This document shows positions 1-64,000 of a DNA stretch of 64,000 nucleotides, piece by piece. The number at the start of each line of letters is the position of its first letter. Position 1 is the first letter of the stretch. Below the pieces are notes generated by a model. It worked only from the letters and a program-made list of their open reading frames with translations, did no database searches and was not told where the DNA came from. Where the stretch lies: NCBI RefSeq assembly GCF_963576615.1, contig NC_088711.1:17516182-17580181 (forward strand). Reading direction: 5' to 3'. The position numbers and the translations under genes are program-made. The DNA comes from Watersipora subatra. Its lineage: Eukaryota; Bryozoa; Gymnolaemata; Cheilostomatida; Watersiporidae.

Positions 1-543
1 ACTTGCAAACTCACCAAGGTTCCTTCTCTTAGAACGTTATGTAACATAAAAACATGAACAATTCATAATAAACATGAATAATAAGAACATTCAACATGAA
101 TAATTGCCAAGGATTTTTTTTAATGTTGAGCAATATTTTTGCTATTTAATCCACCATCAAGGAGTTTGTACTTAAAAAAAAATTTTAATTACTTGCATTG
201 CCAATTTGGACTCTTTTGTTATTCTGTTTTATTTTTGTATTTTATTTGAGCAGCTGTTTTCTTCAGAAGTTCAGCTGCTAAAGAGTGACCATCATGTTGT
301 TGCTATCACCCTTTTTCTCAATATTTAGCAAAAAAATCTTTGCTCAACTCGATCTTTGGACAAAGATCTGAAAAAGTCAGAAACTAATTTGGCTGACCAA
401 TCTGTTTTTTACTATAATTTCCAATACTAGCGTGTGAGGAAATAGAGACCGCGCCAGCATTGTATGACAGAGGCTTGTCAGCAGTCCTAGACACACTCAT
501 TGTTGACTTTCACCTCATCATTGGATTGTTAAGAGTTGCCTTC

Positions 544-606
544 AACTCTTAGTCATACTGACGAAACTCTTAGTCATACTGACGAAGCTCTTAGTCATAC
601 TGATTC
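544..606. repeat. 21-bp tandem repeat, three copies
   Basis: Three contiguous 21-bp units start at 544, 565 and 586. Each begins (A/G)(A/G)CTCTTAGTCATACTGA. The first two are identical; the third differs at its first base and its end. No coding or regulatory role is evident. Confidence 0.85.
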
Positions 607-1000
607 ATTTAAATTAAGAATAAAGATAGTACATACACCTGAGAATCTATAGCCAGTAATTATCGGATTAGCATTGGATAAGTTGGCACGCAGTGCAGTT
701 TTAAATATCATGGTAACGCTTGAAAATCATTTTTGTCAACAACATCGGTTAGTATTAGTTCATGACATTAGCGTGAAGAAGCAAGAAGAGGCACGAAACT
801 GCTATCATAATCAATTAAGTCTTCATTACTCTAAAATCCATGCTGTCTCAATGAAGTTAGCCATCTATGAGCTCTCACAAGCAACCTTATACCTGGTATG
901 CTGAATACTGAATATTGTGATCCGAGCTTTTCTATATTTAAAAAAGATATATTTATTTTCTGTCATCATCCCGTTTGTCACAGAGTACACCATCACCATT

Positions 1001-1030
1001 CTATACGTTACAAAGCCTTGTAACGTATAG
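1001..1030. repeat. Perfect short hairpin
   Basis: Arms CTATACGTTACAA (1001-1013) and TTGTAACGTATAG (1018-1030) are perfectly complementary over 13 bp around the loop AGCC. It is one of several small perfect hairpins in the window. It could be a MITE core or other mobile-element remnant; function unknown. Confidence 0.75.
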
Positions 1031-2138
1031 AGTATGCCAACACCACCTCACTTGTAATTCAATTGCGGGGCATGCCATCATAGCCCCTTCTCACTCCTCC
1101 ACCTGTTCCTAAGTTTCACATCATGTCATCACTGTTATTGCCACCATCGACATAATTTCAGTCACCAAACATTTTGCATCGCTGCAACCTTATTTTGACA
1201 TGTAAACACATTCAGCGTGTTTGCTCAATCACCTAGTTTTATCTCCAAACTTCTTATGGAATCTTAGATTTAACAAGCTCATAGCCGGCAAAAAATATTC
1301 TAGGTAGAATCCACAGGTGAATAGAAGGTTTTAAGCAAAGATTTCCTTATAAAACGCAAAAAGAATAAAGCAATAAAGACTGCATTTTCCTTTGTAATTT
1401 CTGACTTGGCTCTGACTACGCTTGATATTCCAAAGACAATGAGTACTCGTTGCAAGTCATCAAAGTACAGGCCTATGCCCAAGTCTTGTAGCGTACTCTC
1501 TTACTCTCACCTCAAGTGTGCAAAGTCTGGAATTCTTGTAGACAGGACTCACTCACTGTTACATATTCTACTTGAACGTGTTGTTTATCATGGAGAATAC
1601 AACTCTTAATCTACTGCTATTTTTTACATGAGAGAGTGTTATACAAACAAATATGGTATTGGTATCGAACAAATGTGTATTTCTCAATGAGTCACAAGGA
1701 TCTGGAGAGATTCATCTTGCATTTTGTATTCATACACACACTGAATATTCATTACCTAGTGTGAGTAGTACAATATTTATAACTTTGCTAAAACTTTTAA
1801 ACTGATGCAAAGCATAATTGATGCTGACGTAAATGGAAACGTATTTTTGTACCAGCTGTAACTACTAAAAATAGTTAAGATGTTGTAAATATGTATTCTG
1901 CTTATAATGAGTTTATAAATAGATGCAACACGCACTCAATAGCAGAGGTTCTAAACAACTTTAAATGCTTATGGTTACCATCAAAGTAATGCTAGCGTGA
2001 ACATATATCATTGTAATAGTTTTTGATTATGTACAATTAAAGCTCACATGTACTTCACTGGCTGTATTGCTACAATTATACTTTGCTACTTTTACTACTA
2101 CTATTGCTACTTTATTATGGTGATGATGTTTTATTTTA

Positions 2139-2860
2139 TATAATTATATATATATATATAATTCTTAGTGTTTATCTGTCATCTGTCATTCATCTGTCCA
2201 GTTATAGCGATGAAGTTTTAGTAACAAAAATCCCTTTCATACTGGATTTGATCTCGCGACATTCATATAGCAATTCTACTAACAAGTAAATACAAGTCAT
2301 AGCCATTCTTATCATTCCCATCATTCTTACCTTATACTCGGTATCCTTTTCACAATTGCACACGCTAAATGTGCACTTTGTATTATTAATTAATATTACC
2401 TTTTGCATTTGTCATTTTACAATTTTTTAAAAGCTAATTTTTTGTTACCATTACCTTTTTTTTAACTTGTAATTTTCAAATGTGCCGTTTTAATTTACAA
2501 TGTGCCGCTACATTTTTTGTGAGGTTGGGCCACTATGCACACACTTTTATGCACTAATTGTTATTATTAATTCAACATATTTATGATTTTTATTTTGTTT
2601 TCCCAGTTCATATTAGTTCTACCATTACTAAATCATTTTTCATTGCAATCGTGGTAAAACAGACTTTATTTAGCCATTAGGCTACTTGCTAATTATTTCA
2701 CATTTACATTTAAACACCTTTACAATTGTTTTATTTTTTTCTCTTTATTTATTTGAACTGCACAAAAAACTTTTTTCATGATATGAAGTTTGAAAGGTAA
2801 TTTGTTAAATAGAAATAACGTTTTCGTGCAAAGGCTTTTTTTACCCGGGCAACACCGGGC
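2139..2860 (+). mobile_element. Non-autonomous Helitron-like element (first of a tandem pair)
   Basis: The left side starts in a TA-rich run and continues into a leader with CTGTCCAGTTATAGCGATGA. A tRNA-like segment with TGGATTTGATCTCGC follows. The same leader and tRNA-like block recur at 2880-3005 and, more diverged, after the Helitron 5' end at 63791. The right side has a hairpin ACCCGGGCAACACCGGG (2844-2860), as expected just before a Helitron 3' end, although the final CTAG has been lost. No Rep/helicase coding is present. The exact 5' base is uncertain. Confidence 0.5.
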
Positions 2861-3247
2861 TATATTTAAACCTCAGCGTTATGTCATGCATCTATCCAGT
2901 TAGAGTGATGAAGTTTTAGGAACAATAAATGACCATGTGCTGGGTTTGAACTTCCACTTTTGAAGACTTCCAGTTCTGGAGGTGACAAGCTTACCTATTC
3001 AGCCACACAGGCTACTTGTAATACAATATATTAATCTTGCTCATAGTTATTACACCAGTTACAATATTCATGCTCCAAGCGCTTGGGGTTATTAATCAAC
3101 AAGCTTGATCATCCCGCATAATGTTTATTAAGCTAGCCTTTAATGCAGCCCTTACTATAGTAAATATTTCACTAGTTTACCAGGTAAGCTACTCAAATTC
3201 ATTGAGTAATTATTTTATTAACTGTGCAACGCTGGGCATTCAGCTAG
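2861..3247 (+). mobile_element. Non-autonomous Helitron-like element (second of a tandem pair)
   Basis: It starts directly after the hairpin of the preceding copy with TATATTTAAACCTCAGCG, resembling the Helitron 5' leader TATATAAATCTCA. The shared module CCAGTTAGAGTGATGAAG follows, then a tRNA-like stretch (GGGTTTGAACTTCC near 2945). It ends with TGCAACGCTGGGCATTCAGCTAG followed by T: a degenerate hairpin plus terminal CTAG at 3244-3247 and the target T expected of Helitrons. There is no coding capacity; mobilisation would be in trans. Confidence 0.6.
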
Positions 3248-4254
3248 TTGTAAACAAAATTTAACCAAATATCAATAAGAGCAGTTATAAATTCTTAACA
3301 TGACACATCTCATTTACATTACTAGAGGAATAATGATGAAACATCCCTTTTGAACTGAATTGGCATATCGCCTCGCACTCAATCGCTTTGCAATCAATCG
3401 CATCGCACTCACAATCAATCGCCTCACAATCAGTCGCCTCGCACTCACCAACTCGTTCATCCAGAGTGCCGTGCCTGAAGACTTCCGCCGCACTCGGGGC
3501 AAAAAAGATCTCATGCACATCCCCGAGTGACGCCATGGCCCCAAACCCGAATTGCTAGCTGCATTGCCCGTCTATGGGAACAGATTCATGCTCAGCAATA
3601 GGTTTATTGAGAGTTGTCTTTCATACTTTAAAACAACTCCAAACATGCAGTCTACTGAAATTTTTGCCCTGATTAGCGTATGCATACACATATGCAGTCA
3701 TACATGTCAATAATGTTGGGAAAAACAATGAAAATCTGCAATGTGTTTTACAGCTAGTCTACAATGCATCAATCTCAAACCACTCAAATTGGAGTTGTCC
3801 TATTTTTGTACGGAGAACTGATAATGAAATTGACATTGCTAGGCAAACGGAAGTTTTTCAAACTGGCAGTATTGAAAAACTTTGCACCTTTTAAGAAATT
3901 TCACAAAATATTTTGCTATCGTCAGGATTTATTGAATGGAGACTTGTACATGCTTGAGACACTAATCATGGCTCACCAGTTCTTCTATAGCTTGTGTTTT
4001 GACATGGTATATACATTGTACAAACAGTGCAGCAGTAATGTGGTTGTGTTGATAAAATTTATACGTATCACAGCACAGACAGTATGATGTCAAGGCAGAT
4101 ACAGCATTAGCACCTTACAATAACCCAACATGGTAGCCTTTTTATGAGATACAATAAGGAAAACGAATGCATAAAAATATATATATACTGAAAAACATGT
4201 TAGAAAATGCTGCATGTGGATAATATGTAGGTATAGCAGAACATAAAAAACATA

Positions 4255-4330
4255 GCATGACATAACAATAACATAATGCTAATTCAATGCAAGCATGACA
4301 TAACAATAACACAATGTTACTTCAACGCAA
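4255..4330. repeat. 38-bp direct repeat, two copies
   Basis: Two adjacent 38-bp units (4255-4292, 4293-4330) both begin GCATGACATAACAATAACA and differ at a few later positions. The second overlaps the stop codon of the Helitron helicase remnant on the minus strand, so the repeat is probably part of that element's 3' region. Confidence 0.8.
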
Positions 4331-4489
4331 CCCTTGCGGATAGACAACATTTTTTGTTTTTCTGTCGGGTGTATGAACAAACAGTTTTTGGCTTGTGCCT
4401 ACTTTTGAGCAGGCAACGTACAGCTGGCCATAGCTAAAGCAGGGTGACCTTAAGTCGATACCAGCTGCTCTCTTTCTTCTCACCGTCGC
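4322..4489 (-). pseudogene. Helitron Pif1-like helicase, C-terminal fragment
   Basis: On the minus strand an open stretch encodes the extreme C-terminus of a Helitron Rep-helicase. GIDLRSPCF is followed by GQLYVACSKVG, then KLFVHTPDRKTKNVVYPQGL and a stop at 4322-4324. The YVACS-VG block is the conserved last motif of Pif1-family helicases, and the NVVYPQ tail is typical of animal Helitrons. The reading frame is closed by a stop at 4490-4492, and nothing further upstream is recognisable. This is a relic of an autonomous Helitron that could once have mobilised the non-autonomous copies nearby. Confidence 0.8.
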
Positions 4490-4492
4490 CTA

Positions 4493-7400
4493 ACGCAACG
4501 CTCGGAGTACCCGTGCAAGTTCTGTAGTAGCTGTAGTACTCGTAGCTGGAAAAAAAATAAAAGTAACTCAGCCGCGGAAGGAAATAAACATGTTTACGAT
4601 CGCCAACAGTGGCAAATGCAACATTTTTAAGTAGTGGAGATGTGGCAATTTATAGACAATACAACATTGAATGAGAAGTGCTTACCTTTTTGAAGTAGAA
4701 ATTTAGTAGGTAATTTGCGAAGCAAAAACAATTGTCTAGGTGGCCGGAAAAGACAAACGTTCACAAGACCTTCCGTTGGTAGTAAATACTAATTTACTAC
4801 TCATTTGCTAATTAAATTTACTACTCATTAATTTATTTAATGAGTAATAAATTTTATTTAATTTTATCGATTTATTTACTACTCATATTAATTCAGTTGG
4901 CTTCGTACGACCGAATCGCAAAAAGGAAAAACCGCTCTATAAGGTGGACTAACACACAAATACACACACACATAAATATACAGACAGATTTTTTGCCGTT
5001 TATATAGGTAGTAGATAAATAAAGATGGCTAATAAAGTAGTAAACACTAATCGGAATAGAGTGATTGTTATGAGACTAGGCATTCACTATTAGCTCAATA
5101 CCTAAGTGCTTCAAGGGCTTCACAGAACTGCCATATTTACCTACTGTATCACAGCCAAGTAGTTCCCAAGTAAACTATTTTCTTAATCTTTTCACACCAA
5201 ACTTTACCAAACTGAATTCATTACAAGCCAGCTATAATAGATTTTACAGGGTATGTATAACCTGTTTGATTTCACGTTTTCTAAATTTTTTACATATTTC
5301 ATCAGCTAAGTATGTCTTTTTTAGCTTCTCACCTGCTGCATGTATTTTGCTGTTGCTGCTAAAAGGATGTATTGAATGCTGGTTAATCTACTACTAGTTA
5401 ATCAGTTACACCTCTTGTACTTTCTTACATTCCTCACTAAATATAATACTGTCTACAAATAATGACTGTACAATGTACGACATAATTAAATTTTATAGTT
5501 ACTTATTTTGATTCTCAAACTGCACATCTATTAGATTGTATTAATTGTAAGAATACAGTATTTTTGGTTAAAATGCTATTGTTTTTATTTTGATTTATAA
5601 GGTTAGTTAACATGCTTTCAGCTATACTGCATTCTTTCTAGAAACATGCTTTGGAAAATGAGGAGAGCTGAATCAACTCCCCATATGATGCAAGACAAAA
5701 ACATTTCAGCGTTTTTTAAACAATTCTCAAACAACCTAGGAACCATTTATTGAGAAAAGAATTTGATATTGATCTGATATCTGATCTGCAATAAGAATTT
5801 CTACTTATTGCAAAAATTTTTGAGACACCAAAGAAGAAGAAAACAATGAAGAAGAAAGTATAATAGAAGAAGGCAATTATGAGTTGCACCCAGCATACAA
5901 GCTTCAATACAAGAATATGCTTATTTATCATGTTCCACACACATAGTTAGTCAAACTGAACTCATTTTAGAAATAGCTTCATTACAGAACGTCATTACTA
6001 ACAAATAATTGCTCTCAGCTGATTATAATGCTAATTAGAAAAACCTTGAAAAAATAATAAACAGTTGATTAATACAAGGGATGCACCTTTATTTGGAATT
6101 GCCTTCTATGCTATACTTTACAAAATACATGTACATATTGCCAAATTATTCTAAATTCTATGATTACCTACCTTCCATGAATACTTATGTAGTTACAGAG
6201 TTAGTAGGTATATCACAATAAAGTTGCATTGGTCCATTCCTGTTTTCTCCCCCTTCCACCCAATTGAATGTTATCATCAAACCTGTGCTCCCAGTTGTAG
6301 ACCACATGATGTGGAAATACTCTAGCAGGGATTAACTTTTCTTAAGAAACTGGTAACAGTATAAGCAAAAGACATTACTATAGTTTACACATTAGCATTT
6401 TATAACTATTTATTCAATTCAAAAAGCAAGTATGGTTAGCATTTAAACACAAGTAAGCTCAGCTCTTTTATCTAATATATGAATGTACATATATGTTTTG
6501 TGGAGTTATTTCCTTTTGCACTATATGCGGAGTTATCAACTTCTTGCATCAACCAATACCACCGATAATCAATTATCATTTATATTATTTACACTACACA
6601 AGTCTCCTTTCTAATAGCATTGCTAAGCTTTTAAGAAATTTGCAAAACTTGATTGCAAAACTGATTTTACAAGCAAGCCCTAAAATAGGGAACTTGTCAA
6701 TCTGCTGCCTACATAACTAGTTTTAGTAATCTAAAAATCTACTTATTCTCCCAGGTCAGAGAATAAAAGGAAGGAAATGCTTGACAAAAGTGAACTTATT
6801 TTTGGTCACAATATCACCTTCTTATCTGTAGTCTAATCAAAAGTTTTTATCAAATACACTCTCTTCTACTAGGCTACCATGAAATTTTCCAACAGGATTC
6901 AATTGCTATTATGGACTATTTTGACAAATTTTATTTGAACATTATTCTTACAAATACCATTTTCCATTCCTATAGAGTAGGCGCACTCTTGTAAAAACAT
7001 CTTTGGAAAATACAAATTTCTGTTAGATGTTTTATGCAAATATTTTGTTTATTTCAGTACTGTAAACGGTAAGAGGACTTGAGTGATCAGCAATTTCAAA
7101 TATATAACGTATATAATAATATAATATTACAATACATAATATTAACTGTTAAATTTCATGTTAATTTAAATAATAAAAACAACTAAACTATCTCAACATC
7201 TATTCCTCTTTTATGTCTTTCCTGTTGTTTAAGAAATCGATTTCAGGACTGAAAAAGGTATAATAATATTTTGTGACATCTATTATTAACTGAAAGAACT
7301 GCTTCAACAGCAGTTAAGAGTAATGAGATTAAAGTATTAAACAAATAACAAAAACAAGAACAATTAAAAAGAATAAATGAGAAACCAAATTTAATTTAGT

Positions 7401-7758
7401 TTTATGTTGTGTTCCTCACTAAGAATATTATTGTTGCTAAAGGTGCTAGCAAACTGATAAACCAAAAACAACTCGGCAGCATTGAATGATGTGTAAAAAC
7501 AAAATCAAAGATGTATTTACGAAAATCTTTTTAAAAAATACAAGCAATCAGCAGCATCGTTTTAAGTACAGAAAGAAAATAAGCTTTTATTGCCACAAAA
7601 AGCACAAAGCATAATGTACGTTTCTGCTGCATTAGCGAGCTGCCACTCCCTTTGTAAATATTACACTAAGAGTTCAGAATAAAGTTTTCACAATCTTACA
7701 CGCCCCTCAACATATAAGCCTTTGTATCGACATTTTAGAACTTATCATATGTCTAGTA
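4493..7758. other. Intergenic, no gene recognised
   Basis: AT-rich sequence without supportable exons. A stretch near 4910-5030 (a CACACA run, then TTTTGCCGTTTATATAGG) resembles transposon terminal sequence, but I cannot assign a family. The short frames at 5716-5940 and 6493-6720 are low-complexity and hydrophobic and probably chance. Confidence 0.4.
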
Positions 7759-7800
7759 TAGAGTCTACAAAGAGCTTTTAAAAGCTGTTTGTAGACTCTA
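7759..7800. repeat. 42-bp near-perfect palindrome
   Basis: The arms TAGAGTCTACAAAGAGCTTTT and AAAAGCTGTTTGTAGACTCTA (given here by position 7759-7779 and 7780-7800) are complementary with one mismatch and no spacer. It lies about 100 bp before the 35-bp satellite. Confidence 0.8.
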
Positions 7801-7901
7801 GTCAAACAAGTCAAACAAGCCACAGAAAGACTCCAAAAAGTCAATCACTGGTCATGGCTGAAGCTGACCAGTCATATCGTATTAAACTAACGGTTATGTC
7901 A

Positions 7902-8636
7902 GCTTTGTATATAACATACCGTATATGATATTAGATGCTTTGTATATAACATACCGTATATGATATTAGATGCTTTGTATATAACATACTGTATATGATA
8001 TTAGATGCTTTGTACATAACATACTGTATATGGTATTAGATGCTTTGTATATAACATACTGTATATGATATTAGATGCTTTGTATATAACATACTGTATA
8101 TGATATTAGATGCTTTGTATATAACATACTGTATATGGTATTAGATGCTTTGTATATAACATACTGTATATGATATTAGATGCTTTGTATATAACATACT
8201 GTATATGATATTAGATGCTTTGTATATAACATACTGTATATGATATTAGATGCTTTGTATATAACATACTGTATATGATATTAGATGCTTTGTATATAAC
8301 ATACTGTATATGATATTAGATGCTTTGTATATAACATACCGTATATGATATTAGATGCTTTGTATATAACATACTGTATATGATATTAGATGCTTTGTAT
8401 ATAACATACCGTATATGATATTAGATGCTTTGTATATAACATACTGTATATGATATTAGATGCTTTGTATATAACATACCGTATATGATATTAGATGCTT
8501 TGTATATAACATACCGTATATGATATTAGATGCTTTGTATATAACATACTGTATATGATATTAGATGCTTTGTATATAACATACTGTATATGATATTAGA
8601 TGCTTTGTATATAACATACTGTATATGATATTAGAT
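7902..8636. repeat. 35-bp satellite, about 21 copies
   Basis: A head-to-tail array of a 35-bp unit that starts TGCTTTGTATATAACATAC, then (C/T)GTATATGATATTAGA. Copies are nearly identical; the main variation is C or T after CATAC, plus a few G/A changes. The homogeneity implies recent expansion or gene conversion. There are no open frames and no spacers of unique sequence. Confidence 0.95.
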
Positions 8637-8840
8637 GAAAAAATGATTTAAAAATAAGCTTTCAAGTTTACTTGAAATGAATTTTGGTAGATATTATTAG
8701 TTATTGTAATTATTGCAGAACTAGTGATGAGAGTAGAAGAAGGTAGCAGGACTATTAGAGCTAGAGCAGCAGAAATGAGTGCAGGTGAAGCGAGAAAGCC
8801 TTTCAGCCTAGATTGGCATATCCATGGTAAACAGAATACA

Positions 8841-9495
8841 AGTAGTATTGTAGTATTGTAGTATTGTGATATTATAGTATTGTGGTATTGTAGTATTGTG
8901 GTATTGTGGTGTTGTAGTATTGTGATAATGTAGTATTGTGGTACTGTAATATTGTGGTATTGTAGTATTGTGGTATTGTAGTATTGTGATAATGTAGTAT
9001 TGTGGTACTGTAATATTGTGGTATTGTAGTATTGTGGTATTGTAGTATTGTGATATTATAGTATTGTGGTACTGTAATATTGTGGTATTGTAGTATTGTA
9101 GTATTGTGGTACTGTAGTATTGTGGTGCTGTAGTATTGTGGTGTTGTAGTATTGTGGTATTGTAGTATTGTGGTATTGTAGTGTTGCGGTATTGTAGTAT
9201 TGTGGTATTGTGGTGTTGTAGTATTGTGGTATTGTAGTATTGTGGTATTGTAGTGTTGTGGTATTGTAGTATTGTGGTATTGTAGTATTGTGGTATTGCA
9301 GTAATAATTGTGATATTGTAGTATTGTGGTATTGTAGTATTGTGGTATTGTAGTATTGTGGTACTGTAGTATTGTGGTATTGTAGGATTATGGTATTGTG
9401 GTGTTGTAGTATTGTGATATTGTAGTATTGTGGTACTGTAATATTGTAGTATTGTAGTATTGTGGTATTGTAGTATTGTGGTATTGTAGTATTGT
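8841..9495. repeat. 8-bp minisatellite (TAGTATTG/TGGTATTG), about 650 bp
   Basis: A long array of 8-bp units, mostly TAGTATTG alternating with TGGTATTG, with GTGATA, GTACTG and GTGTTG variants. Because 8 is not a multiple of 3 and the units lack stop codons on the minus strand, all three minus frames stay open and give long artificial N/T/I/L/Q/Y/H-rich translations. It is not a gene. Confidence 0.95.
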
Positions 9496-11875
9496 GCAAT
9501 CATGCCAGACAGCAATTTTTAATATATCGCCTTCTATATAACAGTATATATACATGTAGATAGTATAAGCTAGTCATAAGCCAGTTCAAGGCATAGTTTA
9601 ATCAACCTCAAATGACTTCAACAAAAATGTTCTTTCAATTTAACTTGTTCTGTGTTACAGAAGCAGTGGGTAATCAACCAGCTGGCTACAATAATAACCA
9701 GCATTAAAAAAACAATTCAACTTTTGCTTTCCATAATTAAAAACCACAAGCTAAGTCGCTTTTGGCCAACTGGCATTGACAAAGTTTGGCCACGTTGTAT
9801 TTCATATACCTTTTTTCTTCACTTATCATCCTCATTTGTTATAGCCTGTGTGTTAATATAAGCCAGAAACATCCTTAATACCACCATTCACAGGCTAATC
9901 CCACGACCAAACACGGGCGGAGCGATTGTTTGGGAGATTTATGATAAATGCATATGTGCACACAACTCACGAAAATTATTCATCAACAGCCATCGCAAAC
10001 CCTTGTACCGAAATCTCATCAACAAATTTAACACTTTTTCAATGGAATCGTTTAAGTGTAATAACGATACAAAACACATATAAACCTATTTAAATATGTT
10101 ACCAAGTCTTTGATATTTGGAGAAAATTTCCTAAACCTTACCCATCTGATCGGATTATACATAAATAGACAGATTAAATTGGCCTTAAAATCGTTATTAA
10201 AACTTGACAAGCCTTATTTTTATCAAAATTAAGACCGGCAAACGAAACGCCGAGTGACAGAGAATAGAACCATGAAGTCGTGCGCATTTCACGTAAAGGA
10301 AACGTGCACATTTCACCAGTCTATCGCTTTGTCAAATTGCCGAAAGTTTCTGTAATTAACGTAGAAGTACTGAAAAGTTATCGTTTCTTTTTTGCCGATT
10401 TCAAAGTAATTGACATTTTGGACACTTACGAGTACTTTGGTATTCCAACTGATGTCCAAAGCAGTGAAAGTAAAGGAAATGGCGATGGTATTTTTTCTAA
10501 CGATTCTTATGAGATTATTACAATATTTAATTATAAGAATAATTATTCGATTTTATAAGATTTAATTATAAGAATAAGCATTCGAATTTACAAGATCAAA
10601 GTATATAGTGACCGGTGTTGGGCAATATGTTACTGTTATTATTTTTTCTAAATAATTTTGTTAAATAGATTTTCTACAAGTCTATAAATATCACAACTTC
10701 TTAATATTGTTAGCTATGACGTTCAGAAATGTAAACAAAATTGTGCATTGGTTTTCTATTATTGCTGTATTACTATATTAATAATATTGGTTATTCTAAT
10801 AATATCAGTGCATTTTACTTCTAATATTGCATTTCTCCTATTGCGGGGGAGAGATATAAACATATAATCTTTTCCTTTTATTATTGCTGTTTGTTGCACA
10901 TAATAACACCCAGTACATTACAGCTACCATTGCAGTTACTCTATTGCACTGCAGTGCCATTTGACTGCTAATATTGCATTTCTCAACCATCAGTACCCTT
11001 TCTTTTTTCTGATATCACTTTGGTCGTGGGCTGTATGACAGGGGAATTTCTAGTTCTAAAAATAAAACTACATAAATAAACTTACATTCTTGATGTTGAA
11101 AGCAGTAATATTCACCAAACTACTTTGTACTTTTAGCCATCATGAACTAGGCTTCAGAGAGAAAATATGCAACTTGTAAGGGAAGCGGGGCTGGTCTACA
11201 ACCCCTCCTACTGTGAGCCTGAGTGGTAGATGTGGCACATCACTAGGCTGTAGCTATTACGTTATGAATATCACAACGTAATAGCTCACTGCTTTGCCTG
11301 AGCATAAGTTAGCAGCCAAGTTCTATTGAGTATGTAATATATTTTATATATAACAAGAACTAGTAGCTTTTGGATTGTAAGTCTGTGATCTTATAAGAAT
11401 GTTTCAACAGCAAAGTCAACTTTCCAAGTAAGTTTTTAAATGACATTCTCAGCCATTTTAATATATAACAAGTTAGAAATTAGTTTTTGTGAATCTCTAT
11501 GTATAACTTTTTTTCTAAATTATTCATCAAACTAAAGCCGAGTTAATGATTTGTATACAAAACTAAAAATGTCCCAAAATAGGGCAATTGTGTTTTTTGT
11601 CCATTTATTGTGAAAGCCAAATATAAATTATATTTTTAAGCTTTGAATACATCAACTGATAGAATAGTTGCTATGTTCTCCATAAACATAGATGTACAAT
11701 TTTTTTAAAATAGTATAATTACAAATAAACTATTATAATTATTCTCAGCTATCTACCCAGTCACCGGCACAGTTGGCAACTTTTATAAAATCTAGTACCC
11801 TGGCAGTCGCGTGAGCTGTGAGAGATCATCATGTGCAATAGCTATGTGCACAATTATTCCTGGATGCAGCATGAG
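9496..11875. other. Intergenic, no gene recognised
   Basis: No supportable exon. It contains a small hairpin at 11252-11286. The frame at 10280-10558 has no ATG start and no family resemblance. Confidence 0.4.
11252..11286. repeat. Perfect 12-bp hairpin
   Basis: Arms AGCTATTACGTT (11252-11263) and AACGTAATAGCT (11275-11286) are perfectly complementary around an 11-base loop. It may be the centre of a small inverted-repeat element; no TIR or target duplication was found. Confidence 0.65.
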
Positions 11876-11950
11876 GGTTGAGTGGAGCAGTTGGTAGTGT
11901 GACTAACAACTAATCCATATATCGGAGTTTGATTCCTGTGTGATGTTTTG
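11876..11950 (+). repeat. tRNA-derived SINE head, fragment
   Basis: TGGAGCAGTTGG (11883-11894) fits an RNA polymerase III A box, and GGAGTTTGATTCC (11924-11936) fits a slightly degraded B box about 40 bp downstream. No acceptor stem closes and there is no CCA context, so this is better read as a tRNA-derived SINE head than a functional tRNA gene. Confidence 0.5.
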
Positions 11951-14265
11951 TTTTTTCCTACCGTTTTAAGCATGCCTTCAGACAGATGGAAAAAAACACA
12001 ACTATTATTATAGTAAAGATTTGCAAAGATACATGCATGGCATGCCTACTTGAGGGTTTTACATTTTGTAAAGCTGCAACTATAACCGCCCTAATCGTAC
12101 TTTCGCTTGATCCGAGCACTTTTGTCGATTTTATTCTTGAAACGGCAATCAGATCATCTCAAACATAAAAAAACAATCACAAATGATAAAAAAATACTGG
12201 TTTTTTCTGATAAAATTTACCAAAATTTTGTGCAAGCTCATCTTTATGGGTGCTACTTTATGATGGCTATATCCTTTTCTACAGATGCTAGCTAGTTGAT
12301 GGCATACATATGCAGGCTTTAAACTATAAGATGAAGTCGAACTGTATTGATAGTACTCACTAGGTTTACCAGCAATAGGATTTTATTAGTATTCATTCTA
12401 GCCACAAACAAACTATCACTATTATAAATGCATGTAATTAGCAAACCAATTAAAATTAAAATATTAATAGCCGGGTAAAATATAGGACAGAGTTCATTAA
12501 TATATATTATTCATAATGCCTCATTCTAAAGCTGTCTGTACACTGGCCGATAATCATTGGTGCTGACATCTCAACTGGCCGATCATTCCAAAGAGATTCA
12601 GACTCTCAGCAAATCAAAAAACTGGCAAAAGATCTGTCAAACTTCAGTAGGAAATAAAAAGGGTCTAAACCTTAACAGATGTATTTTTGGTCAAAATAAT
12701 CACACACATTGGCAGTTACATAGCTCAGAGAGTGGTTTGATGTGAATTTGTTTCAAACCCACCAGCTAACCGAGTAATTCAGAATTAAATTAGAAAAATT
12801 GGATTTTGCTGAGCTTTCACAACACTTGGAAGATCAATTTTGAACCAGATCTGCATATCATTCTTTTAATTTTTAGAAATAATTAGCGGTAAGCCCAACA
12901 ATGCCTGAAATTTCTTTGATTTTCAATCAGATAGTTCGCGAGTGGGTGTTTAATAAGTTCTCAGGAACTGGATAGAGTTTTGAAATCAAAACTTTTTAGC
13001 AATCTGATAGAAGGCATGCAGTTATGCAGTATGAGTGTAAAGTTTAGGTAAAGTTGACCATAAATGTGGAAATGCATGCTCTTTACTCCTAATAACAGAC
13101 TCATTCACACGCGCAGTGACAAAGTAGGATTTATTCGTAGGATTTAAAGTATGTGCTCCCTCATACTTTCAGAATTAAACACAACACTTTAACTTTGTTT
13201 TACACTTTAACAAGGCCTTTAACTTTGAAAGTATGTAGGAGAATGTTAAACCACTAAATATTGGAAGATATAGAAAATTAATTATGTTTCACGCATGTAC
13301 TTGCACAAGCATAAATTAAAATCAATTTTAATTGTTCTTTTTACTACTTTATGCCATGAAGGAGTATTGAATTTACAAATATTGTGTGAGAAAATGGAGA
13401 TGTGTACAAAAAGAAAAAAATATTTGTAAGTGATAAGAAAGTTTTTGTTCTGTGGTTTGTTTCACTGCCCTAAAATGCTGAACAATGATAACATAATTTT
13501 GATCTATGGCTGTCGCAGTTGTTAGCTATTTTTCTAGTCTGCTGTACATGTACTACTTACTATTAGCACGAAAGTTCAAGTAGAGACACTCTATTGCAAT
13601 ACACCTTGAATGTGAACCATAGCCTAAAATATGACCATAAATATGACCGAGCATAATTATTCTAATCTGTGCTCCACAAACGTAATAACATCTTAAGCAG
13701 TCCCAGGCCAATGTACTATTTATATTCTGTGTACTAGCAATGCACTGACAGCAATTGCGTCCTTCACAATATGCCATACTCAGTTTCTTACGCAAATCCC
13801 TCCTAGGCTATTACTGAGTATGGGGCCCACGAGTAGAGCTAAAGATGTATTTACAGATATGTTGAGCAACAGCATATTGGCTACGTTACTAAGATTTGAT
13901 TATGATTGTATTAAATTAAAATAAACATTCAGTGTAATACATGGTCATATACATCCGGAATTGACTCAAAATACATACATTCAACTTGCAAGAGAATAGA
14001 CACAAAAATATACCAAGAAATAATTATACCAAGCCTGGTCAACTGTTTGTGAGCTCTATTTATTGATAACTAAAGATAATAGCCATCAATATTGAGTTAA
14101 ATATAACTGAAATAAAATAAGAATGTTTGTTGCAATGCATAATAACAGTGCATAAACATGCTGTTTTCAGCAAAAGATGTACATCTCTAAATTTCAGCAA
14201 TTCAAACTGATTAGTGGTTAAACTAGGGTCAACTAAGTATAAGGCAGTCATTTCTGATATTCACA
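11951..14265. other. Intergenic, no gene recognised
   Basis: Short open frames only (11986-12168, 12557-12745, 13553-13795, 14060-14251). None has splice-site context or family resemblance I can support. Confidence 0.4.
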
Positions 14266-14305
14266 ACACCTACGCATTGTGGGCACACCCACAATGCGTA
14301 GGTGT
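14266..14305. repeat. Perfect 18-bp GC-rich hairpin
   Basis: Arms ACACCTACGCATTGTGGG (14266-14283) and CCCACAATGCGTAGGTGT (14288-14305) pair perfectly across the 4-base loop CACA. Its GC content stands out from the flanking AT-rich DNA. The stem is shorter than a typical microRNA precursor. It may be the core of a mobile foldback sequence or a structured RNA element; function unknown. Confidence 0.85.
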
Positions 14306-14365
14306 CTTAGTTGATTAAGTACAGACAAAGCAGATAAGGTTATAAGTTTTAACTGTAATATATAC

Positions 14366-14368
<3 letters not shown>

Positions 14369-14461
<93 letters not shown>
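14369..14461. repeat. (AT)n microsatellite
   Basis: An almost pure AT dinucleotide run of about 90 bp, with one phase break (ATAATAT) near 14442. The minus-strand frame through it encodes a YI repeat and is an artefact. Confidence 0.95.
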
Positions 14462-14464
<3 letters not shown>

Positions 14465-16132
14465 AAAGGCGTGACTATCAATAAAACTCTTAACACCTTT
14501 TGATGCTAGAGTTGTCTACTCACATTAAGTGACACCAGCTATAATTTGGCAATAAATTGGAGCAGTTAGTATACTTAGCATGTCCTTTTACCATATTTGT
14601 CTGCTTACAACAAGGGATAGCTGCTACAAAAACTAAATTACAGCCGTTAGCTAGTCTCATTATTTGCAATCTATTTTGGCTACTGATCCATTTCTTTGAT
14701 TGAATTATGTGACTACTTCACTATCTCTTGTACTAAAGCTAAAAATTTGTCTTGGTTTAAATAAAATTTAATTTAGATAAATATTTAAATTAAATATAAA
14801 TAATTTAAATTTAGTTTAAATATAAATAATTGCTCAACAAGCTTTGAACTTTGAGCAGAAAATACTCTGGTGCTTTGAATTTTAAAATTACTGTATCTTG
14901 AACTGAAACATTGATGCTTTGGAAATATCATACCATCGACGAATCGATCGTATGTGATCTATCACAAAAATTAAGTGCAAAACAAACTACGTATGTACAT
15001 AATAAAAATAAACCACTATTCACACTCAAAAATAATAGAAGGATTTAGGCTGTGCATCGCTCGGCTGCCACTAGTGGTTATGCGCTCTAACTGGCCAGTG
15101 TTGATTGTAAACGGACCAAGATTTTTAAAGTTTATTTATTTCTATTAGACAATCTTTTTAACATGTAAAAAGTGAAATTCCTTTCTAAAAGCACCCGATC
15201 AGCTAATGCTGATAATGAAACAACACCAAACACTTGCTTATCATTTATGAAAAGGCTTCAGCCAATCTCAACCCTTAGCCAACTTGTGCTGTTCTTCATC
15301 AGCTGATGTCAATGAGCAAGTCAACAGCTTGCTCTGCTACTCCTGTGCACAGGCGCACATAGAACAAACCAATAAATACATGTATAAGAATCTACTAATG
15401 TGTATTATTAAAGCTGCATGACAAAGGATGCCAAAATACAATTAGTGCATTAATCAATTAATAATCAATGTAAAGGAAAGTTTGGCGTGCTATGTTTTGG
15501 CACCTCTTCTTTGTCGGCATCCCTTGTCTAGAGCAGGCCACTCTTTAGTGTGGACTGTGGAGCCCATGGTATTCATTTTCGTTCAGGTTCAAAACTCTTT
15601 AACCTTAAGATCATAGATATTTACCACTTTTACAAGTAAATGTACCATTGATTTGGAAAACTTCAAATGGCCTAGGTCGCTATTCAATTTTAAGCAATCT
15701 GTGCATTGTGCAAACAATATGGAGCTATTCTTATTATCAAAGGGAAGCGATGTGAGTTGATACACGTTGGTTTGTATTTTCTAGAAATAATGTAGAGCCA
15801 GTATTTATACTATTTTTTTGCCTACTAGAATTCTCAAACTCCAACCAGAAAACTGAGATGCAACTGTTGACAAAACTGCCTTACAAATTAAAGAGTAACA
15901 GTGCACACTGTGATTCTTCTCCAACTTGGCACGCTGACTGGTGGTCAACTTTTTCTGGCATGTGCAAGATGGCTGGAATGCTTCAGAAATGCTCCACGTG
16001 GTACACGCAGTAGTACGTACTGATCTGGTCCACCTCCGGCAATGGGGTTAGCCACCTGACACCTTCGAGGGCTTAGTAGCCTGAAATCTTGCAAAACCGA
16101 GCTACATTTGGTTTGGAATAATAAATAAAATG
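14462..16132. other. Intergenic, no gene recognised
   Basis: No supportable exon. The moderately GC-rich stretch at 15900-16090 has short frames but no recognisable protein. Confidence 0.4.
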
Positions 16133-16278
16133 GATATATATATGTTATATAAGTGTATAACATATATATATATATATATATGTTATATAAGTATATAACT
16201 TATATATATATATATGTTATATAAGTATATAACATATATATATATATGTTATATAAGTATATAACATATATATATATA
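16133..16278. repeat. TA-rich palindromic repeats
   Basis: Repeated units of the form TATATGTTATATAAGT(A/G)TATAAC. The same motif resumes at 17787-17925, on the other side of the pogo-like element. The transposon therefore landed in a pre-existing TA-rich array, consistent with TA target preference. Confidence 0.85.
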
Positions 16279-17786
16279 GGGGTAACGGGGGCACAGTGGA
16301 CATAGGGGCACAGTGAACACCCCTCTTTTTTCAGAGATACAATTAGTTGAGTGTTGTCACACCAATTATAGTTAATAGGAAATGATGGCAGGGGTTTACT
16401 TTTATTATTTGGTAATAGATAGCTAAAAAAGGAAAATCTCAGGTAAGCAAAATGTAATTTTTCATAGTAAAAGTAATGTATGACATGCAAGCTAAAAATG
16501 AACATATACATTACACCGTCATAGGTATGTATATCTTAATGTGAACAGAGATAGGCATAAATGTTCTCTTCTTTTTTCAATATTCAACATAAACAATGGA
16601 TGGAAGCTGTGAAAATTTCAGCTCAATTTTTCTCACATGGTATGGTTGGGGCACAGTGAACAATTTGAAGTGGGGCACAGTGAACATGGTTTACTATACC
16701 CCGCTTTATTCTCAATGCTCCTACACCAAAACAAGGGTACTAAAAAGGCAATTGTAAGCCAAAATACAAATAGGCTAACTTTGAAACGCTTTCCCCTCAG
16801 ATCTCCAGCACAATTTGTACCAATAATAATCTCAATCCACTAAGTTTAGTTGCTCAAACTTACTTTCCCTCATATTTGAGACAGGTTTTAAAAGGCATTT
16901 GTTTATATATGTTATTTTTAAATAAAAGCATCAAGATTGATAGTGCTATTGAAAAAAGAGAGAGATAGTGCATACATATAAGAAAATGGCTGACAGCCAT
17001 GATAAAAATTGAACCCTTGCTGCTGAAATTAGGACTGCCATAAAGATGGTGCTTGAGGAAGGCCTAGCAGCGCACAAGGTCGCTGAGAACCTGAAGATCT
17101 TGAGAATTATCATGACTCGTTATGTAAACAAGGCAAAATACAAAGGAATAAATAATGTTGAGTCCTTTTCAAAAAAAGCATATAGAACAAGTTTTACAGT
17201 TCATCAGGAACTGCTACTGAAAGAATACCTGCTCACAGCCTTAAGGCATCGACATGGGCTGACCTGACAGAGAGACAACTAAGAAAGTTAGCACGGTACT
17301 ATGCTAAACAAAACCATTGTATCCTCCCAGATGGGATGAGAACGAATGTGCTGGGGAAGATTGAATAAGCTGGTCACTTGAAAAGACACAAAGAGTGACA
17401 TTTACCTGAATACATTGGTTTTTCTTGTCACGCGTTTGCTTGTTGTCCAGTAAATAATAAATAGGATTTCATATAACTCACAAAGATAAATAAATCACAT
17501 TAAAATTACTTTGATTTGATAACATTATGACGGAATATAAGTGATGTCCAGCGTGCCCCATGTCATGGACCACTGTACCCCAGCCATGGGGCACAGTGGT
17601 CCAAAATTTTTATCTTATGTAATACGCAATATTTTTTACAAGGATTGGCATAGAGCCAGAAGGCTTTCAGATATGTTAGAGAACATATTTATTTTGCTTT
17701 CATATCAATTTAAACTTAGTTGATCGACTATGAGCAGGGAAATTTTGAGTAAGGTAAAAAACGGCCCACTGTGCCCCTGTTACCCC
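16279..17786. mobile_element. Pogo-like (Tc1/mariner superfamily) DNA transposon, TA target duplication
   Basis: The left end reads GGGGTAACGGGGGCACAGTG and the right end is its near-perfect inverse (CACTGTGCCCCTGTTACCCC). TA flanks each side (16277-16278, 17787-17788), giving a 1508-bp element. The motif GGGGCACAGTG(A/G)(A/T)C recurs subterminally on + at 16286, 16305, 16648, 16672 and 17588, and inverted at 17567 and 17763, suggesting several transposase-binding sites. The coding remnant (16986-17367) has a helix-turn-helix region but no DDE catalytic domain. TIR length, TA duplication and HTH coding point to the pogo family; the exact clade is not determined. Confidence 0.85.
16986..17367 (+). 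pseudogene. Pogo-type transposase N-terminal remnant (HTH)
   Basis: A decayed reading frame starts at an ATG (MADSHDKN), stops at once, and reopens. It encodes AIKMVLEEGLAAHKVAENL, like the psq/CENP-B-type helix-turn-helix of pogo transposases (an AxxxVxxGxxxxxxAAExxxV pattern). This continues to YRTSFTVHQELLLKEYLL, resembling the second HTH region. Stops and a frame change follow, then RKLARYYAKQN. No DDE catalytic residues can be found before the right TIR, so the catalytic part has been deleted. It is not functional. Confidence 0.65.
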
Positions 17787-17850
17787 TATATGTTATATAT
17801 ATATTATTATATGTTTATGTATGTATAATTATATGTATTATATATGTTAT

Positions 17851-17882
<32 letters not shown>

Positions 17883-17925
17883 TATATACTTATATAACGT
17901 ATAAATATATGTTATATAAGTATTG
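17787..17925. repeat. TA-rich repeats (right side of the split array)
   Basis: A continuation of the TATATGTTATATAAG-type array found left of the pogo-like element, with a (TA)n core at about 17850-17880. Confidence 0.8.
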
Positions 17926-18562
17926 GGGAAGAGTAGGTGTAGTGAATTGAAGCTTGTAGTAACAGAAAGTTCATAAACGGAAACATACAATAGTGGATGT
18001 AGTATGGTTCTGCAACGTAATAGAAAAATAATGTTTGTTCTAGAGGGCCTATGTTAACAAGGATAAATACAAATATTTTGGGCATAGTTTGAGCAGGATT
18101 TTGAAGCCTGTAGCACAAATGCAGAAACAAGTAAGTTTGGAATAAGGCAACATGTTCAAAGATTTTGTGATATCATTGGTGAAAGTGGTGAGCTTTTGAA
18201 CACGTAAAAAACAGGAACAATAATCATAACCTATTTTGTCTTCACGGTTGGCATAGGGTTAAATTTTTTATACCACAATCTATTGCTTAACGCTTTCTAC
18301 AATCCAATTAAATATTCTACTATATTGCTATTAATAGTTCCTTCAAGATTTAAATAATTCATTCCTGGAAATTCTATGAAATTTACTCTCTCGCAAATGT
18401 ATGATCAGTGGTATTGTTGATGTCTAATGAAGCGCATCCCTGATGCTTATTTGGTTACCAATCAATAGGAATGTGCGCATAAGACTACAGTGCCGCAGTT
18501 ACACACAGCAATTGAAGGCTGACACTACTGAGCCGCTTATTGTTTAAATATTCTCACTGGAA

Positions 18563-21500
18563 ATGGGAACAAAAACTGAGATAGATGAGGATGTTTCTCA
18601 CAGGTATGTTTGAACATGTACGTTAGGCATAAAACATATGTATACCATAATTCTTTTTAAGTTGTTAGTATCTTTTTTATTAGTTTTAAAATACAGCATA
18701 TCAAGCTAAATGCATTGCATTGTTGTAAGTTATTGATGTGATTTCTTATTCATCATCTATATGCTAGGCTTATGAAGACAGCTAATTATTATTTCAGATT
18801 TTCACTGTTCTTAGAGAAAAAAACATTCTTTTCATCTTAGTTATTGTAACCCGCAAGGAGCACAAGCTCAAGGCAGAATGAGAAGAAGAAAAAGGGTTGC
18901 TCCTTATTCCTCACCAAAGATAGTAGGGCAAGAATCTGATCACTTCTACAGGCAAGTGAAACTAACATTATGAACATAAATGTCTTTATACGCATTTGTA
19001 CAACATTGACGTATACAAAATTATACGTACAAGCGAATACTGTTAAACTTTTTGGCTATCTTGTTTTTTGTATGCCTTGCAATGTCTGGGAATGAAATGC
19101 AATACAAGTTATGACCAAGACTGTTAACCTAAAAGGTACTTTTTGTCAAACTGTTGTATAATCTCATACATATCTTCAAAGTGTACAGATTGTTTAAAAC
19201 ATATGATCCTTTATAGTGCATTTTTTACACAACGCTTTAATACCATTAAATAGAAAAATTGCATGTTTGTTCTTGTTAGAAACTGCATGAGCTGAGGATT
19301 GTATGCTTATAGCAGCCTATTGAGGCTCTTATGGAAAGCACACGCACTTATAGCAAACAAATCTTTAACATTATTAGGCATCGATTCATATATATGGGTG
19401 GCACACTGCTATCTATTAGATTATGTTATTAAACTCTTCTACCTCATCTCCTTCCGAACAGAATTATCTTTTTTTGTGATGTAAACATAGCATAGCATGG
19501 AAGTCTACATATAAAAACTTACCTATATGAACTGGCATCACCAAGAAAAAAAATATACAGATTCATATGGATCCTACGGGTTTACACGAAGTAGATACAG
19601 TAGTAAAAAATAGCTGTCACTGATAATGGGAAATACACATGGGGAAGTCTGGCTTATTACATAGAGTATGTACATATACTTGACAGAAGTGCCAGCAAAT
19701 TTATGATCCAATAAAACTAAATTTCTAGCTTGGCTGTTATTAAGCCACCTCAATTAAGTTTTCAAATACCACCTCGAGTGTATTTAGATAAACATAGTCG
19801 TGTTTGTTCAAGCTCATATCTGTTTATAGTATCATGCATCACCTGGCCATTCGAGGTATCAGGTAACACTCCATTGTCAATCGGGTTGTCGACCAGCTGG
19901 TCTTTGTTGACGCGCTGCCATGGCTGCATTCCTGAGTTATTTGCTGTTTTAGTAAAAGCTATATGGCAAATAATTGAATACAAAAAACCACAAGAAACGT
20001 TTGGTGAAGGCAGAATGTCAACAATTTTTCTTTGAAATAACAGAAAGCAATGGATAGAGACAGTGCAGGAGGCAGTACACCCTTACGGAAGAATTGACGG
20101 GATCCCACAGCCAGCACCTCCGAGCAGGCTCTCTGCACCGGTTCACATAGACATCGGTGGAACCATCTACACGTCTACTCTTCAAACCCTTACAAAGTAT
20201 GGCTATATAATGTGTATTTTAAGGCAACACCACTTGTGAATTTCCTCCATATAACCTCTATCAAATGGCATGTGATGTCATGTTGTGGGATAATTAAAAA
20301 AGCCTTGCTAACTGGTTTGCACTGACAAAACTATTTATGATGGCTTTTCAACCTAATGGCATCAGGTTTGCTGTAAAAATATTAGCAGTTGAGTATATTT
20401 TATTGTAAGTAGAGTCATGAGAATTTCAGCTAAAATCCAAAGTTACACACAGGTTCTATTCTATTGTTTGTGCAGTAACAACAGAGGTGTGTTAAGGACC
20501 AAGCATAGGTAGAATCTCACAATGCTTTTTCATTTACAATCTCTTGCTTAGACCCCAAAAAAAGCTTGATAATTACTTCATCTTCAGCTTACAATCTTGT
20601 CCTCTTGACATTAGTGAATTAATTCTTGTAAACTCGTTAATATTCAAATGTATCCAAACTTATAGTCCTACAGCAGGGCGAAAGACTTGCGACATAATAA
20701 GGTTATGAACATTAAAAATAAAGGTCTCTACAAAATGACTTTTCATCCAATTTCTTTGTCTAATCAACCTTTTATAGAAAACCTGCACTTTTACTTAATA
20801 TTCTGTGTTATAAACTCAATCACATAACAATTTTTTTATATTTCCACAAATATTAGTTTATATAATTGGATTCAACGCCAGACCTTATGAGGCTGTGTAA
20901 ATGTTTCATAGACAAATTGATGATTTATAATGGTAATAAATCATGAGTTATCAACCTGTTAAATTGATTCCCTACCTTCGACCTTTAATGACTGTCTGGG
21001 CAGCTTTCATTGTACTTTAGTTACTCAACAAAAACCAATGGTATTTTATATAGAAAACGTTTTGTACTCAGTTGTTAGTCAGCTTGAGCCAATAGCTTCA
21101 GTTTGTTAGCATACACTTGGTTAGTGATACCATGTAATATTGTTAAACAAATGACTTAGAATTATATGAATCTGTTATTCCATAATACATGAAAGCGTTT
21201 CTAATATGGATGACTGTTATATTAAATATTCAAAATTTTTTGCTATTACAATCAATAAAATATTAGGCATAGAAAAGATAAGAAAATGCATTACAGTTGA
21301 ACCTGTAATAGAAACTTTATGTAATTGTGAAAGATCATTTACACTTTTTCATATTTAAGCACTTTAATCATGACAAAAGATGGAAAATAATTAATAATGT
21401 GGTAGAAAATTACCTTGGAGTACACAATTTATTTTTTTCTTTTAAAATTGCAATCGATAAATTACAACAGCGTAGGTAGACTTGAAGTGGAAGCCGAATG

Positions 21501-23004
21501 TCTATGAGTGCAGCTTCACCTCTCAGCTAGGTTCTTCTACTCGCATTGGACGCAAAAAGTTAACGCGTACATTAAGTATTACACAGGCTATTTTAAATTA
21601 AAGGTCTGTAAGATGTCTATACACGTACTCATGCTATTAGATAGAAATGTAGACCATTTTCAAACATAAAAAAATAACTAAACTAAAATATAATTTCAAT
21701 CCAATCTTTGAGCGATTATGCAGTTTGGCTTTTAACTTTGTGCTATATTACTCTTTATGAAGGTAATTTGCTGGTGCACACAGTGTGGAACTATAAAAAA
21801 TGTAGCCATGCATTTCTTAGTTATCAAAACTTGTCAAAAATTTTGATGAGTAATATGATTGGATGTTGAAAACATTACAAAGTACATACGAACCTCTACA
21901 GATGACACTTTCTGTTCCAAGATCTGCTTCGTAAATTAGAATCATCGTATGCTGAATCACATATTCTTATAATATTTTACTGTAATATACGGCCTAAAAA
22001 CCAATAATAACAGATAACATAATTATTAATAATTTGCGTCTTTTCACTTTGAAAAGACGCAAATGGAGGTATAGGCTCAGCGTCGCACAGGTTCAGAAAG
22101 AAAAGAATGATAAAAAACATGGTGTAACTTGCTCTAATTTAGGCTAGGTGTAAGTTAAACCAACTTTTTATTGTTTCCATAGTCTTGTTTAATTTTAAAT
22201 TTTCATTTAAAAAACTTCTTCAAAAAACTTTAAGTCATAAGTGAAAAATTCTTTAGATGAAAAGTCAAATATATGTTTAAACTTTACATCGTCTGTTAAA
22301 AAACTTGTACGTAAAGGTGATCGTAAGCAGAGGTTGAGCATTGCTGTTATCAGTAAAGTGCTTGAGCATGTTTATGCTTTGAGAGTTGAATTTTAACCTG
22401 GGTACTTGATTAGAGTGATTTTAAGATTCCTCTTGCTTTAATTAATACAGTACCAAATCAACAGGTCTTTGGTTAGGTTCGGTTTCTGATTGTCTATCAA
22501 ATGCATCGTCAGTACGGCAGAGAAATGCACTATATGGCAGTGATTTGTACAAAAGGACTTGCAAAGATTTTTTATATACATTTCCTACAGCATAGATAAG
22601 TACATGTTATAAATATTTTTACCCAGAGGTCATGCAAAGTATAAAATGAATAAAACTTACACTATTGTAGATATAAGGAATCAAGGCTAGCGAAACTTTT
22701 TGCCGGGACACTACCTATAACACTGGACACGCTAAAGCAGCATTACTTTATAGATCGAGATGGGGAATCCTTCCGTCACATACTCAACTTTCTTCGACAC
22801 GATGAACTAATCCTACCTTCTAATTACAAAGAGCTAGACATTCTTTTACGTGAGGCTGTATACTATGAAATAGTTCCATTAGTTGAGAAGATAAAGAGTT
22901 GGCGACAATCGGAGCAAACGGTGCATCAGAAATCGCGCGAGCAAACGGCTTTACAAGACAAAATGCGTATCGAACAGCATACTAGTTCACCTAAGGCAAA
23001 CTAA
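18563..23004 (+). CDS. KCTD1/KCTD15-like BTB (T1) domain protein, four exons
   Basis: Proposed exons are 18563-18603, 18841-18951, 20044-20196 and 22671-23004; each intron falls in phase 2 and the model gives 212 codons plus TAA. Exon 2 encodes a basic stretch (RMRRRKRV). Exon 3 gives GIPQPAPP, then VHIDIGG, the start of a T1/BTB fold. Exon 4 continues with [12 protein letters not shown] and FRHILNFLR, the signature of the KCTD1/15 group. These proteins form BTB oligomers and, in vertebrates, repress AP-2 transcription factors. The long second domain of vertebrate KCTD1/15 is missing: the frame stops about 30 codons after the BTB (SSPKAN). Exon 2's best donor is AG/GCAAGT, a GC-AG intron; a GT alternative (CAA/GTGAAA joined to an acceptor before GAGGCAGTA) also keeps frame. 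Exons 3-4 are secure, exon 1 is tentative. Confidence 0.85.
22032..22064. repeat. Perfect 15-bp hairpin in KCTD-like intron 3
   Basis: Arms ATTTGCGTCTTTTCA (22032-22046) and TGAAAAGACGCAAAT (22050-22064) pair perfectly with a 3-base loop CTT. It lies inside the 2.5-kb intron that splits the BTB domain. Confidence 0.8.
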
Positions 23005-26000
23005 AATAAGGTACACAGTAATGTCTCAAAAAACTTCCACATAATGTTCTATATTTATTTTATATTATTTTCCCTATAAATGCGAGATACTATCTTATTC
23101 TTAGAGCTAGCAGTTCTGCGTGTTTTAACAGGTCCATCCACAAGGGTAGCCTAATTATTATATTAGGTTGATTAGCTCTAATCAAATATTAGTCAAATGT
23201 GAGTTTATCGACATATCCATCAGTTGAAATGATTGCGGTATCGAGCTATTGCACTGGATATAATGGCAGCCACATGCAGTGAGTGCCAAGCACATATGAT
23301 TACAATAATTGACATGACGAAAATGAGCTTGATTAGCATTTTGTCACATCATGGCAAGTGCTCATGAATTCCCTAAAGAACTCGACTCCACTTATTCCAA
23401 TATGGCAGTAAATTAGCTGCTGTACTTCATTAGAGAATGTTGGCTTCCTAGAGTCTAACTTAAAACGGCAAACATGCTTTAATATGTCACGGAACTTTTT
23501 GGTAGAAGATGTTAAATTACTTATCACAGCTAGATGCTCTAACCAGGCTTTGATATTCCTGCTAACTTTCAGGGTGACTAAACTAAGCAGCAGACAAAAC
23601 TGAGTGGCTGAATAACAATACTCCTTCAAATAATGACTAATACACAAAACTTACCCAGGCATATAAAAATGCATTTGAACATGCTGATTTCCAGATAAGC
23701 TGTAAATATTTACATACTTGTTTGTGTATTTGGTTTTCTCATGTCTCATTAGTGCGATGAATCAGCACACACTCATCTAACTGAAAGTGGTCGATGTTAC
23801 TAGTATACTTTCCAATCTACTCATACCTCAAACCTTGCCCATAATGTGCCTTCTTCATAGCAAATAACTCGCAACCTTCAAACATCAAATAGCAAACAAT
23901 AGACACAATTATTTTTTATACAGCTTTAAACTTGAAAACTTTACTTTCTATTCTATGATTATAAATAAAACATTATACACAACAAATCTTTGGCCTTCTT
24001 TCCCTATTGAAATTATGACTCGTGTCCAGTAATAACTACTGTTTGTATTAATATCCTACTTTTTCTATAGTACTATTGCATTTGGTAGTTCTGTAAATGA
24101 TTTTTCAGCATCAAATCACAAGTGTAAACAGCATTACGAACTGTAGCCGTTAAGAAGTGAATTTAATTTTACTGCAAAATTTGCAGTCTCAGTTGCATTC
24201 GCAGTCTCAATTGCATAATGTAACTGAATCTGTGAACTTTGACAGTATATCGGGCATGCTAACTGAGAAAGAATAGCTTACATGTACTAATAACTTCCAT
24301 AGATGTGATAATTTATACCTCCCAACTCCGATGTAGTGAATATTAACTGCAGCAAGGAACTACATTTGATGGCATCTGGTATCATGATAGCTAAAATATA
24401 CTGTAGATATGACAAACAAATAATGGTACAATTTTTAAAGACAAACGAGTTGAAATGAGCTGCTAGATATTAGAAACATGCACTAAACCTAAGTTCAACT
24501 GCACTTCCACAGACGTTGAAACACTTGCAGGTATGTGTCGCAGCTAGACTTTTAGGGAGGTGTATTCATCAAGGCATCCAACAACAACATTATAAAAATT
24601 GCTCGCATTGCATTAATATCTATTCAGTTTACCTGAAGCAAGGCAATCCATCGATGAAATGAGTTTTCATGCAAAGAAATTTATCTTTGCCAAACATTGT
24701 TTAACTGTTGTGAAAATAGCCTCAGGGATATTGCACCAATTTCAACAAAATATCGAATCACAGAGAACAATAGACATGCATACCATTAGCGTTCAACAAT
24801 AAGTGTTATCATGCCTCGCCTAGCCTCTGCACGCGTAATTACATCACTTAAGTTCAATTGGCCTGAGGATAGGAAGTGAACTTCAGAATGTTATTCGTAT
24901 GTCTGTTGATGACGAACAGCAGGTGTTACCCTCAGTTGGTCAACTGACTCCACTTAACCCAGAGATTATTGGTTACAGAAAGCCACACTACTTCAAAAAA
25001 TGGCTTTTGGGCATTGAAAACAATGAAAGCGATAGCAAAAAATAAGTCATGAGCTGTTTGTTATAAGTGCATCTTGGTTAAGAGACAAACAAATACTTTT
25101 AAAACTTAGGCAATCGTCTACCCTAGTCTCAGTGGAACCATGTCTGTGTTTGTCATCTTAGCAAAAGCTCAGTTGATAAAAACCCACCCAGAAAGTCTAC
25201 ATTAGCCAGCTATAACAAAAAACAAAAACACTTTCTTGTCAACACTGGGTAACGATCAGATTGCATTTATCACTGCTATGTGTCGTTATGACACCAAAGT
25301 ATGCACTGTGGACAGAAGAATTCTCAAGTAGGCATTTTGCAATGAGGATAAAATACTTCAGCGGCAAGCTATTTGTTTAGCGGTGAAAACTCATGTGATT
25401 CGTTGCATAGAGACTTCAGAAATATGAAGTTTAGAATCCTAGTAAGGTCACTCACTAACCTCCACTACAGGTTGGACTAGCCTGGTCCGCGTTTTGGCAA
25501 GTGTGGCTGTTGCAAGAAAAGAATACTAACTCACTTGCAGGATCTCAGATATTCTGATAGAATAAAAACTTGGTGTCTGTTATAACAGCGTAAGAAAGGC
25601 TTAGCTAACAACAGAACCAAAACATCCCAATTAAGCTTGGCTGAAACCGTTCACTTGCAGGCATTTGCACTTTGGCTATTTGGTTCTGTTTACCAACATC
25701 GAAAGCATCAATTTGATGGCATTGTGACCACCCCTTAAGACCTTCATTTCTCATTCAACTATTGAGGCTTTATGGTGCCAAAGTTCAGATCATGAAATAT
25801 TTATTTATATTTATTGGTTCTGTAAGAAATTCTATTTATTGGATAAACTGATATGTTACCTACTACATATGAATAAGATTAAACTGGGGTTGTGAATCGG
25901 ATAAAACTGTGTCTTACTTAGTTCAGGAATTTTGGAAGAGAAAAGACTATGTGAAAACAATAGCAAAAGCTAGTTGTAAAGAATGAGCCAACTTTGTATG

Positions 26001-26926
26001 GGTAGAAAAGCAGACAGAGATAACAAAATCAACCGCCTAAGGAACGCGCTGAATCTACAGCAACACGAAAACGACTAGCAGAAAGTGTTTGGTAAGGCTG
26101 AGAAATTAGGTTCAGTATTGATAAACATTATACAACAGCTGTGGCACAAGGTATTGTTGTGTGTGAATAGAATTAATAGACCAAAAAGGAAAATTTAGTA
26201 GCTCTTATTTTAAAATTTTAATAAAACTTGATATAAATTATGTTGGTAAAGATGAACTTCACAGACTCCGCAATTAAACATTACAGATTGGGTAATTACT
26301 TTTGCTAGCCGAACATCACAAGAAGGTTAGAAATTATGCAATATCCAAAGGATTTTGCTGCAAAGAGTCAAGATTTTAGACCTTGGAGATGTTAGCACTC
26401 ACAGCCAGCTTACCAATATTAACGTTCTAGCAGCTTTTTAAAAATTGCTAATTGATTTTTTTAAATTCTTTTTTCAGCATTGCTGCCATATGTACACTAA
26501 TGGTGACTCAGAGCATGATAATATAAAAGTTTGGGAAGCGAAAAGGTACATGACTAGCAGCTATACAAGAATATCTCGCGAGCTAAGCTAATTATGTCAA
26601 ATTATTCAATGAACTGAAGTGCAGAGAGCTGTATAATAATTTGGTAGTTATATTGAATCAAGGTTATGCATGCTTACTAAAGAAAACCGAGCATGAACAC
26701 GACAAAAGAACATTGTAATAACCAACTCTAACCCTATTGAAGAACAGAAAACTCTTTGTAAATATGTAATGGTCATAAAAAGGGTGGTTATAGTTAAAAT
26801 CACGTTCGTGAATTCAATACCTGCTGGGCATATTGCTATTCTTAGTCCCCAGCTTGCATCTCCTGTCATACTGCCCACCGGAGTCATGACCTATTCTATA
26901 AAGATGATGCTGAGTCATTAAACAAT
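23005..26926. other. Intergenic, no gene recognised
   Basis: About 3.9 kb downstream of the KCTD-like gene without a recognisable exon. The minus frame at 23333-23647 (104 codons) and a 49-codon ORF at 24899-25045 (with MSVDDEQQVLPSVGQ) are open but resemble nothing I know and lack convincing splice context. Confidence 0.4.
24899..25045 (+). other. Small unrecognised ORF (49 codons)
   Basis: ATG to TAA, with protein starting MSVDDEQQVLPSVGQLTPL and a basic/acidic end (NNESDSKK). The frame stays open about 20 codons upstream of the ATG, to a TAA. Amino-acid composition looks protein-like rather than low-complexity. No homologue is recognised and no splice site was identified with confidence; it may be chance or an old exon. 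Confidence 0.2.
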
Positions 26927-26928
26927 AA

Positions 26929-27905
26929 TCTCTACATTAGTCTGCGTCACTCTGCATTGATCTTCACGTTAGTCTGAGTCACTATGCAATGATCTCTACA
27001 TTAGTCTGTGTCACTCTGCATTGATCTCTACATTAGTCTGTGTCACTGTGCAATGATCTTTACATTAGTCTGCGTCACTCTTCATTGATCTCTACATTAG
27101 CCTGTGTCACTCTGCATTGGTCTCTACATTAGTCTGTGTCACTCCGCATTGATCTCTACATTAGTTGGTGTCACTTCAAAATGATCTCTACGTTAGTGTG
27201 TGTCACTCTGCATTGATCTCTACATTAGTCTGTGTCACTCTGCATTGATCTCTACATTAGTTGGTGTCACTTCAAAATGATCTCTACACTAGTGTGTGTC
27301 ACTCCGCATTGATCTCTACATTAGTTTGTGTCACTTCAAAATGATCTCTACATTAGTGTGTGTCACTCTGCATTGATCTCTACATTAGTCTGTGTCACTC
27401 TGCATTGATCTCTACATTAGTCTGTGTCACTCTGCATTGATCTCTACATTAGTCTGTATCACTGTGCAATGATCTTTACATTAGTTTGTGTCACTTCAAA
27501 ATGATCTCTACATTAGTCTGTGTCACTCTGCATTGATCTCTACATTAGTCTGTATCACTGTGCAATGATCTTTACATTAGTTTGTGTCACTTCAAAATGA
27601 TCTCTACATTAGTGTGTGTCACTCTGCATTGATCTCTACATTAGTCTGTGTCACTGTGCAATGATCTCTACATTAGTTTGTGTCACTTCAAAATGATCTC
27701 TACATTAGTGTGTGTCACTCGTCATTGATCTCTACATTAGTCTGTGTCACTCTGCATTGATCTCTACATTAGTCTGTGCCACTCTGCATTGATCTCTACA
27801 TTAGTCTGTGTCACTCCGCATTGATCTCTACATTAGTCTGCGCCACTCTGCATTGATCTCTACGTTAGTCTGTGTCACTCCGCATTGAACTCTACATTAG
27901 TCTGC
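26929..27905. repeat. 32-bp satellite, about 30 copies
   Basis: A tandem array whose 32-bp unit begins TCTCTACATTAGTCTGTGTC, followed by ACTCTGCATTGA. Variants such as TTGGTGTCACTTCAAAATGA recur at intervals, which suggests multi-unit (higher-order) expansion. It abuts a Tc1/mariner transposase relic. Confidence 0.95.
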
Positions 27906-28460
27906 CTTTATTGGGTAACTTCTCTTTGCTAATGATATTTACCACAGATTCTGAAGGTCGGGCTCTGGGCAATTCCTCCCACTCAATTCCTTCAGCCATT
28001 GCATGATGAAATGCTATATTATTGCCTGAGAAGATGGTTGCAGTACTTAGCAATATCGCTCTAGCCAACACGGTGATGTATTTTGCTGCAGTTGCGATTC
28101 TATTTACTACCTTCGCCCCTCTGACATCAGCCACTGCCATGTAACCCCAGATCACTACTGAAGCAGGGTCTTTAGCAAGAGGATTTAAATTCCTTGCCAG
28201 ATCTTTTTTTTATATTGTCATTCGCTTTACACCCTTTTGAATCATATGATAGAAGCTTTCTCTCCATCGTTTAACCCAAAATGAAAATTTCTCTACAGTT
28301 TCCACTGTAGAAACGTTCCTCTGCTTCTTCATACAATCCCTACTCTCAAATATCCTGTTTTTCGAAGGTCGCACCAAAATTTTGTCATCTTTTACAGTGC
28401 TGAAACGAAGGCATCCATTTTAGGCTAGTCGTTTCCAGCTTCTCTTGCATTCTTGGTCGT
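27906..28460 (-). pseudogene. Tc1/mariner-type transposase relic
   Basis: Minus-strand translation gives VIWGYMAVADVRGAKVV, resembling the VMVWG block of Tc1-like transposases. NRIATAAKYITVL follows (the 'YIDIL' region), then FSGNNIAFHHA where a functional protein has QQDNAPxHxA, so the catalytic D is lost. Farther upstream, in other frames, ILVRPSKNRIFESRDCMKK resembles the region before VMVWG. Stops and frame changes separate the blocks. It is a dead copy, truncated by or next to the 32-bp satellite; no TIRs were identified. Confidence 0.6.
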
Positions 28461-30222
28461 TATGTAAATCCCTTTTTCGAACATAAAATCTTTACGTCTA
28501 TGTGTACAAAAACATGATGACAACTTGATGCTCGCTAGTAAAGCTTTTACACTACTAAAGATGCTGTTGACTGCTTCTCACAATTTGAAGGCTGAAAATA
28601 CTGTTATGGAAGACAGAACGTCAGATGTAATGTATGACTGAAAGAAATTCATGCTGCTGTAACAATTCAATCTCCTATTGACTATGATTAGCTTTGGTAT
28701 CACCAAAATTACAAAGACGAAAAATTTTGATATTTACCGATGAGCTGAGCATCTTCCTCTGTGTTTTCAAACTGTAGAATTCGAAAGGTCATTGTGAAAT
28801 ATGGCGTGCAAAAGAGTTTACTATCAAAGTAAACTGGGAATTTTAGTATACAATAATGTAAAGTTTGGAATGCTAGTTGAAAATGTAAAGCAGATAATAA
28901 ACAATAGATTTATTGTTAGGGGAAATTTTATCGGCCTTTCGCCATATTTTTACGCACCACCATATAATGTCAATACAAGAATATTTTTACTCTCAGAATT
29001 ACTTATCAGCTTCAGATAAACTTTGAAAAACTTTATATTAATGGCATAAGCCACTAAGACACACATTTTCAATTGGGCTATAATTCTTAATTTCACAAAA
29101 TCTTTACTATAACACGAGCTATGTTCCAGCATCCATTTGGAGCCATGCTAAGAGTGTTAGGAAAGACGGTTGCTTGGCACAAGGAGTTGAACTCGAATAT
29201 TTCATTCAGCAGTCAGGTGTACTTCCAACCGCACCGATCAAGTACCTTTTCATACCCAAAAATAATTGTGCATCTACTTATTACGCATCACAATCTCCCT
29301 CGGGACACGCGCCTGCCAGCGTGCTAGCATGTATAAACACTGCTTGAAGCCATCAACTAAAGAGTGCACAAAAATGTGCACTTGGTTAGTAACTGAATAG
29401 GTCTAATTTATGGAGCTATTAGGTCATGTAAAGGTGTGTAGAAACTACACTAGTGATTTTACATGGAAGTATTCAGCAGACAGTATTTGTAAATTGTGTT
29501 CAGATAAACAAAACACTTGATATTACCTTGGTAGGTGTTGACACTTGGTAGGTGTTGACTCAAATCAACCACTGGAATAGGTAACTGCAGTCATGGTTTT
29601 CTAGTTTGCTAAGGGCTGACAACTCTTAAGTGAATGCATATGACTTCATATAATAAATGTTTTGTTTTAAACCAGAGCAAACAAAAATGCTTACTCTGTA
29701 TTATAGAAATGCACTTTTCAGTGAATATAGCTAGGAATTTGCTATATTTTATTACAAAAATTTCTTATTATTGTAATTTTCATACTGCAAGTAGATAATA
29801 AGGCCAAATCAGGTTCTGAGTTCAGGCCAGTGCAGAACAAAGAGTCCTTGGTTCATAACAATCTCAACTTACACAGTTACTGGAGGTTACAAATGCGCCC
29901 CATGAAAATATATAAAATAATATTTAACATAATTATACTAGTTCCATCTTAGCATTACTTACACCCTAAAGCAATCGACTCTAAGACTGAAGGGCTAGTA
30001 CCCAGCACGCTGGTGATGATTATGCTTTGCTGTGGAGGAAGACAGCATCAGCGTGTCAAACAGTTTCAAGGATACGCCATTTTGGTTGTGCCTGCTGGTT
30101 CTTGCTCTGTTGCTTGTTTGAGTTTTTTGTATTTTCCGACCATTATGACTCGTGCAAGACAGATTCTTCTAATGGCAATGCAGCAAGAAAAAGAAAGGGC
30201 ATAATCATGGAGTGAAACTAGA
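28461..30222. other. Intergenic, no gene recognised
   Basis: AT-rich, with short open frames at 28801-29019, 29121-29327 and 30013-30215. None resembles a family I know. Confidence 0.4.
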
Positions 30223-30224
30223 TA

Positions 30225-31459
30225 CAGTCATACTTCAACTTACGAGCTTAATGCGTTCCGAGACTGAGCTCGTATGTCAATTTACTCGCATGTTGGTGCA
30301 ATTTATTTATATATAGAACAATTAAATATATATTTATTGGTTTCCATACTCTGTAAAATGCAAATAAAACACTCAAAACAAGATATTGTAACAGAAAGAA
30401 CATGTTGGTTATTGTCCTAACTTACCACTTGCTTTCAAAAAGCAACAAATAAAAAATAATGCAAGGAAATGTGTTAAATTAAAATGTAAAATTAAATACA
30501 TACAATAGCAGTTAACACTCGCATTTGCCAGGGAGGGAGATATAAGTTATCCTTCGTTACAACATTTGACTTTAATGAATTTGGATTTTATCAAAGTGTT
30601 AAAAGACAAACTTAGAAGCAAACCTAAAAGCAAACTTTCATTTTCAACTAAACGTAATTAAAATTTCTTCGGCGTTCGTAGTTTGAAGTTTCTCGCTGGT
30701 TAGCGAGAAATTTTTCCTTTTTTTTCGCTTTCACGACTAGCCGGCCGTTTTAAGATAAACCTATCTAAGGGCGTTTGCCTTTGTCGCCCTTTCAACATGT
30801 TGCGATTAGGACGAACACAGGTGTCGTCACAAATGGTTAATGCACGACTACTAGCCAGCTTGTCCGAATGTCTATTAAACAGTTTGGATAGATAGTGCCG
30901 GCCTTTTCACATAGCATCGTTTCAGTTACGCTGTCACCGGCCAATTGTTTGTCCAATGCCACCAGCGGTCGTGAAAATCGCTGCACCGTTTAGAAACTAT
31001 GGTTAGTCCTTTTGCGAACTAAATGCCCTGAATATAATCCTTCTGTTTGATAATTATGAATGTATTTCTGTCATATTGCCTAACTAGCTCAATCACGCAT
31101 ACACATTTCGCATATTTTTCAATATTTTTCCGTTTAATATCAATTGTTATAATTTGCTTTTTCTTTGTATTATCTTTCATTTTACTGGCAAACTTTCGGT
31201 CTACGCACAGTACGTTTAATTCACATAATTCTGCACAGAAAATCGTGCACAAAAAAACACGGTACAACAGTATAACCTGAGCAGTTGAAAAATACAGAGT
31301 GATGCTGTTCTCATAAAACACCTCCGGCATACTTGGCAACTGACTCAAGTGCTCGTATCTCAAACATGGCTCGTATGTTAGTGCTAAAACTTGCTTGAAA
31401 GCTGGCTCGTATCTCAGGTTTCTCGTACGATGGAGCACTCGTAAGTTGAAGTATTACTG
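30225..31459. mobile_element. Mariner-type non-autonomous element, 1235 bp
   Basis: The left end CAGTCATACTTCAACTTACG mirrors the right end CGTAAGTTGAAGTATTACTG, and both are flanked by TA (30223-30224, 31460-31461). Subterminal sequence repeats 'GAGCTCGTATGT / CTCGTATCTCA' motifs on both sides. The frames inside (for example 31019-31438) have no transposase resemblance. TIR sequence and TA duplication place it with the Tc1/mariner superfamily as a long MITE. Confidence 0.85.
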
Positions 31460-31461
31460 TA

Positions 31462-32496
31462 TTAATATGAGTACAGAGTTATTCATTCAGGATGTTCCGA
31501 CTTCGACTGAATTTCGAGTAACACTGCATCTTAAGAATGAATCACCATCTAAGTTGAGAACAGCCTACACTAGTAAAATATGCTGTTTGCGTATCAATGT
31601 AAATTTAGTTGGTATTGAGCTTCATCTTTTTACTAGAGGTAAGATAACTCTCTGATATGATAGCAATGCAAGCAAAAGAGTAAATGTGCGGTTTATTTGG
31701 GTTTGCAAAAATTGTATCTCCATGGTGCCAAAATGATTACAATTATTGAACTCGGACAGATGATGGAACACGGTGAAATGGTAAGGATGATTTTGATGCT
31801 TGCTCTGGGACGATTATGGTTCACCACATTTACGGCCGTTGAACAAGCTGGATATTATAAGTTTTTTAAGGCAAATAAAATGATGCTTCCGAGTTCTGGC
31901 GAGTTACTGCAAATAACTCAAATACTATAGGTCATCTTTTTTAAAAAATTTCAGTGTAGTTGATGTACCGAGAGGAAAATTTTTTCTTTTCTCTTACAGA
32001 ATTTATCAGAAAGAAGTAATAAACCTATATAATAATATTATAATATATATATATTTTATTAATATTACTACAATATTATGAAGAATATACAGCAGACTTG
32101 AAGTTTATAGAATCCAAAAATTTCAGTGTCTAGCGAAAAAAAACGAGTGTCTAGCATGAACATACACTATCCTGAGAATACAGACATGAATAAACCTTTC
32201 AACTGCCTGCCTGTTGAGTACTTGAGCAGTATGAAGTCTTAAGGATGACATTAATATTTAATACAACGGCTCATACACATCCAAATAAGGCAAGTGCTAT
32301 TTTTAGCTAAAAAACATGGTAGTCAATATACATGTATATAGCCTGTGAAGTTATCCAGAATAAGAACCTCTTATATGTTGATATTCATTTAGAAACATAA
32401 ATCACTATATGATTGAGTTATCAGGCTATGTCCCACTTGCCACCAAAAGAAAGAAATCTCTAGCATGATGCCTAGTAACAGAATGCCCCAAAAATG
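31462..32496. other. Intergenic, no gene recognised
   Basis: Short frames (31395-31655, 31697-31930) are unrecognised. The TA-rich stretch at 32020-32080 is simple sequence. Confidence 0.4.
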
Positions 32497-32615
32497 TTTA
32501 TTACAATGATATTATTGCTATCTAATATGTACATAATAAATATATAGCACAATTCAACAATGCACAAATTATATCATAACCTGCCGTGAAACAATAAGTA
32601 CGAAGAGAAGGCAAC

Positions 32616-35600
32616 TCATATGCCCTCCAACAACTGGAGAATAGCAGACTTCTGTTTAGACAGTTGTGAACTTCCTAGTCTAGTAAAGTGAAAAGGCATC
32701 CACCACTCCTTCCTGTCCTCCCACTCCTTTGACAAACATTCACAGTCAACCACATCTAATCTAATGACCTCACATAAAAACAACCTAAACTGTGTCCACA
32801 AATCAACATCGTCTCTCCAGCAGGAATAGTCCAGTAAGGAAAAGTAAATGCGTATGATCTCTTTACTGTCACAGGTTATATCCAACTCGCGTATCAGCTG
32901 GAGACATGCCTGTTTGTCTGACGGCCATTTCGAACAATACTCTTCTAGCTCCTTCTTATATGCTTGTTTGTCCCCTTGAGACTCATAGAAGCGAATGAGA
33001 TTGCGATAAGAATTGGGATTGTTCTCGTTTCGCTTTTTGTAGTCTTTAAGCACTTTCAGAGCTGCCGTTTCTCGTCTGCAACATTTTCAATAAAACCTGA
33101 GAAGATACGAGAATGTTTACTTGAGAAGCTCCCTAACTCATATACTGTAATATCCCCTGACAACCTTCAAGATAAGATATCTGCATGACAAATTAACAAT
33201 GCACAGCATATAAACAAGCATTTTCTTATATAAGCTCACAAAAATGACAAAGTGCTTTCAGATTGTCTATAAGTTAGGGGTAGGCGTAAACGCGTTTAGA
33301 ATAAAATCCCGATCGCCTCACAATTCTAGAAAAATTACAGAAGTTGTTGCCCCGATTGGTTACACGCAGGTGACAATAACCGAGTTGAATATGATTGATT
33401 AGCAATAGATAAGAGCAGGTCTGTAGATGCACCATTAAAATTGTAGAATGAGATCCTCACAAATAAATAATACTTTCATCTTCTAATAATAAAATGCTTG
33501 ACACCTAATAATGCATTTGGTCAATGCTAAAGATGTTTTGTATGGAATTTGTTTGTTGCTGTGCTTTAATCAATTAATTAAAAGGGCATAAAGAAGATAA
33601 CTCCAAAGTTAGGAGATATGAATATGACTAAACGATTGCTTATTGTGTACCCCCATTCAATGTATCTTTCAGCTTATGCATAAGGAATCTTGAGCCCTAA
33701 CAAAACATCAGCTTAACATTAGTTTTTCAAAGAGAACAAATTATGTACGAAAAATGTCTGATTAAAAAGCTCAACATTGAGCATATGCAGAATGCAGTAG
33801 CAAGACTAGCTAATGAATCTGGGAAAAACTGGGAGACCCAAAGGGGAAATAGAGGTACCTTAAAAATTCAAGTAGCTCTATCTGGCACGCAATGAACATG
33901 TCCCACACTCCGTTTTGTGATGTGACAGCAGTCAGCTCCGACAAGGCATCTTCAGCCAGAGTCTCATTCTGTTGCTGCTGCGTAAAGTGATGAAATGATT
34001 GGGAAAGACTTCTACTACCGCTCTCTTGTGTCTTTCTCTGCTTCTCAAACTCAAGATAGCTATAAACAATTACAGTATTCGTGAAATGTAGCTCCACTTT
34101 ATCTTTTGTACAATCCGTATTAATACAGTCATAATAAGGCGTTACAGACTAAAATTTTATGTTATATCTTAGCTTACCGAAACAAAACAACCAAAACATA
34201 TCACTGTTAGTGGTACGTTCCAAAATACACAGACTTATCTTGTCATAGAGCAGACAATTCCAACTGGTAACTGGTAACTATGCAACACACCACCTTGAAC
34301 AATTCATTTCAACTATTGAGACTGTTTACCTTTATTAGCATGAAGTCAGCTGGATGCAAGTGTTGAAAAGAACCTGGCATTGAAAAAACCAGTACTGAAA
34401 CCCAACCTATATGGATGAAGTATAACAAAGTAACATTGTTTTATTAATTATTATTTTTAGTGCTACTTTATGTAAAACAATTTTTTTCTAAAAATGATCA
34501 GACGACGGACTGCCCAATATAAGCATATATTTATATATACAGTAGAGCCTTGCCATACGACATTAACCTGCTCAGGTGTCGGCATCATAAGATGAAAATG
34601 CCGCATAGAGCGGTACAGAAACCAATAGTAATTATCTATTGTAAACACCGATTAGCAAAAAATATCAAGATTTTATATAAATATTGTACATATTAAAAAT
34701 TAGTAAGAATATAGCAAATTTACCCACTATACTAATAGTGGGTCATATATAATATATATAACCCATATATATAATAATACATATATAACAATATACTACA
34801 GTTAGCTATAAGTTAACTATAGTTAACTTATAATTGACCTAGTAACTCTAGCTTCGTTGTTGTGGTAATCAGTTTCTCACTTCTCCCTTTAACCTCGTTG
34901 TCAATCTTAGGACCCATGGAAAAGGAATTAAAGATATATACATGTATGCAGTTATATACGTAGGCCTATATTGAATTAAAGTTTATAGTAAATATTATGT
35001 TTAAAACTAGAATGCACAATAAATTTTTACTTTTGTGATTTTGTTTACTTTTCACTTAATTTTTGTTTCACTCACGCAATATCAAGTATTTATGAAACAC
35101 GAAGAATGCTGAACAGAAACAACAAACGAATTTATTATTATTGATGTAATCGAGTCAGCATGGTTTTATGGACACTTTTCTACTGATAACTTGCTATTAT
35201 GGTTTCGTAAAGATCAGGAATGTCAAGTAGTATTAATCAAATAGAAGTGGCGTTCAATTAAAGGGTGTCACTTCGTTTTTCAATCCTTCCCCATAGTGGC
35301 GCTCAAATCGAGGTGGCGTTCAAATAAAGGTGGCGTTCAAATACAGGTTTTACAGTATATATGTAAACTAACTAGCTGTGCTACCCGGCATTGCCCGGGT
35401 AATAAAGTCTTTGGTCAGAAAATTGATTTGTATTTAACATATAACAACATGTGCCATTCTAACTTTCAAACTACATATCATGAGAGAAGTGATTTGTGTA
35501 GTTGAAATAATTTAATAGATTATGTAAACAATATTTTATTTCTCCAATATGTTAAAAAACACTGCCATGCAATAAATTCGATGTATCTATACTTTGTGTA

Positions 35601-38600
35601 TTGATAAAGCGATGTGAAGCTACGATCACTACGAAGCTAAAACGATCCTCTACAACGTTCCTTACTCTTACAAAACTTACTTTCACCACCATCAGAGTGA
35701 GTGCTGCTATTTTACTTATTTGTGTAATCCCGAAATCTGAATCGGCTATAATGCCATCAACATAAGTAAATATTTGTTTTCTAACTTGGGAGGTACTTAC
35801 TAGTGTTGGGCCGGTATTGGGTTATCCGCTCTTACCGATACCGAGGGATTATCGGTATCCGAGGAAACCAATCATTTTCGGTATCAGCTAGGTATCCGCG
35901 GCCGGTTTGATATGATCGGTATTTATCCGTGAAAGCCTATCGGTATATGGTTATATGGATATCCGGAGAGATTTTTAAAACGCTTCATGACGAACATGCC
36001 AATCTGAGCATGCATTGGCGAACAAATTCAACGAAAATTTCCACGCTTACTGTATCTACTATTATATTACGTTACATTGATAATGCCACCAGCCTCGAAG
36101 GTTTGGGAGTTCTACACAGATGGGAGGACGTATAAAGACTCTAACGGGACTGGACTCTAATCGGACTGCGTATAATTATGTGATTACATTACCTGATTAC
36201 AATATGTGATAGTAAGATTTTTTTAAACTGTTTCAGTATATTTAACAAAGAGAGCCCATTGCCATTATCTATCTGTTCCTTATTATACATAACGTTTGTA
36301 TCAATAACGATATTTTTTAATAAAATAAACAATAAAAACATCTATCATGAAAATTATATTTCCATCTTTGTTGGCTTTTTAAAACAAGGAGTCTCTTTGC
36401 CGTAACAATATACTGCTGACTAAAGAATGTTTTTTTTGCACAGGCTACTTTTTGCACAACGATAAAAATTGTTCGAGACAGTTATGATTTAAAGTTTAAA
36501 CCATTTAAAGACACACTGATAACCACATACCGAACAATAGTACTGACAATACCGAACTTTCTTAGTTGGCAAAGGATACCGAAGATGGTAAATACCGAGG
36601 ATACCGATACCGGAAAAACCGATAAAAATGTGCAAGGATATCCGATCCGGCACTAAATTAGATACCGGCCCAACACTAGTACTTACACAAAACTTACAAA
36701 AATGTTGGCTTTTTTTGTAATTGAAATTCTTGCATAGAAGTGTGTGTGTTTAAAAAAGGTTACTGTTCCACCAGAAGATATCCATCAAAACTTTGAATAC
36801 GACAATACTATTATCTCTCGATACTGGTGCAAATGTAAAAATGAGATATCGTACTTTGTCTGACCGGAAGGTGAGAGAATGTTGAGGCTGTTCTCACGAA
36901 TACAGTATACTTGTCCGCGTTGGAAGAATATAGTAATTGAACCTTACGAAAAATATTTCTTAACAGGCGCGTCATCTTTAAAATAATCAGCGTGTGCTAA
37001 AGCTATATCTATAGCCGGAATGCGTACAAATCCACATATGACCTACTTTGAGAAATATATATAGATTCATAAGAAAAACAACAAATTTAAAAGAAGACTT
37101 TCTTGTGAAACTCTGCAAGTTAATTCCTGAGACTACTATCAGAATTTCAGCGGTAATAAACAATCAAGGTTAGAAACAGTCAAGGCTCCATATTGACAAT
37201 ACTATTTACTGGCATGAAAAAACAGCTAAAATTACTAATTGGTCATACCCTTGCATCTTCAGAAGCTGATATAAGGCATAGCAAATATTAGAAGTGAAAA
37301 ATCCTCTTATAGCAAAATGTTTTTACATAATGTACAACAAACTCCAGAGCAACATAAAATATGGGAAACAATGATGGTAAATGTACAAAAGACCAAATCC
37401 GGTAAATAACAACCCAAAGAGTGTCAAAACAGATTCTTATAACCACTGGCAAGTTATGAAAGGATTAGATAATTGGTAATACTGAGAATGTTAACACGTC
37501 AATAGATTCAGATTCATGTAGCTTCAATACTCACTGAGCGAGTCCTTTATATGCTCTGTAAAGCAATGCTATTTGTTCCCTCTGTGCAGCTCCTGTATGT
37601 TCCATCCTTGGAAGATGAGAAATGCATTCTACAGCCTCTTCAACAGTACTTGTGCATAGAGTATGCACGAATTGATCCGAAGTAGCCTGAACATGGTACA
37701 AAAAATTAAACCTGCAGTAGCACGAGGTACAGAACATATTAGGATGAGCAAATGTGTTCATGGTGCATGGTTTTATAAATTATTCTTAAAGGTTTACTTG
37801 AAACAAAATTCACATTACAGTTATTTGGTATCAAAAGGTTCAGCATGTCTTACTCTGCTGTGTGGTAGGTGCAAAATATGTGAAAATGTGATTACAAGCT
37901 CTTAAAAGCTAAAAAACGAACAGTTAATCCCAGCTATCACGAAAACGCCGAAGGTTGGAATCTCTTTATTTCGATGATGTTCTCAGACATCGCGGTTATT
38001 GTTTTGACATGTGATGTTATCGTGTGAATTGAAAGGCCAATAAAAGGCTCAATATAAAACGTCTCGTAGCACTAATTTATGACAAATACCTCGGGTTTTA
38101 CCAAAAAGCCCGTATCAAATATAGATGCCCGGTACTTTACAGTTTCGTTTCAGCCTGATCTAATCATCTAGTCATAATCTAATCTTGTGGCCCATGCTTC
38201 CTGCCAAATGGCGCGAAATATTTCTGCAACATCTTTTTGCTATCACAGGTGACCAACAGGCTCATCATGTTCATCAGAGGATGATATGCACTCCTTCGAG
38301 CTAAGGTTAAAACATTAAACGAATTTTTAGGCTAGGTTTGAGATATCAGTGCTCAAAGTGACAGCATTACAATGATGATGAAATAGACGCATAAGGACAA
38401 TAGACATGGTTTTATTGAATGCCTGAGTATATCTGTGAAAATATTTCGACAAATGAGGTTGCATGAAAATGTAAACGGAAGCCATCGTGTTCAATTACGT
38501 CCCATTTGAGCCTTTTTGGAAAGGGATTCCAATCTACGACGTTTTCGTGATGGCTGCGATTAATTGTTCGTTTTTTAGCTTTTACGAGCTTGTAATCACA

Positions 38601-40647
38601 TTTCCACATATTTTGCACCTACAACACAGCAGAGTAAGACATGGTGAACCTTTTAATACCATATCACTGCAATGTGAATTTTGTTGCAAGTCAACCTTTA
38701 AGGGAATTAGGAAATCAGTTGAGCAAACAGTATCTGTACTGAAGTGGTGAGAAGGCGTCTCTGGACTCATATATTTATTGTGTAAAATTGTGAAATTCAA
38801 TACGCTTGTCTGTTGCCATAAAACAATGGGTAGGAATTGTGGTAAGAAATTGACCATACAGTAGAAATATCGAGACAACCTTCAGATATATCATCCAACC
38901 TTAATAGAGGCGTAACCGCGAAACAACTATAACTACAATGGTTCAGAGTAATACTGAGATGCAGCTTTTGACGTTGCATGATACCTGGATGCAATACAGC
39001 CTACAACGTGTCACAATTTCATAACAAGTTTAAAAGGGGAAGGAACTTCCAACAAGTTTTGATGCACAAAAACATGCAAAACTAATGCTTGTGCATCTGA
39101 TGATTCTGTCATGCTAAACAAATCTATGGCTACATCTGTGAGGGAAGAATAGATCTGTTAGGGAAGATAATCCCGGCTTACAAGGTTATGATTGTTCTAT
39201 TAAATTTACCCCTCACTATCACTATGCCCATACAGCAAAATATGCATAGTTTAGGCTCATACTCTTCAGTTATAAGTATGTCACAGGCGATGAGCAGAAC
39301 CAACCAAATAAGGCTACAACTAAGAAAGAAATGTGCTGCACTTGCATTCAAATGATTTAGTATGTGAGGCCTTTCAGCATATTAATTCATTAAAATTAGT
39401 AATTCATCAATGCAACTATCGTTTAACAAAAACAAATTATTGAATGATATGGCATAGGCCAAATGTGAACACTAAAATAATATGACTAATGAAGGAGGTA
39501 CCGTAACGGAGACCAACCTACGCCAGAACGAGCCAAACCAAGACAACCCTAGCTAGCTCAGCCCAGCCTGGCCTTATATGGAAGGTGAGGCTAACTGCCT
39601 ATGAAAAGACATTGCTTGCAAGCTAGAAGGCAAAGCCCATTTGCGCCTGTTTGTGTTCTGTCGCATGATCCTTATTGTAACTACATACATGTACATAAAC
39701 CAAGCAAATATATATATAGACTCAAAACACACTGAGTTGATCATGTAAAGGCAACCGCACAAACCCTTTACAGTATGACCACTAAAGGAGCTACTGTATG
39801 ACTACTAAAATGTTGGACTACTGAATGAGGATGTAACAAAAAAATTCTTTAATGTTTAAAAAGGAACATCTTTAGTCAAACTAAAACTAAACAAGGATCG
39901 GTTTCTTCAGGCCTGGTATACTGCGCAATGTAAAATACTTGTCTGGGCGATACAATAATATAAACTACATAACTCACCCTTTGTGGGTTTAATGTGGTTC
40001 GTAAACGTCTCAGACTGTGAACAAAGTCAGCTAAAGGAGGCCGAGTAAGGTTTGAAAGATTATACATTATTTCTAATCCAGAACGATATATTGCTGTTTC
40101 GAGAGCTAGTGGCATTTTTACTCGGCATCCTGATACCAAATGTTTAAGAATTTCTATGCATTCTTCATACCTGCAACAAAAACATCGCTTGAAGACTATT
40201 TAGAATTGTAAATTTCCAAAAACTAGATGACAAGGTAATCATTCTATAAAATATTCTGTATATTAATTAAGATCAAAAACTATTTCAACTAAATACCACC
40301 ACACAGAATATTTAGAAAAGAGAGCAAGTGTTTGTGTATTCTGGAAAATCCTCGAAATCTCACCTCATATGAAGAAGAGCATCTCTGAGAAGTGTCAATA
40401 TCTGATATAATGAATTAGCCTGTACTGAATATTTGCCTCGAGCGCCTTCCTTGAAGCTGAAAGTTAAGTTGACTGGAGTGGTCACGGATGCTCGCACTGC
40501 TTCATCAAGTTTGGTTAGCCATTGGTAGTGTTTACTCGCAGTGCCTCGGAGAAGGAGATTGGTCAATTTGACAATTCTGTTTAATACGATACCCGCTTCT
40601 GCGACGTTAAACTCTTTTTCTGATCGTCGAGATTGCTCGCTTTCCAT
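32616..40647 (-). CDS. TAF1A: TBP-associated factor, RNA polymerase I subunit A (SL1/TIF-IB), five exons
   Basis: Minus-strand exons are 40647-40364, 40170-39978, 37686-37535, 34059-33859 and 33075-32616; introns fall in phases 2, 0, 2 and 2. They join without a break into 429 codons plus TGA, close to the 450 aa of human TAF1A. All donors are GT (GTGAG, GTGAGT, GTGAGT, GTACCT) and all acceptors AG. Matches to the family include AYKGL at the end of exon 3, NGVWDMF then QIELLEF in exon 4 (human GVWDPF, VEMLEF), and NPNSY plus EWEDRKEWWMPFHF in exon 5 (human EEWNSRKNWWPGFHF). TAF1A is part of SL1, which recruits RNA polymerase I to rDNA promoters in the nucleolus. The C-terminus lacks the basic tail of the human protein. 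A minus-strand AATAAA lies about 115 bp past the stop (32497-32502). Introns 2 and 3 are loaded with transposons. Confidence 0.93.
34542..34640. mobile_element. Mariner-type MITE end, fragment
   Basis: ACAGTAGAGCCTTGCCATACG resembles the CAGTAGAGxC termini of mariner-type MITEs, followed by GACATTAACCTGCTCAGGTG. No matching opposite end of the same family was found nearby. It lies in TAF1A intron 3. Confidence 0.35.
35220..35357. mobile_element. MITE terminal fragment with GTGGCGTTCAA repeats
   Basis: Three imperfect copies of (G)TGGCG(T/C)TCAA(A/T) lie between 35246 and 35341, then CAGGTTTTACAGTATA, as seen at the end of mariner-type MITEs. The other end is not visible; it may be truncated by the Helitron starting at 35372. 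Confidence 0.4.
35372..37065 (-). mobile_element. Non-autonomous Helitron in TAF1A intron 3, interrupted by a hAT element
   Basis: Read on the minus strand, it begins TCTATATATATTTCTCAAAG just after an A (37065). It ends with hairpin CCCGGGCAATGCCGGG and then CACAGCTAG followed by T (35372). The TC start, 3' hairpin, CTAG end and A/T insertion site are the Helitron hallmarks. Subtracting the nested hAT element (35801-36678) and its duplication leaves about 0.8 kb with no Rep/helicase. Confidence 0.8.
35801..36678. mobile_element. hAT-superfamily non-autonomous element, 878 bp, 8-bp target duplication
   Basis: TIRs TAGTGTTGGGCCGGTAT and its inverse ATACCGGCCCAACACTA are flanked by a perfect 8-bp duplication GTACTTAC (35793-35800 and 36679-36686). 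Many GATACCG/CGGTATC motifs fill the subterminal regions. A short frame near 36084-36155 (ASKVWEFYT, then GRTYKDSNGT) resembles the beginning of a BED zinc finger, found at the N-terminus of hAT transposases, so this looks like an internal-deletion derivative. It is nested in the Helitron. Confidence 0.9.
37790..38697 (-). mobile_element. Kolobok deletion derivative (908 bp), TTAA-flanked, in TAF1A intron 2
   Basis: Begins AGGTTTACTTGAAACAAAAT and ends ATTTTGTTGCAAGTCAACCT, flanked by TTAA at 37786-37789 and 38698-38701. Positions 37790 to about 38155 match the right end of the 52144-56958 element (its 56958-56610, read in reverse). About 38160-38697 matches that element's left end (52144-52680, reversed). 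All coding sequence is missing, with the deletion joint near 38157. It is an internally deleted relative in reverse orientation that could be moved in trans by a Kolobok transposase. Arms diverge visibly from the long copy, so it is not a recent product. Confidence 0.88.
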
Positions 40648-41807
40648 CTAAATAAATTTTTGCATTTGTTAAGTAGTTTTACCGGGTGAAGAGCTATTTG
40701 ACAAGCGGCTTCATAGTTTATTGACATACAATTTAGATAAAATTGGAAGCCCAAAATAAGTATGATAAGAATCATGAGGGTTGTGCTCAGATCGAAAGAG
40801 TTGGCAAGTATGAATAACGCTATGTCTATGAATTATTTTAAAAAGCATTGAGTTGGTTCAATCAAAATATAGCTCAACTCCAACTCGTAGAATGTTTAGT
40901 GATACATTCCCTTATAGCGCAGCGGAACATTACTCATTTTGAAATAACTTGTACTAGTATCTTCTTTTAATGATTATTTTTTATGTTGCCTAGGTCTCTC
41001 GTTTAAATATATGTATATGGGTATATCCATATATAAATGGACTTTTAGGCAAAATTCAAAACAAGAATTTCATTGAAGGAATGCTTCTCAAAGCAAGTAT
41101 ACACCTCAAACCCTAAACCAAAAAAAATTGTGGGGGTAGTGCTCCATTATCATGTTTAATAGTTTGCTAAAGATAGTGTATGTGTGCAAAAATTTTTTAT
41201 TGCACAGTAATTGCAAGATACAGATGCTTGTATATGGTATACATATTCCTCTGAACACAAATGCCTAATTGTAATGAACTTTCGCAGTGGCTTTGCTGCC
41301 CATTAATGTATAAATTGCTATTGTGTGCACTAATCCACAGGCGTGGGGCTCCTTTATAAATTGGCATATTGGCATAAAATCGTCAATAAGTTTCTACTAC
41401 ACTTGTATTATTAGTTCAAAATTAGTAGTAATTTGTGTTCAATGCTAACTTCATATGCTGTACCTATAACTTATTTATACCGGTTGCTTAAAGTTGCATC
41501 CGTTTCATTAATTTGCGTCACCGCTCTTGTGCTCTCACCATTGTTACACTCCTCAACTCACATAATTATAGGAGTAATTTGAGTGAACTTTACGTTTGAA
41601 GGAAATTAGTAGTGCAATGATGTTCTCATGTACAAGTTACTCATTATATTCTAAATTCAAGTCATTGTGGGAACTTAGAGCATCTTTGGTAAATAAAACA
41701 AGATTTCATGAAGAGGTAGATTAGCTTGTTTGCATGTACTGTATAGACTGCATCTAACGGGAAAGGTATTTTTAAAATCAGTGATTGTCTAACTCATGAT
41801 AAATATG
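40648..41807. other. Upstream region of TAF1A
   Basis: AT-rich, no exon recognised. The first 200 bp next to the TAF1A ATG should contain its 5' UTR and promoter, but I see no distinctive motif. Confidence 0.35.
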
Positions 41808-42674
41808 CAGTAGGTGCTCCTACAACGTAAATAATCCGTTCCAGAAAAGCTTACATTATAGGTATTTTATGTTATAAGAACAGTAGAATACAAGTAAATC
41901 GCCTAATCCATTTCAAGATCTTTTCAAACTCACCCCTTTGGGCAAACAACAAGGAAAAAACTTGACTTAATGTTTTTAATTTGTGGGCTGTATAGTAACT
42001 GCAGCATTATTGGCTTGCGCCAACAGCTTTTCTCTTTTTTATGATCAATCTCACTGGTTTCATGGACCATGATTGCGATAAAATTATAACAAGTTGATGG
42101 AAAGCGCACATCTTCAACGTTCATTTACAACTATTTGCTTATTTTTTTCTAAATAGCAAGGTGTACTCTGCAAAGTAAAACTAATAACAAATATTTGATA
42201 CATCTACAAGCAATGTAGATGAAAGCAAAACAACAAATGATTTTACAAAACAACAGGTACAACCAGTTCGTCAGCTATCTGTATCCAGGGGTCAACGACG
42301 ATACTCTAACACGTGACATATTGGATTGGTGGACCGACGCTGTAACACCTACTCCAATCGATCGCCTTAGTACTTTTAACAATTGCGCAGCTACCCTATT
42401 CTCCGTTTTGTAAACACATTTGACGGTCTATCATGACGAACTAAAATGTCACGGAAGTTTTATATATAATAGGTATAACGCTATACGCAGGTCAGATTTT
42501 TCCGCAAGTGCAGAAAGATAGATTAACGTTCAAATGTAATTTTAGAACTCGCTCGACATGGCACTTTACATTATTTGGAATTTTTTATGTAGTAGGAAGC
42601 AAAAACTTCACATAAATGCTTTACGTTATTTGCAATATACGTTATAGGAGGATATGTTATAGGAGCCTCTACTG
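41808..42674. mobile_element. Mariner-type non-autonomous element, 867 bp
   Basis: The left end CAGTAGGTGCTCCTACAACG and right end (inverse) CAGTAGAGGCTCCTATAACA form imperfect TIRs. TA follows the right end at 42675-42676; the left flank TATG is one base off. Both ends carry further copies of ACGTTATA / TATAACGT-type motifs. The internal frames (41930-42124, 42219-42413) do not look like transposase. Confidence 0.7.
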
Positions 42675-42676
42675 TA

Positions 42677-44543
42677 CTGTGCATATTTTTTGAGAAAACA
42701 CTTTTTTACATAAAGTTTTAAAATACTCAGATCATATCTATCAAAATCTTCCGGCAGATGGGCCCGCAGCAAAATTTAAAAATTGGTACTTGCTCTCAAA
42801 TTTTGGCTGGTATAAAGAGAGCCATGACCTAACTCATTAAAACGTACCTACTTTGACACCTCACACGGCAAAAGGCCAGTTGATGGTTCAGTTGATGCTC
42901 TGAAAAGAAATGCACTGATAAAGTAGTGCACTGAAAATAAATGTTAGATGGAAAATCTTAAGCAGAAAAGCAATTGTAGAGAATGATAGAGATTTAAGAG
43001 AATGTTGCGAGCAGTCAACAGCAAAACTAATTGCTTTGGCAACTGATAAAGTTTCTGATAATCACGTTTTTAGAGCAACGCTGGGTTGCCATTCAAACTT
43101 TAAAAGGGACCCAGCAGAATCACTACATTTAAGCTGGCAACAAAACACGTGTTAGTTACAGCCATGCAAGTAAAAATATGCCATATGGGAAGGTTTTAAC
43201 TTTTCCATAGACATCGATGAACATGAGTTTGGTGATCCAGAAGGTGAGTGCAATTTAGAACCCATTGAACAACTAGCAAGTAAATTGAATGAAGGTGAAT
43301 TGTGCTAACATTGCTGTTTGGAAAAAAGCTTCTAGGCATTATATAAGAATGGTAAAAAGTGAAGATGCCCTTAGAACTGAAGTGCAGTTTTTCAAAAGGG
43401 TTAAGCTAAAAAAAACATTCGTTGTTAATACAAAAGCTATAGCATGCGGAAAGTTTCATCACATAACCAAGTCACTGTCTTGCCTTACTTCCTCTAACAG
43501 ATGTTAGTACTGTTTTACAGTACTGAATGACCTAAAACATTTGTTTAGTAAATTATTACAATTACATGATCAATATTCATGTTTTTATTCTATGTTATTT
43601 AAGCATAACCATGATTGTCATGTCTTTATTATTACTAGAACTATTATATAATTATATTTTGAAAACAATAAAAAACAGTTCAAGTTAATGATTGTCTATA
43701 TATATTGTATCCATTAACTTAATACCATTATTGATCTTATTGTAGTGAATGTAAATGTTTTCAAGTTTTAGAATATAAAAGCGTAACAATGGTGACAATT
43801 GGATGAAACGGCGGTGACAAGTTTACAAGCATTTAGTTCGCAGTTTTCATCAAATAGCTTTACAATCTTTTGTACATATGTTAGCCAGCTTCTTTAAACT
43901 AAACAAATTATTTTTATTGATGTGCTTCCACCAAATCAGAGAGTTTAAAGGATAAGCAACTAGCTTTTCAAAATGTTCATTTCTTCGATGGAACGCGAGT
44001 GACGCACTTACTAGAAATTTTCTCAGTAAAAATTAATCTTAGCCTTACATATTATACATAATTTGAAAGACCTTGTTAAGATTTAATAAAATATCTAATT
44101 AAAAATAATCTTAAATGCAATACCAATACTTTGCAAGTAATTATATCCTCTAACTGTAACAGTGGTGATTATGAATATACTCATATAGCTATCTCTGATA
44201 ACTGACTAATTTTAGGCAGCCACACTGAAGCCCTTCACTCATTCACTGTTTAATCTTAACTGCCAGTTTTAAAGTGAAATTTATTTTACGGTGAAAAACG
44301 TCTACCAGCAGTGTTGTGCTAAGTTACCAATTGTTTCTCTCGTAAACTCCCAATCTCGAAATCCAAATATGAGCTGATGAGCATTAGAAATGAATAATTC
44401 AGCCTTAAAAAACCAAAAGCCTCTAAAATTCATACATATAAACCGGTGAGTTTCATACTACAGTACTAACAGTAAATATTGAAAACCAGTAAATAAATAA
44501 AACATAAGTAATATGTAACTAGTTTTGTATATTTTTCTCTTGT
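42677..44543. other. Intergenic, no gene recognised
   Basis: AT-rich, no exon supported. The 72-codon frame at 43289-43507 is lysine-rich and unrecognised. Confidence 0.35.
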
Positions 44544-44787
44544 ATTTCACGAGGTAAAAGCTAGTTCCCATCAGAAAAGTCGTGCGCTCTAGGCCTGCGG
44601 TATATGCGGTAGTTTTTCTTTCCCATCAGAAAAGTCTCTTTTCCGCTTTAACTCGCTACAACCCGCGAACATATTCCTTTCTCATCCCCACGCCACGAGT
44701 ACTCGGTTGAGAAAATAATGAAAAACGATTGTTTATTGAAAATTCATAGTGCATCATTTTCATTAATGGGTTAATTTTCTATCCGAG

Positions 44788-47206
44788 ATGAAGCCACATG
44801 TACTGGAATATCTTAAACCAAGTTCAAGGATGCCCTTCCTGACAGATCTAATAGAATATATTGGCCTACAGATCGTGACATTGCCAATCACAAGCTCTTC
44901 CATGATGTTAGTATTGAATTTAAGTAGTATTCATTCCACAGCTGAGATTATCATTGGATGTTTGCATGAAGTTTTCTTGACAATGTCTAAAACCCGCATG
45001 ATTGATAATTTTCTTTCTGAATGTGTTCATGACCAAATTAATTTGTGCTGATAACTAGGCGTAATATATGTACGGTGTATGTAGATTTTTACCAGTTACC
45101 ATCGTCCTTATAGGGGTAGCAGCAGTGACCAAGATAACTGCGCCACAATTTTACTTCAGACTATGTAAGAGGCTCACATCGCTTTCTGCTTGTGCACCAG
45201 ACCAACGTCATCTACTGAAGCGCTATGGTGATGAGCTATGTTGTTTGGATGCGACATATGAGACAACTGTAAGAGTTTGCTGTACTGTATATCTCTTCTT
45301 CGTTGCGGTGTAAACCAATGCTGGCTACTAGGTAATACAGCCATATAAGTCAGTCTTCTAACTAGGACCGGTAAATATTGAAGTGGGTTGATCATGTGGG
45401 TAACTGATCGTATTAAAGTCTTGTTTCTTCTGATGGTTCACATTGTCTAAAGCCAAATTTCCACCTTTATTGCAGCATCTCGATGAGGCCACTCTATTTT
45501 GTGATGAAATGTACTTGTGTCAAAATTGATATCTCACTACATGCACACTAGTTGTACATCTTCAACAATGAAGAAAGCTTTTCAATTTTACGCAGGTTGC
45601 TGCTACATTGGCAACAATGGATGAGACTCGAGGAGCTATTCAGGAGGCTTTGAGTATCGGGAAGAAATGGAATCCAGTATGATCGCCAAGGTCCTGGTTC
45701 ATAGATTATGCTCAGGCAGTGATGTCTGCTCTTGAACACCTCCCTCCAGGTAATAACCTTTTTTAATGCATTTTTAAACTATAATGACTCAGCTAAAAGG
45801 AAAAAGCTTAGTGATAGGTGTATGTGTAGATGTAGGTATGCAGATTGTCAAGATATGCATGTACTGTATATGTACTTTTAGAAGAATGTCAAGTTGCGCT
45901 GATTTTTAGAAAAATGATACGTCGGGCTGTCAGTGTTGTGACATATACTATTGTAGGTCTGAGACTCACTAATGTGGCATCACACTTCATAAACCAATAT
46001 CAAAAAATGATCAAATAAATAATAAAATGACCTAAATGAATACATTTCAAGCTTCCGATTTATGCTCTTGAACTTTTTTAGAAAGCAAAGTTCTACTGTG
46101 TGCATTCCATCGTGAGCAGGCCTGGGACAGACAGTTGAAAAGAAGAGAAAATGAAATCGGAGAAGAAGAACGACAGATCATACTGGCATCACCAAGGAAA
46201 ATTGCAGTCTAGGTTTGTCTCCTCATGTCCTATGTACACAATAAATCTATCTAATAAAGTAATAGCAGTGTATGAAGTTCGGGCTCATGTCCCATGCACT
46301 CTTTTCGTAAAAGAATACAAGAGTTGATTCTAGTGCATCTAGTTGTTTTTTTCATATTTCAGAACGGAGCAGTATGTCTCATCAAAGGCAGCTTTAGAGC
46401 GGTCTGACTGGTGGGCAAATTCCAAATCTCTCAAGATACAAGAGTACTTCCTAAACCAGTGGATGAGTGAGAATATACCCAAGGTAGAATTATAGAAAAA
46501 AACTGAAAATTCACATCAGCTTTTTGTATCAGTAATTGGCATAATTAATGTTTCTGTATTTTAATTAACAGTATAATTGACATGTTTCAAAAGGTTTTGA
46601 GCGTGCACCGCTTCTTATTGAATTTTCTGTCCACATACAATATAACATAATCCGTTGAGGTCCTTTGGGTCTAAGACAATGTTGAGGAATAGCCTCCATA
46701 CAGACAAGCTCAATGAATTATTTTGATCTTAAGTTTATATCAGTTCATTTATGTATTATTGTAGAAGCGGATGGAGTGTTATAGGCGTGATAGATCTCTG
46801 TTTAGTGTACGCACCAACAACCCTTTCAAGCAAAACTTTTCACACTACAAGACCAACAACGGTCTCACCAGGGTGCTCCACATAATCGTGACTCACTTCA
46901 CACACTTTCTCTTCCAACAGGTACTATGCTCAAATTGAATGTGATTGGTGTTACATTAAAATTTCTATCGGCTTTTCTATCATTCTGTTAGCAAGCCAAC
47001 CTATGTTTATTTTAGATATTCTGCGCATGTCGAAGGCCCCATGACAACATCGATTTGGGCTTGCCTGCGGAGAGATGATATTGTGTGGCAGTTGCAATGA
47101 GTGGTTTCACCGCCGGTGCATAATTATGAAACATACAGATTTTGACCATTTCACTGTTGCTCTAGATCATGAATGGCGATGTAGAAGGTGTGATCCTTTA
47201 GGTTAG
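44788..47206 (+). pseudogene. MULE transposase with C-terminal PHD finger, multi-exon, inactivated
   Basis: Recognisable blocks: YWPTDRDIANHKLFHD (near 44862, out of frame with what follows); LLKRYGDELCCLDATYETT (45216-45272) at the start of the MULE DDE domain; exon 45596-45749 with EALSIGKKWNP and DYAQAVMSALE; exon 46082-46212 with AFHREQAW; exons 46363-46483 and 46765-46920; and a terminal exon 47016-47206 with CGSCNEWFHRRC and WRCRRC, a PHD zinc finger. Most exons keep good AG and GT borders. Inactivating changes are TAA and TAG after the DATY block, a TGA just after WNPV, and a one-base frame shift between CRRPHDNID and the PHD core. The family is common in animals as MULE-PHD genes. With the element's own TIRs and target duplication, this is transposon coding rather than a domesticated host gene. 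Confidence 0.8.
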
Positions 47207-48019
47207 GTTTTTTATTTACATACATGATGTATGATTTACGTTATGGCATACAGTAGGTATAAAGATGTATCAACTTGTTCTATATAATCATGATGAAGTT
47301 TTAATTCTGCTTGTGTCAACAGGTATTGTTTGTTTATATTTTGTAACATCTTATTTGTGTGATAAGGGAGGTGATTTTTTCCTCTTTCCATCACGGCTGA
47401 TAAGCACCAGGGACCATCAGCGTGGTATGTCTAATACTTTTTATGTTTTTCTAGTGTACATATGTTGAGAGATATACCAATACTTGTTTATAGATTTATT
47501 CATATTTCAATTTCAAGCTTTTCTATGAGTGAGGTAGTGAATGAGCCCCTCCTCTTCATATCTAAGACAATGTAAATATAACACAGATCTTGTGTCAGTT
47601 ACGCTGGCCTAACATGCATATTCAATTTAAAGTAATTGATTTCGCATATATGCAAACAAAAAAAATTTGTAGATACTGTCCAGTAAGAAGATGAAGTTGT
47701 TGATAACGATATCATAGGTCCATGGTGCTCACTCAACCTCTTGTTCGACTCATGAGCCACAATATCTCATCTGCAACACAGTTAAAAATATATATTCTAT
47801 ATGACACAACGAAGCATGAGTTTACTGAGTTAAGCAGATGCCAAGATTACGCCGAAAAAACAAAAAGTAGGAATTCATATCCTATATTAACAAAATATAT
47901 ATAATTTTGGCAAGAATAACAGACCAGTCTGATACATGTAGAAAATTAGCATTGCTATAATTGATATCTATCGTGAGTGCAGTACGCCATCCCCTTATGC
48001 ACGAAGATATGTCACTCAC

Positions 48020-48150
48020 TTGAACTTTGTATGGCTATTTCTTCCTTATGTTGATATCTTGGCCATGTTTGCATAACATTATCTTCAAAACAACAATCGT
48101 ACTTAGGATCTTTCCAATGGAACGCCTTGACCTCTTTGCAAAACCCTGCA
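48020..48150 (-). CDS. Possible exon on the opposite strand inside the MULE
   Basis: On the minus strand, CAACCTTTTCAG at 48151-48162 is a good acceptor and GTGAGT at 48019-48014 a good donor. One frame is fully open between them and contains CKEVKAFHWKDPKYDCCFED and MQTWPRYQHKEE. The composition is protein-like, but I recognise no family. Joining it to the candidate exon at 48922-49078 is one base out of phase with this frame, so an exon may be missing or the gene broken. Confidence 0.35.
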
Positions 48151-48429
48151 CTGAAAAGGTTGATCAAACAAAAAATTAGAGCACCGCAAACAAGCAAAGT
48201 TTGTTTATATATAAACCTTTATATACATGTATATATAAATACATACTTTGTGTCATCTTTCAAGGGTCCAATGATTCATTTGCTATTAGTATCTAAACTA
48301 AAAAACCTAGTGTAATATCACTAAATAAAAACAGAAAGCTGATCAATCACACTTGCTAGATATGCTACAAAATATGTAACTCAAGACTCAATGCTAGCCT
48401 GCGTAGGCCTGATTGACCATTATATATAT

Positions 48430-48775
48430 AAAAAATTGTTTCCTCACCCGGGTTAACCCATTTGGGTGGTAATTTTTGCTCTAACTCGGGTCTCCTACCA
48501 GAGACCTGGGAGTTTGAGCACTCAACCGTTTTTGAACCAGTAGCTCATTTGTCACTGCCTTGTCCTGGTTCAGCTACAGGCAGTGCAGACCTTGTTTGGT
48601 CAGGCGACACCCAAGCCAGCACGGCTTTGATTATTGCACTCTTTATAGAGGTTGTAAACAATATACAGGCAAGGGTCTTGTCTAAGGACCTGCCAGAAGG
48701 ATGCAGTTGTTGGGGTTTGAACCTAGGACCCAATGATAAGTGTCCCAATACCTTACCAACTGCACCATCTGTCCC

Positions 48776-48776
<1 letters not shown>
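48430..48776 (-). repeat. tRNA-derived SINE
   Basis: On the minus strand the unit starts near 48776. Its A box is TGGTGCAGTTGGTAAGG (inverse of 48751-48767) and its B box GGTTCAAACCC (inverse of 48713-48723). About 270 bp of body follows, including CTGGCAGGTCCTTAGACAAG. The 5' side abuts a TA microsatellite. It sits in the MULE, so it inserted later or was carried along. The plus-strand 131-codon frame through it is an artefact. Confidence 0.75.
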
Positions 48777-48840
<64 letters not shown>

Positions 48841-48841
48841 C
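48777..48841. repeat. (TA)n microsatellite
   Basis: A pure TA dinucleotide run of about 60 bp at the head of the SINE. It may have grown from the insertion site. Confidence 0.95.
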
Positions 48842-48921
48842 ATTTAAACTTGTTTAAATGTATATACACATATAAATGTAATATGTTTTAACTTGTAATT
48901 AACCACAGTCTCAGAGCATAC

Positions 48922-49078
48922 CGGCATTGAGTAGGACAGTAAAGCTCTTGTCTGGCTGCTTGACCACATATTTCACCTTGTGTCTCAGCTCATATTCTTT
49001 TATGCATTTTTGGAGATCACCTGAATTGCCGAATGCACATACAGTATACACCGTAATGGAGTAGCCACCGTCTTTAAG
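48922..49078 (-). CDS. Possible exon on the opposite strand inside the MULE
   Basis: The minus-strand acceptor is TTTATTTACAG (49079 and above), and the donor after AATGCCG is GTATGC. The 157-nt segment is open throughout: LKDGGYSITVYTVCAFGN, then DLQKCIKEYELRHKVKYVV and KSFTVLLNA. Composition and splice borders look genuine. The family is not recognised. It may be part of a second gene of the MULE or captured host sequence. Confidence 0.45.
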
Positions 49079-49493
49079 CTGTAAATAAACAGAATGAGTA
49101 ATGTAACAGAACTTTAGGAAGTAATACCGGTAATTGGTTTCGACTGCTACTAAGAAAGGTCTAGGTCTACTGCATATCTACTGACCCATGCCATCTTGTT
49201 TTAAAGGGTGATGCCGACAGGAAAAAAGGCACAAAGTACAGTTGCGGTTGTTTCAAGTAAATTAGTAATGTTATGCACGGTATAAATATGATACACTGTA
49301 CTCACTTGTAGCTAGTAATAATATTATTCCTTGTTTTGGCTAGACCTGTGATTCTGATTCTGATTCTGATTAAAAAGAGTCTCGAGACCTCAAAAGGAGG
49401 AAGTGGAGACCGTTTGCATAGATTGTATAAGAATAAAAATTTATCTATTTGAACAAGTGAATTTAAAACATCAATTAATAAAACTTTCCTGTT

Positions 49494-49790
49494 CTAATGA
49501 TCTCCCAATCTAATATCCCGAGAAGTTCGTGGAATGAAGCTATTAAAATATGTGTTTGTGTTGCAGGCGATTGCCTTTGGAGCGTTAGACCGAGATGATC
49601 TGGTGTCATACTGGTGTGGTTGGGACATTAAAAAATTAAAACTTTCAATTAGCGCTGAGTGCGTGCTATTAGATAAAATGTTTATTAAAAGGTTGAGTCT
49701 TGCTCGTTTTCTTCTGATCTCTAAAACTTCCAACTGGATATTCTCTCGAGCTTCCGTGATAATTATGATTGACTGAGATTTAAGCCAACC
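49494..49790 (-). pseudogene. Non-LTR retrotransposon reverse-transcriptase C-terminal fragment
   Basis: Minus-strand translation gives LEVLEIRRKRARLNLLINIL, followed by YDTRSSRSNAPK and NTYFNSFIPRTSRD. This is the tail pattern of LINE reverse transcriptases (xxLxxRRxxARLxxxYKI, YxTRSS, SFFPRTxRxWN) of the CR1/Jockey/L2 type. The frame ends just after PRTSRD, where intact proteins continue REWNxLP. It is a 5'-truncated fragment inside the MULE. Confidence 0.7.
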
Positions 49791-51288
49791 TTCCGTCTTA
49801 ATAAATTTAGACAGTCACAATGTACAATTTTCCATCACACTCAACTTCTCACACAACAAATGACAACACTAACAAAGAGATAAAGGGTTGGGAGTTTGGG
49901 ATATTAACGCAAATATTTCGTAATAAAATAATTCTTGTGGTAAATAGGCCTAATAAACAAGAACACACAGAAAAACCAGCACACCACGAAAGGAGAACAC
50001 AAAGTTCAATAACAATGATGCCGAACTTTGTGTTCTTTTTCTGGGATGTACTAGCCTGTACACAAGCCAAACAGGGGTTTATATACATGCTAGTGATGCA
50101 CAGGTTGTTGTGGTTGTTTCATCAATTTACAACAAGACTCCACTCAGCAACTACTCACCTCAGGTTGAGCTAGCAGCAAAATGAAGATGATGCACTATTC
50201 CAAACAGATCATGGTTATTTATTTTCTCAAACAACTACACGCAAGAAAGGAGTGAGAAAATAAAGCGGGTTGTTGCGAGTGTTTTATAAGCACTCACCAC
50301 GTCTTCACTAGCTTGAAGCAGGAAAAAGAATGCTATTCAATTCACCCTTGTATATACATGTATATACTTAGGGGCCTCAATAAGCTAAAAAAGTTACAAT
50401 AAGCTGAGAAAGCTACATAATCCTGCAAGCCTGTCCGATAGACTTTTTCTTCTAAAGCCTAGCTGGCTTCCTTAACCTAAGTTCCTGTAACATAGTCAGG
50501 TACCCGAGATACGCGTGCATAAACACAAGCGAGACTTTTCTGATGGGATATTTCTACCGTATATACCGCATGCCTAGGGCGCACGACTTTTCTGATGGGA
50601 ACTAGCTTTTACCATTTCACGAGGGCGGCGGAGAAGGCCGTGGACGCGTTTGTGAATAACAACTTCGCGGGGATTCATCGTATCCCGCAACTGCTAAATA
50701 CATGTATGTAGCTTGACAGCGTTCCAAGTACTTTTACGTTTACGACAAATGAAAAGCTTATTGGACAATTCACTTGACTTATCGCCAAGAAGTCGATTTT
50801 CAAACCAATAAACGCGTTCAACGGAATCGCTGAATATATTCTACTTAGCAGAAGCCGATCCCCAATGTTACGCAGACGACATTTGTATTTCCAACAGGCA
50901 AAAAGCTACCGTACCCACTGTAAATTCAAATTTTAAGCAAAGAGTAGCTAGTTTAATTCAGCATAGACAATTTATATTATACAATCATATGTAAGTATAG
51001 ATAACGGAAGTTTATAAACATGATGGAGCATAGAAATGCTAACAAATTTAAGAACCGTTCGTGCACTTATCCTGAAACTTAAATTTATGTTCACAGCCAT
51101 TTTATGAAATTTTATATGAATATTTTGAAATTTGATAATAATTGTAACATTAAAAAAAATCTATGTGCCTTTGACGCTATGCAGCAATGTTTCTGATATG
51201 AATAACAACTTTTTTGTATGCCATATATACCTGTCTATCTGCATTGCTGTCTGAGGTTTAGTTCTAAGAAAAACGACTGTGCCACAAT

Positions 51289-51466
51289 CATACCTGCCAA
51301 CTCTCACGCATTGGGCGTGAGACTCACGCAATCACCCCAAAGAAAAGCTGGAAATGCGTGAGATTTTTGCCCCAATTTCCACAATTTTATATGTACTATC
51401 ATTGATACATCAATTGCCCCAAACCCAAATCTCACGCATTGCCCCACTCTTGGGTTGGCAGGTCTG
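51289..51466. mobile_element. hAT-type MITE, 178 bp, 8-bp target duplication
   Basis: Ends CATACCTGCCAAC and GTTGGCAGGTCTG are imperfect inverted repeats flanked by the perfect duplication GCCACAAT (51281-51288 and 51467-51474). The body contains repeated CTCACGCA(T/A)T and TGCGTGAG motifs able to fold back. No coding. Confidence 0.85.
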
Positions 51467-51839
51467 GCCACAATTTATTTCATGTCTTTCATATTTTTTG
51501 GATTTGTAATTTTACAACGGTGCAGTAAAACTTAAAATCAAAAAACATATTCTAGCAAACAAACTCTTTCAAAGGAGTGGTGGTCATAAAAAGGGTTGTG
51601 GGGAAATAATGGCACTAGTGCCCATAACATCAAGCTTATCAAGGCTCAGAGGGTCTCGGCAATTAATAGCAACAACAAGGGAGGCTACTTTTCTTACTGG
51701 TGTTAGCGCTACCCTAAGAGAACTCGCTGGGCGCCACACTAGTCTTCTGGATTCCCTGTGCCATGGTCTTGGTGAAACTGCTCTTCTCTCATCCTACCTG
51801 CAGATGCGTTCTGGAGATGTTGCAGGTGACGTTTCTGTA

Positions 51840-51990
51840 CTCACAGATCACCGATGAGCCTCCGCCACACATTCATCCAGTGTCACCCAGGTGGGGAAGA
51901 CACTTTCACAAGAACGACAAGTCAGTTTTCCACATGGCACCTCTGCGTCGATGCAACTTACTCAGCGAGGCCGAAGCGCTTTGAACATTT
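51840..51990 (-). pseudogene. Possible degenerate C2H2-type zinc finger
   Basis: Minus-strand translation includes TCRSCESVF, then TLDECVAEAHR: C-x2-C, F and L at the right spacing, C where the first histidine is expected, and H four residues later. Just upstream (other frame) KCSKRFGLAE also looks like half a finger. A stop follows directly. The pattern is suggestive only. Confidence 0.25.
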
Positions 51991-52751
51991 AGCACCGGGA
52001 AACATGGTGAACCGATGAAAAGACAAGATGACCAAGCTGCTTATATAGAGAAAGAACTTTTGGGACAGAAGTTGACCTGGAAAAGGTGACAGACACCGTT
52101 TACTAAGCTTTATAGAATTTTTTCTGCAAATGACAATCTTTAAAGGTTGACTTGCAACAAAATTCACATCACAGTTATTTAGTATCAAAAGATTCACCAT
52201 GTCTTACTTGTTTGTGGTGTAGGTGCCAAATATGTGGAGATGTGATTAAAAGCTCTTAAAAGCTAAAAAACGAACAAAAAATCGCAGCCACACAAGACTG
52301 CCGTAGTTTGGATTCATTTCCCAAAATGGCTAAAATGTGACATAGTTGTGCGAGATGGTTTCTGTTTACACTTTCATGCAACCTTATTCGTCAAAATATT
52401 TTTACAAATATACTTCACGCTTGCAATAAAAACCATGTCTATTGTTCTTACGCGTCTATTTTAGCGGCATCGTAATGCTGCAACTTTGAGCACTGATATC
52501 TCAAAACCTACCATAAAAATATGTTTAATTTTTTAATATTAGCTTGAACAATTGCATATCATCTTCTGATAAACATGATGAGCCTTTTGGTCCGCTGTGA
52601 TTGTCAAAAAATGCTGTGGAAATTGTTCGCGCCATATGGCGGAAATTGTAAGTCACATGATCAGATAATGTTAGTTTCAGTTCAAGTTTGATCTATCGCA
52701 AATAGCAGACACGCTTTCTTGTATTAAACTTGTTAATTTCAATTCGTCATA

Positions 52752-54731
52752 ATGTCTAACGCGCCACATCGTGTTTGTGCAGCTGCCAAGCTGAGAAGCA
52801 CCTTTTTTCTTGGCCAAGAGCAGAAAAAAGACCAAACCTTCACCAGGGCGTGGAGCAACTGGGTGAAGCTGGATGTGACAAACTTTATTTATTCGCCTGC
52901 TTACTCTTACCTTTGTTTTCTCCATTTCAAAGACGACATGTTTTCTAACCGGTTTGCATACTCCACATGTCACCAAAGCACGTGAGTAATTTATTTTATA
53001 AACTACTTGTATTAGTAGTAGTAACTCAGGTTATTTTCTAGTATTCTCCTAATACTACTGTATTAATCTATATTTAATATTACAACATTAATGTCATTTA
53101 ATAGTAATATGATATTATTAGTATTTTATCTTTTTAATTACATGTATTATTCTTATTATAATAACAAAACTAATTCATACTGCATATCTATCTGTAAAAC
53201 GTAATATATTAATCTATAATTGATAAAATAACGTTATAAGTTTCACGATTAATTTCGCCAAATTTCTTAACCCCACTCACTTATAGATATGTTATATAAA
53301 ATAGTTATTGTCATTTTCTGGTATCATCGTTAATAGCATATTAATATTATTAGATGATTATTATTAGTATTAGATGATGAAGAGTTTGTGCCAACCACTG
53401 AAGACTGGGAAGAGTTTGAGCGCTATGTTGGCCAGCGTCAAACGCTCTCCAATTACATGTAAGATGGAGCTGAACTTAACCAAACTTGACAAAATATAAA
53501 GAATATCCATAGAGTTATTACTCACATTTTTATGTTTACAATATCATGGATTCTGATAAGGTTTTGTAAAATCTGTGTCATGATTGCATGGCTATATATT
53601 TATTCTTTTTCTGATCAAGCAAATATGATATAAAAACTGGAAATGATGTTGTACAAATCTTATTGCAAGTCAACTATTGTGTTGTGATTTCAGACCCGAA
53701 TCCTCCTTCAAAGAGGAAAAAATAATAGTAAGTGTGACAGCACTCCAGCGACTATTTCACTGTCACGCCTGCGCCCTCCCCTGCTCATTCACGATGGTGC
53801 GAGAAGGCGGGTGGGTAGAGTTCAAGGTTACATGTGCCTCCTGTCACCAATCGTACACTTGGGAAACAACTGCCAGGGTGAACAGAGCTCACGTCATCAA
53901 CCCCCTGCTGGCAGCTGCATCACTCTTTTCTGGCTGATGCCTTAGGCAGAACCTCCGTTTTCTGTCGCTCCTGAACATCGCGATACCAAGCCCCAGCGTT
54001 TGCCTCAACCAACAAAGAAAATACTTATATGGTGTGAGTGTTAATATTTACCCATAAACTTGGAAAATGTGAGTAAAAGCTTGGCACACTAATTGAATAA
54101 CGACATTTAGAAACAATTTTTTTCTTGAAATGAAAATATGTCATCCTTCAAGCGAAATATATTATAATTTAAAATTCTGATTCTTCATCATAATATAGCA
54201 CAAAAAGGGGGAAGAGAATTCTACATTCTTAGACTAATGATAATGATACAAATTAATCTTGTATAATGAAGTTGTACAATATTTTACAGTGTATTGCTGA
54301 GCAGTACACCCTGCATAACGAGGGATTGATGGCAGCAATCGATTGGGAGCTTGATTTGGCAGGTGACGGTAGATGCGATAGTCCGGGGCATTGCGCACTA
54401 TACGGGGCCTACACTATGATGGATCAGAGCTGCGGTTTAATAGTCAGCAGCCATCTTGTCAAGGTAAAACTTTGACAGTTTTTACTTCACAGCCTGACAA
54501 AAACCCAAATTTTTTAGTAGTTATCAATACATAAACATGAAGTTGCTGATCTAGCTAAATAATTCATTCAAATAATGTGAAAGTGATTGTTGGTTGTAAC
54601 TTTCTTTACATTGCAGTCAACGGAGACCACCAGCTCTAACGCCATGGAGCTGGAAGGCTTCAAGCGATGCTCGTCCGATCTAATTTTCCACGGCCTGAGA
54701 GTGAGGTCCATTACAACGGATGTTGTTACAA
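52752..54731 (+). pseudogene. Kolobok transposase with N-terminal THAP-like domain, inactivated and truncated
   Basis: Exon 1 (52752-52981, donor GTGAGT) begins MSNAPHRVCAAAKL and ends with YLCFLHFKDDMF, a THAP C-x2-H block; the second Cys of the usual first pair is not evident. A second coding block (to 53458, EEFVPTTEDWEEFERYVG) cannot be joined to exon 1 in frame. Exon 3 (53694-54033) has a cysteine-rich block (CHACALPCS, CASCHQSYTW) and LLAAASLFSG, an in-frame TGA (53935-53937), then LRQNLRFLSLLNIAIPSPSV in the same frame. Exon 4 (54290-54463) encodes LAGDGRCDSPGHCALYGAYT, containing a likely catalytic D. Exon 5 (from 54617) encodes SSNAMELEGFKR and RSITTD, likely around a second catalytic acid. 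Homology then stops at the inverted-repeat insert; the rest of the catalytic domain is absent. The element would need a transposase from elsewhere. Confidence 0.75.
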
Positions 54732-54929
54732 AGGTTGTGTGCATACCGCAAGCTTGTGTTTTGGCTTATGCCGCAAATTCGTCGCGGTGAGCGACGGCCT
54801 CTACCTGCTGGCTTGGTGTCTAAGATTCGGGCTCTTTTCTCACCAACGGATGATGAAGAAGAGTTTGCAGACTTGCAAACAAGATTTGCGGCATAAGCCA
54901 AAACACAAGATTGAGGTATGCACACAACC
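54732..54929. mobile_element. Nested inverted-repeat insert (198 bp) in the Kolobok transposase
   Basis: Left arm 54732-54779 (AGGTTGTGTGCATACCGCAA...) and right arm 54881-54929 (inverse, ...GGTATGCACACAACCT) are nearly complementary over about 47 bp. The ~100-bp centre is GC-richer than the surroundings. It interrupts the transposase just after SITTD. No target duplication is clear, so it could be a MITE or a rearranged segment. Confidence 0.6.
54768..54896 (+). other. Small ORF (42 aa) across the inverted-repeat insert
   Basis: It runs from ATG in the left arm to TAA in the right arm: MPQIRRGERRPLPAGLVSKI, then FSPTDDEEEFADLQTRFAA. A basic first half followed by an acidic, helix-like second half looks protein-like. 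No family is recognised, and it may be a captured exon piece. Confidence 0.3.
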
Positions 54930-55229
54930 TTTTCCGAGCATTTGGCGATGGCTCTCCAAATGGGAATAGATTATCTACCAAAACAATTATTGAAAAACAA
55001 TAATTGCTGATCAAAATAATCTCGATCTTTATATAATAAAATCATAAAACTAATACACTCTACTGTAGTGAGTGTACAAGCCAAATATAACAGTTCTCCT
55101 TGTGTTCCACGAGTTCAGAATATGTGTGTTCAACCGATGCATTAAATGTGTAACACAAGAATTGTAGATAATGCTTGACACATTAGCATAGCTTTGGTGT
55201 TGTTGGCATTAAATGAAAATCCAACTCAC

Positions 55230-56562
55230 TATGATATCGCAGGTAATTATTCCACCCCAACTCAAGGGGTGCAGGCGCCACAAGTTCGTCTACACCAGGA
55301 TGCATACACGGGCATTCATGCTCCCCGCGGTCATGGAGACGATGCGCAAACTCAGCATCATGGCAGCACAAACATTCAGGAAGAGATGGCATGTCTTGAC
55401 AGCGCTTGCAGACACACCACTCTGTAGCCGGTGGTATTAGCTCCTAAAGAAATGAACAGATATGTCCACAGGTGTCCTTTAGCGGGATATTGCCAAAGCC
55501 AAGACCAAGCCGTAGTCTACACACACAAAAAACAACAAAGGTCCACGTAGTTATGAGCAAAAACAAAAGTATCCACCCAAATATCTCACCAATGCAATGA
55601 GCAGCACACACAAAAACTAAACCAATCGACAGAGCCACCCATCATGTCAAAATATTCCAAGTTTCAAGTCATGTCTTGCACAACTCACCTTATGGTTTCT
55701 CAAAACTTGTCCCAAAGTCCCTATTAATTTGAGACTGTCCAATTGCTGTTTTAGAAATGGTCGTCGCTAGCCTAACCTAATGTCCTGATTCAACATCTCA
55801 CCAACTATCGGGGCATTGCTAAAAGAGGGAATCAAAAAGTTCGGGGCACTCAGCAATGCCCCGATAGTTACTGAGATGTTGAATTAGGGCGTTAAGCTAG
55901 GCTAGCGGCGACCATTTCTTAAACAGCAATTGGACAGTCTCAAATTAATAGGGACTTTGGGACAAGTTTTGAGAAACCATAAAGTGAGTTGTGCAAGACA
56001 TGACTTGAAATATTTTGACATGATGGGTGGCTCTGTCAATTGGTTTAGTTTTTGTGTGTGCTGCTCATCGGATTGGTGAGATATTCGGGTGGATACTTTT
56101 GTTTTTGCTCATAACTACGTGGACCTTTGTTGTTTTTGTGTGCATGTAGACTACGGCCCGGTCTCGGCTTCGGCAATATCCTGCTAAAGGACACCTGTGG
56201 ATATGTCTATGCAACCATAGCTAATACATCAGGTCGATGTTATCCAACAGTATATCAGTGCAGCACTAGATCTAAATATTAAAATTGTTAATGTTGTCAT
56301 TCGAGAAAAATCTGTAATTATTTTTTCGAATTATTTTTTCGCAATATGAAGCGATAATTATCATCATTAAAATCATATATATATATAATAATATTCGTTC
56401 TATCACTCTCTAGCTAAAACTATTACTACTAGCTAGCTTGGCACATAAGAGCTGGCTAGTGGCGGTGCTTACTTGCTGGGAGGTTTGATTCTGATGAGGA
56501 TCTTCTTCAGATAGAGCATCAGGCTCGAAACGCCAGGGTCTTAACTCTTCAGAATTTGACAT
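55230..56562 (-). CDS. P2X7-type cysteine-rich (ballast) domain protein of the Kolobok element, partial
   Basis: Exon 1 (56562-56473, 30 codons) starts MSNSEELRPWRFEPDALSEE with a clean GTAAGC donor. Exon 2 (55443-55230) starts after TTTCTTTAG in the same phase. It encodes EWCVCKRCQDMPSLPECLCC, the WCxCxxCxxM(P)xxxExxCC signature of the P2X7 intracellular zinc-binding domain, then further Cys/His (CHDAEFAH, ECPCMHPGV). The donor after RYH-A is GTGAGT, phase 1. Later exons, where related proteins continue with an RWCWG-type block, are not found before the truncated transposase, so the gene seems 3'-truncated. Many invertebrate ballast-domain proteins are annotated 'P2X7-like' without any channel domain. 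Here the gene is clearly inside a TTAA-flanked transposon and convergent with its transposase. Its role in the element is unknown. Confidence 0.75.
55460..56206. repeat. Foldback palindrome, two ~355-bp arms
   Basis: The left arm (about 55460-55820) and right arm (about 55852-56206) are inverted copies with a ~31-bp spacer. The inner edges read GGGGCATTGCT and AGCAATGCCCC; the outer edges read TCCACAGGTGTCC and its inverse. Scattered substitutions between the arms (for example AGCGGGATATT versus AGCAGGATATT) argue against a recent assembly artefact. It fills most of intron 1 of the ballast-domain gene. A transcript through it would form a long dsRNA hairpin. Confidence 0.88.
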
Positions 56563-57167
56563 TTTTATGATCGCAGCTCAGACATGTACACGCACGTTAA
56601 ATTGTCGGACGGAATGGCCAAGCTGAAACTGTAAAGTAGCGAGCATCTATATTTGATATGGGGTCTTAGGTAAAACCCGAAGTGTTTGTCATAAACTATT
56701 GCTACGATAAGTTTTATATTGAGCTTTTTATTGGCCTTTCAATTCACGCGAGAACATCACGTGACAAGACAATAACCAAAATCCGTGGATACGTCATCGA
56801 AATCAAGAGATTTCAATCTACGGCGGCTTTTCGTTTTTGAGCTTTTAAGAGCTTGTAATCACATTTTCACACATTTGGCACCTACAACACAACAGAGTAA
56901 GACATGGTGAATCTTGATACCAAATAACTGTAATGTGAATTTTGTTGCAAGTCAACCTTTAAAACAAATTTATTCCTGCTGTTTACATGCTAGTTAAAAT
57001 TTATTTATGTTTATGATTGCTTATCGAAGTAGTATAGGTATCTCTTCCAATTAGTTACTAGCTGGTAATATTCCTGTAAGTAATATTTTTACATTTGCCT
57101 TCATACCTTTTCTCGAGACTACTTTTTTGTTTTATTAGTTCTTGAGAGTACTGTTCCCTACATATTA

Positions 57168-58290
57168 CAGTGAAGTCTGCATAATTCAAACTTGAAAGGA
57201 CCAAGTCAAATAGTTTGAATTAGCCAGAGTTTGAATTATAAGAATCGTGCTATATCTTGTATTTTACATTAGATTAATAACGTACTCTCGATGGTCTGTT
57301 AAGCATTGTGAGTTCTCAATGTATCTTATACTTGTCTATGTAGCATTAAATACTGTATTTTTCAATTTAAGTGTTACTGATTTACTCAAGAATAGAAATA
57401 CTATATAAAGTATGAATAAAGTACATATGTATTTTATTGATCATATGTTTATTTCAATGTACAGTACATGTACACAATATTTACAGACACAGATTTATTG
57501 AACAGAAGAGTTTGTGAATTGTGTTATCAGAGTTCGTTTCAAAACTATACTTTACGCTATTTTCAATGTTGAATATTTGCTGATATTGTTCATCAAATCA
57601 AGAAGAGTCTTGGCCAACGAAAATAATCTTATCTTCATTTTTAATCTATGTTGATACAGTAAATTTAGAAGGTTTTTCTCTTTTATTATCTCACTTGATT
57701 TTACCCCTCTTTGAATTTTAAATAATATCCACCTTATACTGTTAAGTTTTTGTTTTGAAATACTGTTTCAATTCTGAAAACATGTTTGCCAAAGTAGAAA
57801 GAGCGCTGAATAAAGTTGTGATTGTTTATTAGCCTTGATTATTCACCTCTTTATACAAGATAAATGTTCACTATTGCTCAATTTTGATGCATAATCATAG
57901 TGCACAATCTTTTTTCACTGATTCCATTTTCAACTTTTTTTTCAAGTTCACACAATAAAGATGGCTTTACTAGTTGCGCAAGTTGCTCGATCAAGGTCGT
58001 ATGTTAGCTGCCACTCTGGAGCTTAACCTATGAAATTGACGCACCTCTCACATTCACCAAGGATTATATGTCACAGAAGTTGTGCTTGATTCTGTGATTG
58101 TGACTAATACTGATGTATTCAGCTCTGTTTATTTTTACACTTACTATCTTTTAGCTTGAATTGGCAAGTATTAATTCGAATTATTCAGACTAATTACAAT
58201 GGTAAATGGTATAGAGGGACACAGACCTAAAAAATGTTTGAATTAGGTAGGACTTTGAATTATCTGGGTCCGAAATATTCAGACTCCACT
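57168..58290. mobile_element. Pogo/Tigger-like non-autonomous element, about 1.1 kb
   Basis: The left end is CAGTGAAGTCTGCATAATTC, preceded by TA (57166-57167). The right end, read in reverse, is AGTGGAGTCTGAATATTTCG. Both ends carry repeated TTTGAATTA(T/G) motifs. The right TIR has lost its final G and TA. There is no transposase coding inside. Confidence 0.7.
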
Positions 58291-58687
58291 AAATGTAATT
58301 TTTCATGGTTTTTTGCTAATGTCAATCTTATTGCAACATAATGGCTAGCCGTCACTGAATAATCTTTTTATTGTTACGTATGTGAAAATCTTGCAAGTCA
58401 GCAGTTGGCATAGCGACATGATTGGTCAGTTCAAACAATCAGTATTAAGCTCTAGTCTGTCCTCTTATGCAATATAAATACTGCTGTAGTTTTTAGGTAG
58501 GCGAGCTTGTGTTTTGCTCCTGAATGAGACACTCAGTTTTATTGCTGTAATAAAATTGTTTATTAATTGGAAAAATTTTATGACTTTTGATCATTATTAA
58601 ATAACTAACAGCAAGCTCAGACAAGGTTGCAACAAAAATGGATAACTAAAGAGTTATTGTTCTTACAACGAGTTGATTTCCCTCCTT

Positions 58688-59038
58688 TCAGTTTCAGCAG
58701 GTTGTATCATAAGAGGCCTTTGGCTCAGTGCAACCTGTTGGTTTCTGCATAGCACAAGCGAGTATACTTTAGCTCTGTCCTGTTGGTTTCAGCAGGTTGT
58801 ATTTTAAGATACGTTGGGTTCAGTGTACCTTGCTGGTTTCAGCAGAGCACGAGCGAGTTGGTTTCAGCTACCTTCTTTTGGTTTCAGCCGGTTGTATTTT
58901 AGAAAGCGTGGGGTTCAGCTTACTTTGTTGGTTTCAGCAGAGCACAAGTTAGCTAGGTTCAGCTCCCTTCTGTTGTGCTCAGCTGGTTGTACATTAGGAA
59001 GCATTAGGTTAATCTGTTGGTTTCAGCATAGCCCTATA
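58688..59038. repeat. ~96-bp minisatellite, about 3.6 copies
   Basis: Units start near 58688, 58779, 58879 and 58975. Each has (T)GGTTTCAGC(A/C)GGTTGTA, then TTGGTTTCAGCAGAGCAC(A/G)AG and a TTCAGCT(A/C)CCTTCT segment. The shorter GGTTTCAGC motif recurs within each unit, so it grew from a smaller repeat. Copies are diverged, hence old. Confidence 0.8.
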
Positions 59039-60390
59039 TAGTGGGTCCGGCTGAAAAACAATTTAGAGACATAAAAAGTGAGAGTTGTCACCACCAGATT
59101 CCAAACAATTCTCTTCAATGGGTAATGCTAAAGCTTGTCATTGTAGAAACTATGTCAGAAAAACTTTATTATTATAATTGCCTTGTGTTCTTTTGGCATT
59201 ATATCTAGCTTACATCAGCCATTTGTTAAGAATTAATTTGCAATAACCCGTTTAGACAGTGTGGTACAAAATGAGCTCATCTCTGCCCTTCATTACGTGC
59301 GTGTCATAGAATACATATAGTGCTTAAATGTTTTTGTCTACGCGTTATGTCATGCTGTGAAGTTTTATATTACTGGGAACCCCGCCAGCATAAAAATCCA
59401 GTAGGATAGTTGTAGACCTAAGCCTTGATTCACTGAAATATGTTTGATCCCAAAGTACAAGTAGTATTGCTATACTACTTGTACCAACAGCGATCTAGGT
59501 CTATTGCCTGCTCCGCAGCTGCTGACTTGCATGGTAAAGACTGGTTAACTAGCCAGTATCAGCCACAGCTCAAACTTTCAAATGCGCGTTTGTAAGCTCT
59601 GTAGCCCTGCAGGTAGTGGCAGCAGCTCAAACCTTCTAAAAGGAGCAAACAACGACAAGTAGTTTGAGCAAAAGCTGTTTAGGGTAACAGTTGTTTCAGC
59701 TATTATGAAAACCGGATAATTTCAGTTTGGAAAAGTGATATAATAACATTGTTTTCTAGCCTCAAGAGCCAAGCGCCTTGAACTGATCAACTCGTGGCAA
59801 ATATTCTTAGATCCTTGACAAGCACAATTTTTGTGTATTCTCCTCTCACTTATTTATTGTAAGTTTTTCCAACTTGCTTTTTGGTTGATGTAGGAAAATA
59901 TTGCCACCAAGAATTTAACGTTTGAGATTCAACAAAAAAAAGCCCCTACTATGCTATGGTTTTTTAAACTCTTTGTTGAGTATTACTTGATAATAATTGA
60001 GTGTATTATTATACTGCTTACATTATTACACTGACGACAAGTCTTTTCTACAGATTTTTCTCTCGTCAGTCATTCTAGAGTTCAACTGATAGGGCAACAT
60101 TTTACCATTAAGCAACTCGAAAAGAGTGATACCTAGCGTGCTATCCACAGATAGTGTGTAGAACTTGCTTCAATATTTGCTCATCTTTATAGATAGCTAT
60201 GCCAATTAGCACTGAATCTGCTGCGTTGCTACCCATAACTTACTTTAGATTTAGGTTGAATTAAACCTACATAACATGTTTCTAATTTAAATATTTGTAT
60301 ACCATACTGAACTTCAGTACCACGTTTCGTTTCGTTGTGGTTGATAAATACAGTTTAGCAGCATGCACTTAGTATTGCTTAAAATACTAG
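59039..60390. other. Region upstream of the 60-kb gene
   Basis: No exon confidently recognised. The 5' exon(s) and promoter of the gene at 60391 must lie here or further upstream, because its first visible exon begins after an acceptor and has no ATG near its start. Confidence 0.4.
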
Positions 60391-63300
60391 ACTTGGCTTA
60401 AGAGGAATGTGCTTGAGTTTGAAATCCTTGAAACAATCAGAAAATGCGACAAAATTTCAATGGTTTTTGATTGGTGCTCAAACGCCACACTTCTGTTCGA
60501 GTGGTTTGGTATTTTAGAAATGGTGTGCAAGACTTTGGATGATGATTTAGCACAAGAGCAAATGGATGAAGTAAAATGTACTCTCAACGATCTTATTGAT
60601 GCCGTAACAATGCCTAAAACTATGTGTCATCATGAAATGGGAGTAACACCACTGTGTCAAAATACACTCCTAGAGAAATCGCTGTCTACTGACAATTCTG
60701 AGAGTCATGACTGTGAGATAATAGCTGCTTCAAGTAATGCAGTCCAAACTCAATTGACAAACAAGATAGTTTGTTTGACTGAAGCAACTAAATCTGCCAT
60801 TAGTGAAAATGTGACACCAGTGAAATCAGAAACAGGGATGTTGGTCAATTTGCAAATAGAAAAGCCGGTTGCCAATAAACAACTGGGAGATAATGCTGGT
60901 TCTGTGCCTATTGAGACTTCGCGTGAAGTTAAATTTAGCCCGCAAATCCAGGTATGCACTAATTCTTTAATTATCACGGCTTCTAACACTAGAGACAATG
61001 ATTTTACACAATGCAACATGATCGATGATATAAGCACAGTTTCTGTGCCTACCCATCTTATGAAAGATCAGGACACTAGTTGTGTGAGCAGAACTACCGA
61101 AAATTGTTTAAGCTCCTATCACTCAATGAAACAATCTGATTCTAAAGATAAGGTAACTTTTAGCGAAATCAGTCCTGGCTTGCGAATTGTGGAAGATTTC
61201 AAATCTGTGGTTACATCCCCTTCTGCGGATGTGACAAATGGTTTACATGCATTAAACGCCAACATCGATGATGTTGATAAAAAAAAATTTAGCGAGAAAA
61301 CTAACTATCACAAAGAAAATGTCAAGGCCACCGATATATCTGTCTCTGCATCCACATCAAACTTGACCCAACTGGATGAAAAATCTGTCACATCAGACAC
61401 TGTGACTACAGGTAGTTTGCATGTTGCTGCAAGCTCTAATTACTCAACCATTCCCATCTTTGACCCCAACAGGAGTAACTTAGAAGAATGTAACAGTATT
61501 GGTGAATCAGAAGCATCCATAGCGAGAACTCACATAACACATAAAAAAGGCATGAAAGTGTTAACCACTCTACCAGAAGCTGTCTCAAGTCTATGCCAAC
61601 TAGAGTGGCCACATAGTGATGCTCTTGTATGTTCTTCAAAGGAACACATATCCAGTAATCAGCTTTCAACTATTGATACCATGATCAAAGGCTCAATGCA
61701 GGAGAATACAAAATATTTAGATGCAAGTACAGTTTTTGAGGCAAAAGAACAAACTTCAAGGCTAGGTCAAGCCAAGTCTCCAGGAAGCTATGGGAAATTT
61801 CTCTTGAACCATCACAGTGAAACTTGTGGAATGCAGCACCATTCTCTATTGATTGTAAAGAATGCTTCAAATGACCAGCAAACTTCCGGAAATGAAAAGG
61901 TTGCGGCTGAAGTTGCAAAAGCTGTAAATATCAACCTAGATGTTTTTCAGGTCTCCTCAGAAAAATCTGGTTACAGTGAAGTTGCTGGTGGCTCAGCAAA
62001 TACATTAAATAAGGTGGGCTTTATCATTGAGTAGAGGAACTGTATATTGAAAAAGTGAAAATGGTTCCTATCGAAATTGAATCTTCTTGTTAGTGTCATA
62101 AATAAATCTTTGTTATCTAACTATATCAAGATAAGACACAAAGTTTGATTTCAGATTCCAAATTTGTTTTAGATTTCACAATCGCTGGGTTCAATGCTGA
62201 ACAGTACAGTTAAAGAAAAGCCTCTACCTCAAAATAGCGATGAATTTCTTTTAACGCTTTCTCAGCTTAACGCAGCCTTATCTGAGACAATGTCTATAGT
62301 AATTTGGAGGATGCTTGCTGATAAAAATACAGTCAACAAATTGTTGTTTGAAGGCGTAAGTTTTATATATATAGTACTTTATTGGCAATAATTTCATTTC
62401 AAAAATAGAAATGTTTTTTAAATTAGACCATGTCAGGATAGGCCATGTTTTAAGAAAATAGAGCTGTTCAGGATGAATAAGCTTATAATTTTTATTCATT
62501 ATTTTAGTTTAACATAGGGAAGATAACTTTGGTATTGAGATAATTCCAGTTACTTGGTTCTATGGAAGTTTACATGCTTAATTTAAAAAATTTAGCAAAA
62601 CATTTTACATTCATTCCTCTTTGATTTTGAATTTTAAATCTGGCATATCTGTTCTTGACTTTGAAATACCTAGCGAAGCTTTAGCTCTCAAACTGCAGTG
62701 ACAGTATCTGTCCAAGAAAAAAATGGTTTGGCTGTTGACAATGTCCCTGCCAACCGTCTCGAGAATGATTGCATCAATGAGATTGCCTACCAACAGCTGC
62801 AACTGAAAAGTAATGAATCATAAGCAGGGCGTAGTATAGTGCCCTTTAGTAGGTAAATTTGTTCATCATTGAATGTAAACAACATGTATTATTGCATATA
62901 CCAAAGTAGGCTACTATCTTTTTTATGTAGGATGCGATTTTTGTTTTCAAAATGATATTTCAATACAATGATTATTGCTCAAGCTTAACATAAGGGATTA
63001 TTCGTAATATAAACACTCAGCTAGTATAATACACTTCTATTTCTCAATTATCAGGCATACCTGCATTTATTTATGCATTATCAAATACATGCAAGCTTTG
63101 GCTTCCTCAAAGATGTTCTTTTTAAGATATGTAAAGATTTCTTTTTTCTTATCGCTTTGCATTTTTTGCATCTATCGTTTGCATTATCTTTGTCAAAGTG
63201 CTGTATGTTACAGGGTGAGCTCGACAACTACTTGCAAAATATCATTGGAACGATAACTTTGTTTTCTGAACACAGGGATCAAGTGCTTTTAAGTGACCAA

Positions 63301-63736
63301 CTCATTGTAAATATACTTGGATCTTTAACCAGTAAGTTTTTGTAAATATAGCTAGCCTATAATTATTGCCATTACTCTCTGATTTTTATTTTGTTGATTT
63401 AGAAAACATTCCTGCTGAGTATTTTATGTATGAAAGTCACCAAAAAGTGCCCCTACCATATAATGGATTTTCTCGTCTCCCTACATGTATGTTGCATTTA
63501 GCTGCATTTGTAAATTGGGATTAGCATGTATCATTACTGCATTAGCATAGACTAAAAAAAGCTTTGCTATTCTGTGAGGCAGTTATTTTTGACACAGATA
63601 TTCTTGCCTCAAGCCATGCAAGAGTCAGACTGATTGAAAGAATAAAAACAGGTTTTGAAAGTCCAGATTTCATCAGCAGCCTCAGCAGAATGTTATATTC
63701 GGATATAAGAGGAGAGATGTATGAACGCCTAGCATG
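60391..63736 (+). CDS. Unrecognised large host gene, partial (four internal exons, continues beyond the window)
   Basis: Exons are 60391-62013, 62173-62355, 63214-63331 and 63583-63736; introns fall in phases 0, 0 and 1, and the last donor (GTTTGT) leaves phase 2. The first exon is open for 541 codons, far beyond chance in AT-rich DNA. It begins after CTAG with no ATG, so upstream exons exist. Residues 1-70 look helical (LEFEILETIRKC, EWFGILEMVCKTLDDD). A long Ser/Thr-rich, probably disordered stretch follows. Exons 2-4 (LLTLSQLNAALSETMSIVIW, LDNYLQNIIGTITLF, RVRLIERIKTGFES) are helix-rich and could belong to an ARM/HEAT-like solenoid. I do not recognise the family and assign no function. The intron after exon 4 holds a Helitron 5' end. 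Confidence 0.8.
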
Positions 63737-63790
63737 GTTTGTTATCAATTTCATTACTTGAGTTGCGTGTTTTTATTTAGAACATGTAAA

Positions 63791-64000
63791 TCTATATATA
63801 TATATATATAAATCTCAAATTTTGTGTGTCTGTTCTCCTGTGATTCTGTACTTAGGTATGTCCAGTTGTAGTTGTTACAATTTAGGAATGAAATATCATT
63901 CCATGCTGGATTTAAACTCATGAAGATTGCAACCGAATAATAGTCAACCAATTCTCTAACCTTAAATCTACGGAGACCCTTAAAAATCCATAGCTCTTAT
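63791..64000 (+). mobile_element. Helitron 5' end, continues past the window
   Basis: TCTATATATATATATATATA then AATCTCAAATTTTGTGTGTC, preceded by A: the TC start and leader typical of animal Helitrons. It is followed by the CCAGTTGTAG module and a tRNA-like block (CTGGATTTAAACTC) also seen in the elements at 2.1-3.2 kb. It lies in an intron of the 60-kb gene. Confidence 0.75.

Follow-up and report, generated by a model that had tools for sequence, protein, structure and literature searches.

Kolobok transposases have a THAP character. They are DDD/E transposases that carry a C/DxxH motif, nearly every lineage also has a zinc finger between the second D and the E, and the elements end with 5'-RR and YY-3', which is a difference from piggyBac (Kojima & Bao 2022, PMC9587614). 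According to the main text of that paper, from which the word THAP is absent, transposons of the Kol0 lineage encode the transposase together with a second protein, KolX, and this make-up occurs in vertebrates, annelids, cnidarians and sponges. KolX resembles the C-terminus of P2X7 (residues 476-595), which has the cytoplasmic ballast fold. P2X7 is described there as the product of a P2X4-like gene that fused with KolX, and Nanor as a likely domesticated KolX (PMC9587614). Ballast domains occur across Metazoa, and in animals ranging from sponge to sea urchin the genes for them are linked to two markers, a linkage that was read as ancestral synteny (Rump et al. 2020, PMC7016195). No word starting with 'transpos' is found in the main text of the latter work. 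An Ixodes protein is mentioned there whose ballast cysteines are preceded by a 'TAHP' domain (PMC7016195), which would fit a transposon origin if THAP was meant.

The window studied here, i.e. the whole stretch of 64 kb of DNA that was analysed, contains an element at 52144-56958 and a shorter one with the same tips at 37786-38701. With a probability of about 90%, the former is a Kolobok cut-and-paste DNA transposon of the Kol0 lineage that persists as a dead copy in an animal genome, and the latter is its non-autonomous sibling. This reading is supported by the TTAA sites, the terminal inverted repeats (TIRs), the AG...CT termini, a sub-threshold THAP match, a P2RX7_C match of a joined protein, the gene pair known from PMC9587614 and the deleted sibling. 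With Kol0 elements with KolX of the Kolobok-1_XT type, as described in PMC9587614, the element shares the TTAA duplication, the RR...YY termini and the combination of a transposase with a ballast-domain KolX. It differs from them in being degenerate, with a stop codon, a missing transposase 3' part, an inverted KolX 3' part and a nested foldback element.

The element is enclosed by TTAA at 52140-52143 (left) and at 56959-56962 (right), read directly at its edges; the 4-bp TTAA target-site duplication of Kolobok is thus present. The left TIR (52144-52274, + strand, 131 nt) with the tip AGGTTGACTTGCAACAAAATT aligned with the right TIR (56830-56958, - strand, 129 nt) with 120 identities. In a repeat search, the arms measured 50 nt (96%) and 86 nt (90%). 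The termini AG...CT follow the 5'-RR/YY-3' rule of Kolobok (PMC9587614). The original prediction, made from the letters of the sequence, had claimed TTAA on both sides, TIRs of ~130 bp with their tips and the limits 52144 and 56958. The sites and repeats were found as described, and the limits were right to within one base. When the 25-nt tip including TTAA was searched in the 64-kb window with up to 3 mismatches, it was detected four times (three exact, one with 2 mismatches), and the mean was 0 in 100 shuffles used as control.

Transposase-like open frames span 52752 to 54721 on the + strand. The exon 1 region (52752-52985, its end being the end of the open frame) encodes an N-terminal THAP-like domain. 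Against Pfam THAP, this open frame alone scored 16.3 bits (E 0.017) and the first and second exons joined 18.7 bits (E 0.003), both below the cut-off of 23.9. The exon 2 region (DEEFVPTTEDW...) is an open frame at 53376-53458 (+ strand, limits approximate). The exon 3 region with CxxC pairs (53695-54033, + strand, limits approximate) is broken by an in-frame TGA at 53935-53937 (FSG*CLRQ), and its frame gave only sub-threshold matches to the unrelated Pfam families Zn_ribbon_Elf1 (19.0 bits, cut-off 29.8) and Cytochrom_C552 (13.1 bits, cut-off 24.1). By its motif, a further exon at 54290-54463 (+ strand, limits by eye) was taken as the first-D region. It contains LAGDGRCDSPGH at 54356-54391 (+ strand), which had already been noticed in the transposase in the original prediction and which we take to be the Kolobok first-D signature. 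A literature search for the motif letters DSPGH, judged by titles and abstract openings, found no transposon link.

The last surviving transposase piece is an open frame at 54617-54721 (+ strand) that ends with ...GLRVRSITTD. Neither this piece nor the exon with LAGDGRCDSPGH had a match in Pfam, and the sub-threshold THAP score is the only match of the transposase to the family models apart from the unrelated sub-threshold matches of exon 3. Between the end of ITTD (54721) and the KolX-like piece that follows, only 7 bases are left. Stops interrupt the + strand frames of 54894-55260 and 56207-56480, in which no transposase was recognisable by eye. It is therefore most likely that the copy at 52144-56958 lacks the remainder of the catalytic domain. 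An intact autonomous element was ruled out by the stop codon in the transposase and its missing end.

The second gene is encoded convergently. KolX exon 1 (MSNSEELRPWRFEPDALSEEDPHQNQTSQQ) lies at 56473-56562 on the - strand and is followed by a donor-like GTAAGC. Exon 2 (55443-55230, - strand) is preceded by TTTCTTTAG and followed by GTGAGT; it encodes the cysteine-rich ballast-like domain (WCVCKRC...CLCC...CPC), in agreement with the WCVCKRC...CLCC reported earlier for the minus strand. The C-terminal piece of KolX (QRLCAYRKLVFWLMPQIRRGERRPLPAGLVSKIRALFSPTDD...) is inverted and was found at 54729-54893 on the + strand. A partial KolX piece (KRLCAYLNLVFWLMPQI) has kept the original orientation at 54883-54933 (- strand) and is an inverted duplicate of 54730-54778; the open frame around it had no Pfam match of its own.

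Against Pfam P2RX7_C (cut-off 23.5), 13.1 bits were obtained for 55221-55443 alone, 18.4 bits (E 0.0022) for exons 1 and 2 joined and 12.6 bits (E 0.13) for the inverted piece at 54729-54893 alone, all below the cut-off. Exons 1 and 2 joined with the inverted piece reached 27.2 bits (E 4.3e-6) in two stretches and thus exceeded the cut-off, with a protein that was joined from both strands and of which every uninterrupted piece stays below it. Also below the cut-off, the separate pieces match the profile positions 79-101 and, for the inverted piece, 146-186, which is the right order. Of 10 shuffled versions of the joined protein, none matched P2RX7_C, and two gave matches below threshold to different families (DUF4462 and Tantalus). 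The P2X7-type assignment that had been proposed for the minus-strand exons is supported by Pfam above the cut-off for the joined protein and below it for the unjoined exons. By the joined protein, the second protein of Kol0, a KolX like the P2X7 tail, is present. When the joined KolX was used to search the sequences in PDB, there were 0 matches at E up to 10, and P2X7, which was presumably included, was also unmatched. The relation between KolX and P2X7 is therefore based on the Pfam profile and on how the cysteines are spaced. Among viral contigs, one stretch with a match to a peptide pattern was found, and none of them encodes a KolX relative.

In a comparison by eye with the letters of P2X7, whose ballast domain has seven conserved zinc cysteines, CxCxxC, CC and one later C are present, and the last one (LPSC) reads LPAG. 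The cysteine after LP(S/A), which is C572 as aligned by eye, is thus a glycine here, in contrast to P2X7. The likeness to the P2X7 ballast or NANOR-like family (Pfam PF20478; PANTHER PTHR36981, as named in PMC7016195) comprises CxCxxC...CC and an RxCAY...P...IR tail, both seen by eye, as well as the two ordered Pfam stretches of the joined protein. Unlike in P2X7, no P2X channel part was found in the element.

It had been proposed that both genes are located in one element. The convergent arrangement of transposase (+ strand) and ballast gene (- strand) was retained, but their intactness was not, as there are only fragments and the end of the ballast gene is now on the + strand. KolX intron 1 contains a nested foldback element of 735 bp at 55466-56200 (no strand assigned) with the tip CCACAGGTGTCC, flanked by the 6-bp sequence ATATGT at 55460-55465 and 56201-56206. 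Owing to its own ends and the 6-bp flanking repeats, this long palindrome was ruled out as the transposon's own structure and was counted as separate from the Kolobok structure. The foldback element was not found elsewhere in the 64-kb window when the whole Kolobok copy was subjected to a BLAST search against it.

The second copy in the window (37786-38701 including TTAA, - strand) was detected by the tip search and BLAST. It is internally deleted and contains neither gene; its retained ends measure ~530 bp (left) and ~340-360 bp (right), both with ~82% identity. Gene remains are thus carried by one of the two elements with these tips within the window. The original prediction had named copies lacking the minus-strand gene as evidence against itself. 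Formally, 37786-38701 is such a copy, but the transposase is gone from it as well as KolX, and so it is read as an internal-deletion derivative. A non-autonomous derivative of 0.9 kb is the usual picture, and that copy does not refute the view that a full element includes KolX.

The pair of genes could also be accidental if, in this genome, a ballast-domain gene of the host had been captured by a Kolobok element. Such a capture would be in line with the linkage of ballast genes to the two markers mentioned above (Rump et al. 2020, PMC7016195) and with the single element in the window that carries both genes. However, transposase and KolX together are the make-up of Kol0 from vertebrates and annelids to cnidarians and sponges (PMC9587614), and we consider the capture to be improbable. 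A piggyBac element in place of a Kolobok is in our view even less probable, although piggyBac likewise has TTAA as target. The transposase found here has a THAP-like N-terminus, which is not known from piggyBac. A few piggyBac families do encode a KolX-like protein, but without most of the seven conserved cysteines (PMC9587614), whereas the exon found here keeps CxCxxC and CC. Furthermore, the termini are RR...YY (AG...CT), a stated difference from piggyBac (PMC9587614), and the termini other than RR...YY that piggyBac has at TTAA were not found here.

For the preferred reading as a Kol0-lineage Kolobok transposon, the intact ancestor would have encoded a THAP-type DDD/E transposase, tail to tail with KolX. 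Its transposase would bind to the inverted repeats of ~130 bp, cut the element out and integrate it at TTAA. KolX of the ancestor was presumably a small zinc-binding protein with the P2X7-ballast fold and may have acted as accessory factor of transposition, perhaps one that binds to DNA or to protein within the transposition complex. Concerning the decay of the copy at 52144-56958, the simplest reading is a single deletion-with-inversion: we infer that one event removed the 3' part of the transposase and turned the C-terminal exon of KolX round. The foldback element would have inserted in KolX intron 1, and the 0.9-kb sibling would have formed as a non-autonomous derivative.

The original prediction had inferred that the ballast protein is a transposon gene and had suggested a transposon source for the P2X7 tail. 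Both agree with Kojima & Bao 2022 (PMC9587614), which provides the main support; our own evidence consists of one degenerate copy. The central idea is not new because it is already in print in that paper; both the link between the second gene and P2X7 and the idea of a transposon source of the P2X7 tail date from its publication in 2022, and no new principle is added here. At this locus, KolX, the named source of the P2X7 tail (PMC9587614), was encountered independently, starting from raw sequence. For annotation, it is a warning that invertebrate 'P2X7-like' genes are worth checking for surrounding TTAA and inverted repeats. The two-marker linkage of ballast genes in Figure 6 of Rump et al. 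2020 (PMC7016195) might in fact be a linkage of KolX to the transposase of the same transposon. The wider claim that most invertebrate 'P2X7-like' genes are transposon KolX genes, and that this two-marker synteny is at least partly KolX-transposase linkage and not host synteny, is tentative, and we lean somewhat against it.

Some other features were observed in the window. An open frame at 32616-33086 matched TAF1_subA, an RNA polymerase I factor, with 65.3 bits in Pfam; it is a host gene and fits a eukaryotic host, and KolX together with the literature points to an animal. On the - strand, repetitive open frames with YHNTTILQ-like units at 8808-9518 are probably simple repeat DNA. An open frame of 547 residues is located at 60391-62034 on the + strand and showed no significant Pfam family.
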